Positions 1 through 64,000 of a stretch of 64,000 nucleotides of DNA are shown in pieces. The notes beneath the pieces were generated by a model. The model saw only the letters and a program-made list of their open reading frames with translations, was not told where the DNA came from and made no database searches. Both the position numbers and the translations under genes were made by a program. How positions within the stretch are numbered: position 1 is the stretch's first letter; every line of letters begins with the position of its first letter. The stretch comes from Parafrankia irregularis (GTDB lineage Bacteria; Actinomycetota; Actinomycetes; Frankiales; Frankiaceae), in the NCBI RefSeq assembly GCF_001536285.1, contig NZ_FAOZ01000001.1, positions 310,001 to 374,000 of the forward strand, written 5' to 3'.

Positions 1-1
1 G

Positions 2-157
2 GTCACCACCGACGCCGTCCAGCTCTTCGGCGGCGCCGGCTACACCCGTGACTTCCCGGTCGAACGGATGATGCGCGACGCGAAGATCACGCAGATCTAC
101 GAGGGCACCAACCAGATCCAGCGGATGGTCATGTCCCGGGCCCTGCTCCGGGGCTGA
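2..157 (+). CDS. acyl-CoA dehydrogenase, C-terminal fragment
   Basis: Only the last 51 codons are inside the window; the gene runs off the left edge. The residues match the C-terminal helical domain of acyl-CoA dehydrogenases: [16 protein letters not shown], then [17 protein letters not shown]. The YEGTNQIQR stretch is the conserved segment near the active site and FAD of this family, which oxidises acyl-CoA to trans-2-enoyl-CoA in beta-oxidation or branched amino-acid breakdown. Substrate chain length cannot be told from this piece. A strong hairpin follows 16 bases after the stop. Confidence 0.93.
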
Positions 158-173
158 GACCGTCCCGTCCCAC

Positions 174-210
174 GGTGAGGCGCCGCCGATACGGGCGGCG
201 GCGCCTCACC
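174..210. terminator. Bidirectional hairpin terminator
   Basis: A perfect 14-bp inverted repeat (174-187 with 197-210) encloses a 9-base loop. It lies between the end of the acyl-CoA dehydrogenase gene (+) and the end of the convergent secreted-protein gene (-), so it could end transcription from both sides. No clear T-run follows, as is common in high-GC actinobacteria. Confidence 0.75.
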
Positions 211-264
211 ACCAGCGTGGCCCGGCCCAAACCTGCGCCGGACTCCCGCCGGATTACCCGCTGA

Positions 265-1272
265 CTACAGACCGCCCACAAGTGCGGACGTCTCCGACGG
301 ACCGTCGACAGAGTCGCCGTAGTCGCCGTAGTCGCCCCACTGGTAGTCATCCTTGCCGGGCTTGTCGTACTTCTCGTGGTGCTTCTTCTTGTCGTGCTTC
401 TTCTCGAACCAGAGAACCTTCTCGAAGGTGATCCGGATCTTCTTCTTCACCAGGTTCTTCTTCTCGTGGTGCTTGTAGTCCCCGCCCGGCCTCGGGCTGT
501 AGGCCACCGGCTCCTCGACAGCACCCGGGGTCCCCCAGTCTCCGGGGTCGCCGTAGGAGTCGTCACCGTACGAGTCGCCGCCGTGGTAGGGGTCGTCGTC
601 ACCGTAGGAGTCATCGCCGTACGACTCCTCGCCGTACTCCTTCTTGTCGTGCTTCTTGTGGTGCTTCTTCTTCTCGTTCTCGAACCAGAGAACGCGCTCG
701 TAGCTGATGGCGTCCTTGCGCTTCGAGACGTTGTCGTGCTTCTTCTTGTGGTGCTTCCTGTCGTACGGACCAGCCAGCGCCTCCTCACCGGCAACCGGCC
801 CGTCCACGGCCGTCGGGTCCACCACCGGAGCCGCCGGGTCCACTACGGCGGCCGTCGGGTCCACGACCGGAGCCGCCGGGTCGTCAAAGCCGCCGGGGGG
901 CGGGAGAAGCGCCGAGTCGTCGAAGCCGCCCCAGCCCTCATCGCCGCCCGGGCCCTCGAAACCGGTGCCCGGCTCGTCGCCCGTCGGGTCGACGGCCTCG
1001 TCGTCGTAGCCGGGCCACTTCTTCTTGTGGTCCTTCTCGTCCTTGCCGTGGTGGTCCTTCTTCTTGTGCTCCTTCTTGTCCTTGTGGTCGAACCAGAGAA
1101 CGCGCTCGTAGCTGACGGCGACGCGCTCCTTCTTGACCTGCTGCTTGCCGTGGTGCTCGCCGCCGTACGGAGCGGCCTGCGCGACACCGGCGCCCGCGCC
1201 GAGCGTCACCGCGACGGAAACCAAACCGGAGGTCGCGAGAATCGCGGTACGACGCCCAATTCTGCTCGCCAT
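265..1272 (-). CDS. Secreted protein with three YERVLWF / Lys-His-rich modules
   Basis: A 335-residue protein of unknown function. The start is the ATG at 1272, preceded by GAAAGG six bases upstream. Residues 1-33 form a signal peptide (twin Arg, hydrophobic core, AQA cleavage site), so it should be exported. Three copies of a module follow: a short beta-prone segment with the core YERVLWF (about residues 49-61, 186-197) or FEKVLWF (288-299), each running straight into 20-30 residues dominated by Lys and His with Asp/Glu. Linkers are low complexity: a Pro/Val/Asp repeat (VDPTAAVVDPAAPVVDPTA, about 138-155) and a Ser-Tyr-Gly-Asp repeat (about 217-242). There is no LPxTG-like sorting signal and no membrane anchor. 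The His/Lys/Asp tails suggest metal, polyphosphate or anionic-polymer binding, but that is inference. I recognise no named domain. Confidence 0.85.
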   Translation of the reverse strand: MASRIGRRTAILATSGLVSVAVTLGAGAGVAQAAPYGGEHHGKQQVKKERVAVSYERVLWFDHKDKKEHKKKDHHGKDEKDHKKKWPGYDDEAVDPTGDEPGTGFEGPGGDEGWGGFDDSALLPPPGGFDDPAAPVVDPTAAVVDPAAPVVDPTAVDGPVAGEEALAGPYDRKHHKKKHDNVSKRKDAISYERVLWFENEKKKHHKKHDKKEYGEESYGDDSYGDDDPYHGGDSYGDDSYGDPGDWGTPGAVEEPVAYSPRPGGDYKHHEKKNLVKKKIRITFEKVLWFEKKHDKKKHHEKYDKPGKDDYQWGDYGDYGDSVDGPSETSALVGGL

Positions 1273-1912
1273 TTCCAACCTTTCAAAAAAGGATCTGTTG
1301 CATCGGCTCGTCGGGCGACAACATAGCCGCTGGTCAGCGGGCGGACGGAGGCTCAAAACAGACGTGTCGCCGGGACCTTCGGACCTTCGGTTCCGACCCA
1401 TTTAACCGAATGCGCAGGCGACGGGAGGCTGACCCGGAACAGCGATCCTTTTCCATCTCACGGTGTACGGTCAGGGATGCCAGGGGTCCGAGTCGAGACG
1501 GAAAAGGCCCCCGATTCCCACCCCGAGATCAGGCCACAGGGGCGCAGAAATCACGGCGAATCCACCCGGCACCGGACGCCAGAACAGGGAAACAGGCATA
1601 TGCGGCACCCGACCAGGCATGACACCCGGAACAATAACCAGCCGGCCGTGACGGGTCGCCGTCGACCTGTTTACCTGCACTGTTGCGCGACCGAAACACG
1701 GCAGGAAAGGTGCGCCGCCTTCCGGAGCCGGCAGAAATTGTGTCGACCGCGAAATCAGGCGGCGGCGGAGAAGCCACACCGGCACCCGGCGCCGACACAG
1801 GGCCTGGCTCTCCCGCGGCGCCACCCGGCCTCGGCGCAGGCCCTGGTCGTGTTCATGGCCGCGTTCGCGGCCGGAGAGCGGAGTCCGGCGGCCGGCGGCC
1901 GGCGGCCGAGGG
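1273..1912. other. Gene-poor gap
   Basis: No convincing gene in 640 bases: the open frames have no recognisable protein content. The stretch next to 1272 must hold the promoter and leader of the YERVLWF gene. It has an 8-base direct repeat (GGACCTTC at 1373-1380 and 1381-1388). The right end carries the tacT-side hairpin (1857-1872) and a run of CCGG/CGGC repeats (about 1886-1908). Confidence 0.5.
1857..1872 (-). terminator. Possible terminator after the GNAT toxin gene
   Basis: GGCCGCG and CGCGGCC form a 7-bp inverted repeat separated by TT, about 40 bases past the stop of the minus-strand GNAT gene. It is a short, very GC-rich hairpin without a T-run, so termination is only plausible. Confidence 0.35.
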
Positions 1913-2425
1913 CTAGCTCGGGAGGCTGGCGGCGTCCTGCAGGGGCAGGAGCAGCAGGTGCGGGTCCATCCCGGTGGGCGCGAAGCCGAAGTGCCGGTAG
2001 AAGGCTCGGCCGGCGGAGGCGATGGCGTGGGCGCCCAGCAACGGGGTTCCCACCATCCGGCGCACCGTCAACGCCCGCATCGTCGCGTCCCGCAGCAGCC
2101 GGGCACCGACACCGCGCCCCTGATAACGGACGTCCACGGCCAGCCGACCGACGAGCATCAGCGGAACGGGGTCGGCGGGGCGGCGGGACCGCCACCGCGA
2201 CGGTGGCGCCACCCGCTCGGCGGCGGCTGTCGCCAGGCAGTAGAACCCCGCGATGGTGGTGCCGTCGAGGATCACGAAGGTGTTGGTGATCCGTTCCTTC
2301 TGGTGGTCCTTGGCGTGATGGCGCAGCCAGCCGTCGACGGCCGGGTCACCACAGCCGAACGCGACCGTGTCGTGGTCCTCCAGCAGGGCCGACGGCTTCG
2401 TGAACGACACGGAACAAGCTCCCAT
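1913..2425 (-). CDS. tacT: GNAT acetyltransferase, TacT-type toxin
   Basis: A 170-residue GNAT-fold protein, the usual length for the acetyltransferase toxins paired with DUF1778 antitoxins. Family features are visible: F-CGDPAVDGWLRHHA near the N terminus, the strand TFVILD, the acetyl-CoA pyrophosphate loop RLAVDVRYQGRGVGARLL (about residues 92-109), and the C-terminal FYRHFGF with the Tyr typical of the active site. TacT-like toxins acetylate the amino group of aminoacyl-tRNA and stop translation; that role is inferred from the family. It lies 87 bases downstream of the DUF1778 antitoxin gene on the same strand, a looser spacing than the usual overlap. The stop is followed by a small hairpin. 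Confidence 0.85.
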   Translation of the reverse strand: MGACSVSFTKPSALLEDHDTVAFGCGDPAVDGWLRHHAKDHQKERITNTFVILDGTTIAGFYCLATAAAERVAPPSRWRSRRPADPVPLMLVGRLAVDVRYQGRGVGARLLRDATMRALTVRRMVGTPLLGAHAIASAGRAFYRHFGFAPTGMDPHLLLLPLQDAASLPS

Positions 2426-2512
2426 CCAGCCAGGAACGATCTCGATGCGCTGACATCCGGTACCGACGCGGAACGCGGCGTGGCGGGCCCGCGGGCCGGC
2501 GCCGGCGTTCGA

Positions 2513-2815
2513 CTAGGCGTCCGGCTGGCCGGACTGCTGGCCAGGTGGCTGCTCACCCGGTTCCTCGTCGAGCAGGCGTCGCATCCGCGGGTTGTCGGCC
2601 GGCGGCGCCTGCAGCATCGCCTCCAGCTCGGCCCAGGCGGACTCGGCGACCCGGAACAGGCGGCGGTCGGCGAGCACGTCCCGGGCGTGGCGCCGCATGC
2701 TCTCGACCGCGAACATCGCCAGGCTGAGACCCTCTGCGTCGGCAGCGGACCGGATGATCTCCGCGTCGTCCTCGGGCAGGTCACACGTGATCTTCTCGTC
2801 GCCAGCAGAGGTCAT
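2513..2815 (-). CDS. tacA: DUF1778 ribbon-helix-helix antitoxin
   Basis: A 100-residue protein with an N-terminal ribbon-helix-helix part (ITCDLPEDDAEIIRSAADAEGLSLAMFAVESM) and the DUF1778 C-terminal neutralising tail (FRVAESAWAELEAMLQAPP, then NPRMRRLLDEE). It should bind the GNAT toxin encoded next to it and, as a complex, repress its own promoter. The usual DUF1778 order (antitoxin first) is kept. No Shine-Dalgarno is visible; instead an inverted repeat sits 2 bases upstream of the ATG. An extra Gln/Pro/Gly-rich tail of about 15 residues ends the protein. Confidence 0.87.
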   Translation of the reverse strand: MTSAGDEKITCDLPEDDAEIIRSAADAEGLSLAMFAVESMRRHARDVLADRRLFRVAESAWAELEAMLQAPPADNPRMRRLLDEEPGEQPPGQQSGQPDA

Positions 2816-2817
2816 AC

Positions 2818-2830
2818 CGGCAGTCTGCCG
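2818..2830. promoter_or_regulatory. Candidate autoregulatory operator of the TA pair
   Basis: CGGCA-GTC-TGCCG is a 5-bp-arm palindrome 2 bases upstream of the antitoxin ATG. Further up in the same 164-base divergent spacer lie two AACGTT palindromes (2899-2904 and 2917-2922), 18 bp apart, a spacing that puts them on one DNA face. Ribbon-helix-helix antitoxins bind such repeats. The assignment rests on position and symmetry alone. Confidence 0.35.
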
Positions 2831-2979
2831 TTCCGACCCGGGCGAGGGGAAGCCGGGGTACCACGACGTCCAGCGATCCTGGCCGCGCGCGAGCGCGGAA
2901 CGTTGGTGCCGCGGAGAACGTTCGCAATGGCGTCGGAGCGGGCATTCCTCCGCGGATCACTCCGACTGCCCGAGGAACG

Positions 2980-3377
2980 GTGAACATCACTATGAGTGAC
3001 GATCTTGGCACCGCCCTGGTGGTGATCCTCGGTGTGATCGCCGTGGTCGGCGTGCTGCTGGCCGGTGGCGCCTGGTACCTGCTGCGCCGCTACCGGCTGC
3101 CGTTGCACGCCGTGGCCACGACGATCGCCAGCCTGCTCTACGTCATCTCGCCGGTGGACGCCGTGCCGGAGGTTCCGCTCGGGCCGGTCGGCCTGGTCGA
3201 CGACCTCACGGTGATCATCGCAGCGGCGCTCTACCTGCGCAGGCTCGTCGGCGCGAGGAGCACTGCGGCGAGGAACACCGCGGCGAGAAGCACTGCGGTG
3301 GGGTCCGCCCAGAAGGCCTCGGGAGGCCATCCCGGACGAACCCCGACCTCGGCTCCTACTCCGATTCCGACCCAGGA

Positions 3378-3402
<25 letters not shown>
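2980..3402 (+). CDS. YkvA-like (DUF1232) membrane protein
   Basis: A 140-residue protein. One hydrophobic helix (about residues 10-33) precedes the DUF1232 signature: [13 protein letters not shown], then [16 protein letters not shown]. Function of the family is unknown; members are small membrane proteins. The start is ambiguous. GTG at 2980 has GAGGA only 3 bases upstream; ATG at 2992 has the same site 15 bases upstream. The tail (residues 80-140) is Ala/Thr/Pro-rich with an [15 protein letters not shown] repeat. The 3' end overlaps the end of the convergent aconitase gene by 25 bp. Confidence 0.75.
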
Positions 3403-6161
<2,759 letters not shown>

Positions 6162-6569
6162 GGCCTTCGTCTCCTCCTCGTCACCTCCCCGCTTCTCGTC
6201 AGCGGGAAGGTTCGACACAACCACCGATCGCTGTGGCCGACCCTGAGTTCGCCACGGTCGTCCACCCGACCCCATCCTGGCACTGTCAGGGGTGACGGCG
6301 ACGCCGAGAGCGGTTGGTCACATTCCCACAGGGATCGACGTGGCTGTGACCGCCGCCTCCCGGGCACGTGCCCCCGGTCCCGGCGGTCCACGCCGTTTTT
6401 CCCTCGCAGAGGCTACAAATATCAGGTGGTCCGTCCGGACGTGTACCGCATGCCCCCTGGTCAGGCCGGACGAGACAGCCGGGATCACGACGACGGGGGG
6501 TCCGTGGTCCGCTGGCCATGACGCCGGAAGGTGGGATGTCCCACCCAGGCCGGACCCACCTTGGACGGG

Positions 6570-6604
6570 CTCGGCCCGCACCGGATCATCCGGTGCGGGC
6601 CGAG
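6570..6604 (-). terminator. Hairpin terminator of the left end of the glycan locus
   Basis: A perfect 15-bp inverted repeat (6570-6584 with 6590-6604) with a 5-base loop, about 85 bases past the stop of the minus-strand glycosyltransferase. It is a very strong structure and the natural end of that transcript. Confidence 0.7.
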
Positions 6605-6622
6605 GCTGCGCTGGTACAGACA

Positions 6623-6682
6623 GTGCCGGAACGGGCTGTGCGGGAACAGGCTGTGCTGGAACAGGCCGTGCCGGAGCAGGCC
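6623..6682. repeat. 15-bp tandem repeat, four units
   Basis: Four consecutive 15-bp units (6623, 6638, 6653, 6668), consensus GTGCYGGAACAGGCY with one to three changes each. They sit between the stop of the glycosyltransferase gene (6687) and its terminator. On the plus strand they would read as a VxEQA pentapeptide repeat, but no credible gene contains them. Confidence 0.8.
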
Positions 6683-6686
6683 GCGG

Positions 6687-8054
6687 CTACGACCACACGG
6701 CCGTGATGTCGCGCTGCCAGTTCTCCATCGTGAACGGAGATCGCCGCAGCCGGCGCATCGCTTCCCGACGCTCGTCCAGCGTCGGCGGCACGACCGCCAG
6801 GTCGGCGGCGGTACTGGCCCAGATCTCGTTCGGCGTTCCCAGCGGGAGCATGGTGATCCCGGGCAGCACCCGGGCGATCTCCGCGACACCCGGCAGATCC
6901 GACGACAGCACCGGGGTGCCGACGGCGCACGCCTCGAGCACGACGCTCGGCAGGCCCTCGTGCAGCGAGGTCACCAGCAGCAGCGACGAGTTCACCAGGA
7001 GTTTGGGCACATCGCCGCGCTCGCCGAGGAACTCGACCCGGTCCGACACCCCCAGACCGCCGGCGAGGGTCATCAGCCGCTCGGTCTCCTCCGGGCTCTG
7101 CCGGCCCACGAACCGCAGCCGCACGTCGAGCCCACGGGTACACATCGCCGCGACGATCTCGATCGCGCGCGACCGGTTCTTCACCGGATCCGGGCGGGCG
7201 ATGTGCAGGACCGTCAGCGGCGGCGGTGCGACGTCCCCCAGCTCGTCGAGTTCCGGCAGGGAGGGCATCGGCCGCTGGCCGGCGATGGCCACCCCGAAGG
7301 GCTCGAGCTCGACGCCGTTGTAGATGACCCGGCACCGGGGATCCAGCCGCCAGGACTCGCGCCACAGCCCACGCATGGCCGCCTCGCTGACCGCGATCAG
7401 ATCGGTGGCGAACGCATCCAGCAGGACCCGGCCCAGCGCCCGCTGGAACCGACCGCGGACGCTGTCGCCGCGGCGATCCGTACTGGTGAAGAAGTGAGCC
7501 ACCCGGCGGCGCACACCGGCGGCCCGGGCAACCGTCAGCACCACCCCCGAGAAGGTCGCCACCCCGGAGTGGACGATGTCGGGCCGGACCCGGCGCAGCA
7601 GCCGGTGGAACGCGAACGGGAAGCTCGGATCCGCGCGGCAGTAGTACACCTCGCCCCCGAGCGACCGGATCTCCTCGTCCAGCGATCCGGGCGCCCCCGA
7701 GGTGACGCAGAACAGCAGCCGGAACTCGGCCGGGTCCAGCCGTCGCAGCAGGTTGACGGCACGAATCGTCTCACCGGCCAGGTCCATCCTCGGCAGCACC
7801 TCGAGCACCGTCACCGGGTTGGCGCGGCTGGACGGGGCGGGAGCCGGGCTCACCTGCCCGGCCGGCGGGGGGAGCAACCGGTCGCCGGCCGCCGCGCCGC
7901 GCGCGTCCCCCGCCTCGCGTGTCGGCCCGTCGACCACACTCGGCCCGTCGACCACCGCGAGCCCGTCGACCTTCACCGGCCCGCCGGACCGGTCGGCGCC
8001 CGCAGGCCGTCGATCGGTCCGAGCACCACCCGTGCCCCTGCCACCCATGCGCAT
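6687..8054 (-). CDS. Glycosyltransferase family 4
   Basis: A 455-residue retaining GT-B glycosyltransferase. The N domain starts at about residue 80 (VTVLEVLPRMDLAGETIRAVNLL); the C domain shows LTVLHIARPDPVKNRS and the catalytic E-x7-E segment HEGLPSVVLEACAVGTPVL. The first 80 residues are Gly/Pro/Asp-rich with a VVDGP repeat and look disordered, so the true start may be internal. It closely resembles the gene at 45103-46284 along its whole length (EEIRSLGG, DIVHSGVATFSG, HFFTSTDRRGDS, RVIYNGVE). The two probably add the same kind of sugar or act in parallel pathways. It follows wecC but a terminator and possible promoter separate them. Confidence 0.85.
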   Translation of the reverse strand: MRMGGRGTGGARTDRRPAGADRSGGPVKVDGLAVVDGPSVVDGPTREAGDARGAAAGDRLLPPPAGQVSPAPAPSSRANPVTVLEVLPRMDLAGETIRAVNLLRRLDPAEFRLLFCVTSGAPGSLDEEIRSLGGEVYYCRADPSFPFAFHRLLRRVRPDIVHSGVATFSGVVLTVARAAGVRRRVAHFFTSTDRRGDSVRGRFQRALGRVLLDAFATDLIAVSEAAMRGLWRESWRLDPRCRVIYNGVELEPFGVAIAGQRPMPSLPELDELGDVAPPPLTVLHIARPDPVKNRSRAIEIVAAMCTRGLDVRLRFVGRQSPEETERLMTLAGGLGVSDRVEFLGERGDVPKLLVNSSLLLVTSLHEGLPSVVLEACAVGTPVLSSDLPGVAEIARVLPGITMLPLGTPNEIWASTAADLAVVPPTLDERREAMRRLRRSPFTMENWQRDITAVWS

Positions 8055-8211
8055 GCCACCTGCCGGTCCGCCGCCGCTTCGTATGCCCTTGGCCCGTTCG
8101 TCACCGATATCCGCCCGCCGCCGCGACGACGACCACCCTCCAAACTCGGATGTGGACGCTCAGCACTCGGCCAGGACATCTGGCAACCTTCGCCAACCTA
8201 CAGAGAGAGTT

Positions 8212-8240
8212 CTACTACACAGAGTTATGACACTCGGCAA
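8212..8240 (-). promoter_or_regulatory. Candidate sigma-70 promoter
   Basis: On the minus strand TTGCCG (8235-8240) is followed after 17 bases by TAGTAG (8212-8217). This resembles a -35/-10 pair reading toward the glycosyltransferase at 8054, with a leader of about 150 bases. It lies just past the wecC terminator, which fits a separate transcription unit. Confidence 0.3.
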
Positions 8241-8255
8241 CGTGAGACGAAAAGG

Positions 8256-8280
8256 CGGGGCGTCGCGGCGAGACGCCCCG
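8256..8280 (-). terminator. Rho-independent-like terminator after wecC
   Basis: A 9-bp stem (8256-8264 with 8272-8280) and 7-base loop are followed on the minus strand by CCTTTTCGTC, so there is a short T-run. It is about 90 bases beyond the wecC stop. Confidence 0.6.
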
Positions 8281-8370
8281 CGCCGAACCTGCGCTTCGGG
8301 CCAGACCGACGGGTGACCGCTCGACCGCGGGCCCCCAGGTCGGGTGACGGCGTACGGTCCCGGCGCAGCG

Positions 8371-9756
8371 TCACATGGACTCGACCATGGCCCGCCCCGG
8401 CGCGGAGCGCTGCGCGGGAACGAAGGCTCTCGCCGAGCCGCTCAGAGCACCCACGCCAGCCGCTGCGGTCGCTGTTGTCGCTGCGGTCGGCACCGCCGCC
8501 GACCCCGCGGACGGCTGCAGCCAGTGGCGGGTGTCCAGCACGGCCCGGGCATGGCTCAACACGATGTCGCGCCGGAACGCGTCGTGATCGACCAGCACGA
8601 CAACCAGGTCCGCCGCCGCCGTCTGCTCCTCGTCGGCATCGACCAGCTCGATCCGCCCCGGAACCCGCGCGGGATCGACGTGCGGGTCGGCCGCAAAGAC
8701 CTCCGCTCCGCGATCAGCCAGCAGCGCGGCCACCCGGGCCGCTGGCGACTCCCGCGAGTCCCCGGTGTTCCTCTTGTAGGCGAGCCCCAGCAGCAGAATA
8801 CGACTTCCGCGCACAGAACATCCTCGTCGGCCAAGTATCTCGGTCACCCTGCTCACCACATGGTCCGGCATGTGGTGATTGATATCGTTGGCCAGTTCGA
8901 CAAACCTGAAGCTGCGACCGAGCCGCGACCGGACGCGCCATGACAGGTAGGACGGGTCGATCGGAAGACAATGACCTCCGACGCCGGGACCCGGCCGGAA
9001 CGGCATGAAGCCGAAAGGTTTGGTGGAGGCGGCGTCGATCGCCGCCCAGACGTCCGCGCCGAGCTCGTGCGCAAACATGGCGAGCTCGTTGACCAGAGCG
9101 ATGTTCACGTGGCGGAAGGTGTTTTCCAGGAGCTTGGTGAGTTCCGCGGTCCTCGTCGAGGCCACCGGAACGGTGCTGTCCACCAGCGAGTCATAGAAGG
9201 CGGTCACAGCCCTGAGCGAGGCCTCGTCGACACCGGAAACGACCTTCGGAGTGTTCTCCAGCCGCCAGACCTTGTTCCCCGGATCGATACGTTCCGGCGA
9301 GTAGCCAAGCCGGAAGTCGGTGCCGGCAGTGAGACCGGACAGTTCTTCCAGCAATGGCCCGAACAGTTCCTCGGTCGTGCCCGGGTAGGTCGTTGACTCC
9401 AGCACCACGGTCGCCCCGGGTCTCACGAAGGGAGCCAGGCTCCGTGCCGCGTCCGTCACGAAACTGAGGTCAGGTACGCCCTCCCGCAGCGGGGTGGGCA
9501 CGGTGACGACCGCAACATCGAAGGCCGCCGCCGCGGCGTAGTCGGTCGTCGCCTCGTACCTGCCAGAGGCAAGCGCCGCCGCCAGCTGACCGTCAGCGAT
9601 GTCCTCGACATAGGACTCACCAACCACAAGCCTTTTGACCCTACTGATGTCGACGTCGACGCCCACCACCCGCCAGCCGACCTCTACCGCGCGCATCGCG
9701 AGCGGGAGACCGACATACCCCTGGCCGACCACTACCAGCTTTCCCGATGAAGTCAT
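8371..9756 (-). CDS. wecC: UDP-N-acetyl-D-mannosamine/glucosamine dehydrogenase (WecC/WbpA type)
   Basis: A 461-residue nucleotide-sugar dehydrogenase; it oxidises C6 of a UDP-HexNAc twice with NAD to the uronic acid. The NAD site GQGYVGLP is at residues 11-18. The catalytic Cys263 sits in GVGGHCLPIDPSYLSW, the form typical of UDP-HexNAc dehydrogenases rather than UDP-glucose dehydrogenases. The catalytic Lys208 is in ELTKLLENTFRHVNI. The C-terminal UDP-binding domain (LGLAYKRNTGDSRESPA) is present. The gene lies 27 bases after wecB, so UDP-ManNAc to UDP-ManNAcA is the likely step; UDP-GlcNAcA is the alternative. The last ~50 residues are Ala/Thr-rich and unique. Confidence 0.88.
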   Translation of the reverse strand: MTSSGKLVVVGQGYVGLPLAMRAVEVGWRVVGVDVDISRVKRLVVGESYVEDIADGQLAAALASGRYEATTDYAAAAAFDVAVVTVPTPLREGVPDLSFVTDAARSLAPFVRPGATVVLESTTYPGTTEELFGPLLEELSGLTAGTDFRLGYSPERIDPGNKVWRLENTPKVVSGVDEASLRAVTAFYDSLVDSTVPVASTRTAELTKLLENTFRHVNIALVNELAMFAHELGADVWAAIDAASTKPFGFMPFRPGPGVGGHCLPIDPSYLSWRVRSRLGRSFRFVELANDINHHMPDHVVSRVTEILGRRGCSVRGSRILLLGLAYKRNTGDSRESPAARVAALLADRGAEVFAADPHVDPARVPGRIELVDADEEQTAAADLVVVLVDHDAFRRDIVLSHARAVLDTRHWLQPSAGSAAVPTAATTATAAAGVGALSGSARAFVPAQRSAPGRAMVESM

Positions 9757-9783
9757 GAGCCCAGTGTGGCGCCATAACCACTC

Positions 9784-10962
9784 TCAGCTACGCATCGGCA
9801 AGTTCGTGTCACGGTCAGTTACCACTCGCGGGGTGGGGAGCTCTCGAACTCCGTCGCGCAGATCCTGCCCGCCGCCGCTGCCGGCGAAAGTCCGGACGAG
9901 CACGGCGGAGATCCGTTGACCGGCACGCCCGTCCCACAGCGCCGGACATCGCGGCGGAGGCGGCCGTTCCAGCCATTCGAACGCCGCGGCGACCACCGCA
10001 TCCGGGGAACGGCCCACCACCCGGTTGGTCCCCTCTGTGACGGTGATCGGGCGCTCGGTGTTGTCCCGCAAGGTCAGGCACGGCACTCCGAGAACCGTCG
10101 ACTCCTCCTGCACGCCACCCGAGTCGGTGAGCACCAGACGCGCTCCCATCTGCAGCGCGAGGCAGTCGAGGTAACCCACCGGTCCGAGCAGCCGCAGACC
10201 GGCCGGGAGTCGACCGACCAGCCGGTTGGCGGTACGCGGGTGGACGGGGAACACCAGCGGGCATCGGCCGGCGATCTCGCCCAGTGCCGCGAGCAGGCCG
10301 TCGAGCACCTCGGGGTCGTCGACATTGCTCGGCCGGTGCAGGGTCACCAGTCCGTACCCGCCCGAACGCAGGCCCAGCTCGGCGAGCGTGGGCCGGGCAC
10401 GGGCCCGCTCCCGGCACGCCAGCAGCGTGTCGACCATGACATTGCCGACCAGATGCACCGACTCCGGCGGCACGCCCTCCGCGACCAGGTGCGCCACGCC
10501 CTCGGGGCTGGGTGCGAACAGCAGGTCCGACAGCCGGTCGGTGACGATCCGATTGATCTCCTCCGGCATCGCCCGGTCGCCGCTACGCAGGCCGGCCTCG
10601 ACGTGCGCCACCGCGACCCCGGCCTTCGCCGCGACCAGCGCGCAGGCGAGCGTCGAGTTCACGTCCCCGACCACGACCACGACATCGGGGGCCAGGCGCA
10701 GCAGCAACGGCTCGAAGGCGGTCATCACCGCGGCCGTCTGCACGGCATGGGATCCGGAGCCGGCCTCCAGGTGGTGATCCGGTGGGCGCAGCCCGAGATC
10801 GGCGAAGAAGACCCCGCTCATCGCCTCGTCGTAGTGCTGCCCCGTGTGCACGAGGGTGGTCCGGACGCCGTCAGCCGTGAGCGCGTCGATCACGGGCTTC
10901 ACCTTGATGAAGTTCGGCCGGGCCCCGGCGACGACGACCGCGTGCGGCGCGACCGCGGTCAC
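9784..10962 (-). CDS. wecB: UDP-N-acetylglucosamine 2-epimerase (non-hydrolysing)
   Basis: A 392-residue GT-B-fold epimerase converting UDP-GlcNAc to UDP-ManNAc. Signature segments: GARPNFIKVKPVIDAL (residues 13-28), HTGQHYDEAMSG, VVVGDVNST, HVEAGLRSGD, TLHRPSNVD and LTDSGGVQEESTVLGVPCLTLRDNTERP. Length is normal for the family. The GTG start overlaps the stop of the short gmd-like remnant by 4 bases (GTGA), so translation is probably coupled to it. The next gene (wecC) uses its product. Confidence 0.95.
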   Translation of the reverse strand: MTAVAPHAVVVAGARPNFIKVKPVIDALTADGVRTTLVHTGQHYDEAMSGVFFADLGLRPPDHHLEAGSGSHAVQTAAVMTAFEPLLLRLAPDVVVVVGDVNSTLACALVAAKAGVAVAHVEAGLRSGDRAMPEEINRIVTDRLSDLLFAPSPEGVAHLVAEGVPPESVHLVGNVMVDTLLACRERARARPTLAELGLRSGGYGLVTLHRPSNVDDPEVLDGLLAALGEIAGRCPLVFPVHPRTANRLVGRLPAGLRLLGPVGYLDCLALQMGARLVLTDSGGVQEESTVLGVPCLTLRDNTERPITVTEGTNRVVGRSPDAVVAAAFEWLERPPPPRCPALWDGRAGQRISAVLVRTFAGSGGGQDLRDGVRELPTPRVVTDRDTNLPMRS

Positions 10963-11159
10963 GGCGTGGCCGTCCCGTCGCGGACCAGCCGTTCCGGCGC
11001 CCGGCGCACGTCCGGACCGCCCGGACCGCCCGGACCGCCCGGCAAGCCGGGCACGCCCGGCGCCTCGGCCCGCTCGGCGGCGAGGTCGGCGTCGACCATC
11101 ATCTCAACCAGGTACGAGCCGTCCTGGCGGGTGATTCCCGTAATCAGTGCGCAGGCCAC
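10959..11159 (-). pseudogene. gmd: N-terminal remnant of GDP-mannose 4,6-dehydratase
   Basis: A 66-codon frame. Its first ~22 residues (ALITGITRQDGSYLVEMMV) match the start of GDP-mannose 4,6-dehydratases (ALITGITGQDGSYLAE). The Rossmann glycine motif is damaged (Gly to Arg). After about residue 27 the sequence turns into an unrelated Gly/Pro/Val tail (GVPGLPGGPGGPGGP), so about 300 residues of enzyme are missing. A strong ribosome site (GGAGGAGG) precedes the GTG start by about 6 bases, and the stop overlaps the wecB start. It cannot make GDP-4-keto-6-deoxymannose. It may persist as a translation-coupling leader for wecB. Confidence 0.7.
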
Positions 11160-11204
11160 GTTCGTCCTCCTCCCTGTCTCCAGTCGGCCTCGGCTGACTC
11201 TCGG

Positions 11205-13646
11205 TCAGCGGGTTGGCTCGCCTTCTTCTCGCAGCACGGGAGAGGCCTGGCCCTCCGGCGGCATGCTGTCCGCGCCCACTCCCCGCGCTGCCGGCACCGC
11301 TGGCTGGCCCACCTGCTCCGTTCCCGCCCGGCGAGCACCAGCGAGGTCGATGTCAGCCGGCTCCTTCGCCACCGCCACCGCCGCCACCGCCGTCGCCGCC
11401 ACCGCCGCCGTCGCCGACCGCGGAGAGCCTGTTGGCTGCGGAAGGCCGGTGCCGAGGCTCGCGGCGGCGGCGAGCGTCGCCCGGGACGACGCGATCAGTT
11501 CGGCAGTCACGTCCGTCGCACCGCCGCGACACATCCGCAGGAACGCGGCGACTGCCGCACGGTGTCCCTTGTCCTGCGCGCCCTTCCATTCCGAGGTGCC
11601 ATCGATCACCAGCTCCCGGAAGTCGTCGATCCGCAGGTGACGCCGGCCGGCGAGAGCCTCGACCAGCTCCTTCCGGCAGGCCCGGGGGCGGGCCGAGCTG
11701 TACGCGACGGTCGACAGGGTGCCGTCGACGTGCCGCAAGGTCACGGACAGGTCTTCGGCCAACAGCACCTCACCACCGCGGCCGGGCACGGCAATCGCCG
11801 TCTCGACCCGGCTACCCGCCAGCGCCGCGCAGGTGTCGATGAAATGGCAGACCTCGCCGAGGAGCCGGCCGCCCTCGACCCGGTCGCCATACCAGTGGTC
11901 GGCGGGTACGGGACCGGCGGCGACCCGGTAGATCAGGCTCAGCGGGCCGTCCCGCTCCGCCAGCCGCCGGCGGGCCGCGACGACCGCCGGGGAGAACCTG
12001 CGGTTGAGGCCCACCATGAGGACCCCACCGCCCGCGTCCGCCGCCCGCTCAACCATCTCGAGCTCGGCCAGGTCAAGAGCCAGGGGCTTCTCGCACCACA
12101 CATGCCGGCCCCGTTCGAGGGCCGCCGCGGCCAGTTGGGCGTGCGTCGAGTGCGGTGTCGCGATCACAACGACGTCGATGTCGTCATCATCGAGCAGCTC
12201 CTCGACTCCGGCCGCGGCGCCCTCGAAGCCGTGCCGGTCGGCGAAGGCGCGCGCTGATCGCCCACTGGCCGAAGCGACACTGGTGAAACGGCCGAAACCC
12301 GCCGCTCTGAAGGCTGGCAGCAGCACCGAGCCGGAGAAGTTCCCCGCGCCGATCCAACCGATCCGATCACCGCGACGCCCGCCAGGAGTACCAGCCCCAC
12401 GTGTCACCCGCTGCGTGCGCGGCCCAACCTCCCGGGGCTCCCCCGCCGCGGAACCGTCGGTGGATGGGGCGCTCTGCAGGCGCGGACCGCCATCCGGCGG
12501 CAGGGCGTGTTCCACCGGCCCGGTGCGGCGCGGGTAGTCGAACCGGATGGCCAGGTACGGCTCTCGGCGCGTCGCCACCAGGTCATAGGCTGCCGCGGCC
12601 CGCTCAATCGGGAAGGTGTGGGTGATCAGGTCGGCCACGGACAGCCTGCCGGAGGCAAGCAGGTCGAGCACCGCTTCCTGGTTGCGGCCCTCCGTCCAGC
12701 GGACCTGGCCCGCCGGGTAGTCCACACCCCATTCCTCGTAGCTACGCTCGTAGCGACCGGGCCCGTAGGAGCGCGCGAAGCGCAGGACGAGTTCCTTCTC
12801 GTAGAACGGCGCGCGCGTCAGCCCCAGTGGGACGTCCCCGACGACGACGAGCTGGGCCCGGTCGCGGGCGAACTCCGTCGCCCGCATCACCGGATCACCG
12901 GACCGGCCCGCCGCGCAGATCAGCACCGCGTCCGCCCCGCGCCCGCGGCTCCACTCCCGCACCGCGGCCGTGGTCGCCTCGCCGGACTCCCGCAACGCCC
13001 GCACACCGGTCGCGGCAGCGGTGTCCAGGGGCAGGTCCGCGAGGTCGACGCCGGCCACCTCGCATCCGCTGGCCAGCGCGATACGGGAGGCGAGTTGGCC
13101 GATGAGACCCAGCCCGACGACGACCACCTTGGCTCCCGGGCCGACCTCGGCGAGACGGAGCCCGTGCAGCGCGATGGCGGCGATGGTCGCGAAGGCGGCA
13201 TCGGCGTCGGGGACCCCGGCCGGCACTCTCGCGCACAACAGCCCCGGAACCGCCTGGAACTCGGCATGGTTCGCCCGGCCAGCGCCACCGGTGGCCACCA
13301 GGTCGCCGGGGCGGATGCCCTCGACGGCGTCGCCGACGCGGACGACCCGGCCAGCCCCGCTGTAACCGAGTGGCAGCTCGGACGCGAGGCGGTCACGGAC
13401 CGAGCGGACCGCCTCGCCTATGCCGTCCGCTCGGGCCTTCTCCGCCACCCGGCGGACAAGATCGGGACGTGCCCGCGCCTTGGCCAGCAGCCCGGACCGG
13501 GCAAGCGTGGTCACCGCCCGCTCGGTGCCGACCGAAACGATGGTGGCGGTCGTCTCCACGAGCACTTCGGTCGCCCCGATGGAGGGGACCGGGCTGTCGA
13601 CGACCCGGACCTCTCCACCGCCTGCGTCCTGGACCACCTGCCTCAC
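11205..13646 (-). CDS. Bi-domain oxidoreductase (zinc-type alcohol dehydrogenase fused to Gfo/Idh/MocA)
   Basis: An 813-residue fusion. Residues 1-375 form a medium-chain dehydrogenase-like domain (GERA-type N-terminal fold, LGYSGAGRVVRVGDAVEGIRPGD, Rossmann GLGLIGQLASRIAL at about 178-191). Residues 428-780 form a Gfo/Idh/MocA oxidoreductase (IGWIGAGNFSGSVLLPAF, then CEKPLALD at 518-525 and GGRLLGEVCHFIDTCAAL around His601). The linker (375-427) is disordered. Such fusions are known in polysaccharide clusters and are presumed to oxidise and reduce sugar nucleotides or glycan sugars; the substrate is unknown. It is the first gene of the operon running to the gmd remnant, wecB and wecC. The GTG start has only a weak ribosome site. 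Confidence 0.85.
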   Translation of the reverse strand: MRQVVQDAGGGEVRVVDSPVPSIGATEVLVETTATIVSVGTERAVTTLARSGLLAKARARPDLVRRVAEKARADGIGEAVRSVRDRLASELPLGYSGAGRVVRVGDAVEGIRPGDLVATGGAGRANHAEFQAVPGLLCARVPAGVPDADAAFATIAAIALHGLRLAEVGPGAKVVVVGLGLIGQLASRIALASGCEVAGVDLADLPLDTAAATGVRALRESGEATTAAVREWSRGRGADAVLICAAGRSGDPVMRATEFARDRAQLVVVGDVPLGLTRAPFYEKELVLRFARSYGPGRYERSYEEWGVDYPAGQVRWTEGRNQEAVLDLLASGRLSVADLITHTFPIERAAAAYDLVATRREPYLAIRFDYPRRTGPVEHALPPDGGPRLQSAPSTDGSAAGEPREVGPRTQRVTRGAGTPGGRRGDRIGWIGAGNFSGSVLLPAFRAAGFGRFTSVASASGRSARAFADRHGFEGAAAGVEELLDDDDIDVVVIATPHSTHAQLAAAALERGRHVWCEKPLALDLAELEMVERAADAGGGVLMVGLNRRFSPAVVAARRRLAERDGPLSLIYRVAAGPVPADHWYGDRVEGGRLLGEVCHFIDTCAALAGSRVETAIAVPGRGGEVLLAEDLSVTLRHVDGTLSTVAYSSARPRACRKELVEALAGRRHLRIDDFRELVIDGTSEWKGAQDKGHRAAVAAFLRMCRGGATDVTAELIASSRATLAAAASLGTGLPQPTGSPRSATAAVAATAVAAVAVAKEPADIDLAGARRAGTEQVGQPAVPAARGVGADSMPPEGQASPVLREEGEPTR

Positions 13647-13739
13647 CGGAGATCCCGGCCTGTCGCTGGGACCCGTCGGGCCGAAGATCCGCGGCTCCGT
13701 GACCGGTCAGACACTCGCCTTCGCAACATGCGACGGAGC

Positions 13740-13755
13740 GTAGTTGATGAACTAC
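13740..13755. promoter_or_regulatory. Inverted repeat in the divergent spacer
   Basis: GTAGTT-GATG-AACTAC (6-bp arms) lies in the 228-base region between the divergently read bi-domain oxidoreductase and WecA-like genes. TCGCA-ACA-TGCGA is close by (13720-13732). Both could be operators that set the two left operons together. No promoter match is clear. Confidence 0.3.
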
Positions 13756-13874
13756 ATTCGGTCGCGAACAACGGCCTGGTCGGGCTGCTGGAGTGTCACC
13801 CACCTGGAACGAACCGCCGCCACGGAGCCAGCGCGCCCACGCTGGTAATCGCCTGCCGAGCCGCAAGGAGTGAC

Positions 13875-15050
13875 ATGATCGGAGCGGGAGCCGCGGCGCT
13901 TCTCGTAACTCTCGCCACCACGCCGGTCGCGCTCGGCGCGATGCGACGCCTGGCAGCCATCGACGACATCAACGAACGCTCCTCACACCAGGTTCCGACC
14001 CCTCGTGGCGGCGGCATCGCGGTAGCCCTCGGCATCTTCGCCGGCGTGCTCGTACTCCCACTCGCCAGCGGTCACGGTGACGCCCCCGACCTGCTTCCGA
14101 TGATCGTCGGGGTGACGCTGTTCGGTCTCATCGGTCTCGCCGAGGACGTGGGCGGCATCGCCCCGCTGCGCCGCCTGACGCTTCAAGCGCTCGCCGGCCT
14201 GGTGGTGTCGGCCGTGCTCCTCGTCAGCGTGCCCCTCGACGCCATGTCGGTCCCACCCGCGGTGGCTGTATCCGCCGCCGCGCTGATCGGCCCGCTGTGG
14301 GTGACCGGTTTCGTCAATGCCTTCAACTTCATGGATGGGATCAACGGCATCTCGGCCGCGCAGGCCGCCGTCGCCGGCGGCGGCCTCACCGTCGTGGGCC
14401 ATCTCCACAACTCGTCGGCGCTGGTCGCGGGAGGCGCTGTTCTGGCCGGGTCGGCGATCGGCTTCGCGCCGTTCAACTTCCCCCGCGCGCGGATCTTCCT
14501 GGGCGACGTCGGAAGCTACACCCTCGGCGCCAGCCTCGCCGTACTCACGTTCCAGGGCATCATGTCCGGCATCCCGGTCGAGGCCGTGCTGGCACCGCTG
14601 CTGCTCTACCTCGCCGACACCGGCGCGACGCTGGTGCGCCGGATACGACGGGGCGAGTGCTGGTACCTGCCCCACCGCACCCACACCTACCAGCAGCTCA
14701 CCGACGTCGGCTGGACGCACACCCGGGTCACGGCCACGGTCGCGAGCCTCATCGCGGCAAGCTCGGGCCTGGGGCTACTGGCCGCTCGGGGCCATGCTGG
14801 CGTCCGGGTGACGGCCGACCTCGCGCTGCTCGTGCTGGTCGTGGGTTATCTGAACGCACCTCGACTGATCACATTCGCCCGCGCACCGCGAGGCGCCGAG
14901 CTGCCGACTCCCGCCGATCCCGCTCAGGCAGGGGACAGCCCCCGGGAGCTTGTCCTGCCGCACCAACGGCAGGGCGACAGCCCACGGATCACCGAGCGGC
15001 CTGAACCCGCCCGGACGGGCGGGGCACCCGACCAGGCCGACACCCGGTGA
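13875..15050 (+). CDS. UDP-HexNAc:polyprenyl-phosphate HexNAc-1-phosphate transferase (WecA/WbpL type)
   Basis: A 391-residue integral membrane enzyme of the MraY/WecA family; it starts glycan repeat units by moving HexNAc-1-P from UDP onto undecaprenyl phosphate. About ten hydrophobic segments are seen. Motifs: RSSHQVPTPRGGGIA (about 38-52), the catalytic NAFNFMDGINGIS, the Mg-linked FLGDVGSYTLG, and PHRTHTYQQL near the C-terminal loop. The HRxHxYQ form matches WbpL-like members. I chose the ATG at 13875, with AAGGAG 4 bases upstream; longer frames upstream run antisense through the oxidoreductase. A Pro/Gly-rich tail of ~50 residues ends it. It leads the plus-strand operon to 21759. Confidence 0.9.
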   Translation: MIGAGAAALLVTLATTPVALGAMRRLAAIDDINERSSHQVPTPRGGGIAVALGIFAGVLVLPLASGHGDAPDLLPMIVGVTLFGLIGLAEDVGGIAPLRRLTLQALAGLVVSAVLLVSVPLDAMSVPPAVAVSAAALIGPLWVTGFVNAFNFMDGINGISAAQAAVAGGGLTVVGHLHNSSALVAGGAVLAGSAIGFAPFNFPRARIFLGDVGSYTLGASLAVLTFQGIMSGIPVEAVLAPLLLYLADTGATLVRRIRRGECWYLPHRTHTYQQLTDVGWTHTRVTATVASLIAASSGLGLLAARGHAGVRVTADLALLVLVVGYLNAPRLITFARAPRGAELPTPADPAQAGDSPRELVLPHQRQGDSPRITERPEPARTGGAPDQADTR

Positions 15051-15152
15051 CAGCAGCAATCCGAGCTATTCGACAACCATACGAATACAGTTGACTACCA
15101 AAGGCAACACCGCGCGGTCCGATCGCCGGGTTCCCCAGGAGAGGTCGATGTC

Positions 15153-16664
15153 GTGAGGCGTGGCGCTGGTCCCCCGCGGGTTCTGCTCGTTACCCACTAC
15201 TTTCCGCCCGAGGTGGGCGCCCCGCAGGCACGCCTGTCGGAGACAGCGCGGGCCTGGGCCGCCGCCGGCCTCGACGTCACCGTGCTGACCGGCATGCCGA
15301 ACCATCCGACCGGTGTGGTGCCCACCAGTTACCGCGGGGCACTCAGGCGGTTCGAACACACCGACGGGTACCGGGTGGTCCGCACCTGGCTTTATGCGAC
15401 CCCGAACGAAGGCGTGCTGCGCAAGACCCTCAGCCACCTGTCGTTCATGGTGACGTCGGTACTGCTGGGCGGCCGGCCCGCCGGCCCCGTTGACGTCGTG
15501 GTCGTCTCCTCGCCCACCTTCTTCGCTCTCGGCTCGGCCTGGGTCCTGGCGCGGCTGCGGCGCGCCCGGCTGGTGGTCGAGATACGCGACCTGTGGCCTG
15601 CGATCTTCGTTCAGTTGGGTCTGATCACGAACCGCAGGGTCATCGCGGTTCTGGAAAAGCTGGAGCTGGCCGCCTACCGGGCCGCGGACGCCGTTGTCAC
15701 CGTTACCGAGGGCTTCCGTGAGGACATCATCCGCCGGGGCATACCCGCGGAGAAGGTGCACGTGATCCCGAACGGCGTCGACCTCGATCGATTCAGGCCG
15801 GACGAACCCGCATCCGCGGAGGTACGGGCCCAGCTGGGAGCCGGGCCCGCGGACACGCTCGTGCTCTACGTCGGCGCACACGGCATCTCGCAGGGCCTGG
15901 CCTCCGTCGCCGACGCCGCCGCGCTGCTGGCCGAGGAAACGCCCTCGATCCGCTTCGCCTTTGTGGGCGAGGGAGCCGACAAGCGGCGGCTCACCGAGCA
16001 CATCAGGCGGCTCGGCCTCACGAACACCACCCTTGCGCCCGCGGTCCCCCGCTCCGACGTGGCCGCGCTGGTCGCCTCCGCCGACATCTGCCTGGTTCCG
16101 CTGCGGGACGTACCACTGTTCGAGACCTTCATCCCGTCAAAAATGTTCGAGCTGCTGGCCGCGGGCCGTCCGCTGATCGGCTCGGTGCGCGGCGAGGCAG
16201 CCCGCATCCTGACCGACGCCGGCGCCGTGGTCGTACCGCCGGAGGACCCGGAGGCCCTCGCCTGCGCCGTACTGGAGCTGGCGACGGATCCGGACCGCAA
16301 TGAGGCCATGGGCCTGGCCGCCCGCGACTATGTCGAGCGGTACTTTGACCGGTCAGCGCTGGCCGATCGCTACCGCCGTCTTCTACTGCAGGTCCTGGCC
16401 GGGCAACCTCAGGAGGAACAGCCTCACCACGGGCAGCCCCCGCACCACGGGCAGCCCACATCCAACCGCCAGGAGGGCGGGCAGCAGCTTCCGGATGGCC
16501 TGTGGCCAGAGCACGAGCTGCCTGCGCCGGCATCGGCATGCCAGCCGAGCGCCCAGGGACAGCTGCGCGACGGCACCCAGCCGGTGCCACGTCCCCGCCA
16601 GCCTGGGCCTGAGGACCCACGAACCGTCGCCCGGCATATGGGGCGACGAGGGAGTGACCGATGA
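15153..16664 (+). CDS. Glycosyltransferase family 4, WbuB-like
   Basis: A 503-residue GT-B glycosyltransferase resembling WbuB (which adds FucNAc in O-antigen pathways): LLVTHYFPPEVGAPQARLSETARAW, TGMPNHPTG, EIRDLWPAIFVQLG, VTVTEGFREDIIRRGIP, HVIPNGVDLDRF, and PLFETFIPSKMFELLAAGRPLIG in the donor site. The GTG at 15153 is chosen because AGGAGAG lies 8 bases upstream; the ATG at 15148 hits a stop at once. The last ~85 residues after the fold (QPHHGQPPHHGQP and onward) are Gln/Pro/His-rich and not expected for the family. It overlaps the next frame by ATGA. Confidence 0.85.
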   Translation: MRRGAGPPRVLLVTHYFPPEVGAPQARLSETARAWAAAGLDVTVLTGMPNHPTGVVPTSYRGALRRFEHTDGYRVVRTWLYATPNEGVLRKTLSHLSFMVTSVLLGGRPAGPVDVVVVSSPTFFALGSAWVLARLRRARLVVEIRDLWPAIFVQLGLITNRRVIAVLEKLELAAYRAADAVVTVTEGFREDIIRRGIPAEKVHVIPNGVDLDRFRPDEPASAEVRAQLGAGPADTLVLYVGAHGISQGLASVADAAALLAEETPSIRFAFVGEGADKRRLTEHIRRLGLTNTTLAPAVPRSDVAALVASADICLVPLRDVPLFETFIPSKMFELLAAGRPLIGSVRGEAARILTDAGAVVVPPEDPEALACAVLELATDPDRNEAMGLAARDYVERYFDRSALADRYRRLLLQVLAGQPQEEQPHHGQPPHHGQPTSNRQEGGQQLPDGLWPEHELPAPASACQPSAQGQLRDGTQPVPRPRQPGPEDPRTVARHMGRRGSDR

Positions 16665-16957
16665 CGAGACGACTCGTCATCGAACGCAGCGGATTCCTCG
16701 GTTCCCTGGCCACACGGCACACCATGGCCGCGGGTCACGAGGTCACCGCCCTCGGCTCCGGGGTCAGCTGGCATGACCTGGATGACGCTGTGAGAAGCGA
16801 GCAGATCACCCAGCCGACCGAGGGTAAGGCCTTCTCGACCGACGATGCCGTACGGGGTCTCGGTTTCGCTTCCCGGCCGCACGCCACCGGCATCCGGCAC
16901 GAGGCGGCGCTCTGCCGGCTACAGAAGGCTGTGATGAGGAGACGAACCGGCACATGA
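16661..16957 (+). pseudogene. Internally deleted extended SDR (sugar epimerase) remnant
   Basis: A 98-codon frame. Residues 1-45 look like the first Rossmann unit of an NAD-dependent sugar epimerase (LVIERSGFLGS, then TMAAGHEVTAL). Residues 55-90 look like the C terminus of the same family (DDAVRGLGFASRPHATGIRHEAALCRLQK). The ~230 residues between, with the Ser/Tyr/Lys catalytic site, are missing, and the glycine motif is damaged. GGGAG lies about 6 bases upstream of the ATG; start and stop overlap the neighbours by ATGA on both sides. It cannot be an active epimerase. It may be kept for translational coupling of the heparinase-like gene. Confidence 0.6.
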
Positions 16958-18885
16958 TCACGTCCTCCTCGTCCGAAGTGACGGACGAATGGCTTACCTG
17001 GGCCAGCGGCACGGTGAACCCCGACCGACCCGACGGGCTCGACAACGCGGCCGATCCGAACGATCTGGACGGTGTCTCATCGGCCTCTCCGGCTACCGGG
17101 GCCGCGACGGCCCGCACGTCCTCGTTGGCCGGCCGCTACCTGCGAACCGTCGTGCTGCTCCGGCCGGAACAGGCCGTCGCGCGTATCCGTCTCCGCACGC
17201 AACGCGCCATGCACCTGTACTTCCCCACCACGTCGCACCGGATCGTGGAAACACTCGCGCGACCGATGCTGAGGCCTCAGGTTCACGCCCGATGGCCGGC
17301 TTCCTTCGTACCGTTCGACGCCCGCCTCGGCGAGGCGTGGCCGCTCGCCACCGACCTCGCCGATGGGCGCTTCACCCTGCTGGGAACAACCCGCCACCTC
17401 GGTGAACCGGCCGACTGGGCCCAGCACGACGCGCCCCTGCTATGGCAGTTCCATCTGCATTACTGGGACTGGGCCTGGTCGTTTGCCTTGCATCCAGAAC
17501 GCGAGTGGGCCCGCTCCGAGTTCGACCGGCTATACCGCTCCTGGCGCCGCGCCACAACGTTTGGGCGCGGTGCCGCCTGGTCACCCTACGTGGTGTCGCT
17601 GCGTATATGGTCATGGTGCGGAATGCTCGGGTCGTTGGCGGACGGCGCACTCGCCTCCGCGCTGACCACCGATCTCGCCGAACATGCCGCCTATCTCCGC
17701 CTCCACGTCGAGAACGATCTCGGTGGGAACCATCTTCTCAAGAACATCAAGGCGCTCCTGGGGATTGCTGTCGCGTTCGATGACGCAACAGCGAGGAAGC
17801 GTTGGACCGCGCGCCTGCTTCGGGAGATCGAGCGCCAGGTACTACCCGACGGGGGCCATGTCGAGCGTGCACCCGCCTATCACTGTCAGGTGCTGGCGGA
17901 CCTCGATGATCTCGCAGGCCTGCTCGGCTGCGCCGGCGAGACAGTTCCCGACGAGCTGAGCGCAGCACGTCTACGGATGCGGAGGTGGCTCGACGACATA
18001 CTGGCACCCGATGGCACGGTGCCGATGGTGAACGACGGCTTCCCTGTCCCGCCCGCTGCGGTGACCGCTCTGCTGCCGCACAGATCCGGAACGCACCGTG
18101 TGCGGAATCCAGGACACCAGACTGGAACCGGTCTCGCACTCTTCAGTGATTCGGGCCTGGCGGTCCTGCGCGCCGGGCCCTGGCGGGTACTCGCCGATGT
18201 CGGCCTGCCCTGTCCGGACGATCTTCCGGGGCACGCACATGCCGACTCCCTGTCCTTCCTTCTCTGGTATGGCGGCACACCGGTGCTCGTCGACAAAGGA
18301 ACCTCGACCTACGCACCGGGTGCGACCCGCGCCACCGAACGCGCGACCGCGGCGCACAACACCGTTGTCGTGGACGGAATGGACTCCACCGAGGTATGGG
18401 GCGCCTTTCGCGCGGGCAGACGGGCACGGGTCGCGCTTGGGCCGGTCCGGTACGACCAGAAAGCCGACCGATTGAGCCTTACCGCCATGCACAAAGGTTA
18501 CCGATGGCTGACCGGCCAACCCGATCATATCCGTACCTGGACAGTGGACTCGGACTCGCTGCTGATCGTCGACCGGATCGCAGGCAGCCGTCACCATCGT
18601 ATCGACGTGCTGTTTCACCTGGATGCCGGATGGCATGCGCAGCCTGACGAGGCCGGAGTGATAATCGAACGAAAGGGAGCACCAGGACGCCTCCGCCTGG
18701 CGACATGCATCGAGGCGCACCGGGACGAGCAGGTCAGCAGTGGCCGCTGGCGACTCTGGACGGACACGCTGGCGACCGGCTGGCAACAGCACATCCCAGC
18801 CATGGTCGTCGCCTACACGATCATCGCGGGCCTTCCACTCGAGTTGCACAGTCGCTTGACCGTAGTGGAGGGTACCGATGTCTGA
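16954..18885 (+). CDS. Heparinase II/III family protein
   Basis: A 643-residue protein. The N-terminal alpha/alpha toroid (about 90-370) carries NHLLKNIKALL (Asn259-His260) and ERAPAYHCQVL (Tyr309-His310); the C-terminal beta-sandwich domain carries GHAHADSLSFLLW (His427/His429) and ATERATAAHNTVVVDG. These match the catalytic and metal-site positions of family lyases that split uronic-acid polymers by beta-elimination. No signal peptide is visible, which is odd for a secreted lyase and suggests action in the cytoplasm, possibly on lipid-linked intermediates, or an altered role. The first 60 residues are low complexity. It overlaps the SDR remnant (4 bases) and the DUF362 gene (8 bases). Confidence 0.85.
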   Translation: MITSSSSEVTDEWLTWASGTVNPDRPDGLDNAADPNDLDGVSSASPATGAATARTSSLAGRYLRTVVLLRPEQAVARIRLRTQRAMHLYFPTTSHRIVETLARPMLRPQVHARWPASFVPFDARLGEAWPLATDLADGRFTLLGTTRHLGEPADWAQHDAPLLWQFHLHYWDWAWSFALHPEREWARSEFDRLYRSWRRATTFGRGAAWSPYVVSLRIWSWCGMLGSLADGALASALTTDLAEHAAYLRLHVENDLGGNHLLKNIKALLGIAVAFDDATARKRWTARLLREIERQVLPDGGHVERAPAYHCQVLADLDDLAGLLGCAGETVPDELSAARLRMRRWLDDILAPDGTVPMVNDGFPVPPAAVTALLPHRSGTHRVRNPGHQTGTGLALFSDSGLAVLRAGPWRVLADVGLPCPDDLPGHAHADSLSFLLWYGGTPVLVDKGTSTYAPGATRATERATAAHNTVVVDGMDSTEVWGAFRAGRRARVALGPVRYDQKADRLSLTAMHKGYRWLTGQPDHIRTWTVDSDSLLIVDRIAGSRHHRIDVLFHLDAGWHAQPDEAGVIIERKGAPGRLRLATCIEAHRDEQVSSGRWRLWTDTLATGWQQHIPAMVVAYTIIAGLPLELHSRLTVVEGTDV

Positions 18886-20407
18886 GCCGCCGCTTTCCAG
18901 GCCGCTCTACCAGGTCGCGCTGACCCGCACGAACCAGGCAGCCTACCCTTCGATCTCTCCTTTCTCCCCGCATACCGCCTACCCGGAATACAGATTCGGT
19001 CACCTGAGCCGGGAGCCGAATCATGTCTATGCGGCGGTCCGGAGGGTTTTCGCCCTGGCGGGCCTCGACAAGGGCAGGGTCGACACCTCACAGTGGAATC
19101 CACTCGGCGACTTCGTCGGGCCCGGCGGAACGGTGGTACTCAAACCGAACCTCGTGCGCGAGTTCCACCCCCAGGATCCCGCCGGCTGGCAATGGGTCCT
19201 CACTCATGGTTCCGTCATTCGCGCCGCGGCCGACTACGCACTACGAGCTGTCGGGACCACGGGCCGGGTGGTCATCGCCGACGCACCGCAGACCGACTCC
19301 TCGTTCATCGGCATCGTTGCCGCTCTCGGCCTCGACCAGCTGCGTGACTTCTACCAGGAACGTGGGTTCAGCGTCGACCTGCTCGATCTACGCCAGGAAG
19401 AATGGACGACCCGCGGCGGCGTTGTGACAGCGCGACGACGCCTCCCCGGAGACCCGGCCGGTACCGTCGCCTTCGATCTGGGCGAACGAAGCGAATTCGT
19501 CGGCCATCCTGGCGCCGGCCGCTACTACGGAGCCGACTACGACTCCCGGGTGGTAAACCACCATCACACCGGCGGACGCCACGAGTACCTACTGTCCGCG
19601 ACAGTGATGCAGGCGGATCTGATCCTAAATCTGCCGAAGCTAAAAAGCCATAAGAAAGCCGGCATCACGCTCGGGATGAAGAACCTGGTCGGTGTGAACG
19701 CCGACAAGAACTGGCTTCCCCACCATACCGAGGGCTGGCCGGGTAATCACGGGGACGAGCACCCCAGGCCAACCGCACGGCACCGCGCGGAGCGCGCTGT
19801 AGTCGGGGGCCTGCGGCGGGCCGCTCTCGCCTGGCCCGGAGTCGGCACACGTACCTTGCAGATCGCGCGCCGCGGCGGCACTCCAATATTCGGCGACGGG
19901 GACACCACAATCCGGAGCGGAAACTGGTGGGGAAACGACACCGTTTGGAGGATGTCCCTGGACCTGAACAAGATTATTCACTATGGCAGGCCGGATGGAA
20001 CTCTGGCGGAAAGTCCAAGGCCTGCGCGGCACATCGTCCTCGTGGACGGCATCATTGCGGGACATCGCAACGGCCCCATGAGTCCCGATGCGCTCCCCGG
20101 CCGGCTGGTCGCCTTCGGCACGGCACCGGCCGCTGTAGACGCTGCCGTCACCGTGCTGTTCGGCTTCGATCCTGAACGAGTGCCAACCGTTCGCCAGGCG
20201 TTTCGTTGCCATCGACTGCCACTTGCTAACGGCGACTGGCGCGAGGTTGAGCTCATCGGAGATTACCCGGAATGGCGCGGGCCAATAGGACTCATTCATC
20301 CTGGAGCCACCCTCCAGGCTGAACCGCACTTCGCCTGGAGGGGGCGGATCGAACTACCGCGAATCGATATCCGAGCGACTGTCAGCACCGATTCAGGGGA
20401 ACGATGA
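18878..20407 (+). CDS. DUF362 domain protein
   Basis: A 509-residue protein with DUF362 features: VVLKPNLVREF, LTHGSVIRAAADYAL, VVIADAPQTDSSF, LILNLPKLKSHKKAGITLGMKNLVGVNADK, and near the C terminus GPMSPDALPGRLVAFGTAPAAVDAAVTVLFGFDP. No CxxCxxC ferredoxin motif is seen, unlike the DUF362 proteins fused to iron-sulfur domains. The family has no established reaction. In this operon it sits between a heparinase-like protein and a CapK-like protein with 8- and 4-base overlaps, so the three are probably made in fixed ratio for one step in glycan modification. Confidence 0.8.
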   Translation: MSEPPLSRPLYQVALTRTNQAAYPSISPFSPHTAYPEYRFGHLSREPNHVYAAVRRVFALAGLDKGRVDTSQWNPLGDFVGPGGTVVLKPNLVREFHPQDPAGWQWVLTHGSVIRAAADYALRAVGTTGRVVIADAPQTDSSFIGIVAALGLDQLRDFYQERGFSVDLLDLRQEEWTTRGGVVTARRRLPGDPAGTVAFDLGERSEFVGHPGAGRYYGADYDSRVVNHHHTGGRHEYLLSATVMQADLILNLPKLKSHKKAGITLGMKNLVGVNADKNWLPHHTEGWPGNHGDEHPRPTARHRAERAVVGGLRRAALAWPGVGTRTLQIARRGGTPIFGDGDTTIRSGNWWGNDTVWRMSLDLNKIIHYGRPDGTLAESPRPARHIVLVDGIIAGHRNGPMSPDALPGRLVAFGTAPAAVDAAVTVLFGFDPERVPTVRQAFRCHRLPLANGDWREVELIGDYPEWRGPIGLIHPGATLQAEPHFAWRGRIELPRIDIRATVSTDSGER

Positions 20408-21759
20408 AGGGCCCCGCGATCGGCCACTCGCGGGTCGTGGCGGCGGCCTTCCGTGCCGCCTGTGAAAGCCCGCTGGTCACGACGCACCTGAACACCTTGG
20501 CTCGGCTCGAACTAGCTGAGCCGAGCGAGGTCGCCCGATGGCAGGAGAGACGCCTTCGGCGCTTCGTCAATCGGTGGGCGACAACGGTTCCCTATTACCT
20601 GGAGCACCCGGAGTATCTGCGCTCGACCACCGAGACGGCAGCAGTGCTGGACAAGGAAACCGTCCGGCGGGCATCGGCGGCGTTCGTCAATTCGAGGGTG
20701 CCCGCTCGGCACGTGACGACCGGAGGGACTGGGGGCCGCCCGCTAAGTCTCCGAATCTCGTATTCCTCCTTCTTTTCGGAATGGGCGCATATTGCCTACG
20801 TCTGGTCGCGGGCCGGGATCAGCCTGGGCGACCCGAAAATTACCTTTCGTGGCAGCAGCCTTGGAACTGGCTTCGATGGCCGCCCGATGATGTATCAGAG
20901 AACCTACAACCACGTTGCGGTGTCGCCGTTCCATCTGTCGGACAGGACTTTCACGGAGCTGCTCACCAAAATCCGCGATCTACGTCCGGTCGCGATCTGG
21001 GGATACCCGTCCTCCATAACCCCGTTCGCCCTCTGGGTCGCTCGGACCGGGCCGCATCCCGAGCTTGCCCGCCTTCGAGCGGTGCTGCTCGCCAGCGAAG
21101 CCGCCCTCGGCTGGCAACTGAGCCTCTTCCGCGAGGTCTTCGGAGCGCCGCCGATCCGCTGGTACGGCCAGAGCGAGAAGGTCGTCTTCGGTGCCGAGTG
21201 CCCGCGCCTCCCCGGCCACTACCACGTCACTCCCACATACGGAGTGGCCCAGGTTGTCAACAACCGGATCACCGGTAGTGGAATGACAAATACGGCCATG
21301 CCGCTCCTACGCTATGACACTGAGGACGGCGGGGTTCTAAAACAGCCGGGGCCCGTGGGAAGCCGCTGCGCCTGCGGATCTCCCTTCGCCGTCCTTCACG
21401 ACGTGGCCGGCCGCTGGGATCAGTCTCTCGTTTATGGAATCGATGACGAACCCATATCCTCCGCGGCACTCAATTTTCATGACGAGGCCTTCGCCCGGTT
21501 CGACCGCTTCCAGTTCCGACAGGACCGGCGCGGAGAAGTCGAACTGCGGGTCTCGACAGTGGGTCGGGTTCCCGAGGCCGCGGAGCTTGAGAAGGCACGG
21601 AGTCTGCTCCAGCATCGCGTAGGTGACCGCCTCGTCATCTCGGTCGCGATTGCGAACGCGGACGAACTACTGAGTCGACGCGGGAAGATCCTCATGATCG
21701 ACCAGCGTTATCGCCCGGATGAGGCCACGTTCTCGGCGATGCCAACACAGCCGGGGTAG
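20404..21759 (+). CDS. CapK-like adenylate-forming enzyme (phenylacetate-CoA ligase superfamily)
   Basis: A 451-residue protein of the acyl-adenylating superfamily as found in capsule loci (CapK). The phosphate-binding loop is TTGGTGGRPLSL (about residues 106-117); further matches are WGYPSSITPFALW, LLASEAAL, IRWYGQSEKVVFGAECP (the A5-like motif) and RYDTEDGG with GRWDQSLVYGIDDEP near the hinge. It could activate a carboxylate for attachment to a sugar, or a uronic acid itself; the substrate is unknown. ATGA overlap with DUF362. CRCACGSPF in the C-domain is a Cys-rich feature seen in PaaK relatives. The base composition is a little lower in GC than the flanks. Confidence 0.78.
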   Translation: MKGPAIGHSRVVAAAFRAACESPLVTTHLNTLARLELAEPSEVARWQERRLRRFVNRWATTVPYYLEHPEYLRSTTETAAVLDKETVRRASAAFVNSRVPARHVTTGGTGGRPLSLRISYSSFFSEWAHIAYVWSRAGISLGDPKITFRGSSLGTGFDGRPMMYQRTYNHVAVSPFHLSDRTFTELLTKIRDLRPVAIWGYPSSITPFALWVARTGPHPELARLRAVLLASEAALGWQLSLFREVFGAPPIRWYGQSEKVVFGAECPRLPGHYHVTPTYGVAQVVNNRITGSGMTNTAMPLLRYDTEDGGVLKQPGPVGSRCACGSPFAVLHDVAGRWDQSLVYGIDDEPISSAALNFHDEAFARFDRFQFRQDRRGEVELRVSTVGRVPEAAELEKARSLLQHRVGDRLVISVAIANADELLSRRGKILMIDQRYRPDEATFSAMPTQPG

Positions 21760-21830
21760 CCGTTCAGCAGCCTGGGACCTCCGAGCCGGCCTCAGACGTC
21801 CGAGTAAGTCCGGGTAACGCGTCGACCGGC

Positions 21831-21868
21831 CCGCTCCGAGCTCTGGGGTCCCGTCCTTCCCGGAGCGG
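21831..21868. terminator. Possible terminator between convergent operons
   Basis: CCGCTCCG (21831-21838) and CGGAGCGG (21861-21868) form an 8-bp inverted repeat with a 22-base loop, directly beside the stop of the minus-strand glycosyltransferase and about 70 bases after the CapK-like gene. It could serve both; the loop is large. Confidence 0.35.
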
Positions 21869-22849
21869 TCATCGGTGCGGCCTCTGCAGGAGGCGCGCGA
21901 AGTAGCGACCCGGGTCGAACGGGGCCGGATCGGCCGCCGGGGCCGCCGCCAGTGCCGCGAACATCGCCGCGGCGACCTCATGGGCAACCTGGCGCGCGTA
22001 GGGGACCAGGGCCGGACCAGCGACCTCACGGTTGTGTGGGGTATCGAGTCCCACCACAGGCACGCCCATGGCACGTCCCTCGGCCAGCGGATACCCGAAG
22101 GACTCGAGCTCGGTCGGGTAAAGGATCGCCGAGCAGCCGCGCACCAGGTCCTCGACCTGCGTGGGGGTCAGGGCACCGAGGAAGTTGATGCGAGGATGGC
22201 TCACCACAGCATGTCGCCGGAAAGCGGCTGGTGTGGCCGTCACATCGATCGCGATGTCGACGCGGTGCGGTGGAGCGGCCAGGATATCGGCCGCCTCCAG
22301 GGCCACGGTCAGCCGTTCTTCGAGCATTTTGTAGGGACCCGGGACGATCGGGCATACGAAGCGGGGAGAAGCGGGAGGACTACACCGCGCCCGCGGCACC
22401 GAAACCGGATTGTGCAGAACAGCCAGGCGCTCCCGGGCGCTAGGAACCACACGGGTCACACGCTCGGCCATGCTCTGCGCCGGAACGATGACGACGTCGG
22501 CCCGCAGCAACGCCCGCCGCACGACCTGTGCCTGGGCATGAACGGATGGAGGAAGCCGCCGACCGAATGCCATTGTCTCGGCTGAGGTCAGGAAGTGTAG
22601 CGCGTTGTGGACGACGACTGTCCGGTGCTCCCCGCCTGCCAGAAAACTGACATTGTTCATCGCGACCGACCGCCTGGGGCGCCGGACAACCGCCTCACGT
22701 CGTATCAGCCAGTACGGCGTCAGTGCACGATCGCGCCCGATCACATGGAGGTCGGCCTCAGTCGAACCGACCAGGTACCGGTCCAACTCGTTCAGCAACC
22801 GCTTCGCTCCGCCGATCCGGGCTCCCGCGCAATCGATCACTGTCGTCAT
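21869..22849 (-). CDS. Glycosyltransferase (GT-B, family 1/4-like)
   Basis: A 326-residue protein, short for a GT-B enzyme. The N domain opens with VIDCAGARIGGAKRLLNELDRYL and includes VVVHNALHFLTSAE and VIVPAQSMAERV; the donor domain includes INFLGALTPTQVEDLVRGCSAILYPTELESFGYPLAEGRAMGVPVVG with the E-x7-E pair. It should transfer a sugar to a lipid-linked glycan at the inner face of the membrane. GGAAGG lies about 7 bases before the ATG. It is the last gene of the minus-strand group that starts with the FkbM gene at 29062, though 241 bases separate it from the GT2 gene. Confidence 0.82.
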   Translation of the reverse strand: MTTVIDCAGARIGGAKRLLNELDRYLVGSTEADLHVIGRDRALTPYWLIRREAVVRRPRRSVAMNNVSFLAGGEHRTVVVHNALHFLTSAETMAFGRRLPPSVHAQAQVVRRALLRADVVIVPAQSMAERVTRVVPSARERLAVLHNPVSVPRARCSPPASPRFVCPIVPGPYKMLEERLTVALEAADILAAPPHRVDIAIDVTATPAAFRRHAVVSHPRINFLGALTPTQVEDLVRGCSAILYPTELESFGYPLAEGRAMGVPVVGLDTPHNREVAGPALVPYARQVAHEVAAAMFAALAAAPAADPAPFDPGRYFARLLQRPHR

Positions 22850-23090
22850 AGGATCGCCTTCCCGTCAGACCACTGGGAACGCCGGATCACGGCCCGCCAG
22901 CCAGGAGCTGCTTCCGCTTCGCCGCGTCACCGTCGCCTGACCCAGAACTAGTTCGGACTATATTCGGAGACATTTCAGAGAATTCACCCCGAACAGGGGG
23001 ACGGCGACACCGTGTCGCCGCCTCCCCGACGAGCGCCAAGAGGCACCAGTCGCGCCCCCGCCACCACCAGAGCTCACAACGTGATCTGCG

Positions 23091-23981
23091 TCATGTCCCA
23101 GCGCCGGCCCAGGAGCCCCAGAGGCTCGGGCGAGGCTCGTTCGACATCAGTTCGTCCAATTTAGGCTGTTCCGCGACCCCGTCTCTGATTCCATGAACAA
23201 TCATCCGGAAAAGTCCGCGCGACTGTCCTGAAACTGTCTCCTTGAGAGCGGCGCGAGGCGCTACAGCCAAGGCACTCCAGGCTGTGACCAGGGCCACCGT
23301 CGAGGCACTTCGATGCGTCCGGGCAAACCAGATTCTGTTCCGGGTCAGATAGTAGGAGAATCCAGCTTTGGGAAGCGTTCCACCGCCACTGTGCCAGGCC
23401 TGAGCCGGACTGACTACAATCCGCCAGCCGGCAGCTCTGACCCGATAGCAGTAATCAGTGTCCTCATATCCCAGGAAATATTTCACCGGCATTGGGACGC
23501 GACGAAGTGAATCACCCTTGATAAACATCATCGCGCCGTTTATCCAATCCACTTCGTCATTTTGTGTCGACGGAACTCTCCGCTTTTTTGGAATCGTCAC
23601 CAGCGGAGTCATCCGGCCACATCCGGTATGAATCCCGTCAACGTTCACCTGAGTCGGCCCAACAATTCCCACCTGCGGATCCGAGAAGACCTCGAGACAT
23701 TCTCGCACCGTAGTTTCGGTAAGCTGGACGTCGTTGTTCAGCAGAAGATAGACGTCGGCATCGGGCGCCACCTCGTACCCGGCCATAAAGCCGCCGCCGA
23801 AGCCGCGATTCGAATCCGGAACAAGCCACGTAAATTTGGATCCAAAAGACGATGGCCGCGGTTTTCCATCGTTCGCCACCACGATGACGCCGGAAAACAG
23901 AGAAATCTCATCGAGCTGCTGCGTGAGCCTGATCGTCGGCTCAACCGCGCCCCAGTGAACGATAACTGCGACAACATTCAT
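23091..23981 (-). CDS. Glycosyltransferase family 2
   Basis: A 296-residue GT-A enzyme. The nucleotide-binding start MNVVAVIVHWG, PDSNRGFGGGFMAGYE, the metal-binding LLLNNDVQLTE, INGAMMFIKGDSL, and the base-region GYEDTDYCYRVRAAGW are all intact, resembling rhamnosyl- and related transferases. I use the ATG at 23981 (CGGAGAG about 8 bases upstream) rather than a longer upstream frame, because family members begin at the first beta strand. A diverged copy is at 58222-59199, which has lost the NND motif. No membrane segment is needed; it would act on lipid-linked acceptors. Confidence 0.88.
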   Translation of the reverse strand: MNVVAVIVHWGAVEPTIRLTQQLDEISLFSGVIVVANDGKPRPSSFGSKFTWLVPDSNRGFGGGFMAGYEVAPDADVYLLLNNDVQLTETTVRECLEVFSDPQVGIVGPTQVNVDGIHTGCGRMTPLVTIPKKRRVPSTQNDEVDWINGAMMFIKGDSLRRVPMPVKYFLGYEDTDYCYRVRAAGWRIVVSPAQAWHSGGGTLPKAGFSYYLTRNRIWFARTHRSASTVALVTAWSALAVAPRAALKETVSGQSRGLFRMIVHGIRDGVAEQPKLDELMSNEPRPSLWGSWAGAGT

Positions 23982-24205
23982 GACTGGCTCTCCGGATTGA
24001 AGGACGGCTCGCTCCGCGAAACAGTTCGACTGCCGACACCAGCGACATCGGATCAGCGGCGGGCGATCCGCCCAGTTGGTCACTGGATTACCGGATGCGC
24101 CGCCCGCCGAGATCTCGCTCCTCTCATCGTGCATCCGGGTGGCCGGACAGGAAGGCAACGCATCGATTCGGGAGCCAGACCGGGCCACCGAAACCACGCC
24201 GTCGA

Positions 24206-25729
24206 CTATGGGTTAGATACTCTCTCCACCCCACGGAAGGCGAAACGACAGACGACAAGAGACACGCCGAACTGGAGCGGAAAGTTTGCGATGATATCGG
24301 AGTAAGTTCGCTCGTGCGTGACAAAAAGCAGTACAATCGGGACGAAGATCACCACATATCGAGGATCCGAAAATGGGTGCAGCACATCGTCGACTATCCT
24401 GCAGAAGCCTCCGAGAAGGAACATCCCAGCCGCAACCACCAGAAGTCCGCCGTAACGATAGAGATCAGCTATCGGCGAAACCGCGGCGGCCGTATACAGG
24501 CTCGGGTCGGCGCCATAGTAGTCCTGATTGAAGGTGTATCCATTAACTGCTATCGGTTTAGTAGGCCACAGTGCTCGCGGTATGACTGTCAGTATCGGTG
24601 CCAGCACGAGTTCCCTCGGGTCGCGCTCAGGAACGATAGCCGGTGTACGCTGAACAACAATCGCAATGCTGTCTATTCCACGCAGACGTCCAGACAGGTA
24701 CTTGGTGGTACCATTCGACTCGGCGGAACCCGACCCTCGGTCACTGACTGTACTGGACAGTAGATCTGGTGCTGAACTCAGTGCGGCGCCTGTCCCGAGG
24801 TGCGAGTCATGACCGCGGACCAGATCCCGGTATGCCGCATTGAACGGGATCACCACAAAGACAAACACCAGTGCGGCCGAGCCAAGTACTCGAACCGGGA
24901 GGCGCCTGCGCACCGCAACATAGGCGACGCAGGCGCTCGCGATGGTTATTACGAACTGGCCTTTCATACCGCTGATCAACGCGAACGCTATTTCGATGAG
25001 GGCGAGCGTGGCCACACACGCGCGACGCCGGGCGCCACCGTGGCGGCCCAGATCGACCGTCGCAATCATCAGAGCGGCCACGCCGAGGTTGGCTGCTACT
25101 GACAGGGGATAGGCGAAGGCGCTCGAAGCACTGACACGCGTGGAGACGTCGCCCAGGTACCCGTACTGGCCGAGCGCCAGCAGAAGAAGCCTGGCTCCCG
25201 TGGCAGCGGACGCCAGGATCCATGGAACCGCGGGTGAGCGCAGACGGAAATGGGAACCTGGCGCCGCAAGCCTGCCGAACTTCCGTGCCACGGCCGTCGC
25301 CGCACGCCCCAGAGTCAGTAGATATCCGGCCGTCCAGATCGCGACGGCAAGGCTGACGACCTTGAGGGCCTCGAGCACGCTCGCTCGGTCGATCTGGGCG
25401 ACCAGGCCCACCTGCGGAGCTGTCCATGTCGTCGTCAACAGACCAAGGACCAGGCCGGTCCATGCCAGATACCAGGGCCCAAGGCGAATCTGGCCGAGAC
25501 CGCCGCTTCGGCCGCAGCGCGCGCCGACCAGCATGATCGCGCTGATGCATTCCAGCGTCAGCGCGACCGACCGCAGGGTGATCATGGAGTTCTCGGAGAG
25601 ACTCCACAGCCCTTCTACTGACCACAGCACCAAACTCGCAGCCGCCAACGGAGCCCAGGCCACGGGGATGGCGGCCAATACCGGTGACGAGCGATGTCCC
25701 TGCGGCAGCGTCCCGACTGGGGTCACCAC
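24206..25729 (-). CDS. Oligosaccharide repeat-unit polymerase (Wzy-like), first copy
   Basis: A 507-residue protein with about 11-12 hydrophobic segments and large extracytoplasmic loops, including one at about 305-395 with RDLVRGHDSHLGTG and RALWPTKPIAVNGYTFNQDYYG. The latter resembles the conserved PRxLWPxKP region of O-antigen polymerases. It should join lipid-linked repeat units outside the membrane. The start may be GTG at 25729 or at 25726; the second gives a GTGA overlap with the CgeB-like gene. It travels with a flippase gene two positions upstream. Polymerases diverge fast, so the call rests on topology, motif and neighbours. Confidence 0.75.
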   Translation of the reverse strand: MVTPVGTLPQGHRSSPVLAAIPVAWAPLAAASLVLWSVEGLWSLSENSMITLRSVALTLECISAIMLVGARCGRSGGLGQIRLGPWYLAWTGLVLGLLTTTWTAPQVGLVAQIDRASVLEALKVVSLAVAIWTAGYLLTLGRAATAVARKFGRLAAPGSHFRLRSPAVPWILASAATGARLLLLALGQYGYLGDVSTRVSASSAFAYPLSVAANLGVAALMIATVDLGRHGGARRRACVATLALIEIAFALISGMKGQFVITIASACVAYVAVRRRLPVRVLGSAALVFVFVVIPFNAAYRDLVRGHDSHLGTGAALSSAPDLLSSTVSDRGSGSAESNGTTKYLSGRLRGIDSIAIVVQRTPAIVPERDPRELVLAPILTVIPRALWPTKPIAVNGYTFNQDYYGADPSLYTAAAVSPIADLYRYGGLLVVAAGMFLLGGFCRIVDDVLHPFSDPRYVVIFVPIVLLFVTHERTYSDIIANFPLQFGVSLVVCRFAFRGVERVSNP

Positions 25730-26766
25730 AAGATTTCCAGTAGCTGCGTGAGACGGGCCTGGTAGGTGTGATCCCGATGGCTTCGAACTGTCGCGGCATC
25801 ACCGATAGAACGTGCTGCAGGTCGATCGCCTGTGCACCACTTGATGCGACCTATCAGTTCTTCGAAGGTCGTGAACCCAAGAACCTCCCGATCCTCTTCA
25901 TACAGACTCTCCAGCGGAGGTCGACGCTCGCACAGGACAACGGCACCGCACGCCGCAGCCTCGAACAGGCGGCAGTTGACACTGGTCATCTCCGCCGGAT
26001 GCAGGGCGTTCACGACCGCGAGTGCCTCGCGGAAGACCTTTGCCTTCTCGACCCCTGCCACGTAGCGACCCGTGTGCCTCCTGACAAGTCGCTCGTCCCG
26101 AAGCCATCTTGGAATCGGCGGGCCGTAGATCTGGACTTCGACCCCGTAACGGATCAGCTCTGTTATCAGCCGGGCGCGGCTGGGGTACATATTGCCGGCG
26201 AACACTACATAAGGTTTCTCCTCCACGGAGCCAGGTGGCCGGTGCCGGGCCGGATTGCAAGCCTCCGGTAGATAATGCGCCGGAAGGCCGAGGACGTCGA
26301 CCAGTCTGGTCGTCAGCAGGGGGTCCTTGAAGAAGAGGGCGTCGTAGTCGCCCAGCAGAAACTGCTGGCGCCCCAGGTTGGCGACACAGTCAGGAAACCA
26401 CAGGCACACGCGGATGCCGAGCCTCCTGAGGCTCCGCACTGTCTGCGGGAGAAGCGCCGAGATCGCTATCACTGCGCTCACGCCCTCGCGTTCTGCACGC
26501 TCCACGATCTGTCTCTGATAGGCTACGTCAATCCTGTCGAGCGCACTGCGCAGAGCAAGAACCGGCCTGCCGGCCCAGCCGTTCGGCGTTGGAACCGCAG
26601 GTCCGAGAGAAATCGGCTGGACGCCGATGTCGGGAAGACACTCCACGATGTTCTCAGCGAAGCTGTCGAATCCAAGCGGGCCGACCACTCCTACACGTTC
26701 CCGGCCGCCGGAGACTCGATCGTCGGTCACCACGGGGGCTTCCTCTACGTTTCCCACTCGAGTCAT
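25723..26766 (-). CDS. CgeB-like glycosyltransferase
   Basis: A 347-residue GT-B protein of the CgeB/DUF3880 type. Visible: VGVVGPLGFDSFAENIVECL, LRRLGIRVCLWFPDCVANLG, DALFFKDPLLTTRL, YLPEACNPARHRP, VFAGNMYPSRARLI, and the family signature VVNALHPAEMTSVNCRLFEAAACGAVVLCE in the donor domain. It should add a sugar to the growing lipid-linked glycan. It overlaps the flippase gene (ATGA) on one side and the polymerase gene (4 or 7 bases) on the other, so the three are tightly coupled. Confidence 0.82.
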   Translation of the reverse strand: MTRVGNVEEAPVVTDDRVSGGRERVGVVGPLGFDSFAENIVECLPDIGVQPISLGPAVPTPNGWAGRPVLALRSALDRIDVAYQRQIVERAEREGVSAVIAISALLPQTVRSLRRLGIRVCLWFPDCVANLGRQQFLLGDYDALFFKDPLLTTRLVDVLGLPAHYLPEACNPARHRPPGSVEEKPYVVFAGNMYPSRARLITELIRYGVEVQIYGPPIPRWLRDERLVRRHTGRYVAGVEKAKVFREALAVVNALHPAEMTSVNCRLFEAAACGAVVLCERRPPLESLYEEDREVLGFTTFEELIGRIKWCTGDRPAARSIGDAATVRSHRDHTYQARLTQLLEILW

Positions 26767-28130
26767 ACGGCGCTTCCTCTTCCGGTACTTGTGGCGGCCT
26801 TCCGCATGAACGGCCCGCGCCGCATGGAAATCAGCTGCCTCGATCTCATCAGAACGGTGTTCAGTGGTATGTCGAGGACTCCCAGCACCGAACGGAGCAG
26901 CAGGATAAAGGTGATTCCGCTGGCGACGCTGGAGGCGATTGCCGCGCCATAGATCCCCATAGTCGGGGTCAATGCCACCACGAGTGCGAACTTGGCAACC
27001 AGGTCAATGAGCTCACACCGTGCCACCGCAATGTTCTCGCCCAGGCCGCGGAGGATCTCGTGCATCGTGCGGTTGCAGCCGATGAGCGCGACACCGCCGG
27101 CCATGATCCAGAGGAGGTCGACGCCGCCTCGGAACTGCTCACCCAGCAGTGCCACGAGAAAGAATGGAGCCGCGGCGCTGACAGCAATGACGATCAGGGT
27201 CCCACTCAGTAGGCTCGCGGACACCGCAGCGAAGGTTATCCGCAGAATACTGCTCCTGCGCGACACCTCGGTGGCCTCGCTCGACCTATATGCGGCCAGG
27301 CGGGGCATCGCGACGAGGCCGAACGCCGAGCAGAGCGGAATACCCACGATAATTATCGAGTTTGCGACTGTGTAGCGACCGAGCTGCGCCGGCTCCACCA
27401 GGACTGCCAGCAACAGGACGTCGAGCCTCGATGCCAAAGCGAGTGGAATGCTCGACAGTGTGGTGGCGGAGCCGTAGCGAGCAAGCTCCACGCCGACGTC
27501 ACGGCGTACGCGGCCTCGCCCCGGCAGCGTCCGGCCACCGAGTATCGCCGCGAGCAGGGCCTGTAGGGCGATCGACGCGGTCAGGCACCATACGGCCCAC
27601 GTGACCGTGAGCGTTGTCCCCAAAACGACCAGAAAGATCAATATGCAGTAAGCGGCCGGCTGCATCACGCGCACCAGGTTCCAGGCCGAGATGCTTGTCG
27701 CCTGTAGCGCGAATACCCAGCACGCACCGGCAAAGATCAGCGGCTGGGCTATGAAGGCCATGCGGAACGCGTCGACCGCCTCGGTCGTGATCCACGGAGC
27801 GGCGAGTATCCCGGCGACACCCACTGCCAGACCGCTCACGAAGAGAATCAGGGCTCCGGTTTTCACGACATCCCGACCCTGGGACGGGTTTTTCGCAACG
27901 AAGTAGCAGATCGCGGCGGTGATTCCTCCTTCGCAGATCGTGGCGGCCGTCATCGTATAGGCGACGATCGCCGCGTAGGTGCCTCGTCCAGACGCTCCCA
28001 GGACGCGTGCCAGAAAGAGTCCGCTGACGAGTCCGAAGAGGGTTATGAGGATGCTGCTGCCCGCCGTCGACCGAACCGCCCTGAAATATCCACCATCTGC
28101 ACCTCGACGGCGGCGCCGTTTCCCTGTCAC
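26763..28130 (-). CDS. Polysaccharide flippase (Wzx/MATE-like), first copy
   Basis: A 455-residue protein with about 12-14 hydrophobic segments. The N-terminal FGLVSGLFLARVLGASGRGTYAAIVAYTM is typical of Wzx-type flippases, which move undecaprenyl-linked repeat units across the membrane. A basic cytoplasmic N terminus (GKRRRRRG) precedes the first helix. Its GTG start overlaps the FkbM stop by 4 bases, and its stop overlaps the CgeB-like start by 4 bases. With the polymerase at 24206 it forms a complete Wzx/Wzy set. Confidence 0.88.
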   Translation of the reverse strand: MTGKRRRRRGADGGYFRAVRSTAGSSILITLFGLVSGLFLARVLGASGRGTYAAIVAYTMTAATICEGGITAAICYFVAKNPSQGRDVVKTGALILFVSGLAVGVAGILAAPWITTEAVDAFRMAFIAQPLIFAGACWVFALQATSISAWNLVRVMQPAAYCILIFLVVLGTTLTVTWAVWCLTASIALQALLAAILGGRTLPGRGRVRRDVGVELARYGSATTLSSIPLALASRLDVLLLAVLVEPAQLGRYTVANSIIIVGIPLCSAFGLVAMPRLAAYRSSEATEVSRRSSILRITFAAVSASLLSGTLIVIAVSAAAPFFLVALLGEQFRGGVDLLWIMAGGVALIGCNRTMHEILRGLGENIAVARCELIDLVAKFALVVALTPTMGIYGAAIASSVASGITFILLLRSVLGVLDIPLNTVLMRSRQLISMRRGPFMRKAATSTGRGSAV

Positions 28131-29062
28131 GTTGTCTGGTTTCTAGGAAAACGCACCCGCTTCAGCTGCGACACGACGTGGTCAAAACGTTCCCATTTCG
28201 GCGTCAACGCAAGAACATTGGACGAGAACCTGCCCTGGCCGGACAGCCCATGCGGACTCAGGTTCATAATCCGGTAGCCGAGGCTGGCGAGGTTGTCGAC
28301 GATGGCGGCCGCTGTCATCCCACGTCGCTCGAGATGGGCTGGCAGAAGCTCCAGCAGCAAGGCCGGGCGCGCTGTCGAGAGGAGATCCGACGCGCCCTGC
28401 AGGACGTCCAGCTCGAAGCCCTCAACATCGATCTTCACCAACACGGGTGGCCGGCGGGTGGCGGCGTAGGCGTTCAGGGTGGTCAGTGGCACGCTGACAT
28501 CAGGCTGACTGCCGTCGGTCACCGGGTGGGCGAGCCCGGAGGCGTTCCGGTGTATTCTCATGCCGATATTTCCCACGCTGGCGCCGACAGCGGAGGGCGA
28601 AATACGCACATTCTGCAGCTGGTTCTGTTCGACGAGTGCCGCGAGTATCGCTCGTGTCCCGTCCACCGGTTCGAAGGCGTGAACCTCTCCGTGACCGGCC
28701 ACGAGCCCGGCCGCCCACAGGGTGTAGATGCCGATGTTCGCACCGACGTCGTAGCAGCAGTCGCCGGGCTCGAGAATGGCCGAAAAGACCGGTTCAAGGG
28801 CCGGTGGTCGGTAGGCCAGCGATGCAAGGGACATGACCGACCCATCTCGGCAGTTGTCCAGCGCGAATGTCATGCCATTTGCCAGCCGGCCAGACAATGG
28901 CCCTGTGTACTGCCCGCTTCGCCCCCGCACCAGAGACGTCAGCCGGTCCCGGCCCCTCATTTCTGGTAGCCACGCGCCAAGCCGGGTAGCCGCCCGCCAG
29001 CGCATCGGACCACTCGTACGAAGGTCTACATCAGATGAGATCTTCAAGCCCTCGTCAGACAC
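28127..29062 (-). CDS. FkbM family methyltransferase
   Basis: A 311-residue SAM-dependent methyltransferase. Motif I is YDVGANIGIYTLWAAGL (about residues 109-125), followed by HAFEPVDGTRAIL (motif II) and the FkbM hallmark VLVKIDVEGFELDVLQGA with LLLELLPAH. It probably O-methylates a sugar hydroxyl. The GTG start has AAAGG about 4 bases upstream. It is the first gene of the minus-strand unit FkbM-flippase-CgeB-polymerase, all with overlapping ends. Confidence 0.87.
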   Translation of the reverse strand: MSDEGLKISSDVDLRTSGPMRWRAATRLGAWLPEMRGRDRLTSLVRGRSGQYTGPLSGRLANGMTFALDNCRDGSVMSLASLAYRPPALEPVFSAILEPGDCCYDVGANIGIYTLWAAGLVAGHGEVHAFEPVDGTRAILAALVEQNQLQNVRISPSAVGASVGNIGMRIHRNASGLAHPVTDGSQPDVSVPLTTLNAYAATRRPPVLVKIDVEGFELDVLQGASDLLSTARPALLLELLPAHLERRGMTAAAIVDNLASLGYRIMNLSPHGLSGQGRFSSNVLALTPKWERFDHVVSQLKRVRFPRNQTT

Positions 29063-29819
29063 GCGGCCTTTTTACCACGCCAACCGTTCGATGTAGCGGA
29101 TCCGACCTGTGTCGCGCAATGTCGATCACCTGTTCGCCGGGTGCTTCAGAAAGACAGAAGAATTGCCACATGTCGCGACTGCGGCGAACAGGGAGGCATA
29201 AACGTACCCGGCAGGCCCGCGTCGGCGGACAGGGAGCCGGGAGCCGGATCCCCAGGCAAGGCAGGAGTCGCGCCCGCCTCGCGCGCGCTGTTGTCGGTGC
29301 GGTTCAGGGTAGGATCCCCGCCACCACAGGGCGACCACGCAACCGGCTCGACCCGGAATGCGATACGAGTCTGGCAGAGGATGGCACTGGGGAGGGGTGA
29401 CCTCGCCCGCGCACGAGGCTCGCAGCTTCGTCGCAGCGGCAGTGCGAGGTACCTCGACGCCAAGGGACACGGGACCAGCATGGCGCCACACTGACCCGCT
29501 CGTTAGCGAGGCTCTGCCGGCGGATCACGGGTGGCCACCACCTGCTCGATCAGGAGAACGGGATTCCGTCGGTTTCCTCGCTGGAACGGAGCAAGGCAGG
29601 CACCAGGACCGCCACCGATAGAAACACAGCCGCCCTGAGCAATCGCCCCGAAACTGCCCATGACCTCGAATGTCCCGGTTTGGCGGGCGCGGAGCCCGAC
29701 GCGCGAATCCCAACCCGCACCCGCCGGCCTCTATCGGTCGATAGACCCATTGAGATCGACGACTCGCCGACCCAGCCCGAGAATTCATCCCGGAATGCTC
29801 GATCAGTAGGATCACAGGC
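29063..29819. other. Long divergent intergenic region
   Basis: 757 bases between the FkbM gene (-) and a glycosyltransferase (+) with no recognisable gene or gene fragment on either strand. It must hold the promoters of both units. The only local symmetry noted is GAGGTACCTC (29446-29455). No tRNA fold was found. Its length may reflect an old deletion or insertion in the glycan locus. Confidence 0.5.
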
Positions 29820-31007
29820 ATGTTTCGATATTCCTTTCGCCGCACGGTCGCGACGAGAGAGCCGACCCAGAGTCCCAGCCGACTTCTACTCCTCGCGCCA
29901 TCCCAAGGTCTCGGCGGCGGCATCGAGCGGTACCTGGCGACCGTGGAGGAATGCCTCCGAGCCGGCGGAGTCGAGGTGCACCGGATCGATATGCTTCGCC
30001 CGGGGCAGAGCCTCACCGCAGCCCACAGAGTCCGCTTCGTTCTCCGAGTGATACGCACCGGCCTGCGACTGGGACGGATGGACTGCGTGATGACCGGCCA
30101 TCGCAACATGATCCCACTGGCAGCTGTGGTCGCGAAAATCGTGGGCGCCAGGACGGCCCCGATCGTATTTCACGGCAACGACATCTGGGAGCTGGGGCGG
30201 TCATATCGTGCCATGGTCTCTCGGAGCTCCACCCTTTCTCCTATCACCGTCAGTTCCTACAGCGCCGGGGCGTTGTCAACGCTCGGGCTCGCGCCGATTC
30301 TCCCGCCGGGTATCGCGCCCGCCTGGCGCACAACGCTCATCAAGGAGGGCCAGCAGCGAAGGGCACCGGCCGCCGTCCCAACAGTGCTGAGTGTGTTCCG
30401 ACTGCCAGCCTGGGAAGACAAGGGCCTGCCCGTCCTGGCCGAGGCACTGGCGGCAATCAGACAGCGCACGGGGCCGGTTCGGCTTGTTGTCGCGGGCCAC
30501 GGTCCGCAACCGAAGGCACTGCGGGACTTCGCCTCGGCTCATCCGGAGCTGGAACTGCATGAGAACCCCGATGACCATTTCCTTGCCAGCCTGTATGGCG
30601 AGGCCGATCTTTTCGCGCTGTGCACTCGCACCAGACCTCCGAGCACCGGCGAGGGCTACGGAATCGTGCTGCTCGAGGCCCAGCTCGCGGGATGTCCGGT
30701 AGTCGGTCCCGCATCCGGCGGATCATACGATGCGTATCACGACGGGCTGACGGGGCTGACGCCTGCAAACGAATCCAGTGAGGCCCTGGCTGCCGTACTG
30801 CTGGACCTGCTCACCAACAGGTCTCGCCTTGCTCGGATGAGCAGCCGCGCAGCCGAACTCGCGGCGGCCACAACTGATCCCGGCGAATACGCCCGAAGAG
30901 TCATCACCGCGCTTATCGGAGCTCCGCCGGCAGACAGTCAAGACCCCGATTTCCCCAAGCAGCGCACGGCCGCCGAACACCTGCTCGAGAGTAGCGTCCG
31001 AAGCTGA
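29820..31007 (+). CDS. Glycosyltransferase family 4
   Basis: A 395-residue GT-B enzyme. The acceptor domain starts LLLLAPSQGLGGGIERYLATVEECL; HRNMIPLAAVVAKIVG and VFHGNDIWELG follow; the donor domain has LSVFRLPAWEDKGLPVLAEAL, LVVAGHGPQPKAL and TGEGYGIVLLEAQLAGCPVVG with E-x7-E. AGGA lies about 9 bases upstream of the ATG. It is a single plus-strand gene between two minus-strand groups. The gene at 59386-60648 is a diverged copy (shared ADLFALCTRTR and LLEAQLAG blocks) that has lost the GGGIERY segment. Confidence 0.87.
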   Translation: MFRYSFRRTVATREPTQSPSRLLLLAPSQGLGGGIERYLATVEECLRAGGVEVHRIDMLRPGQSLTAAHRVRFVLRVIRTGLRLGRMDCVMTGHRNMIPLAAVVAKIVGARTAPIVFHGNDIWELGRSYRAMVSRSSTLSPITVSSYSAGALSTLGLAPILPPGIAPAWRTTLIKEGQQRRAPAAVPTVLSVFRLPAWEDKGLPVLAEALAAIRQRTGPVRLVVAGHGPQPKALRDFASAHPELELHENPDDHFLASLYGEADLFALCTRTRPPSTGEGYGIVLLEAQLAGCPVVGPASGGSYDAYHDGLTGLTPANESSEALAAVLLDLLTNRSRLARMSSRAAELAAATTDPGEYARRVITALIGAPPADSQDPDFPKQRTAAEHLLESSVRS

Positions 31008-31040
31008 TACCAGCTCAGTACGCCATCGTGATCGACCCGA

Positions 31041-31092
31041 CGTGCCGTGCCCGCCGTACCGGGAACCGTGCCGTGCCCGCCGTACCGGGAAC
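31041..31092. repeat. 26-bp tandem direct repeat, two units
   Basis: Two perfect 26-base copies sit head to tail (31041-31066 and 31067-31092), each beginning CGTGCCGTGCCCGCC and ending CCGGGAAC. They lie between the glycosyltransferase stop and the broken end of the IS5-type element, and may be a scar of insertion or deletion. Confidence 0.85.
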
Positions 31093-31123
31093 ACTGCCTG
31101 CCCCCGTTCTCGATCAGCTGGCT

Positions 31124-31167
31124 GCCGCTGTCACCGACGGTCGTCACCGGCCGTCGGTGACAGCGGC
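31124..31167. terminator. 17-bp hairpin at the broken end of the IS element
   Basis: A perfect 17-bp inverted repeat (31124-31140 with 31151-31167) with a 10-base loop, about 120 bases after the glycosyltransferase stop. It can terminate that transcript. It begins exactly where transposase homology ends, so it may instead be part of the junction left by the deletion. Confidence 0.55.
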
Positions 31168-31169
31168 CC

Positions 31170-31698
31170 GCGGCCCGCGCCGGGAACGGACCGCGGGGAT
31201 CCCGGTGACCAGCGGGGTCAGGGCGTGGCCGTCGTGAAGGTTCGCCGGAGACACCGGCGACCAGCGGGAGACCGGCGGCGTCGGTGAGCACATGCAGCTT
31301 CCAGCCGGCCTTGCCCCGGTCAACCGGACTCGGACCAGTCAGCGAGCCCCCTTCTTCGCCCGCACGCTCGCGGAGTCCACGATCGCCGAGGCCCAGTCCA
31401 CGTTCCCGGCGGCACCGTGCCGGTCAAGCACCGCCCGATGCAGCCGGGGCCACAACCCGGCCCGGGTCCAGGCCTGGAACCGACGATGCGCCGTCGGCAC
31501 ACTCACGCCGAACGACGGCGGCAGATCCCGCCACGCACAGCCCGACGTCAGCACGTACACCACCGCCGTGAGCACCGCCCGCTCCTCCGCCGGAGCCGTC
31601 CCCCCGCCCTGCGGACGCGGCGTGAAGGGGGGCAACAGAGGCTCCACGAGCTCCCAGAGCTCGTCCGGTACCAGCCGCAGGGCAAGGCGGTCACTCAC
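31170..31698 (-). pseudogene. IS5-family transposase remnant, frameshifted and truncated
   Basis: Reading on the minus strand from the ATG at 31698, 119 residues match the N-terminal half of IS5/IS427-type transposases (LVPDELWELVEPLLPPF, VYVLTSGCAWRDLPPSFGVS, TAHRRFQAWTRAGLW, DSASVRAKKG). The frame stops at 31339, but the next part, LTGPSPVDRGKAGWKLHVLTDAAGLPLV, continues in another frame across AAGAAGGGGG. That shift may be the natural orfA/orfB frameshift of these elements. A second shift, after GVSG, restores NLHDGHALTPLVTGIPAVRSRRGPR in yet another frame and is a true disabling mutation. Homology ends near 31170, so the rest of the catalytic domain is missing. Not functional. Confidence 0.85.
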
Positions 31699-31747
31699 CC
31701 CTCAGATCATGCAAGAAGATCCACTACACCCACGCGAGACACGCTCT
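31170..31747. mobile_element. Decayed IS5/IS427-type insertion sequence
   Basis: It contains the transposase remnant. The end upstream of the transposase is near 31747, where the minus strand reads AGAGCGTGTCTCGCG, similar to the GAGCGTGT-type tips of actinobacterial IS5-group elements; TAA next to it fits the usual TNA target. The other end is lost in the deletion near 31170. The boundaries are estimates. Confidence 0.6.
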
Positions 31748-32050
31748 AAACTGCGTTGGATGTTGACAAAATGGAGAAGACAAGCCGCTCCCAATCACGC
31801 GTTTCCACGGGAAAGAATATATCCAGTTAACGTCGGGTAGCCGGGGGATCTCACCCCCGGGGCTACCCCGGCTCCCGGCATGACGATCTCTCGTCACCGG
31901 GCTCCTGTCATCCCGTACGTGAGGATTCCGCGGCCCGTGACCACCGGGCGAAGAGCAGCGTGCACACGCCTGGTCACGAAGGAACTCACCAGCGCTTTCT
32001 CATACATGGACGCGTCAACGCCACCACTGGGAACCCCGGTGCGCGGCCGG
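31699..32050. other. Gap between IS remnant and FkbM gene
   Basis: 352 bases with no gene. It holds the probable IS tip (to about 31747), a somewhat AT-rich stretch around 31760-31830 and a hairpin (31835-31868). Confidence 0.5.
31835..31868. terminator. Bulged GC-rich hairpin
   Basis: GGGTAG plus CCGGGGG (31835-31847) pairs with CCCCCGG and CTACCC (31854-31868), leaving a two-base GG bulge and a six-base loop. It lies about 180 bases beyond the stop of the minus-strand FkbM gene and could end that operon. Confidence 0.45.
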
Positions 32051-32833
32051 CTATCCTCGGACGAGAGCCACCACCGGTCCATGCCGTTCCACCACCCTCA
32101 GCCCTGCCATCCGAGCCGCGTCGATAAGGTCCGTCGGGGCCACGACTTTCCCGCCGAAGCTGGTCTCATGCAACTCGATCACCGCTCGCCGGCATCCCTC
32201 CAGCGAGCCGGGGTCACCCAGCAGATAGGACGCCTCGCCACCCTCGATGTCCGAGACGAGGTCGAAATCGTCGATCCGATGTCTGGCCAGGATCTCCCGC
32301 AGCGTTGTGGACGGAACGGTGATCTCGCCGCCACTGAGCCCGTTATCGTTATCCGCCACACGCGAGCACTGGGCGCTCGCCGCGAGTTGGAACGGCACGG
32401 GCCCGGTCCGTTCGGTCACTGCCGCGTTTTCGACCTCAAGCGCGATATCGTGCCGGTAGCGAATCGCACGCCGACGTAGACCGTCGACGAGATGCGGGTT
32501 TGCCTCAAGGCACACCAACCGCCCACCTGTGCCCAGCACGGATGCGATGTGCGCGGTGGTGATCCCAAGGCTGGAACCGAGCTCAACCACAGTCCGCGCA
32601 TCCTGGAGATGGCGGCGGATCATGCGTATCTCTGCGCTCTCGTATGTTCTCCAAAACATCTCCGCACGGACCTGTGGCGTGAATTCTGGATCACTCACAT
32701 CGAACAACAGACCGTGATTGCGTATCCTGTTCCGAGTCGCGACCGAGACGATGTGCCCCATCGTCGGCCTGGTTAGCACACGCGCCACCTTGATCTTTAC
32801 TCGAGGTGTCGCGGTCAGGTAGTTCGATGCCAT
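32051..32833 (-). CDS. FkbM-like methyltransferase, second
   Basis: A 260-residue SAM-dependent methyltransferase. Motif I is TVVELGSSLGITTAHIASVLG (about residues 80-101), with RLVCLEANPHLVDGL next and the FkbM-type block DFDLVSDIEGGEASYLLGD, then AVIELHETSFGG. The usual KIDVEG is SDIEGG here. Likely substrate is a sugar of the glycan. The ATG has GGAG 3 bases upstream, with GGGGAG further up. It follows the family 4 glycosyltransferase (66-base gap) on the same strand and ends the operon that starts at the sugar-phosphate transferase. Confidence 0.82.
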   Translation of the reverse strand: MASNYLTATPRVKIKVARVLTRPTMGHIVSVATRNRIRNHGLLFDVSDPEFTPQVRAEMFWRTYESAEIRMIRRHLQDARTVVELGSSLGITTAHIASVLGTGGRLVCLEANPHLVDGLRRRAIRYRHDIALEVENAAVTERTGPVPFQLAASAQCSRVADNDNGLSGGEITVPSTTLREILARHRIDDFDLVSDIEGGEASYLLGDPGSLEGCRRAVIELHETSFGGKVVAPTDLIDAARMAGLRVVERHGPVVALVRG

Positions 32834-32899
32834 TGACTCCAGTCTCCCCTGTCGACCGGCAACACCGGCGCATTGAGTGAAGGTGCACCTGTCGAGATA

Positions 32900-34210
32900 T
32901 CAGATCTGCGCACTGCTCACCGATGAAAACGCCCGGACGAATCCTTCCACGGTCGCATCGATGCCGATCTCCGAGGCAATATTTGTGGATTCCTTGGACA
33001 TTCTTTTCAGGTCTTCTGGTCTCCTGCTCAGATCGTCGAGGATTCGGGCGAGGTGCTGGACGTCCCCAACCGGATAGACGACGCCGTTTCGTCCAGACCG
33101 GACGTCGTCGGTCGCTCCGACCGAGCCCACCCTGTCCGTGGTGATAACCGGGAGGCCGCACAGCACCGCCTCCTTGATTGCCAGCGGATGCGCATCCTGT
33201 TCGGCTGGGTGCAGGCAGACATCCGCGGCCGCATAAAGCTTCGGCAAACGTTCCTGGTCGGCGAATCCGACGAGCCGCAGGGCGCCGTCCAGCTCCGTCG
33301 CGGCCGCCTCCAGGTGCGGCCGCAGTTCCCCGTCGCCCGCCAGCACCGCAACAATCGGAGTGCCGCCCGCTCCGGCCGACCTCACCGGAGCAGCCGTACC
33401 CACTGAATGCACTGGAACCTGTGAACGCGCCCAGTCCGGCGTGACGCGCGCGGTCGCGGGTGAGCCCGCCGCGATGACGCGCAGCGCGCCCGCGATGTCC
33501 AGTGGGCGCTTGCGCTGCACCAGCTTGCCGACGAAAAGAGCTACGAACGCGTCATCGTCGATAGCCAGTTCGGCGCGCACGGCGGCCCGGTGTTCCGCCC
33601 GTCTGAACAGCGCGGTCCGGAAGCTTTCCTCGTCGGTCGGGTATGGGGTCCGGAACATCCTGTTCCGCGGCACACCATAGTGTGCAAGGTAGGCCTCGTT
33701 GTTGTCACCGATAGTGGCGAATCCGCGGAACAGCCGGAGCAAGGGTGGCAACGCGAGCCGCTTCGCGGCCCGTACCGGAAGTCTCCGTGGGCCGAGCAGC
33801 TCGCTGTCGCTGTACATGAGGGCTGGTACTCCACGCAAACGACACCACGCGATCGCCGCGAGGGCATACGCATGCATGTACCCGTGGACGAGGACACATT
33901 CCGGACGGAATTCATCGAGCCGCCGCAGGAGTTGCCGGGCAGCCTTCCGGCAACGATTTGGAGAGCGCCAGTCAATCCCCGGATCAAGATCCGCAACGAA
34001 CTCGTGTGGGTACCCGGATGTGATCGTCGAATCCCACTGAACAGTGATTCCGAACCCGTCGTCATGGTAGCTGTCGAGTCCTGCCCGGGACATGAACATG
34101 ACCCGTAGGTCGACGCACCGTCCGGCCAGCGCCCGATAAAAGGGCGCGAAATGCTGGATCGGGTGCGAGACGACGACCGCAACTCTCGGCGGATCGTGGG
34201 GACGCAACAT
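32900..34210 (-). CDS. Glycosyltransferase family 4
   Basis: A 436-residue GT-B enzyme. The N domain starts VAVVVSHPIQHFAPFYRALAGR, with VLVHGYMHAYALAAIAWC and ATIGDNNEAYLAHYGVPRNRMFRTPYPTDE; the donor domain has FVALFVGKLVQRKRPLD, VAVLAGDGELRPHLE and EQDAHPLAIKEAVLCGLPVITTD. The first catalytic Glu of the E-x7-E pair is Asp here (D-AHPLAIK-E). AGGAGGA lies about 11 bases upstream of the ATG. An Ala/Thr/Pro insert at about 255-285 breaks the donor domain. Confidence 0.83.
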   Translation of the reverse strand: MLRPHDPPRVAVVVSHPIQHFAPFYRALAGRCVDLRVMFMSRAGLDSYHDDGFGITVQWDSTITSGYPHEFVADLDPGIDWRSPNRCRKAARQLLRRLDEFRPECVLVHGYMHAYALAAIAWCRLRGVPALMYSDSELLGPRRLPVRAAKRLALPPLLRLFRGFATIGDNNEAYLAHYGVPRNRMFRTPYPTDEESFRTALFRRAEHRAAVRAELAIDDDAFVALFVGKLVQRKRPLDIAGALRVIAAGSPATARVTPDWARSQVPVHSVGTAAPVRSAGAGGTPIVAVLAGDGELRPHLEAAATELDGALRLVGFADQERLPKLYAAADVCLHPAEQDAHPLAIKEAVLCGLPVITTDRVGSVGATDDVRSGRNGVVYPVGDVQHLARILDDLSRRPEDLKRMSKESTNIASEIGIDATVEGFVRAFSSVSSAQI

Positions 34211-34526
34211 TGTTCGACGTATCCTCCTAGTCCCCCCGACCTTCCTGGAAAGCGGACCTCGGCCGGTATGGCCGCAGAATCACACTCACCACGGAGATCC
34301 TCGTATCGCTGGATCCAGCCGCATGCGGCGGCAGATGGCGAAATCGTGACGGCCAGCCCGACAGAAGTCAAACTCCGTGGTTGTCATGTCGCCAGCGCAC
34401 CGGCAAAATTCCCGCCAGCAGTATATTGCAGCCGGCACGCCGCAAATCTTGGTCCATGGGGCACCGGACGCAGCATCACGACAAATCCTCAGCCAGTCCT
34501 GCCCCGGACAGTCAGCAGGTCCGCCG
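34211..34526. other. Intergenic gap inside the glycan locus
   Basis: 316 bases between the family 4 glycosyltransferase and the UDP-glucuronate decarboxylase gene. I see no gene, no clear fragment and no strong hairpin. Confidence 0.45.
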
Positions 34527-35534
34527 TTACGACTGCGGCGACGACGCAGGCTGATCGAGACTTCTCCGCGGGTGGGGCATGTGCGCGGCCTCGGCCCGCT
34601 GCTCGGAGAGTTCGGCTCGGAACCAGTCGATGGTCCGGCCAAGGCCATCCCGAATGTCCACAACGGGTGCCCAGCCCAGCTCCGCGCGAGCCCGCGTGAT
34701 GTCTGGCCGACGGATCAACGGATCGTCACCTGGGCGGGGCGTGAAGGTGATCGGAAGATCCACACCGCATACCTCGATAACGAGACGGGCCAGGTCCAGA
34801 ATGCTCATCTCGTGGGGATTTCCGATGTTCAGTGGTCCGGCCATGGTGCCGGCCAGGACCCGTATCACGCCTTCCACCAGATCGTCGACATAGCAGACTG
34901 ACCGTGTCTGCGTTCCGTCGCCGGTGACCGTCAGCGCCTGCCCGGTCAGGGCCTGGGTGACGAAGGTCGGAATCGCCCGGCCGTCGTCCGGACGCATCCG
35001 CGGGCCGTAGGTGTTGAAGATCCGGACTATCGCGGTATCCAGGTCCTGGGCCACCCTATACGCCGAAACAAGCGCCTCGGCGTATCTTTTCGCCTCGTCA
35101 TACATGCTGCGCGGACCGATCGGATTCACGTTGCCCCAGTACTCCTCCGGCTGTGGATGCACCTGCGGGTCGCCGTAGACCTCGGAGGTCGAGGCCAGGA
35201 TGAACCGGGCACCTTTGCGACCGGCGGCCTCAAGGGCGTTGAGCGTGCCGAGAGCACCCACCTTAAGCGTTTCCAAGGGAAACCTTTGGTAGTCGACGGG
35301 AGATGCCGGCGAGGCGAAGTGGAGAACGGCGTCGACCGGGCCGGGCACGTCGATCGCCGCAGTAATGTCCTCACAGCGAAAGTCGAAGTGGGGATGATCC
35401 ACAAGGTGCGCGATGTTTGCCATTTTCCCGGTCAGGAGGCTGTCCAGACACACCACCGCATCGCCCAGTTCGAGCAGGCGGTCACACAGATGACTGCCGA
35501 CAAATCCGGCACCTCCGGTAACAACGACACGCAT
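34527..35534 (-). CDS. UDP-glucuronate decarboxylase (UDP-xylose synthase) family SDR
   Basis: A 335-residue extended SDR. The Rossmann motif [10 protein letters not shown] opens the protein; [51 protein letters not shown] (with catalytic Tyr-x3-Lys) and [16 protein letters not shown] are the hallmarks of UXS enzymes, which turn UDP-GlcA into UDP-xylose. UDP-4-keto-pentose formation is an alternative. I chose the ATG at 35534 (GAAGGGG about 7 bases upstream), since homologues begin at MRVVVTGG. No UDP-glucose dehydrogenase is in the window, so UDP-GlcA must come from elsewhere. The last 25 residues are unstructured. Confidence 0.88.
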
Positions 35535-35858
35535 GGGAGTACCCCTTCCCTTTCTCACCGAGTGGTGATCGTGCACCAACTGGCTGCCGTGTGCCGATCC
35601 CTGGTCGGTGACGCCACCGTGGCCGCCTGATCCTGGGCGGAATGCCGGATCGGTCAGCAGAAACGGAGAGAAGCGCCCGAGTTACCGGAAGCCGCGTCCG
35701 ACAATAGCTGCGACGCCACTGTGAATCCACGACATCGCACTGCACGTTTTCACCGGCCGAAATATGCCGCGCCGCCCTCTCCGCCCGCCTTGCCTAGCTG
35801 AACCGCGGGGTGGCCGCCAGCGCGCCGACGGTTTGACGTGCCCATGCCGTGTAACGCC
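35535..35858. other. Intergenic gap
   Basis: 324 bases between the decarboxylase start and the DegT aminotransferase stop. No gene or clear element seen; presumably holds the decarboxylase promoter. Confidence 0.45.
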
Positions 35859-37123
<1,265 letters not shown>

Positions 37124-37127
<4 letters not shown>

Positions 37128-37996
37128 GCGACGCCTCCGGCCAGCACACGCGGCGGTGGGTGCTGGCCGTCTCCGGTCCGGTCAGCGCTCAGGGGCGCAA
37201 CGGTGCGCGGGTGGCCGCGACGCCGGCGAGGATGCGATCCGGCCGCTTGCCCGCAGCGGCATCCGCCCTCGCCCTGGCAGCTCCCGAAGTCCTGGGTGAC
37301 GCCGTCGGCGCCGTAGGTGCCGGCACCAGCCACCGCCGTCAACAGGGCACGCCAGAGGATGACGAGGTCGAGACGCAGGCTCCAGTTGTCGATGTACCAC
37401 AGGTCCAGTTCGATCCGGCGATCCCAGCAGATCTGGTTCCGGCCGTTGACCTGGGCCCAGCCGGCGATTCCCGGGTGCGCCCGGAGCCGGCCCATCTGTC
37501 TGGCGGAGTATCGATCCACCTGGCTTCGTACCGTCGGCCGGGGCCCGACCAGGCTCATCTGCCCAGCCAGCACGTTGAACAGCTGGGGCAGCTCGTCGAT
37601 GCTCGCCCGGCGGAGCACGCGCCCGACTCTGGTTGTCCTCGGGTCGTTTCGCCCGGCCAGCAGCCCGAGTCCGGCTTGCTCGGTTCCTACCGTCATCGTC
37701 CGCAGTTTGAGCATCGTGAACGGTTCACCGGCGACGCCGACTCGCTCCTGCCTGAACAGCACCGGGCCGCCGTCGTCCACCTTGATGGCAGCCGCGGCGA
37801 AGGTCAGCACAGGCATGGCCACAGCGAGGCCCGCCAGGGATCCAACGATGTCGACTGCCCGTTTCACGCCTGGAAGGGGCACCTGCTCGACGGATGGGGA
37901 GGACCATCCGGCGGAGGGCTGCGTGGCCAGGTCCGCCGGCGACGCCGGAGGAGGCGCTGAGCGCTGCCGAGGTATCGCGACCGTAGTCATGTCCAC
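37124..37996 (-). CDS. Undecaprenyl-phosphate sugar phosphotransferase (WbaP/PglC-type)
   Basis: A 290-residue monotopic phosphoglycosyl transferase. A re-entrant membrane helix (VDIVGSLAGLAVAMPVLTFAAAA, about 48-70) is followed by LFRQERVGVAGEPFTMLKLRTM, the catalytic Asp-Glu pair in RRASIDELPQLFNVLAGQMSLVGPRP, and HPGIAGWAQVNGR. It attaches a sugar-1-phosphate to undecaprenyl phosphate, so the locus has a second initiation route beside the WecA-like enzyme at 13875. The start may be GTG at 37996 or ATG at 37990. The C-terminal 60 residues are Cys/Arg/Gly-rich and unlike the family. First gene of its operon. Confidence 0.9.
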
Positions 37997-38004
37997 ATGC
38001 GAAA

Positions 38005-38019
38005 CTTACTATGAGTAAG
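38005..38019. promoter_or_regulatory. Palindrome over a candidate promoter
   Basis: CTTACT-ATG-AGTAAG (6-bp arms) lies in the 129-base divergent spacer. It overlaps the -10 of the candidate minus-strand promoter (38006-38035), so a protein bound here would block that operon. Two further symmetrical sites are close by: GGTGA...TCACC at about 38055-38075 and CCAC-ACGTA-GTGG. Confidence 0.4.
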
Positions 38020-38035
38020 ATCATTGTTACGTCAA
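38006..38035 (-). promoter_or_regulatory. Candidate promoter of the sugar-phosphotransferase operon
   Basis: On the minus strand TTGACG (38030-38035), an 18-base spacer and TAGTAA (38006-38011) form a good -35/-10 pair. The predicted start point falls at or within a few bases of the GTG at 37996, so the mRNA may have almost no leader, which is common in actinobacteria. Confidence 0.45.
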
Positions 38036-38051
38036 GGGGCCGCTGTACTCT
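38024..38051 (+). promoter_or_regulatory. Candidate promoter for the acyltransferase at 38126
   Basis: TTGTTA (38024-38029) and TACTCT (38046-38051) with a 16-base spacer read toward the plus-strand gene. It is weaker than the minus-strand pair and overlaps it, so the two could compete. Confidence 0.3.
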
Positions 38052-38125
38052 AACGGTGAGTCACTTTGAATCACCACACGTAGTGGCAACCGTCCTGGGG
38101 ACGCGGCACCGGCCGTGCGGAGGGG

Positions 38126-38914
38126 ATGAGAACATTGCACCGAGCCCGACTTTTCCGCGCGAGGGCGGCATCGGATGCCGCACCCACCGCCGGCCTCGCG
38201 GCCGGCTACGCGCGCCTCATCCAGCGCGGCTCCCGCTGCGCCGCCCTGGTCGCCTCCTGGAGCAGGATCATCCTGGTGCGGATGACGCAGCCCGGAATCC
38301 AGGTGGGGTTCGACTCCTTCATCGGGCCCGGCTGCACGATCCGCTGCGCTCCCCGCGGCACGATGGTCCTCCGGCGTACCGTCCTCATCCGGAATGTCCA
38401 GCTCGAGGCCGCCGACGGAGCGCGCCTCACCCTCGACACGGCCGTTCTCGGCGCCCACTGTGTGGTCGTGGCCCGCCAGCGGGTGGTCGTCGGCGCCGGC
38501 AGCCTGCTGGCCGAGATGAGCGTGGTCCGCGACCAGGACCACGTGGTCGGCCCCGGTATCCAGGGCACCGCGATGCTGTTCGCCGCGGCGCCGGTGACGC
38601 TCGGGCGCAACGTTTGGCTTGGCGCGAAGGCCACTGTGCTGCGGGGCGTGACCATCGGCGACGATGCGGTGGTCGGCGCGGGCGCGGTGGTGACCAGAGA
38701 CGTACCACTCGGGGCCAGGGTCGGAGGCGTGCCAGCGGTGCCGTTGGACACGTCTCGCCGCGATGCCGCGCCTGCCGGTGAGCGGACCGATGTCGCCGCC
38801 GCAGTCCCGGCCACGGCTGCCGCCCCGGTCGTTCTGCCTGCGCCGCGCTCCGCGGTGCAGCCGATCCCCCCGGGCGAGCCGGCTCCGCGAGAGCCCCACA
38901 CCCGGACTCGGTGA
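38126..38914 (+). CDS. Left-handed beta-helix acyltransferase
   Basis: A 262-residue protein of the hexapeptide acyltransferase superfamily. The beta-helix runs from about residue 55 to 205; the clearest turns are [50 protein letters not shown], the usual end of LbetaH sugar O-acetyltransferases. The expected catalytic His region around [12 protein letters not shown] contains a His. It probably acetylates a hydroxyl of the glycan or a precursor. The start is uncertain: GGAGGGG abuts the ATG at 38126 (2-base gap), while a TTG at 38135 would be better spaced. The last 55 residues are Ala/Pro-rich. Confidence 0.78.
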
Positions 38915-39001
38915 CACGGAAGAACCTCACACCGTGAGCACCCCGACCCGGGCGGCGGGTGGGTCAGCCGGGAGGGTCGCTGACCCGCGGCCCGCCCGGC
39001 G

Positions 39002-39595
39002 TCAGCGGTGCTCGAACAGCTCCTGCAGCCGCCGGTGCTTCTCCTGCTCGGGCAGCAGGCCGGTACCCACCGAGGCGGCGAGAGTACGGGCGCGGAAGTC
39101 CGCAGCGGATCCCACGACCCGCGCCGGCACCCCGGCCACCACCGACCCCGCAGGGACATCCCGGTTCACCAGCGCACGCGCGCCGATCACGACCTCGTCA
39201 CCGATGGTCACCCCGGGCATGATGAGCGCACCGAGACCGATGAAGACGTTCGACCCAACGGTGATCGGGGCGACGACGTCTGCCTCGGGATGATCGTCAC
39301 GCAGAACCCAGACGGCCCCGTCGTGGGTCACGAACCTGACCTCGGCCGCGACCACCACGTGGTCACCGAGGCGGATCAGGTACGGCTCACTACCGAATGT
39401 CGACCCGGTGACGCCGATCAGCCGGCAACGGTCACCCAGGCGTACCCCGATCCGCCGGGCGTAGCCGATCGGATCCGTCCGCTGCTGGTAGCGCAGGTGA
39501 AGGGCGGCCGGGGCCCGGCGGACGATGCCGACGAGGCCGTCAATCCCGTGCTTCGGGCGCTGGTACCCATGCTCGGTCACTGCCTGTGCTCCCAT
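39002..39595 (-). CDS. Left-handed beta-helix acyltransferase, second
   Basis: A 197-residue LbetaH protein. Hexapeptide turns cover about residues 45-155: EPYLIRLGDHVVVAAEVRFVTHDGAVWVLRD, with the catalytic-type His, then APITVGSNVFIGLGALIMPGVTIGDEVVIGARALVNRDVPAGSVVAGVPARVVG. It likely O-acetylates a sugar. The ATG at 39595 begins one base after the stop of the preceding glycosyltransferase gene, so I prefer it to the longer upstream frame. It is the last gene of the minus-strand group 39002-47561. Confidence 0.85.
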   Translation of the reverse strand: MGAQAVTEHGYQRPKHGIDGLVGIVRRAPAALHLRYQQRTDPIGYARRIGVRLGDRCRLIGVTGSTFGSEPYLIRLGDHVVVAAEVRFVTHDGAVWVLRDDHPEADVVAPITVGSNVFIGLGALIMPGVTIGDEVVIGARALVNRDVPAGSVVAGVPARVVGSAADFRARTLAASVGTGLLPEQEKHRRLQELFEHR

Positions 39596-39596
39596 C

Positions 39597-40790
39597 TCAC
39601 GATCCGGCCGCACCGAGAATCGCGTCAGCGATATATCTGCGGTTCTTCTCCTGATCGAGCAGTTGCTCGGCCCGCGCACGCGCGGCCCGCCCGCGCCGAG
39701 CCAGACCGTTCTCACCGGTCTCCCCCCGCAGCGCCGCCTGGTGCAGATCGAAGGCCGCGCGCAGGGCGACCGTGAGGGCCGCGGGATCGCCGGGCGGCAC
39801 CAGCCAGCCGTTGTGGTCCCCCACCAGCTCCGGCAGCCCGCCCACAGCCGACGCGATGCTCGGCACCGCGCAGGCGGACGCCTCCGCGACGGCGCCGTAG
39901 TTCTCCGACAGCGACGGGCTCACGCTCACGTCGGCCGCCGCATAGAAGGGACGCACATCCTGGGCGGGGCCGGCCCAGACCACCGAGGCGGCGCCGGACA
40001 GCCCGGCGGCCCAGTCGCGCAGCCGGTCACGGTAGGCGTCGCCGCCCGGTCCGTGTCCACCGCCGACCAGCACCAGCGTCGCGGGCCCGGAGCGCTCCGT
40101 GAACCGGGACCAGGCCTCGAGCAGGACCTCATGCCCCTTGATCCCCTGCCCCCGGTGCACCAGCCGCTTCGGCGGGTAGAAGTAGGCGACGCAGACGGCG
40201 ACGAAGGCCGACGGGTCCAGGCCGAGCTCCGCTCTCGCCTTCGCCCTGGCGTCATCACCGGGCGGGACGAACGACACGAGGTCGACGCCGTAGGAGGCGG
40301 TCGGCAGCCGATCCGGGCGCACACCGAGGGCGAGGTAACGCTCACGGAGGTGCCCCGACGAGCAGACGACCAGGTCGTCCGCCCGGGCAAACCAACGCTC
40401 CACCAGCTCGATCAGCCGGTTCTCCAGGTAGAGCGGCCCCGCGACCATGTGCACCCGCGCCGGCCGCCGGGTCGGGCCACGCCCGAGGGAGGCAAACCGC
40501 GCGAGCACCGCGGAGGCGTACAGGTGGTAGTGCAGCACATCCGGGTCGAGATCGCGCAGCAGCGTGCGGAGCTGCCACACACCGGCGGCCTGCCGCAACG
40601 GCGAGCGCGACGGGACCGGTGCCGGACTGCGCACGACCCGGATGCCGCGCTCGGCGCAGCGCCGCGCGAGCGGGCTGTCCTCCTCGGGAAGCAGCACGAC
40701 CACCTCGTGACCGTCGTCAGCCAGCGCCGTCAGGATGGGGATCGTCCACAGGCAGCCGTTTCCGGTCTTCAGAACAGTCACGATCCTCAT
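39597..40790 (-). CDS. Glycosyltransferase family 4
   Basis: A 397-residue GT-B enzyme. It begins MRIVTVLKTGNGCLWTIPILTALADDGHEV; VLHYHLYASAVLARFAS and VCSSGHLRERYLALGV follow; the donor domain has FVAVCVAYFYPPKR, LVLVGGGHGPGGDAYRDRL and SPSLSENYGAVAEASACAVPSIA. The two catalytic-site Glu residues are separated by six residues, one fewer than the usual seven. The ATG at 40790 is chosen because it overlaps the methyltransferase stop (TGATG) and the longer frame upstream is antisense-like low complexity. Confidence 0.85.
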   Translation of the reverse strand: MRIVTVLKTGNGCLWTIPILTALADDGHEVVVLLPEEDSPLARRCAERGIRVVRSPAPVPSRSPLRQAAGVWQLRTLLRDLDPDVLHYHLYASAVLARFASLGRGPTRRPARVHMVAGPLYLENRLIELVERWFARADDLVVCSSGHLRERYLALGVRPDRLPTASYGVDLVSFVPPGDDARAKARAELGLDPSAFVAVCVAYFYPPKRLVHRGQGIKGHEVLLEAWSRFTERSGPATLVLVGGGHGPGGDAYRDRLRDWAAGLSGAASVVWAGPAQDVRPFYAAADVSVSPSLSENYGAVAEASACAVPSIASAVGGLPELVGDHNGWLVPPGDPAALTVALRAAFDLHQAALRGETGENGLARRGRAARARAEQLLDQEKNRRYIADAILGAAGS

Positions 40791-41830
40791 CACCGGCCCG
40801 CCTCTCGGCCGCCGCCCCGCTCCCCGCCGCCACGTTCCCCGCGCTGATCCCCGCCGTGCTGTTCGTCCTCCGGCCGGCGCGCGACCCAGATGCAGCTGGC
40901 CCCCCAGCGGCGGAGCACGGGCAGTTTGTCGACGGTGAGGCCGAGCGGCCGACTGATCGACCCCGGCAGCTGAGCAAGCCACGGCATCGACCAGGTGGCG
41001 AGCGTGAGAAGGGTTCCGTGCAGCCTGACGTCCACCACCTCGAAGCCGAGGCCACGCAGAATCGCGGACATCTCCTCCGGGGCGAAGGCGTACTGGTAGA
41101 AGTCCTCCCATTCGTCCGGTGCCGCGGTGGGAGCCACGTCCGGTCCGTTCTCATAGAGATGTCGCCGGCGCTGCAGATACTCGTTCAGGCACGGCGTGGA
41201 CACGATCGCGACCCCACCCGGCTTCAGAACGCGGTAGGTCTCGGCGAGTATCCGCTCCGGGCCCTCCGCGAAGTGTTCGCACACCCCCGGTGAGTAGACG
41301 GCGTCGTAGCTGCCATCAGGGCAGTCGAGTTGTCGGACATCCCCCGACCGCAGGGGCACATCCGGAAGCAGCGTGCGGATCCGGGCCAGTGTCTCCGGGG
41401 CCCAGTCAACGCCTTCCGCCGCGAAACCACGGGCCCGGGCCGCGACGGTGAAGTGCGCCAGACCGCAGCCTGCTTCGAGGACCCGCCCGCCTGGAGCCGC
41501 CCAGGACAGGAAGGTGGACCGCAGCTGATGAGGCAGGTGTCCGCGCCGGCTCCGGCGATACGACAGACCGATGTCCTGCCAGACGCCGTCCCAGTAGGCC
41601 GCATCCGCCTGGGCCGAGAAATAGGCGAGCCGGCCGCCGTGGGCTCCTGGCAGCCACACCACTCGGAATCCCCTGACCGCCGAGGCCGCCCCCGGTCGGC
41701 GGACGCCGCGTCGCCGGATCCCGCCGTTGCCGTTGCCGTTGCCGGCGCCGGGAACGGCCCGGCCCGGCCCGCGGTTGATCTCACCCGGGTCGGCGGCACC
41801 GGATCGGACCGGGGTCCGTTGAGCTGGCAT
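40790..41830 (-). CDS. SAM-dependent methyltransferase (class I)
   Basis: A 346-residue protein. Motif I is RVLEAGCGLAHFTVAARARG (about residues 116-135); VPLRSGDVRQLDCPDGSYDAVYSPGVCEHF is the typical motif II/III stretch; RVLKPGGVAIVSTPCLNEY follows. Small-molecule or glycan methylation is likely; the acceptor is unknown. The N-terminal 45 residues (GNGNGNGG, Arg-rich) and the Gly/Glu-rich last 30 residues look disordered. It shares one base with the glycosyltransferase start downstream. Confidence 0.83.
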   Translation of the reverse strand: MPAQRTPVRSGAADPGEINRGPGRAVPGAGNGNGNGGIRRRGVRRPGAASAVRGFRVVWLPGAHGGRLAYFSAQADAAYWDGVWQDIGLSYRRSRRGHLPHQLRSTFLSWAAPGGRVLEAGCGLAHFTVAARARGFAAEGVDWAPETLARIRTLLPDVPLRSGDVRQLDCPDGSYDAVYSPGVCEHFAEGPERILAETYRVLKPGGVAIVSTPCLNEYLQRRRHLYENGPDVAPTAAPDEWEDFYQYAFAPEEMSAILRGLGFEVVDVRLHGTLLTLATWSMPWLAQLPGSISRPLGLTVDKLPVLRRWGASCIWVARRPEDEQHGGDQRGERGGGERGGGREAGR

Positions 41831-41909
41831 GGCGGGCTCCCGCTGTTCGTGAGCTGGAATCGACGGCCGGCGCGACGCGACGGACGGAAATGTGGCTGGG
41901 GAAATGTGG

Positions 41910-43418
41910 CTAGGTGGTGCCAGCAGGCTCCGGTTTGGTCGGCGCGAGACTCATCGGCTCGTCGCCGGTCCCCCGGGGCTTGCGGGGATCATGGGGCACG
42001 CGAGGATCACGGGGCACGTGGGGATCACGGGCCATCGCGGCTCTGGTCCACAGGCTGACGACCCCATAGGCGATCAGGCTCGCCCACGCCGCGCCCACCA
42101 TGCCCGCCGCCGGAATCAGGATGACATCAGCGGCCGCGACCACGACCAGTCCGACCAGGCCCGCCGCACCGCACGCCTTGGTCCGGCCCTGACCGCTCAG
42201 GACCCGGGCGTCGATCTGGAAGGCCACCAACAGAAGCTCGGCGACCAGAAGCACCCGTAGCGGGGTGACCGCGCTCCGATAGGCATCGCCGAAGAAGAAC
42301 AGAACAAGGTGGTCCGCGGCGAGCCACATGAGCGCGGCGACTCCGGCCATCACCGCAAACACGCGAACCAGTTCGGCGAACACAGCTCGGGTGCCCATCG
42401 TGCCGCTGGCCACCCGGTAGCAGAGCACCTGGCCCCAGGAGGACGGGACAAGCCGGAGAATCTCACTCGCGGTCGCCGCAACGCTGTAGATGCCCACGGC
42501 CGACGTCCCCGACATCACCCCGATCAGATACCGGTCGAGCCGGAAGGTCATCGACATCGCGGTGTTCATGCCGAGCGCGGGAACGCCCGTCCGGATCAGC
42601 AGCACGGATGCGGCACGGTCCAGCTGGGGCCGGCTCACCAGACCCGCCCGCCGCAGGAGAAGGAACCCGGCGACGCACTGGAAAGCGCCCGCGACGACGG
42701 ACACCGCGAGAACCGGAGCCACTCGCAGCGTCCCGGCCGATACCTGCAGCACGGCCAGGGCCGCCAGCTGCGCCAGGCAACCCGCCGTGTTGACGAGGGC
42801 CGAGGCGATCACCTGGCCGACCGCGTTCAACGTGTCGATCAGCTGGATGCCCAGCAAGGTCGACACGGACAGCAGCCCGGTGAGCACCAGAATTCCGGGA
42901 CCCCGCTCGGGCGCGTCCGCCAGCCAGAGGGTCGGCCCCACGATGCCGGCGGTAAGCAGGCACTGCGGCACCAGGAGCAGCAGGCTCAGCCCGAGTACGT
43001 GGTCGACCGAGACCCGCGGGTCCGTGCGCCCGAGATAGTACCGAGCGGAGGTACCCGTACCCAGCGCGACGAACATCCCGGTGAGACCGGTGACCGTCAG
43101 GATCAGGACGAGCTCGCCCCGGCCCCCGACGTCCAGGGCGCGTGCGGTCATCACCGCGACGACCAGGTTCGTCAACGCAGCGCCCAGCGCCGCGGCGGAT
43201 ACGGCGACAGCGGGACCGGCGACACCGGACGCCCGCGCCGCGGAGCGCCCGGCCCCACGCGAGACCGCGCGGTGGCGCCCGCCCGGGGAAGGTGGCTCGG
43301 GATGAACGTCGCCCCCGCCGGCAGCACTACCGACGGCGCCACCGGCAGCACCACCGACGGCGGAACCGTGCCCGGCAGGCGGGACAGTGCCGGCACCGGC
43401 CCGGCGCACGCCGCTCAT
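41910..43418 (-). CDS. Polysaccharide flippase (Wzx/MATE-like), second copy
   Basis: A 502-residue protein with about 12-14 hydrophobic helices from residue 75 on (ALTNLVVAVMTARALDVGGRGELVLILTVTGL is the typical first pair). It would export lipid-linked repeat units. The ATG at 43418 overlaps the polymerase stop (ATGA), so I take it over a far longer upstream frame that is antisense to that gene. A 70-residue Gly/Ala-rich N terminus and a C-terminal DPHVPRDPRVPHDPRKPRG repeat flank the membrane part. Distinct from the flippase at 26763. Confidence 0.87.
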   Translation of the reverse strand: MSGVRRAGAGTVPPAGHGSAVGGAAGGAVGSAAGGGDVHPEPPSPGGRHRAVSRGAGRSAARASGVAGPAVAVSAAALGAALTNLVVAVMTARALDVGGRGELVLILTVTGLTGMFVALGTGTSARYYLGRTDPRVSVDHVLGLSLLLLVPQCLLTAGIVGPTLWLADAPERGPGILVLTGLLSVSTLLGIQLIDTLNAVGQVIASALVNTAGCLAQLAALAVLQVSAGTLRVAPVLAVSVVAGAFQCVAGFLLLRRAGLVSRPQLDRAASVLLIRTGVPALGMNTAMSMTFRLDRYLIGVMSGTSAVGIYSVAATASEILRLVPSSWGQVLCYRVASGTMGTRAVFAELVRVFAVMAGVAALMWLAADHLVLFFFGDAYRSAVTPLRVLLVAELLLVAFQIDARVLSGQGRTKACGAAGLVGLVVVAAADVILIPAAGMVGAAWASLIAYGVVSLWTRAAMARDPHVPRDPRVPHDPRKPRGTGDEPMSLAPTKPEPAGTT

Positions 43419-45106
43419 CGGGAGGCCAGCGAGCGCAGACCGGCACTCGTCCCCTGCGCCCCCCGCATCCTCTGCGACCCGGGCGACCCCTGCGGCGCCA
43501 GTCTCGCCGGCCGCGCGGAGTCGTTCAGGCTGCCGGAGCCCACCTGCGGGGCACGGTTCCACCGGCCGGGCGAGGCGCTGCGCCACCAGTGCCCGGCCGC
43601 TCGGACCGCGACCAGCACAACGGTGCCGACCAGGACCTGCATCGGCAGCGGGGTGAAGTCGTTGCGCACCCCGATCAGGAGCGGCACAAGAAGGACGCTG
43701 CAGGCCGCGTCGGTCCACCTCGACCGCCAGCCGTCGAGCCAGCCGCACAACAGGCCGATGACGAAGAGGATGGCCACCACGCCGGGAAGGCCGAAGTTGT
43801 AGTAGGCCTCGGCGATCGGAGAGCCACCGATCGGACCGGATCGTTCTCGGATGACCGTGTTGAACAGCCGGTCGTCGATCTCGGCCGGTGGCTGCGGGAT
43901 TCCGAGCAGGCGCCCTTCGATGATGCGGGCAAGCTGACCGGTGTAGGTCCGGCCGCCCGCCGCGGGTTCGCCGTACCCGTCTCGCCAGGTGACCGCCTCC
44001 GCTACGGGACGAAGCGACGCCCCCATCTCGGCCAGACCGTCGAGGGGTCCGAAGCCGATCTGGCTCAGCGTGACCTCGGCCAGGCCATGCTGACGGATGT
44101 CCCGAAGCGCCCCGACGGCGCTCAGGAGGGCGACTCCCGCCAGCAGCGCGGCCCCTATCCCGGTCCAGCGGCTCGATCCGCGTCGCCCGCCTCGTTTTCC
44201 CGCGACGACGGAGTCGCGGGAAAACGAGGCGGGCAGGCGGATCTCGAGGCCACGACCAGCGGCTTTGGCCGGCGGAAACGAGGGGACGTCGCCGGACCGG
44301 CGCATCATGTGAGCCACGGCGGCCGCAGCCACCGGGAACAGGATGGTTCCCCGCATACCCAGTGGCAACGCGATCAGCGCGAACAGCCCGAACATCAGGT
44401 AGCCCGTCCGGCGTATCCGCCGCCCGCCATCGACGGTCAGCAGCATGAGGCCGAAACCCAGACCGAAATCCAGATAGGGAACCAGCGGATCGCGATATGC
44501 CAGGGTGATCAGGTCCTCGTACGATCCGAACAGCAGGCCGCTCCCGCCAGCCCGCCTGATCAGCAGGAGCATCAGGCTGATCGAGGCGGCGAGGATCGCG
44601 AATCCGACCACGCCGGTCGCGGCCGACCTCGTCGGCGGTGCAGGTATGTCGGCAGGCATGTCCGTACCGGTCGACCGGTCGCGGTACACCCGGCCAGCCG
44701 ACGAAGCAGGCAGGGACATTCCCACCGCGGCAGCTGCCACGCCGATCGCCGCGATCGTGAAAATCCGTCCCGTCGAGACGGACAGGATCCAGTCGAAACC
44801 GAGCTGCCCGTCGCTGGAGACCAGTGGGCGGTGCAGCGCGAGCGGCAGCGCGAGCCCGAAATGGAACAGGACCAGCAGTACGAGGTAGACCGCCGAACAC
44901 GAGAGGACGCCCTGCGTCCGGGCCCGGACGCAGAGCGCGACGAGGCACCCGAGCAGGCTGAAGGTCACCGCCGCGACCCCGGCCGGAGGCAGTGCCGAGA
45001 TCTCCTCCGAGAACGCCAGCAGAGCTGCGAGAATGCCGCCGGCGCCCAGCCGGAAGGCCAGCACCCGCGGGCCCACACCGAAAGCGACGGGCACGCCGGT
45101 TGTCAC
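43415..45106 (-). CDS. O-antigen-like polymerase (Wzy), second copy
   Basis: A 563-residue membrane protein with about 12 hydrophobic segments. Long loops carry SYEDLITLAYRDPLVPYLDFGLGFGLML and RIIEGRLLGIPQPPAEIDDRLFNTVIRERSGPIGGSPIAEAYYNFGLPGVV. The last block (E-x-YYNFG) is typical of repeat-unit polymerases. The GTG at 45106 is chosen because it overlaps the preceding stop (GTGA). A perfect 22-bp hairpin (44185-44234) lies within the gene, in the codons for the loop reading PASFSRDSVVAGKRGG. A Ser/Gly/Arg-rich tail of ~50 residues ends it. Confidence 0.78.
   Translation of the reverse strand: MTTGVPVAFGVGPRVLAFRLGAGGILAALLAFSEEISALPPAGVAAVTFSLLGCLVALCVRARTQGVLSCSAVYLVLLVLFHFGLALPLALHRPLVSSDGQLGFDWILSVSTGRIFTIAAIGVAAAAVGMSLPASSAGRVYRDRSTGTDMPADIPAPPTRSAATGVVGFAILAASISLMLLLIRRAGGSGLLFGSYEDLITLAYRDPLVPYLDFGLGFGLMLLTVDGGRRIRRTGYLMFGLFALIALPLGMRGTILFPVAAAAVAHMMRRSGDVPSFPPAKAAGRGLEIRLPASFSRDSVVAGKRGGRRGSSRWTGIGAALLAGVALLSAVGALRDIRQHGLAEVTLSQIGFGPLDGLAEMGASLRPVAEAVTWRDGYGEPAAGGRTYTGQLARIIEGRLLGIPQPPAEIDDRLFNTVIRERSGPIGGSPIAEAYYNFGLPGVVAILFVIGLLCGWLDGWRSRWTDAACSVLLVPLLIGVRNDFTPLPMQVLVGTVVLVAVRAAGHWWRSASPGRWNRAPQVGSGSLNDSARPARLAPQGSPGSQRMRGAQGTSAGLRSLASR
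44185..44234. repeat. Perfect 22-bp inverted repeat inside the polymerase gene
   Basis: Bases 44185-44206 are exactly complementary to 44213-44234, with a six-base loop GACGGA. Each arm holds an internal TTTT/AAAA run inside otherwise GC-rich sequence. It stays in frame in the polymerase gene. Size and perfection exceed what chance or coding constraints usually give. Confidence 0.9.
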
Positions 45107-46284
45107 TGATCCCACAGGCTGGTCATGCCGCGCCGCCACTGGTCCATCACGAACGGGGAGGAGGAGAACGCATGAAGTGCCTGTACGCGCTGCGCCGATG
45201 TGGGCGGTGCGGCCAGCATGCCGGCCGCGGCCTCGGCCCAGGCCTCGGAGGCGCAACCTTGCGGCACCGTCGTCACGCCGTCGAGCAGGCGGCCGATCTC
45301 CACGACTCCGGGCAGGTCCGGAGCAAGCACCGGCGTGCCCACGGCGCAGGCCTCGAGGACGACGGTCGGCAGGCCCTCGTGCCGTGAGGTCAGCAGCAAC
45401 AGGTCAGCACCAGCCATCAGGCCGGGGATGTCGAACGACTCGCCGGGCAGGTCGAAGGCGTCGGCGACCCCGCCGAGCTCGGCCCGGCGACGCAGCTGGG
45501 CCGACTCGTGTGCGTCCTGGCGGCCGACGACGCGCAGCCGGGCCGGAACACCGCGCCGCCGCAACGCGATCAGAACGTCAACCGCGGCGCTCCGGTTCTT
45601 CACCGGATCGGGCCGCCCGACGTGCACGATGGTGGGCCGCCATTCGGCCGCCGCCGTGGAGGCGACGGCGGCAGCGACGACTGGGGAGGCTGGGGAGGCT
45701 GGGGAGGTGGTGACGAGCGCGCGCTCGAACGGTGCCGGGTCCAACCCGTTGTAGAGCACCCGGCAACGACGCTCCCGCTGCCAGTCCGACCGCCACAGGC
45801 TGGTCATCGTGGCCTCGGCGACCGCGACGAGATCGGTGGCGAACCAGTCGATCAGCTGCCGCATCACCGCGCGCTGGACACGTCCCCGCAGGCTGGCACC
45901 GTGGCGGTCGCCGGTGCTGTGAAAGTGCGCCACCCGCAGGGGCACGCCGGCGGCCCTCGCGATCAGCAGGATCGCCCCGGAGAAGGTGGCCACACACGAA
46001 TGCACGACGTCGGGTCGCAGTGCGCGCAGCAGGCGGAGGAAACGCACCGGAAAACCCAGGTCGAGGCGACAGGGGTGGACCGAGCCGCCCAGCGAACGGA
46101 TCTCCTCCGCCAGGGCGCCGGGACGGCCGGTGAGGGTGACGAAGACGAACCGGTAGCGATCCGGGTCCAGATTGCGCATCAGGTCGACGGTGCGCAGTTC
46201 GGCACCGGCCCGGTCCATGACACCGAACACGTGCAGGACCGTACGGGGCCGCGGGCGCGCGGACGCCCGGTCCGCGACACTCAT
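45103..46284 (-). CDS. Glycosyltransferase family 4
   Basis: A 393-residue GT-B enzyme: TVLHVFGVMDRAGAELRTVDLMRNL at the start, DVVHSCVATFSGAILLIARAAGVPLRVAHFHSTGD, VLYNGLDPAPFER, IVHVGRPDPVKNRSAAVDV, and HEGLPTVVLEACAVGTPVLAPDLPGVVEIG with E-x7-E. Almost every block matches the gene at 6687-8054, so they are paralogues placed 38 kb apart. An Ala/Ser/Pro insert at about 205-220 separates the domains. It overlaps the polymerase (GTGA) and the next glycosyltransferase (ATGA). Confidence 0.88.
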   Translation of the reverse strand: MSVADRASARPRPRTVLHVFGVMDRAGAELRTVDLMRNLDPDRYRFVFVTLTGRPGALAEEIRSLGGSVHPCRLDLGFPVRFLRLLRALRPDVVHSCVATFSGAILLIARAAGVPLRVAHFHSTGDRHGASLRGRVQRAVMRQLIDWFATDLVAVAEATMTSLWRSDWQRERRCRVLYNGLDPAPFERALVTTSPASPASPVVAAAVASTAAAEWRPTIVHVGRPDPVKNRSAAVDVLIALRRRGVPARLRVVGRQDAHESAQLRRRAELGGVADAFDLPGESFDIPGLMAGADLLLLTSRHEGLPTVVLEACAVGTPVLAPDLPGVVEIGRLLDGVTTVPQGCASEAWAEAAAGMLAAPPTSAQRVQALHAFSSSPFVMDQWRRGMTSLWDQ

Positions 46285-47561
46285 CGCCCGGGCCTGACGA
46301 ACGGTCCGGCGGTTTCGCGGGGGCCGGCCCCGCGCTCCGCCGGCGCGGCGGCCGCCGCGGTGACCTCTCGCAGCGTCCGATGAAAGGAGAGGATGACCGG
46401 CCGGATCGTTTCGAAGGAGTGCTCCCTCGCGGTTGCGAGGTTGCGCTCGGAGGCGGCAAAGTACCGGTCCGGGCTCGCGATCAGCTCGCTCAGCGTCTCC
46501 GCGAGCCGCCTGGGATCATCCGGCGGCACGAGGTCGCTCGGCGGCAGGAACTCGACCACGCCCCCCACCGCGGACGCGACCGCGGGCAGCGCCCGGGCAG
46601 CGGCCTCGGCCAGGACCCGCGGAAGGCCCTCGGTCCTGGAGGGGAGCACGAACACATCCGCGTCGTCGAGCGCCGCTCGAACCTGTGCACGGCTGCCAAG
46701 CCAGCGGATGAAGCGCACGTCCCCGCCGAGGCCGCGGTCCACCGCCCGCCGCACGATCTCGTCGTGATGCCGGCCGTCACCGACGATGGTCGCCATCACC
46801 GGGATGCCGTTGGACCGCATCAGCGCCACCGCGTCGATGAGGACGTCATGCCCCTTGTACACACGTTCCTGCGAACCGATCGTCAGAAGGCGCACCGGTC
46901 GGCCGGGGCGCGAGTGCCCGGGCCCGGTCGCACCCCACTCGCCGGGGGCTCGGCGGGGTGCCGGAACGAAGTCCTCGTCCTCCAGCAGCGACCCAGGGCA
47001 GCTCATCATCGGCACCCCGGGGCGGGCCGGGTACCTGCTCTGCAGGACATTCCGCGTGACGTAGCTGACGGCGGCGGCGCTGCGGCACTGGCGGGCGAGC
47101 AGCTGGCCGGCGAGCAGCGCGGCAGGGCGGTGGTCAGCGAGCACCTCGGCCACGTCTCCGACGACCTCGAGCCCGAACGGCACCCGCCGGCGCCGGAGCT
47201 CACTCAACAGAACCGTGCCGACCAGGCCGGGAACCCGCGCGACGAAGGCAGTGTCCGCGGCCGGGCGGTGGAGCTCGGCGACCGCTCGACGCAGCGCGCC
47301 GCGCAGCACGGGCCAGCGGCGTGCGTAGGCCGCGACGCCCTGGAAGGTCGGCAGCGGCAGCACGCGGACTCCGGTGCCCTCCACCGGGATGCCGTCCTGG
47401 TCGCCGGCCGCGCCGCGGGCCACCCGGGCGGCGAGCAGCACTTCGTCGAAGACACCGAGATAGCTGGCCCAGGTCGAGTAACCGGCGGCGGGGTTCGGCG
47501 TCAGCACACGGCCGTCCTCGTTCTGCTGCAACCTTGCTTCGGTGGCGACAACGATCCGCAT
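46281..47561 (-). CDS. Glycosyltransferase family 4
   Basis: A 426-residue GT-B enzyme. The N domain contains RIVVATEARLQQNEDGRV, TWASYLGVFDEVLLAARV and GLEVVGDVAEVLADHRP; the donor domain has RLLTIGSQERVYKGHDVLIDAVAL, ATIVGDGRHHDEIVRRAVDRGL and SRTEGLPRVLAEAAARALPAVA with the E-x7-E pair. The ATG at 47561 is preferred over a TTG seven codons upstream; GGAG lies just before it. It is the first gene of the tightly coupled group to 39002. Confidence 0.86.
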   Translation of the reverse strand: MRIVVATEARLQQNEDGRVLTPNPAAGYSTWASYLGVFDEVLLAARVARGAAGDQDGIPVEGTGVRVLPLPTFQGVAAYARRWPVLRGALRRAVAELHRPAADTAFVARVPGLVGTVLLSELRRRRVPFGLEVVGDVAEVLADHRPAALLAGQLLARQCRSAAAVSYVTRNVLQSRYPARPGVPMMSCPGSLLEDEDFVPAPRRAPGEWGATGPGHSRPGRPVRLLTIGSQERVYKGHDVLIDAVALMRSNGIPVMATIVGDGRHHDEIVRRAVDRGLGGDVRFIRWLGSRAQVRAALDDADVFVLPSRTEGLPRVLAEAAARALPAVASAVGGVVEFLPPSDLVPPDDPRRLAETLSELIASPDRYFAASERNLATAREHSFETIRPVILSFHRTLREVTAAAAAPAERGAGPRETAGPFVRPGR

Positions 47562-47700
47562 GGTCTCCCTCAGCCCAACCAACCTTGGAACGATTTCGGC
47601 AACCCAGCGTACTCATTCAGATACAGAGAGCAGCTCGATCCGGCGCCGTGTCGCGGGGACCCCGCGGCTGCCACCGCGGGGACCCCGGATCAGTTCGGGG

Positions 47701-47728
47701 CAGGTGTCAGGTGTCAGGTGTCAGGTGA
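47701..47728. repeat. 7-bp tandem repeat over a stop codon
   Basis: CAGGTGT occurs three times in a row, then CAGGTGA. The array covers the stop of the minus-strand secreted-protein gene, so slippage would change its last residues. Just past it a 13-base direct repeat (47652-47664 and 47675-47687) and a CCGCGG inverted repeat may act as a terminator. Confidence 0.8.
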
Positions 47729-49094
47729 GGCAGGCAACCGCGTCCGTCTGCTCGGCACAGGCCTTGTTGAGCAGGTCGATTCGGTCAAGCTGCGCAGACA
47801 GCCCGATCGGCTCGTCGGCGACGGCGTAGATGTTGGCCACGCCCACCTGGATGACCGAGTAGGTGGGCAGCGTCCCGCCGGGGAACAGCACGGGACCGGT
47901 CAGCACCAGCTCGATCGCCCGGACACTCAGCGACGTGGCATCCGAGATCTGCCGGTTGATGTACAGAACGCCCACCCCGGGGATGGGAATCTCGGTGCCC
48001 GGGTCAACCGGCCCGACGTACGGCACACCGTTGATGGCCAGATCGGCGACGCTCGTGCCGGTCGAGTCGAAGGTCGAGGTACCGCCGTCGTAGGACACGT
48101 TGGCCTTGGCCGTGATCGCACTCGCGGTCACCACACCACCGAGCAGACTTATCCCCGCGACCGTGCTTGTGGTGGAGCCCGATGAATCCGGGCTCCCGAT
48201 CGTGGCCTCACCGATCTCCGTGATCGCGCCGGTCGTGATCACCCCCGGGACGGTGATCCCGAGCGCGGTGTCGGTCGAGGTCCCGCCCGTGCAGGGCACA
48301 CCGGTCGCGGCCAGAGGCCCGACGGTGAGCGGTCCCGCGGACACCAGGTTGCTGTAGGCGACCCCGGAGATGATCACCGGCAGCGGCGGCCGGAAGAACG
48401 AGTGGGAGTAACCGATCGTGATCGAGGTTCCCGCGAGCGGCCCCAGGGTGATGTCGAGCGAGAGCCCGATCGTGACGAGGCCGATGTTGCCCGGGACGGG
48501 GATCTGCCGGTTGACCACCAGCGAACCGACTCCCGGAATGGCGATCCCGGTGTTCGGCGCGACCACCCCGTCCAGGATGGTGATGCCGCTGAGCTTGAGG
48601 TCCGTCACCGTCACGGAACCCGTCGAGGTGACCGTCCCGTCGGCCGCGCTCGTCGCCGTCGTGGTGATGTCAATGGCGTCGGCGGAGATCAGGGGAAGGA
48701 GGGGGGTACCGAGCAGGTCCAGACCGAGGAGCTGGCTGGTCGAGGTACCGGTCTGCACCGGCCCGACCGCGAGCGTCGACACTGTGTTGGTGCTCGCTCC
48801 CGCGTTCAACGAGAGTGCCGGGATGGACACCGCGCCGCCGTTCGAGCGGCTCACCCCGCTGGCTGTCGTACATCCGAGGCCTTCGGGGAAGGTGGCCCCG
48901 GAGTCGATCACGCCACCGACCGTCACCTGGGTCGAGTAGGCGAGCTGGTCGTACACGGCAGGGGGGGACGCCGCCGTGGCGCTCCCGCCGGTCAGAACGA
49001 TCGTGCCACCCGCGACCGCGGCGGCGACGATCCCGCTGACGGACCGGGCGAGCCTGAACCTCCCGCCACGGCATCTCACTTGCACTTCGCGCAT
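47721..49094 (-). CDS. Secreted choice-of-anchor-P-like protein
   Basis: A 457-residue exported protein. Residues 1-42 are a long signal peptide (Arg-rich start, hydrophobic core, SATAAS). The mature part is Thr/Ser/Gly/Val-rich with two related halves: GTGSLVVNRQI-like IPGVGSLVVNRQIPVPGN (about 188-205) and IPGVGVLYINRQISDATS (about 371-388), each after a TSTGSV/DSTGTS block and a NTGIAIPGVG/GTEIPIPGVG lead. This fits the actinobacterial choice-of-anchor P family of surface proteins of unknown role. No LPxTG-like signal is seen at the C terminus (CAEQTDAVACLT). GGAG lies 7 bases before the ATG, right after a 7-bp hairpin. Confidence 0.75.
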   Translation of the reverse strand: MREVQVRCRGGRFRLARSVSGIVAAAVAGGTIVLTGGSATAASPPAVYDQLAYSTQVTVGGVIDSGATFPEGLGCTTASGVSRSNGGAVSIPALSLNAGASTNTVSTLAVGPVQTGTSTSQLLGLDLLGTPLLPLISADAIDITTTATSAADGTVTSTGSVTVTDLKLSGITILDGVVAPNTGIAIPGVGSLVVNRQIPVPGNIGLVTIGLSLDITLGPLAGTSITIGYSHSFFRPPLPVIISGVAYSNLVSAGPLTVGPLAATGVPCTGGTSTDTALGITVPGVITTGAITEIGEATIGSPDSSGSTTSTVAGISLLGGVVTASAITAKANVSYDGGTSTFDSTGTSVADLAINGVPYVGPVDPGTEIPIPGVGVLYINRQISDATSLSVRAIELVLTGPVLFPGGTLPTYSVIQVGVANIYAVADEPIGLSAQLDRIDLLNKACAEQTDAVACLT

Positions 49095-49107
49095 CTAGTC
49101 ACTCCAT

Positions 49108-49125
49108 TCGACTTCGTCAAGTCGA
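49108..49125 (-). promoter_or_regulatory. Hairpin just upstream of the ribosome site
   Basis: TCGACTT-CGTC-AAGTCGA (7-bp arms, 4-base loop) sits immediately 5' of the GGAG of the secreted-protein gene. It could be an operator or an RNA hairpin that affects translation. GTTAAC (49147-49152) lies a little upstream. Confidence 0.45.
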
Positions 49126-49210
49126 TCAGCATTAACGGAGAGTGACGTTAACTGTGATTACGCTGAGTAGCGGCTCGCCCCGCCGACGCGAGGTCGGGAT
49201 CGGATCGGTA

Positions 49211-49260
49211 CGCCGCGCATCCTTCCTGTTGGTCAGGACCGGCAGGAAGGAGGCGCGGCG
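49211..49260 (-). terminator. Terminator after the NeuD-like gene
   Basis: An 18-bp inverted repeat with one mismatch (49211-49228 with 49243-49260) and a 14-base loop lies about 75 bases past the NeuD-like stop and before the promoter zone of the next gene. Confidence 0.6.
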
Positions 49261-49336
49261 CCCGCGTGGGATTCGGCTCCAGCGTGGCTGCGGGTCGGGC
49301 CTCCAGCGCCACGGCTTCGATCGAACAGCGCGGCGA

Positions 49337-49993
49337 TCAGTACCAGCCAAGCTGCGGCACGGGCGGCCGGTGGTGAGCGGGAACCCCGACGGCCACCACC
49401 TCGGCGGGAAGCTCCCGGATCACGACCGCGCCGGCGCCGACGACCGCGCCGGCCCCGACCGTGAGCCCCTGTCGGACAACCGCGCCGCTCCCGATCGTCG
49501 CCCCGTCACCTATCGTCGCGGCACCACTGATCCGAGCCCCGGGCGCAAGCGTCGTGTAGTCGCCCAGCCGGCAGTCGTGCCCGACCGTCGCCGCGACATT
49601 GACGTGAGCGTGACGACCGGTCAGCACATTGGACGTGATGCTGGCGAACCCGCACACCACGCTTCCAGGCCCCAGGGTGACCCGGCGGCCGACCATGGCG
49701 GCCGGGTGGACGAGGGTCACCGGTACACGGCCCCAGCCGGTGGCAGCACGATCGATCGCCCGCCGCGCGTACGGGGAGCCGATTCCCAGCACATACCTGG
49801 CGTCCAGGTCGGCGAGGAGGCTCACCGGCCCCAGATGGCGGACTCCGTAGGTCGCGAGGAGGTCGAGATCGGGCTCACCGTCGTCGAGTACGCCGAGAAT
49901 GTCGTAAGTCGGCTCGACCTTGTTCACAGCCTCGACGACCTCGAGCAGCTCCCGGCCGTGGCCACCCGCACCTACGATCACCAGCGCATCCAT
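49337..49993 (-). CDS. NeuD/PglD-like sugar O- or N-acyltransferase
   Basis: A 218-residue protein of the NeuD/PglD/WbbJ type. An N-terminal Rossmann unit (ALVIVGAGGHGRELLEVVEAV, residues 3-23) binds the sugar nucleotide. The left-handed beta-helix begins near residue 95: HPAAMVGRRVTLGPGSVVCGFASITSNV, HVNVAATVGHDCRLGDYTTLAPGA (with the catalytic-type His), and [28 protein letters not shown]. It acetylates an amino-sugar or sialic-acid-like precursor, fitting the DegT aminotransferase of the locus. Single gene with a terminator behind it; a 7-bp inverted repeat (50048-50054 / 50064-50070) lies just upstream. Confidence 0.88.
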   Translation of the reverse strand: MDALVIVGAGGHGRELLEVVEAVNKVEPTYDILGVLDDGEPDLDLLATYGVRHLGPVSLLADLDARYVLGIGSPYARRAIDRAATGWGRVPVTLVHPAAMVGRRVTLGPGSVVCGFASITSNVLTGRHAHVNVAATVGHDCRLGDYTTLAPGARISGAATIGDGATIGSGAVVRQGLTVGAGAVVGAGAVVIRELPAEVVAVGVPAHHRPPVPQLGWY

Positions 49994-50155
49994 ACCGCAA
50001 CCAGCTCTCTCTTCGCATACCCGAAAAACATCTCAATATTTTCCGGAGGCTACTTGCTGCGAGAGTAGCCGATACCTCTCCGCACCGGGCCACAATCAAC
50101 CGGTACCGGTGCGCGTCGACACCCGTCCGGCCGCACCCACACCTATGCGCTTACT

Positions 50156-50884
50156 TCAATCTTTGCTGCAGTGGTTATTTATTTTTTCCGGTCCTCGGTG
50201 AACCGCTGCGGGGTGAGGCAGCAGCAGGCTCGTAAGCACGGTTTCCACCGACCTGACCGCCGCGTCGATGATGTCCGCGCAGTCGCGGAAGGCCTCCAGG
50301 TTTCCACCGAGGGGATCGGCGATGTCGTCGTGTTCCGGAGCAGACGGACGCGTCATGCCACGCGCCGCCGCCGCGGCGTCCGTCAGCGCCATCCCCGCCA
50401 CCCGCAGGTGCTCCGGCTGGATCCCGACCTCCGGCTCGAGCGAGGCCAGGCGACCATCGGCCAGAGCCCAATCCGCCAGCCGCGCGAACTCGCGCAGGGT
50501 GAATGATCTGCGGACCGCCCGCGGTGCCAGCGTGACGACGTCCGCACGATGTTGACGCGTCGCACAGAGAACGAGATCCGCCCGCTCCGCCATCGCGGTG
50601 GTCAGCTGCCGTGCACGGAACCCGGCATCGTCCACGCCGTGTTCGTCCAGCACCGCCGACGCGAGCGGGTGCATGGGTTCACCCACGCGGGCTTGGACTC
50701 CGGCGCTGCTCACCGCTGCCGCGCGGGCGAGTGGCTCACGCAGCCCGACCCGCGCCATCAGCCGGGTCAGCCCGGCGACGGCCAGCCGCTCCGCGACCGG
50801 GGACCGGCAGATGTTGCCGGTACAGACAATGAGCACCGACCAGCTCGCCCGATCCTGCACGGCTTTCAGATGTCCAACCGCCAT
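50156..50884 (-). CDS. Low-molecular-weight protein-tyrosine phosphatase
   Basis: A 242-residue enzyme. The P-loop VCTGNICRSPVAE (C-x5-R) is near residue 20, and the general-acid Asp is likely in ADPLGG near residue 210. Family members are about 150-200 residues; the extra length is in inserts around 75-110 and 150-190. In glycan loci such phosphatases pair with BY-kinases (Wzc) to control chain length, but no BY-kinase or Wzz is in this window. I use the ATG at 50884, with GGAGG 4 bases upstream. The 3' end is unusually AT-rich for the region (TTATTTATTTTTTCC). Confidence 0.85.
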   Translation of the reverse strand: MAVGHLKAVQDRASWSVLIVCTGNICRSPVAERLAVAGLTRLMARVGLREPLARAAAVSSAGVQARVGEPMHPLASAVLDEHGVDDAGFRARQLTTAMAERADLVLCATRQHRADVVTLAPRAVRRSFTLREFARLADWALADGRLASLEPEVGIQPEHLRVAGMALTDAAAAARGMTRPSAPEHDDIADPLGGNLEAFRDCADIIDAAVRSVETVLTSLLLPHPAAVHRGPEKINNHCSKD

Positions 50885-51025
50885 CTGCCCTCCACAACCT
50901 GCCCTCCACAACCTGCCCCCCGACGCCAGCCCATCCACGGCGCCAGCCCATCCACGGCGCCACGGCATGGCCTGGTGGCCAGGCCTACCTCCCGTGAGGC
51001 CTGGCCACCAGGTACGCCGTTCCCG

Positions 51026-53209
51026 CTAGCCCGTCAGCCGATCCTCGTGCACCAGCTGGCCGGACAGGCGTCGCCCTCCCGTGTCGACGCGCTGCGAGCC
51101 GCGATATGCCCGAGATCGTGATGCCGGGCCGCGCACGCCGATCTTCAACGGCGCGGTGTTCGGTGGAACCGGAGTGCCGGTCAGATCGGATCCGCCCGCC
51201 ACAGGGGCTACCGCTGTGGTCGCCGTGAGCGAGGTTGCCTCGGGAACAGGCTGAGGGAACACACCACCGGCGCCAGGCGACCCGGATGTGACCTTGATCG
51301 GCCCTGTCATCGTCGACTCGCCCACCTGCGGCAGCCGCCGGAGACGGTCATCCCATTCCTTCAGCCAGCTAAGCACCCGCTCCCCCGTCATCGGGCGGGA
51401 GACGAAGTAACCCTGCGCCTCGTCGCACTGCCAGGCAGCGAGTGAGGCCCACGAGCGCGACGTCTCGACGCCCTCGGCCACGATGCGCAGGCTCAGGGCA
51501 TGTGCGAGGGAGACGGTGGATCGGACGATCTCCGCCGCGGAGGGGTCTCGGTCGATGTCACGCAGAAAGCGCTGATCGAGCTTCACCTCATCGGCCGGGA
51601 GCTCGAGCAGATAGGCAAGGGAGCACAGCCCGGTGCCGTAGTCGTCGAGGCTGACCCGCACACCGTGGTCACGCAGGCCCGCGAGCGTTCGCTGCGCCTT
51701 CTCCAGAACCGTGATGAGCCCGTCCTCGGTGACCTCGACGACCAGTGCCGACGGGGGCAGGCCATGGAGCTCCAGCTCCCCGCGTACCAGGTCGACGAAT
51801 CCCGGGTCGACGATGACCGAGGCCGGCACGTTCACCGACACCGCGAGCGTGGCCCCGGCCGCGCGCCACCGAACGCAGTCGGTGAGGGCCAGGTCGAGGA
51901 CACGCCGGGTCAGCAGCTCCATCAGACCCGCCCGCTCCATCTCGGGAAGGAAGAGGTCCGGCGGCCGGAGGCCTCCGGTGGGATGCCGCCAGCGCACCAG
52001 GGCCTCGACTCCGCTGATCCGCCCGCTGCGCATGTCGACCTTGGGCTGGTAACGCAGCTCGATCTGGCCCTCGTCCAGCGCTTCACGCAGATCGGCACGC
52101 AGCCCCAGGCTCGCCCGACTCCCCAGCTGGCAGTCGGGAGCGTAGACGCGTTGGCCGCTGTGGGTGCCCTTCGCCGTGTACATGGCTTCTTCTGCCCGCC
52201 GCATAAGCTCGAGCACGTTCCGCCCGTGTTCCGGGAAATGGGCGATACCCACGCTCACCTCCGCCTGCACGCGCAGGTCGTCGAGGCTGACCGGTGTCCG
52301 CAGTGCCTCCCTGATTCGCCGCGCCACCCCCTCCGCGTCGGGGAGGTCGACGCCGCGCAGCAGTGCCGCGAACTCGTCACCGTCCACGCGCGCCAGCAGA
52401 TCGTCGGCGCCCAGAACCTGCTGGAGCCGGTCACTGACGGACCGAAGCAGTCGGTCACCGTTCTCATGACCGAGTGTTCCGTTGATATCCCGCAGGCGAT
52501 CAAGGTCGACGAGAATGAGTGCGGCGGGCGCGGCGCCGCCGGCCCGATGCCCGCCTCCCAGCCAGTGGCCGGCGGTCTTCAGGAAATGCCGGCGGCCCGG
52601 CAGGCCGGTGAGGCCGTCCACGCCGCGCCGGCGCCGGCCGAGCAGCGCGGCCGCTCGGCCGCTGACGCCCAGCACCGGCAGACCGACGGCAAGCGTCGTC
52701 GCCAGGGAGGAAGCCAGGATCGCAGGCAGAGTCGACCCTCCGCGGCAGAGCGACCAGACCACGATGGAAACCAGTAGGACCGGGGCGAGGACGAGTGCGG
52801 CGGCAGCCCGGTGCGCCGATCCGAGCGCGACGGAACGACGGACAGCCATCGGCCGGGCCGAACCGGCGCCGCCGGAGCACGGTGCCGGGTCCGACGGCGG
52901 CGTGGAGGCCCCCGCCCGCACCGGGCCGGGGGCCTCCACGCCGCCGAGCACCACATATCCACCCGGACCGGAACAGGCCGTCTCACCCTCGCCTGCGCCG
53001 GCGGTGTCGACTCCTGTCAGCGCAGCGCACGCCGACGGCCCGGACGAATCGTTGTGCTCACCCATCGGGTTTCGTTCCGCTGGCGCGTGCGTCACCGGCG
53101 CTTCCGCTGCTGCCCGTACCGGCACCGGCACACCGGGAGGACCCGCCGGCAGCCTGCGAGGCAGGGTACGCCGCCTGCTCGTGCGGTCCACTCGCGCCGA
53201 GGTCACCAC
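51026..53209 (-). CDS. GGDEF-EAL protein (cyclic di-GMP turnover)
   Basis: A 727-residue membrane protein. The N-terminal ~120 residues are low complexity, two hydrophobic helices follow (about 133-155 and 160-185), then a GGDEF domain (about 195-365) and an EAL domain (about 375-620). The signature GGDEF reads DGDEF and the RxxD inhibitory site is absent, so cyclase activity is doubtful. The EAL domain keeps EALVRWRHP, SVNVPAS, VVEVTEDG, DDYGTG, VKLDQ, VAEGVET and AQGYFVSRP, so it should hydrolyse c-di-GMP. No sensor domain is seen. The start is probably GTG at 53209 (AGGTGAG 5 bases upstream); ATGs at 53065 and 52849 are alternatives. Confidence 0.88.
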   Translation of the reverse strand: MVTSARVDRTSRRRTLPRRLPAGPPGVPVPVRAAAEAPVTHAPAERNPMGEHNDSSGPSACAALTGVDTAGAGEGETACSGPGGYVVLGGVEAPGPVRAGASTPPSDPAPCSGGAGSARPMAVRRSVALGSAHRAAAALVLAPVLLVSIVVWSLCRGGSTLPAILASSLATTLAVGLPVLGVSGRAAALLGRRRRGVDGLTGLPGRRHFLKTAGHWLGGGHRAGGAAPAALILVDLDRLRDINGTLGHENGDRLLRSVSDRLQQVLGADDLLARVDGDEFAALLRGVDLPDAEGVARRIREALRTPVSLDDLRVQAEVSVGIAHFPEHGRNVLELMRRAEEAMYTAKGTHSGQRVYAPDCQLGSRASLGLRADLREALDEGQIELRYQPKVDMRSGRISGVEALVRWRHPTGGLRPPDLFLPEMERAGLMELLTRRVLDLALTDCVRWRAAGATLAVSVNVPASVIVDPGFVDLVRGELELHGLPPSALVVEVTEDGLITVLEKAQRTLAGLRDHGVRVSLDDYGTGLCSLAYLLELPADEVKLDQRFLRDIDRDPSAAEIVRSTVSLAHALSLRIVAEGVETSRSWASLAAWQCDEAQGYFVSRPMTGERVLSWLKEWDDRLRRLPQVGESTMTGPIKVTSGSPGAGGVFPQPVPEATSLTATTAVAPVAGGSDLTGTPVPPNTAPLKIGVRGPASRSRAYRGSQRVDTGGRRLSGQLVHEDRLTG
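52901..52940. repeat. Perfect 14-bp hairpin in the GGDEF-EAL gene
   Basis: Bases 52901-52914 pair exactly with 52927-52940 around a 12-base loop. If translation starts at 53209 it lies in the codons for residues 90-103; if it starts at the ATG at 52849 it lies in the leader as a possible attenuator. Confidence 0.8.
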
Positions 53210-53606
53210 CGACGCTCACCTGGTGAACCACTCAGAGAAAAGTCTTGCCTGACCATACGATTTGCCCCCGAAGTCGAACCTGCTCCGTTAGGAACGGGCT
53301 CCCCACGCCTGCCCTGTCGTAGCGGCTGCCTGCGCCTGGTTCGCTCGCCCCCGCGGTACGTGCGGGTCACCCGCACGAGTTGGCAGGTTATCGGACCCCG
53401 GGATTCTTGGCCCGGCCGCAAGGGCTACTAGCCCCTCCGTTCACTCATCGGAAGACATCACGGGACAAGATTCCCTGACGAACGGCAAACGTTCGACGCT
53501 TCAACGGCATGATCCTGCCACTTGTGATCTGCATGTGGTCCGACCGTGGAACCCGGCAGGGAAAGCTCGCGTGCCACAGCGAGCAACACACCGACGCGTT
53601 CCCCGC
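53210..53606. other. Structured 397-base region upstream of the GGDEF-EAL gene
   Basis: No gene seen. Two inverted repeats stand out: CGTGCGG-GTCAC-CCGCACG (53360-53378) and GGGCTA-C-TAGCCC (53422-53434). The second could end the small-membrane-protein operon. I looked for the conserved cores of c-di-GMP (GEMM) and c-di-AMP (ydaO) riboswitches and did not find them. Confidence 0.4.
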
Positions 53607-53765
53607 CTAGTCCCCGACGGTTACGCTCGTAGCGGGCAGATACGACTCGACCAGCGGGAAGACCAGGAAAAGGAGAATCGCGACAACGGCGAGCGCGAGA
53701 AGCACGGCGAGCGGGATCCGCACCTGCCTCGGCCCGGGGAGATGTCTGAATATCCAGCTGTACAT
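53607..53765 (-). CDS. 52-residue membrane protein downstream of the sortase
   Basis: A short gene. The protein begins MYSWIFRHLPGPRQVRIPLA, has one membrane helix (about residues 18-38, VLLALAVVAILLFLVFPLV) and ends YLPATSVTVGD. The form WxFRHLPGPxxVR-helix-FPxVExxLP-VTV is, from memory, a conserved small protein of actinobacteria often found near class E sortase genes; its role is unknown. Here it lies 99 bases after the sortase stop on the same strand. The ATG at 53765 is the only start giving the conserved N terminus. Confidence 0.75.
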   Translation of the reverse strand: MYSWIFRHLPGPRQVRIPLAVLLALAVVAILLFLVFPLVESYLPATSVTVGD

Positions 53766-53864
53766 GAGTCAATCCCCTAAGGCGATTCGCACCGATCGCG
53801 GTCGGCGCGGGCAGTGATCCAGGGGTCACCTCCAAGGCCGAGGAGGAGCCCAGGGCTGAGCTGG

Positions 53865-54863
53865 CTACCCGCCCGTCAGTACGGGAGGCGGCCCATCGCC
53901 CTTGTCTCTCGTCTCATCGAGCTCCGCGAAGACGATGAGTCGGCTCTTCGCGGAGAAGCGCGGATGGCAGGTCGTCAGCGTCATCCGCGCCTTGGTGGGG
54001 GCCTCCCCCAGATGCCCTGGTACGGGGTAGGTCACGTCCAGTCGGTGGGGGTCGACGATCTCCGATCCCGTGACCCGGTAGGTGAAATACCTGTCGGCGA
54101 CCTCGACCACGATGGGGTCCCCCACCTTGAGCTCGTCGACCCGGCTGAAGGGCTTGCCATAGGTCGTGCGGTGTCCCGAGACGACAAAGTTCCCGATCTC
54201 GCCAGGCATCGCCGAGCCCGGGAAGTGCCCTGGTCCGCGGCGCAGGTCCGCCGTCGACACGCCCTCCACGACGACCGGCGCGTAGTCCGTTCCGAAACGC
54301 GGCACCCTCAGCACGGCGATCCCGTCGCCGAGCTCGACGGGCGGCACGGATGACCGCTTCCTCGGGTCCGCCCCGCCCGCCGCCGGCTTCGGGAGGGGCT
54401 GCTTGGCCCAGGCTGTGGTCAGGTCGTGGCGGATCTGGTCCTGCGTTCGAGCAGCGAAGATGTCAGTGATCCACAGCTGGTAGCACAGGAAGAGAACCAC
54501 GATGACACCACAGGTGATCATCAGCTCCCCGGCGCCCCGGGCGAGATGGCCGCCAAACGATCGCACCGTCCGATCCCGCAGCGGGTCCGCTGCCGGCGGC
54601 TCCGGGGCGGCGTATCCACGTCCCCGCGCCCGCGCCGGACCATATGCCGGTGCAAGGCCCTGGGCCGGCACCGCGGCAACAGGTGGATTCCGCGGATCCG
54701 GGCCGCCCATCAGGTCGTCGAGGCTGTCGAGGCCGTCGAGGCTGTCAAGCTCGCCCGGGGCATCGACTCCTCCCCGGTCGGCCCCGGCCAGGTCCGCCGG
54801 TGAAGCCGACGTCGACAGTGAACTGCCCGGTTCCTTGCCCTCGCCCGGAGTCCCAGCAGCCAT
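53865..54863 (-). CDS. srtE: Class E sortase
   Basis: A 332-residue transpeptidase that anchors surface proteins to the cell wall (LAxTG-type signals in actinobacteria). A 110-residue disordered N terminus (Asp/Leu-rich DSLDGLDSLDDL, then Pro/Ala) precedes one membrane helix (about 113-133). The catalytic domain shows FPGSAMPGEIGNFVVSGHRTTYGKPF (catalytic His) and TLTTCHPRFSAKSRLIV (the TLTTC motif with catalytic Cys and Arg). No substrate with a clear sorting signal is in the window. It starts 21 bases after the cbiO stop, so it may be transcribed with the cobalt transporter, an odd pairing. Confidence 0.93.
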   Translation of the reverse strand: MAAGTPGEGKEPGSSLSTSASPADLAGADRGGVDAPGELDSLDGLDSLDDLMGGPDPRNPPVAAVPAQGLAPAYGPARARGRGYAAPEPPAADPLRDRTVRSFGGHLARGAGELMITCGVIVVLFLCYQLWITDIFAARTQDQIRHDLTTAWAKQPLPKPAAGGADPRKRSSVPPVELGDGIAVLRVPRFGTDYAPVVVEGVSTADLRRGPGHFPGSAMPGEIGNFVVSGHRTTYGKPFSRVDELKVGDPIVVEVADRYFTYRVTGSEIVDPHRLDVTYPVPGHLGEAPTKARMTLTTCHPRFSAKSRLIVFAELDETRDKGDGPPPVLTGG

Positions 54864-54884
54864 GCTGCAACCCTAAGCCATGTA

Positions 54885-55703
54885 TCAACTACTCTCCGCG
54901 ATGGCATGGCGCGGGTTGAACCCGAAGGGCAACTCCAGTCGGTGCGACATCATCAACGGTTCGTCACTCAGCAGGGTGGCCGTCGCGCCATCCGCAACGA
55001 TCATTCCCTGATCGAGGATGACCGAGCGCGGGCATAGTTGCAGTGCGTAGGGCAGATCGTGGGTGACCATGATGAGCGTGAGGTCCAGCCCCTGGAGAAC
55101 CTCCGCGAGCTCGCGGCGACCAGCCGGATCAAGATTCGCCGATGGCTCGTCGAGGACAAGAACCTCCGGCCGCATGGCGAGCACCGTCGCCACGGCGGCG
55201 CGGCGCCGCTCCCCCAGGCTGAGGTGATGCGGCGCCCGCTCGGCGTACTCCGCCAGACCGACAGCCCGCAGCGCCTCGGCCACCCGACCCGACAGCTCCG
55301 CGCCTCGAAGGCCCAGATTCGCGGGGCCGAACGCGACGTCCTGACCCACGGTCGGCATGAAGAGCTGGTCGTCGGGGTCCTGGAAGACCAGGCCGACCCG
55401 GCGCCGGATCTCCGGCATGTTCGCCTTCGCGACGGTCATCCCGCCGATGCGAAGCGTGCCCGCGCCAGCCGCCAGAATGCCGTTGAGATGCAGCATGAGC
55501 GTCGTCTTGCCGGCACCGTTCGGCCCGAGCACCGCGATCCGCTCACCGCGGGCGACCGTGAGGTCGACCCCGAAGAGCACCTGCCGCCCGTCGGGATAGG
55601 CGAAGGCGAGGCCCTCGATCTCCACCGCGGGGCGTCCAACGCCCGCGGCGGCGGTCACGGACGCAGCCTCGGCAGCCGAAGCCGACGTGGGCCTGGACGT
55701 CAC
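54885..55703 (-). CDS. cbiO: Cobalt/nickel ECF transporter ATPase
   Basis: A 272-residue ABC ATPase. Walker A is GPNGAGKTT, the Q-loop GLVFQDPDDQLF (the form typical of CbiO/EcfA), signature LSLGERRRAA, Walker B VLVLDEPSANLD, and the switch His in MVTHD. The GTG at 55703 is chosen because it overlaps the cbiQ stop (GTGA). It powers the CbiMNQ membrane complex. Confidence 0.93.
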   Translation of the reverse strand: MTSRPTSASAAEAASVTAAAGVGRPAVEIEGLAFAYPDGRQVLFGVDLTVARGERIAVLGPNGAGKTTLMLHLNGILAAGAGTLRIGGMTVAKANMPEIRRRVGLVFQDPDDQLFMPTVGQDVAFGPANLGLRGAELSGRVAEALRAVGLAEYAERAPHHLSLGERRRAAVATVLAMRPEVLVLDEPSANLDPAGRRELAEVLQGLDLTLIMVTHDLPYALQLCPRSVILDQGMIVADGATATLLSDEPLMMSHRLELPFGFNPRHAIAESS

Positions 55704-56503
55704 GACGCCACACCGAGATCGAGGCTCCGGCCGGCGACGGCGACCACGACACCGAGGACGACCAGGGCACTGGCCGTCGCCCACTGGCCCGGTCGCGGCG
55801 ACACGATCGGCGTCGCGGCGGGCATCGTGCCCGAGTAGCCGCGGGCGAGCATCGCCAGGTGAACCCGCTCGCCCCGCTCGTACGAACGGATGAACAGGTT
55901 GCCGAGCGACGCCGCGAGCACGCCGGTCGCTCGTAGTGAGCGCGGCTCGTGCCCGCGCGAACGGCGAGCCACGCCCATCCGACGCATCTGATCCACGACG
56001 AGGCCCGAATAGCGGATCATGAAAGACGCGACCGCGATGATCACGGGGGGCAGCCGGAGTCGCTCAAGCCCGGCCAGAAGATCATTTGCCGGCGTGGTCG
56101 CGGCGAGCACGATAACGGTCATCAATCCGAGCGTAGCCCGCGCGAGCAGGCCGAACGCCTGTTCCAACCCAGGCCGTGAGAGCCCGAGCCCGAGCAGCTC
56201 GACCCGCGGGCCGGGAACGACGAACGGAAGTGCCGCCGCGAAGGCGAGAAACGGGATCTCCACCGCGAGCCGGCGGATCACGAACAGCGGCCGCAGCCGC
56301 GCCAGCGCACAGAGCGAGGCCAGCACCAGCAGGTGCACCCCGAAAGCCCAGCCAGCGGTGATCGGGGTGACCACCACGCAGATCACGTAGCCGAAGGCCG
56401 CGACGATCTTGCACTGCGCCGGCATGCTCCGCAGAAAGCCCCGTCCGGGCTGATATGGATCGAGCAGATGCGCGCCACCACCCATCGCGGTCGCCGCCAC
56501 CAC
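55700..56503 (-). CDS. cbiQ: Cobalt/nickel ECF transporter transmembrane protein
   Basis: A 267-residue T component with about 6 hydrophobic helices. The two coupling motifs are visible as RRSRGHEPRSLRATG and ERGERVHLAMLARGYSG (the Ala-Arg-Gly type). It links the ATPase to the CbiM substrate unit. It follows the PDGLE gene by 4 bases and overlaps cbiO. Confidence 0.92.
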   Translation of the reverse strand: MVAATAMGGGAHLLDPYQPGRGFLRSMPAQCKIVAAFGYVICVVVTPITAGWAFGVHLLVLASLCALARLRPLFVIRRLAVEIPFLAFAAALPFVVPGPRVELLGLGLSRPGLEQAFGLLARATLGLMTVIVLAATTPANDLLAGLERLRLPPVIIAVASFMIRYSGLVVDQMRRMGVARRSRGHEPRSLRATGVLAASLGNLFIRSYERGERVHLAMLARGYSGTMPAATPIVSPRPGQWATASALVVLGVVVAVAGRSLDLGVAS

Positions 56504-56507
56504 TCAC

Positions 56508-57002
56508 TCAGGCGAGCGGAGCGCCACCGGCTCCGGCCCCCGGCCCGGCTCCGGTACGCTCCGCCGCCTGATCGCGCTCCGAGACCGCGGAAGCGGCCCG
56601 CGGCCGGAGCCGAGTGACTCCCCAGAAGACGGCGCCACCCACGACGAAGGCGATCGACACCCCGATGACGCCGGCCAGGCCGCCGGCGAGACGCTCGTTG
56701 TCGATCCCGGACACCGCGTAGCCGGCGAGTGGCCAGTCCGCGAACGAATGGCTCTTCTCCTGGTGGATGAAGCCCTTGTCGGCCGCGACCTTCTCCAGGC
56801 CGTCCGGGCTCGAGCTGGCGAAGCCGGACACGAATCCAGCCAGGACGAACGCAACAAACAGGCCGAGGCCGACAAAGACCTTGTTGTGCCGCTCAGGGCG
56901 CGCGGCGACGCGCCGCCCCGTCGGCTCGGTCATCGTCGACCCGGTCACCGTCGACTCGGTCAGGGTGGAGGACGTCGCATCCGCGGCGGCCGACCTGGTC
57001 AT
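56508..57002 (-). CDS. PDGLE-domain protein, CbiN-like component
   Basis: A 164-residue membrane protein with two helices (about 43-63 and 105-130). The defining PDGLE motif (SSSPDGLEKVAADKGF) lies in the external loop. In transporters of this type the PDGLE protein stands in for CbiN and helps CbiM take up Co2+ or Ni2+. The N- and C-terminal tails are Thr/Ser- and Ala/Gly-rich. ATGA overlap with cbiM. Confidence 0.9.
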   Translation of the reverse strand: MTRSAAADATSSTLTESTVTGSTMTEPTGRRVAARPERHNKVFVGLGLFVAFVLAGFVSGFASSSPDGLEKVAADKGFIHQEKSHSFADWPLAGYAVSGIDNERLAGGLAGVIGVSIAFVVGGAVFWGVTRLRPRAASAVSERDQAAERTGAGPGAGAGGAPLA

Positions 57003-57784
57003 GAGGGGTTGCTCCCATCCCCGAATCGATCCGACGAGCCGTCAGCACCGGCGGGCGCGAGGGCGGGCGGGCGACCCGACAGGCCGGTGGCGCCGACGAC
57101 GGCGGGTTCGTGGCGGCGGACCGTCAGCTCCTGCTTTCCGAGCAGGTCGCGAGCGCCGTACACGAGGTCCGGCCGGGTGTTCAGGACCAGACTGAGAGTT
57201 GCCGCGGTGATCGCCGCCTCGCCGATCCCGATCAGGCAGTGCACGCCGAGCATCGCACCGGCGACGCCATCCAGGGGAAGGTCGACCGTGCCACCCACGG
57301 CGAACTCCACGACGAAGGCGCCTGCGGCCAGTGGCACCGTCACAAAGGCGGCGATGACCGATGCGGCGATCACCGACGAGGCACGACGCGGCAGCAGGCG
57401 TCGGGCCAGGGTGAACAGCCCGTACCCTCCCATCGCGCCGACGAGCGCCATGTTGGTGATGTTGAGCCCGAGCGCGGTCAGCCCTCCATCCGCGAACAGT
57501 GACTGCACACCGAGCACCACCGCCAGCCCGATCGCTCCCAGCCACGGGCCGACGAGAACCGCCGCGAGAGTGCCGCCGAGCAGATGCCCGCTGGTTCCCA
57601 TCGCCACCGGAAAGTTGAGCATCTGGGCCGCGAACACGAATGCGGCGACCAGACCGGCGAGCGGTGTGAGCTGGTCCGTGTTCTCCTCGCCCGCCCGTTT
57701 CACGGCGTAACCGATACCCGCGACCGCCACCACACCGAACGCAGCGGAGGTCGGAGCATCGATGAACCCATCCGGGATATGCAT
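56999..57784 (-). CDS. cbiM: Cobalt/nickel ECF transporter substrate unit
   Basis: A 261-residue S component. It starts with MHIPDGFIDAPT: in CbiM/NikM the N-terminal Met-His supplies the metal ligand, so the ATG at 57784 is certain. Seven hydrophobic segments follow, with MGTSGHLLGGTLAAVLVGPW and MALVGAMGGYGLF in the conserved core. It is the first gene of cbiM-PDGLE-cbiQ-cbiO. No cobalamin riboswitch is visible upstream; a palindrome is at 57988-57999. Confidence 0.95.
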   Translation of the reverse strand: MHIPDGFIDAPTSAAFGVVAVAGIGYAVKRAGEENTDQLTPLAGLVAAFVFAAQMLNFPVAMGTSGHLLGGTLAAVLVGPWLGAIGLAVVLGVQSLFADGGLTALGLNITNMALVGAMGGYGLFTLARRLLPRRASSVIAASVIAAFVTVPLAAGAFVVEFAVGGTVDLPLDGVAGAMLGVHCLIGIGEAAITAATLSLVLNTRPDLVYGARDLLGKQELTVRRHEPAVVGATGLSGRPPALAPAGADGSSDRFGDGSNPS

Positions 57785-58221
57785 GGTCTCCCCTCTCGCC
57801 GGGTCTCCGGCTCGTCTGCGGCGCAGATCGCCCCATCGGGTGCTAAGAATACGCACTTGCGAGTGATTTGCAGATAGAAACCACGGACCGATGCCCAGCG
57901 AGACTCCAGCCGACGCCCGGCCCACCCTCACTCGGGATCGAGCCTCGCGGGACTACGCTTCGACACCAGAAGTTACTCTGGGTTACTTGATAGATATCAT
58001 TTGCATTCACTCCGCGGGGTTCGGCGACCACCACGGGGTTTGCGCCCAAGAGGAGCACAGGTGGAGATCTCTGCATGCTCGGCGGCGCCGGCGGAGCCGG
58101 CGGTCCTCCTCCCGGGATACCAGGCCGCCCACCCCGCGCGGCGCAGGGCCTGGCACCGACCCGGGCTCCGGCGCCCGACAGCCCCCACCGCGCCCGTCGC
58201 GGGCCCGCGTGAGGTGCGGCC
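57785..58221. other. Divergent region upstream of cbiM
   Basis: 437 bases without a gene between cbiM (-) and a GT2 gene (+). No B12-box (AGCCACTG-like) was seen, so metal control is more likely protein-based. It holds the operator-like palindrome at 57988-57999. CTTGCGAGTGATTTGCA (57856-57872) loosely resembles the TTGCA-N5-TTGCA box of nickel-responsive Nur proteins. Confidence 0.45.
57988..57999. promoter_or_regulatory. Candidate metal-regulator operator of the cbi operon
   Basis: TGATA-GA-TATCA lies about 200 bases before the cbiM start in an AT-rich patch. Read on the minus strand with flanks (TGCAAATGATATCTA), it matches 11 of 15 positions of the actinobacterial Zur-type box TGAAAATGATTTTCA. 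A Fur-family site is plausible, but the metal is open. Confidence 0.35.
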
Positions 58222-59199
58222 ATGAAGACCGTCGCGGTGATCGTGCACCGAGGCCCGACGGAGCCGACACTCGACCTCGCGACCCGCCTTGACGTCTCCG
58301 CTCATCTCGACCAGGTCACGGTGATCGCCAACGACCGCGCCGAACGGCCCGCCGGGTTGCCGGCCAGCGTCGGCTGGCTCGTTCCCCCCCGTGATCTCGG
58401 GCGGGGCGGAGCCTTCCGCTACGCCGTCGAGACGATGCCCGCGGCTGCCGCCTACCTGCTGGTCGAGAACAACGTGCGCATCGACGACCCGACCATCGGG
58501 GCCTGCCTGGAACTGCTGGCCGGCGCGAACATCGGGATCGTGGCCCCCACCCTCGTGGATGACGCCACGGCGCCGACCACGCCGGCACGCCCGACCCGGT
58601 TCCTCGTCCTGCCCCGGATCCTCGGCAGCGCCCCCGGCGACCGGCCCAGCGAGGCCAACTGGGTGACCGGCGCGGCGATGTTCGTCAAGGCCGAATGCCA
58701 TCAGCGGATTCCGATGGATGGCCGCTACTTCCTGGGCCTCGAGGACGTCGACTTCTGCCATCGCGTCCGCGATGCCGGCTGGAGTGTCGTGATCAGCCCC
58801 TGGCTGGCCTGGCGCCAGGGCGCGGGCCCCGTACCCGCCGCCGCCTACGGCTACTACGAGGTGCGCAACCGCCTCTGGTACACCCGGATCCGCCGCTGGC
58901 ACGGCCGCACCGCCGCGGCGCTGCTCTGGACCGTCCTCGCGACACTTCCGCGCGCCACGGTGCTCAGGCCACCGGGAGCCGACGGATCGCACCCTGGCCG
59001 GCTCGTCCTGCACGGTCTGCTGGACGGCCTCGGCCCTGTCCCCCCGAGCGGTGACCCACGGCTGGATGAGCCGCGAGTCACCCGGTGGACGACCTGGGCC
59101 CCGGCGCCGCCTCACACGGCGGACGCACCGGCGGCTCGGCCGTCGACGTCTCCGGCCCGGAGTCGGCACGAGTCGCCGCTCGGCCAGTCGGAACGGTGA
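58222..59199 (+). CDS. Glycosyltransferase family 2-like, degenerate metal site
   Basis: A 325-residue GT-A-fold protein clearly related to the GT2 gene at 23091 (VAVIVH-G--EPT, GIVAPTLV, TGAAMFVKAE, YFLGLEDVDFCHRVRDAGW). The metal-binding NND of the paralogue is ENN here (LLVENNVR), the NRGFGGGF loop is DLGRGGAF, and the WHSGGG loop is WRQGAG. The ED catalytic-base region is kept. So it may be inactive, metal-independent or use another donor. The C-terminal 50 residues are Pro/Ala-rich. It is the first gene of a small plus-strand pair divergent from cbiM. Confidence 0.8.
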   Translation: MKTVAVIVHRGPTEPTLDLATRLDVSAHLDQVTVIANDRAERPAGLPASVGWLVPPRDLGRGGAFRYAVETMPAAAAYLLVENNVRIDDPTIGACLELLAGANIGIVAPTLVDDATAPTTPARPTRFLVLPRILGSAPGDRPSEANWVTGAAMFVKAECHQRIPMDGRYFLGLEDVDFCHRVRDAGWSVVISPWLAWRQGAGPVPAAAYGYYEVRNRLWYTRIRRWHGRTAAALLWTVLATLPRATVLRPPGADGSHPGRLVLHGLLDGLGPVPPSGDPRLDEPRVTRWTTWAPAPPHTADAPAARPSTSPARSRHESPLGQSER

Positions 59200-59252
59200 G
59201 GATGCCCCTTTCTGCGGACCGGGAGCGAAACCGCCACCACAGCACGCAAGGA

Positions 59253-59267
59253 CCGTATAGTCTACGG
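59253..59267 (+). promoter_or_regulatory. Palindrome over a -10-like element
   Basis: CCGTA-TAGTC-TACGG has 5-bp arms. It contains TATAGT (59256-59261), a good -10 for the glycosyltransferase at 59386; the -35 region is poor. A bound regulator would cover this promoter. Confidence 0.3.
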
Positions 59268-59385
59268 CGCCCGGCCACACGCGGCCACAGGGAGCCCTTC
59301 GAAGCGAAGGCGCGAACACCCACGCGGAGTCGGACACGGCCACGCATCAACGGAACTACGGAAAGACTCTCTACTATCACGTTCC

Positions 59386-60648
59386 GTGCTCCCCTCTCGC
59401 CGCTCACCGACCAGGCCGGCCGCCACCGCAGAACCCGGCGCCACATCCGCTTCCACGCCGACCTCCGCGCCCACGCCCGCGCCACGGGTACTCCTGCTGA
59501 GACCGGCGAAGGCACGCCCGGACGCCGCGCGGCAGCTTGCGGCCGTCGTCGCGGGCCTTCAGGCCGGCGGCGCAGAGGTCACGCAGCTCACGCCGGGCGG
59601 GCCGGGCGGGCCGGACGACCAGCAGGCACGGAACGAGCCGGCCGGGCGGCGCGGATCACCTGACCGGCCGGCCCGACAGGGCCTCGACCTGGCGGGCCGC
59701 TGCCGCTCGGCATGGGAGACCGCGACACACGCACGGGCGCTGGGCCCGCTGGACAGCGTCGTGGTGGGGCAGGTGGACCTGGCACTGACCGGCCTCGTCA
59801 CCGCCCGACTCACCGGCGCCAGCCGGGTACCGGTGCTCTTCCACGGCGTCGACATGTGGACGATGCGGCGCCACCTGCGTCTTCTGCTGCGCCACGACCC
59901 GCTGCTCTGCCCGGTGACGACAAGCTCGTTCGGCGCGGGAGCGCTGTCTCCGACCAGGATGGGCGCGGTCATTCCACCTGGTCTGGACCATCGTTGGCGG
60001 GAGGCGCTCCTCACCGAGGCCGCCCGGCGGCGCCCGCTGCCCCCGGTGCCGACGGTGCTCACCGTCTTCCCCCTCGACGAGTGGGAGGCCAAGGGCCTTC
60101 CGACCCTGGTGGGCGCCCTGGACACGCTGCACGCACCGGTGCCGGCGGAAGCGCCGGACGATGCCGGCGGGACGGCGGGACCGGTGCGGCTCGTGATCGC
60201 GGGAGCCGGACCGGCCCCAGGCTCGCTGCATGCCCTGATCGCCGGGCGGGAGCACACGGATCTGTTCGAGGATCCCAGCGACGAGGAACTGGCCCGGCTG
60301 TATGCGACAGCCGACCTTTTCGCCCTGTGCACGAGAACCCGGACCAGGTCGCCGGTGAGCGGCGAGTCGCACCCGACCGCCCTGCTCGAGGCCCAGCTCG
60401 CGGGCTGCGCCGTCATCGGTCCGGCGCAGGGCGGCTCCCGGGACGCCTACCAACGGGGTGTCACCGGCTGGACTCCGACGGACGAGTCCAGCCCAGCCCT
60501 GGCGCGGGTGCTGGCCGACCTGCTCGCCGACCGCGCACGGCTGGCCCGCGCCGGACGGCTTGCCAGCGACTGGGCGCGTGCCGTCACCGACCCCGACGAT
60601 CACAGCCAGGCCGTGTTCGCCGCGCTGCTGGGCCGTCAGCGCAGCTGA
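59386..60648 (+). CDS. Glycosyltransferase family 4
   Basis: A 420-residue GT-B protein, paralogous to the gene at 29820: LFHGVDMWTMRRHL, TSSFGAGALSPTRMGAVIPPGLDHRW, TVFPLDEWEAKGLPTLVGAL, ATADLFALCTRTR, and GESHPTALLEAQLAGCAVIGPAQGGSRDAYQ with the catalytic E-x7-E kept. The acceptor-side GGGIERY loop of the paralogue is replaced by RPDAARQLA, so the acceptor probably differs. The GTG start is the best available; residues 1-33 are Ala/Thr/Pro-rich. Its stop abuts the convergent methyltransferase gene. Confidence 0.82.
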   Translation: MLPSRRSPTRPAATAEPGATSASTPTSAPTPAPRVLLLRPAKARPDAARQLAAVVAGLQAGGAEVTQLTPGGPGGPDDQQARNEPAGRRGSPDRPARQGLDLAGRCRSAWETATHARALGPLDSVVVGQVDLALTGLVTARLTGASRVPVLFHGVDMWTMRRHLRLLLRHDPLLCPVTTSSFGAGALSPTRMGAVIPPGLDHRWREALLTEAARRRPLPPVPTVLTVFPLDEWEAKGLPTLVGALDTLHAPVPAEAPDDAGGTAGPVRLVIAGAGPAPGSLHALIAGREHTDLFEDPSDEELARLYATADLFALCTRTRTRSPVSGESHPTALLEAQLAGCAVIGPAQGGSRDAYQRGVTGWTPTDESSPALARVLADLLADRARLARAGRLASDWARAVTDPDDHSQAVFAALLGRQRS

Positions 60649-61680
60649 TCAGCCTCGGGCCGCGGGCTGCGATGCTCGCTGCGGCGGCGGCGGAGATTGC
60701 GCCGCCGCCTCGGTGATCCGGTCTGATCCGCCGATCCGGTCGTAGCGGCGGATCGCGACCAGCAGACAGTTCTGCGCCGCGGCGTTCTCCGCCACTGCAC
60801 GCTGCGGACCGCTCTCGACAGCCGGGGCGTGCAGGGCGTGGAGCAGGACGCTCCCGAAGCCGGCCTGCTCGACCAGCCCGACCAGATGATCCGCCTGCCG
60901 AGGATGGCAGTGCGGGGACCCGCGCCGCGATCCACGCGAGTGCGCGAGCCTGGACTGCCCTGCCGCGAGCGTGGACCGCCCCACGGGCTCGGCATCCTGA
61001 CCAGGCCCGGGGCCAGGCCCGGAGACATCCGAGCGCACACAGGTGCGCAGGACGAGGCATCCGCCGGGGCGCAGGCTCGCCCACACCAGGTCCAGGAGGT
61101 CGGTCAGCTCGCCGTCGCCCATCCAGGTCGCGACATCGAGAGAGACGGCGATGTCCACCCGCCGCCCGGATCCGAAGAAGTCCTGGGGAGTCCGGTAGTC
61201 GATGTTGATCGCCGGGTTCAGAATCCGTGCGCAGGAGAGAACCCCACGGGAGACGTCAAGCGCCGTCACGGACCAGACCCGCCCGGCCACCGCGCGGGTG
61301 AGGTAGCCGGGGCCGCATCCGACATCGAGCAGGTCCTGCTCGGGTGCCAGGTACGGCTCAAGCACATCCCGGACGAACATCTCGAGCGAGACGCGGCTGC
61401 GGTGCGCCGCGCTGCCCAGGCCGTGACCGCGGAAGCTCAGGCCGTGGCCGTGGAAATAGTGCGGCGCCAGCCCCAGCAGCCGCAGCGCGAGGCCTGGCCG
61501 CCACGACGACGGGGTCAGAGCCAACAGCCCACGGACCCATCGCGCACCCAGAAAGGTGCGGCCTCCGGTCGCCGCAAGCACGAGCCAGCGGAGAAAGGAC
61601 ACGTGTGGGCACGCGAACACGCAACCGTCAGGGAGCCCGGGAGCCGCAGATCCTTCCGGACTGCCTGACCGCTGCGTCAC
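60649..61680 (-). CDS. SAM-dependent methyltransferase
   Basis: A 343-residue class I methyltransferase. Motif I is LLDVGCGPGYLTRAVAGR (about residues 117-134); TALDVSRGVLSCARI and VDIAVSLDVATWMGDGELTDLLDLVWASLRPGGCLVLRT follow. The N-terminal ~110 residues include a hydrophobic stretch (FLRWLVLAATG) and may sit at the membrane. The acceptor is unknown. It lies behind the sigma factor gene on the same strand (59-base gap); AGGGTC-C-GACCCT sits directly before its GTG start. Confidence 0.75.
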   Translation of the reverse strand: MTQRSGSPEGSAAPGLPDGCVFACPHVSFLRWLVLAATGGRTFLGARWVRGLLALTPSSWRPGLALRLLGLAPHYFHGHGLSFRGHGLGSAAHRSRVSLEMFVRDVLEPYLAPEQDLLDVGCGPGYLTRAVAGRVWSVTALDVSRGVLSCARILNPAINIDYRTPQDFFGSGRRVDIAVSLDVATWMGDGELTDLLDLVWASLRPGGCLVLRTCVRSDVSGPGPGPGQDAEPVGRSTLAAGQSRLAHSRGSRRGSPHCHPRQADHLVGLVEQAGFGSVLLHALHAPAVESGPQRAVAENAAAQNCLLVAIRRYDRIGGSDRITEAAAQSPPPPQRASQPAARG

Positions 61681-61739
61681 AGGGTCCGACCCTTACAGGA
61701 CGGAAACCCTAAGTCAACGAACGACTACAACGAGTTCGA

Positions 61740-62918
61740 CTACTCCAGGTAGTCGCGCAGCTTCTGCGACCGCGAGGGGTGACGCAGCTTGGACAGCGTC
61801 TTGGACTCGATCTGCCGGATGCGCTCGCGGGTCACCCCGAACTCGCGACCCACCTCCTCCAGCGTCCGCGGGTGGCCGTCCGTCAGGCCGAACCGGAGCT
61901 GGATCACCTTCTTCTCCCGGTCGGAGAGAGTGTGCAGCACGGAGTCGAGCTGTTCCTGCAGGAGGATGAAGCTGGCCGCGTCCACCGGGACGACCGCGTC
62001 GCAGTCCTCGATGAAGTCGCCGAGGTGAGAGTCCTCCTCCTCACCGATCGGCGTCTCCAGCGAGACCGGCTCCTGGGAGACCTTCAGGATCTCCCGGACC
62101 TTGTCCGGCGTGAGGTCCATCTCCTTGGCGATCTCCTCCGGGCTCGGCTCCCGGCCGAGGTCCTGGAGGAGCTGCCGCTGGATGCGGATCAGCTTGTTGA
62201 TCGTCTCGACCATGTGCACCGGGATACGGATCGTCCGGGCCTGGTCCGCGATGGCGCGGGTGATGGCCTGCCGGATCCACCAGGTGGCGTAGGTGGAGAA
62301 CTTGTAGCCCTTGGTGTAGTCGAACTTCTCGACCGCCCGGATGAGACCGAGGTTGCCCTCCTGGATCAGGTCCAGGAAGAGCATGCCGCGCCCGACATAG
62401 CGCTTGGCGATCGAGACGACGAGCCGCAGGTTCGCCTCGACGAGCTTCCGCTTGGCGATCTGCCCGTCCCGCTCGATGGCCTCCAGGTCCCGGCGCATCT
62501 GCGGGGAGGTCTTCTTCGTCGCCACCGCGAGCTTCTCGGAGGCGAACAGACCCGCCTCGATCCGCTTGGCGAGGTCGACCTCCTCCTCCGCGGTGAGCAG
62601 CGGGACCTTGCCGATCTCCTTGAGGTACATCCGTACCGGGTCGGAGGTCGGGGCCTTGAGCGCGAGCTCCTCCTCCTCGCGACGCCGACGGGCCAGCAGA
62701 TCCGCCTCGTCGGCGTTCTCGCCCCCGGCCTCGAGCACCTCGATGCCCTCGTCGTTGAGCACCTGCAGGACCGTCTCGGCCTGCTCAGGGGGCAACTCGG
62801 CCGCCTGGATCGCGACCGTGACGTCCTCAGTGGTGAGGAAACCGATCTCCTTGCCACGGGTGATGAGGTCCTTGACCTCGTCCACCTGGGCCTCGCGGGG
62901 TAGGACGGTAGGACTCAT
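61740..62918 (-). CDS. rpoD: Primary RNA polymerase sigma factor (HrdB/SigA type)
   Basis: A 392-residue sigma-70. Regions in order: a short acidic 1.1-like N terminus, 1.2 ([29 protein letters not shown], about 90-118), 2 ([61 protein letters not shown]), 3 and 4 ([29 protein letters not shown]). Region 2.4 and 4.2 recognise -10 and -35 elements. It directs RNA polymerase to housekeeping promoters. I chose the ATG at 62918, since [11 protein letters not shown] is a natural N terminus. It lies 40 bases after dnaG on the same strand, the classic macromolecular-synthesis arrangement. Confidence 0.95.
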
Positions 62919-62958
62919 GGGCGGAATCTCGTCACTTCCTTCTCGGGATCGACCCAGG

Positions 62959-64000
62959 TTACGCGGCACCTACGCCCCGCTCCCGGAGTTGGAGCTTGTG
63001 CTGTTCCAAAGCAATCAGCTCGCCGAACGCACGGTTGAAGGCATCAGAGTCGGAGGTGGGGTTCAGCCGCTGCACCCGCGACTTGACTTCCCTGATCCGA
63101 CGGGTCACATGCAGCTCCTGGACACGCGACATCTGATCGTCGACATAACGGTCGTCAACATCGTGGTCGCACAGCACCCCCTCCACCGCGAGCGCGAGAA
63201 CGAACCGCCGCAGCTCCTCGTCGGGCGCCGCGGCGACCACCGCCGCGACCCAGCCCGACGGGTCCCCGGCCGCATACAGGCCCGCACAAACCCCACCGGC
63301 CGTGGCGATCAGTTCACGGACCGCACGGTGCACAGGAACAGTGAACAGCTCCGCGGCGAGGGTGTCGAACATCGGGCCGGCCAGCCCCGGGTGCTGCAGG
63401 GCGAGCTTGAGTGTCTCGCGCTCGACGATGGCGGTTGCCTCGTCGGGCGCGGGTTCGGACCCACGACGCGCCGAGGCGGCCGCCGCCGTGCCGTCCGCCC
63501 CGGAGCCCCCGCGTGCCCTGGTGCTCCCGTGCGCGCCTGAGCTGCCCGGCGCGCTCGAACTCCCCTGTACCCCCGAACTCCCCGGTGCCCCCGGACTCCC
63601 CTGTGCCCGGGAACGGTGCGCGGCTACCCGCTCGACCACGAACCTCTCGTCCAGGAAGCCGAGCCAACGGTCCAGGTTCACCGCGTACCGGTGCCGGATG
63701 CCGGCGTCCTTGAGCCGGTTGACCAGCGGGGCGGCCGCGTCGAGCGCCGCCAGCCGGCCTTCCGTGGTGTTGAGGTCGTAGCGGTCGATCGCACCGCGGA
63801 TCGCGAACTCGAAGAGCGGCTGTCTGGCCGCCACGAGATCACGCACGGCCGCGTCCCCGCGCTGGGTCCACAGGTCGCACGGATCAAGACCGTCCGGCTG
63901 CACCGCGACGAAGGTCTGGGTGACGAACCGCTCCTCGAACTCGAAGGCCCGCAGCGCGGCGGCCTGACCGGCCTGGTCACCGTCGAAGGTGAAGATCACC
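62959..64000 (-). CDS. dnaG: DNA primase, C-terminal part
   Basis: The last 347 codons or so of DnaG; the gene runs off the right edge. The first residues, [24 protein letters not shown], are the Toprim metal-binding motif (DGDQAG). The rest is the linker and helicase-binding C-terminal domain ([18 protein letters not shown] onward). Primase makes RNA primers for replication. The linker at about residues 128-175 of the visible part is a Gly/Ser/Pro repeat ([19 protein letters not shown]), longer than usual. The open frame continues through the window end, where GTG codes Val rather than a start. Confidence 0.95.

Follow-up and report, generated by a model that had tools for sequence, protein, structure and literature searches.

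A perfect 22-bp hairpin in a wzy-like polymerase gene of Parafrankia irregularis and its possible origin in fold-back copying

Introduction

Template switching between inverted repeats makes the two arms identical, as described in yeast (PMC8604942) and in E. coli (PMC7202029), and it can create a perfect stem in a single event (PMC8794818). Perfect inverted repeats inside protein-coding genes are reported from the mitochondria of Nematomorpha, where they are numerous, reach 284 bp and have both arms encoding conserved residues, and where template switching has also been suggested (PMC6649704). In-gene palindromes of another kind are the Rickettsia palindromic elements, which are about 150 bp long and multi-copy (PMC10969869).

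We analysed a 64,000-nt stretch of the genome of Parafrankia irregularis, referred to here as the window, which carries a long hairpin at 44185-44234 inside a polysaccharide polymerase gene. As in the quasipalindrome template-switch mutations of yeast and E. coli, the arms of the inverted repeat are identical and lie in coding DNA, and several neighbouring residues appear to have changed together; unlike those cases, the event at this locus is a reconstruction (PMC8604942, PMC7202029). The template-switch origin of hairpins described in PMC8794818 concerns RNA genes, whereas the present stem is part of a coding sequence and bears no mark of being conserved. The locus shares with the Nematomorpha genes a perfect inverted repeat in protein-coding sequence, but its arms encode a variable loop, and called genes hold two stems of at least 18 bp in the 1.27 Mb surveyed (PMC6649704). 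Like the Rickettsia elements the hairpin is palindromic, in frame and located in a tolerant protein, but it is single-copy (PMC10969869). It is a real and rare feature, and its most likely cause is an ordinary one.

Results and Discussion

The hairpin and the gene that carries it

Examination of the polymerase gene confirmed the perfect 22-bp hairpin that a sequence-only reading had reported there, the arms pairing at 22 of 22 positions without a mismatch around a 6-nt loop (Table 1). An outer, imperfect stem extends it on both sides. Folding of a 96-nt segment of the transcript strand gave -72.3 kcal/mol, against -42.2 +/- 3.7 kcal/mol for 200 shuffled versions. A first-order Markov sequence of 2 Mb contained no stem of at least 14 bp (loops of 3-20 nt), and by extrapolation from it stems of at least 22 bp are expected about 1.5e-6 times per 64 kb, so that the hairpin is not a product of chance. 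The TTTT and AAAA runs in its arms are, as the same reading held, foreign to the local composition: the whole window has 73 starts of such runs, and only four of them (44195, 44221, 44760 and 46051) fall between 38152 and 50023.

Table 1. Coordinates in the window of the hairpin, the surrounding genes and the comparison palindrome
Feature	Position	Strand	Remarks
Probable flippase gene, Wzx-like, downstream of wzy	41910..43418	-	Polysacc_synt; ATGA overlap with wzy stop
wzy-like polysaccharide polymerase gene	43415..45106	-	PF14296; GTG start overlaps upstream stop
Glycosyltransferase gene, GT4-like, upstream of wzy	45103..46284	-	
Imperfect stem extension GATCCGC ... GCGGATC	44175..44243	.	GATCCGC 44175-44181, GCGGATC 44237-44243; from sequence and RNA folding
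Block without counterpart in the EUN1f orthologue, 72 nt = 24 codons, L287-G310	44177..44248	-	From alignment; placement ambiguous by a few nt
Palindrome arm 1	44185..44206	.	Downstream arm on the coding strand, codons VAGKRGG
Hairpin loop GACGGA, 6 nt	44207..44212	.	
Palindrome arm 2	44213..44234	.	Upstream arm on the coding strand, codons PASFSRD
Second long in-gene palindrome, comparison case	52895..52946	.	Perfect here, imperfect in EUN1f

The polymerase gene encodes 563 residues and matches PF14296 with 40.6 bits (cut-off 26.6), as scored on the longer open reading frame 43415-45256. The match of the Wzx-like protein to Polysacc_synt reaches 22 bits, under the cut-off of 28.2. The stop codon of the glycosyltransferase gene overlaps the polymerase start in GTGA, and the polymerase stop overlaps the flippase start in ATGA, overlaps which suggest that the three genes form a translationally coupled operon.

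The hairpin is in frame at codons 291-308 and belongs to a loop of 56 residues (260-315) between hydrophobic segments at 241-259 and 316-334. With 11 K/R and 3 D/E residues, this loop is probably cytoplasmic by the positive-inside rule for membrane proteins. The predicted structure of the polymerase has a mean pLDDT of 39 and is too poor for use.

Long stems in the genome and its own palindromic family

A census of perfect stems with loops of up to 20 nt was made over 1,270,937 bases of the same genome, window included. It returned 53 stems of at least 14 bp, two of which overlap each other, and a simulated sequence of 1.8 Mb returned none; long perfect stems as a class therefore exceed chance in this genome. 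Forty-one of the 53 lie outside called genes and 12 inside, these in-gene counts being approximate, as the calls are rough ones from codon usage and class 69-82% of each contig sample as coding. Fifteen stems reach at least 18 bp, and the two of these in called genes are the hairpin, which is the longer, and the palindrome at 52895-52946. Another 22-bp perfect stem with a 6-nt loop, at G000:C1:403700-403749 (L068:9700-9749), equals the hairpin in size but is conserved: it lies outside called genes and is identical in EUN1f.

The genome also harbors a dispersed palindromic family of its own, the AAGAGTGAAGGATTTTGGT family, with a consensus of about AAGAGTGAAGGATTTTGGTCGTTCCAACGACCAAAATCCTTCACTCTT that is sometimes extended by ATCCGC...GCGGAT. 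Its members include G000:C1:433355-433416 (L069:19355-19416), G000:C1:36870, G000:C1:124243, G000:C6:81564 and others, and six of the 15 longest census stems were recognised by eye as members, all outside called genes. A 30-nt core pattern found 66 copies here, 21 in EUN1f and none in four other Parafrankia, and its backwards control found none. Eighteen copies were used to build a covariance model, which gave at least 150 matches, both strands counted, here and in EUN1f, six in G019 and one each in G023, G031 and G033. The hairpin resembles this family in its ATCCGC/GCGGAT end and in the offset of its TTTT run, and membership was considered; with filters at their defaults and E allowed up to 10, the model found nothing in the window, and the resemblance is put down to coincidence. 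The hairpin thus stands outside the family.

Comparison with related polymerases

The nearest relative found is EUN1f, also a Parafrankia, whose polymerase is 89% identical at the protein level. Its orthologue lacks exactly 24 codons, and the gap covers the whole hairpin, both arms included. The loop was also much shorter in all six aligned Frankia orthologues, and shorter in EI5c. The sequence-only reading had proposed that an in-frame insertion would be tolerated in this inter-membrane loop, and the exact 24-codon difference and the short Frankia loops support this. The amino acids encoded by the hairpin are common to none of the orthologues seen.

The linker of P. colletiae is identical in length to that of the window and aligns with it without a gap; in the alignment 38 of 78 nt agree (codon-shuffle p 4e-5), as do 10 of 26 residues (shuffle p 0.0003 for the score). 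Its longest perfect stem is 6 bp, and it has diverged too far to serve as an imperfect sister version of the hairpin. DNA identity to P. colletiae falls to 44-54% in four 39-nt windows of the loop, against 74-97% in 17 surrounding windows, which marks the loop as a fast-changing part of the gene. By parsimony with P. colletiae, these alignments suggest that the long loop predates the split between EUN1f and the lineage of the window and that EUN1f then lost the 24 codons.

A ready-made element, a duplication or an artefact as possible alternatives

The sequence-only reading had also raised the possibility of an inserted palindromic repeat. A ready-made element of MITE, REP or Rickettsia-palindromic-element type would have entered in frame in the lineage of the window, EUN1f representing the empty site. 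The gap in EUN1f, coinciding with the hairpin, fits such an insertion as well: the 72-nt difference matches the whole imperfect palindrome, with its ATCCGC...GCGGAT ends and TCGAG on both flanks, and in-frame insertion is known for elements of this type (PMC10969869).

Searches by DNA, by the exact palindrome pattern and by the arm with up to three mismatches did not recover the multiple dispersed copies of such an element. The pattern occurs once in the 9.5 Mb of the organism's own genome, not at all in five congeners and not in viral contigs, and a plasmid search with the hairpin yielded two weak matches (E 0.6). Among the 35 genomes of the family searched by DNA, the hairpin's own locus scored E 5.5e-37 and the best match in the 34 others only E 0.0014; every genome gives some match at E<=1, so that weak matches are uninformative, and no perfect stem longer than 10 bp was found near the nine inspected (C8:308133 in the own genome and eight elsewhere). 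A separate source for the arms was considered in CCTCGTTTCCGC, which lies upstream within the gene at a distance of about 50 nt, but the similarity was not significant (shuffle 0.11). Palindromes of this kind in Frankia were not found in the literature covered, which takes in little from subscription journals.

The flanks carry a TCGAG direct repeat but no clean target duplication. Its two copies are spaced at 71 nt, whereas EUN1f differs by 72 nt and by further bases, and a simple duplication therefore fails to give the in-frame EUN1f site; moreover TCGA is self-complementary, so that the direct repeat follows in part from the stem itself. The equal length and alignability of the P. colletiae linker would have to be a coincidence, and the hairpin lies outside the real palindromic family of the genome. 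Taken with the single copy, these observations make the insertion of an element unlikely.

The short loops of EI5c and the Frankia orthologues, and the missing block in the closest relative found, would also be expected if the lineage of the window had started with a short loop like that of EUN1f and had gained arms and length together in a snap-back event, independently of P. colletiae. EUN1f, however, lacks both arms and not one, and the identical length and alignable sequence of the P. colletiae linker would again be coincidental; we consider such a duplication quite unlikely.

The presence of the hairpin in only one assembly might point to an inverted chimera arising in the library or the assembly, and a fold-back is indeed the shape of some chimeras. 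The reading frame, however, is unbroken through both arms and the linker has the same length as in P. colletiae, which leaves an artefact very improbable.

A proposed regulatory role

A further proposal was that the hairpin acts as a transcription attenuator, or another RNA control element, lowering expression of the downstream flippase. The RNA hairpin is very stable, and it stands upstream of wzx in what appears to be one transcription unit. No terminator-like site was found in 43900-44500, however, and the transcript after the stem reads GACGCGGATC, with no U-tract. Since, in addition, the GTGA and ATGA overlaps run along the three genes, ribosomes should cross the hairpin, and attenuation is unlikely on both counts. 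Seven Rfam matches up to E 1 (six microRNA precursors and one VA RNA) were all far below the gathering score, and the hairpin structure has no counterpart in EUN1f, P. colletiae or EI5c. These results do not favour the proposal, and we judge it very improbable.

Probable fold-back copying in a dispensable loop

With somewhat better than an even chance in our estimation, the hairpin is a fold-back (template-switch or quasipalindrome) mutation in a dispensable, arginine-rich loop, with in-frame loss in EUN1f, and neither an element nor a switch. The nascent strand would have folded back in the course of replication and served as its own template, switching between short inverted repeats ('quasipalindrome correction'), so that one arm became the reverse complement of the other. 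The hairpin would have survived because it is in frame and lies in a dispensable, positively charged and probably cytoplasmic loop of the polymerase. In EUN1f the entire 72-nt block may later have been deleted in frame. Palindromes between short direct repeats are prone to deletion, and imperfect CGTGG/CGCGG repeats lie exactly 72 nt apart at the block.

One arm is the exact reverse complement of a segment 6 nt away, as template switching would produce. The likelier template would be the upstream arm (PASFSRD) and the likelier copy the downstream arm (VAGKRGG), which has the more atypical codons and the poorer match to the P. colletiae protein. Against windows from 270 called genes, codon adaptation ranks the downstream arm, read in frame, near the 3rd percentile and LPASFSRD, from the upstream part, near the 22nd; LPASFSRD agrees with P. 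colletiae at five of eight residues (p 0.003) and VVAGKRGG, from the downstream part, at two of eight (p 0.10). This direction is tentative, because the arms are equal in DNA identity to P. colletiae (11 of 22 each) and because poor codons also occur in the flanks and in the P. colletiae linker: adaptation is 0.34 in the downstream arm, 0.29 in that linker, and 0.41 both just upstream of the block and in RRGSS after it.

Template switching was also sought elsewhere, in 78,493 columns aligned with EUN1f. Two substitution clusters, at 52904 and 6594, form a perfect palindrome here, out of 672 clusters or, depending on the setting, 324 with three or more substitutions. The complement control gave none in four of four settings and the reversed control none in three settings and two in one. 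The first cluster belongs to the comparison palindrome, a 20-bp perfect stem with a 12-nt loop in gene 51026-53209, which is putatively GGDEF-EAL-like; EUN1f differs there at four bases. This imperfect/perfect pair is compatible with fold-back copying. The second, a cluster of three substitutions, disrupts in EUN1f a perfect stem of 17 bp around a 1-nt loop, which lies at 6570-6604 of the window, outside called genes.

The 52895 pair, the scan clusters and the codons and protein match of the downstream arm are three lines that point weakly towards template switching. Against fold-back copying stand the reversed control, which equals the signal in one setting, a stricter scan in which none of 246 clusters qualified, and EUN1f, which by lacking the block gives no pre-event sequence of the hairpin locus. 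What the comparisons show is the palindrome, its uniqueness within the sequences searched, its place in the loop, the 72-nt difference and the equal-length linker of P. colletiae; how and in which direction the copying took place, whether gain came before loss, and the lack of a function are inferred.

Conclusion

The mechanism favoured for the hairpin, fold-back copying, is an ordinary one, and the example is unusually clean. Whether it reaches further is a long shot: fold-back copying might repeatedly drive loop change in the surface-polysaccharide genes of this Parafrankia lineage, in which in-frame inverted duplications would lengthen and rewrite the cytoplasmic loop of the polymerase, and the palindromes so formed would allow the change to be undone by an exact deletion in frame, of which EUN1f would be an instance. 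If fold-back copying is the true origin, the locus would show cleanly, in a bacterium, how a long perfect palindrome can be gained and lost within a coding gene with the frame unbroken. Such hairpins would then need neither a regulatory nor a mobile-element explanation, and perfect hairpins inside genes should not be taken as functional by default.
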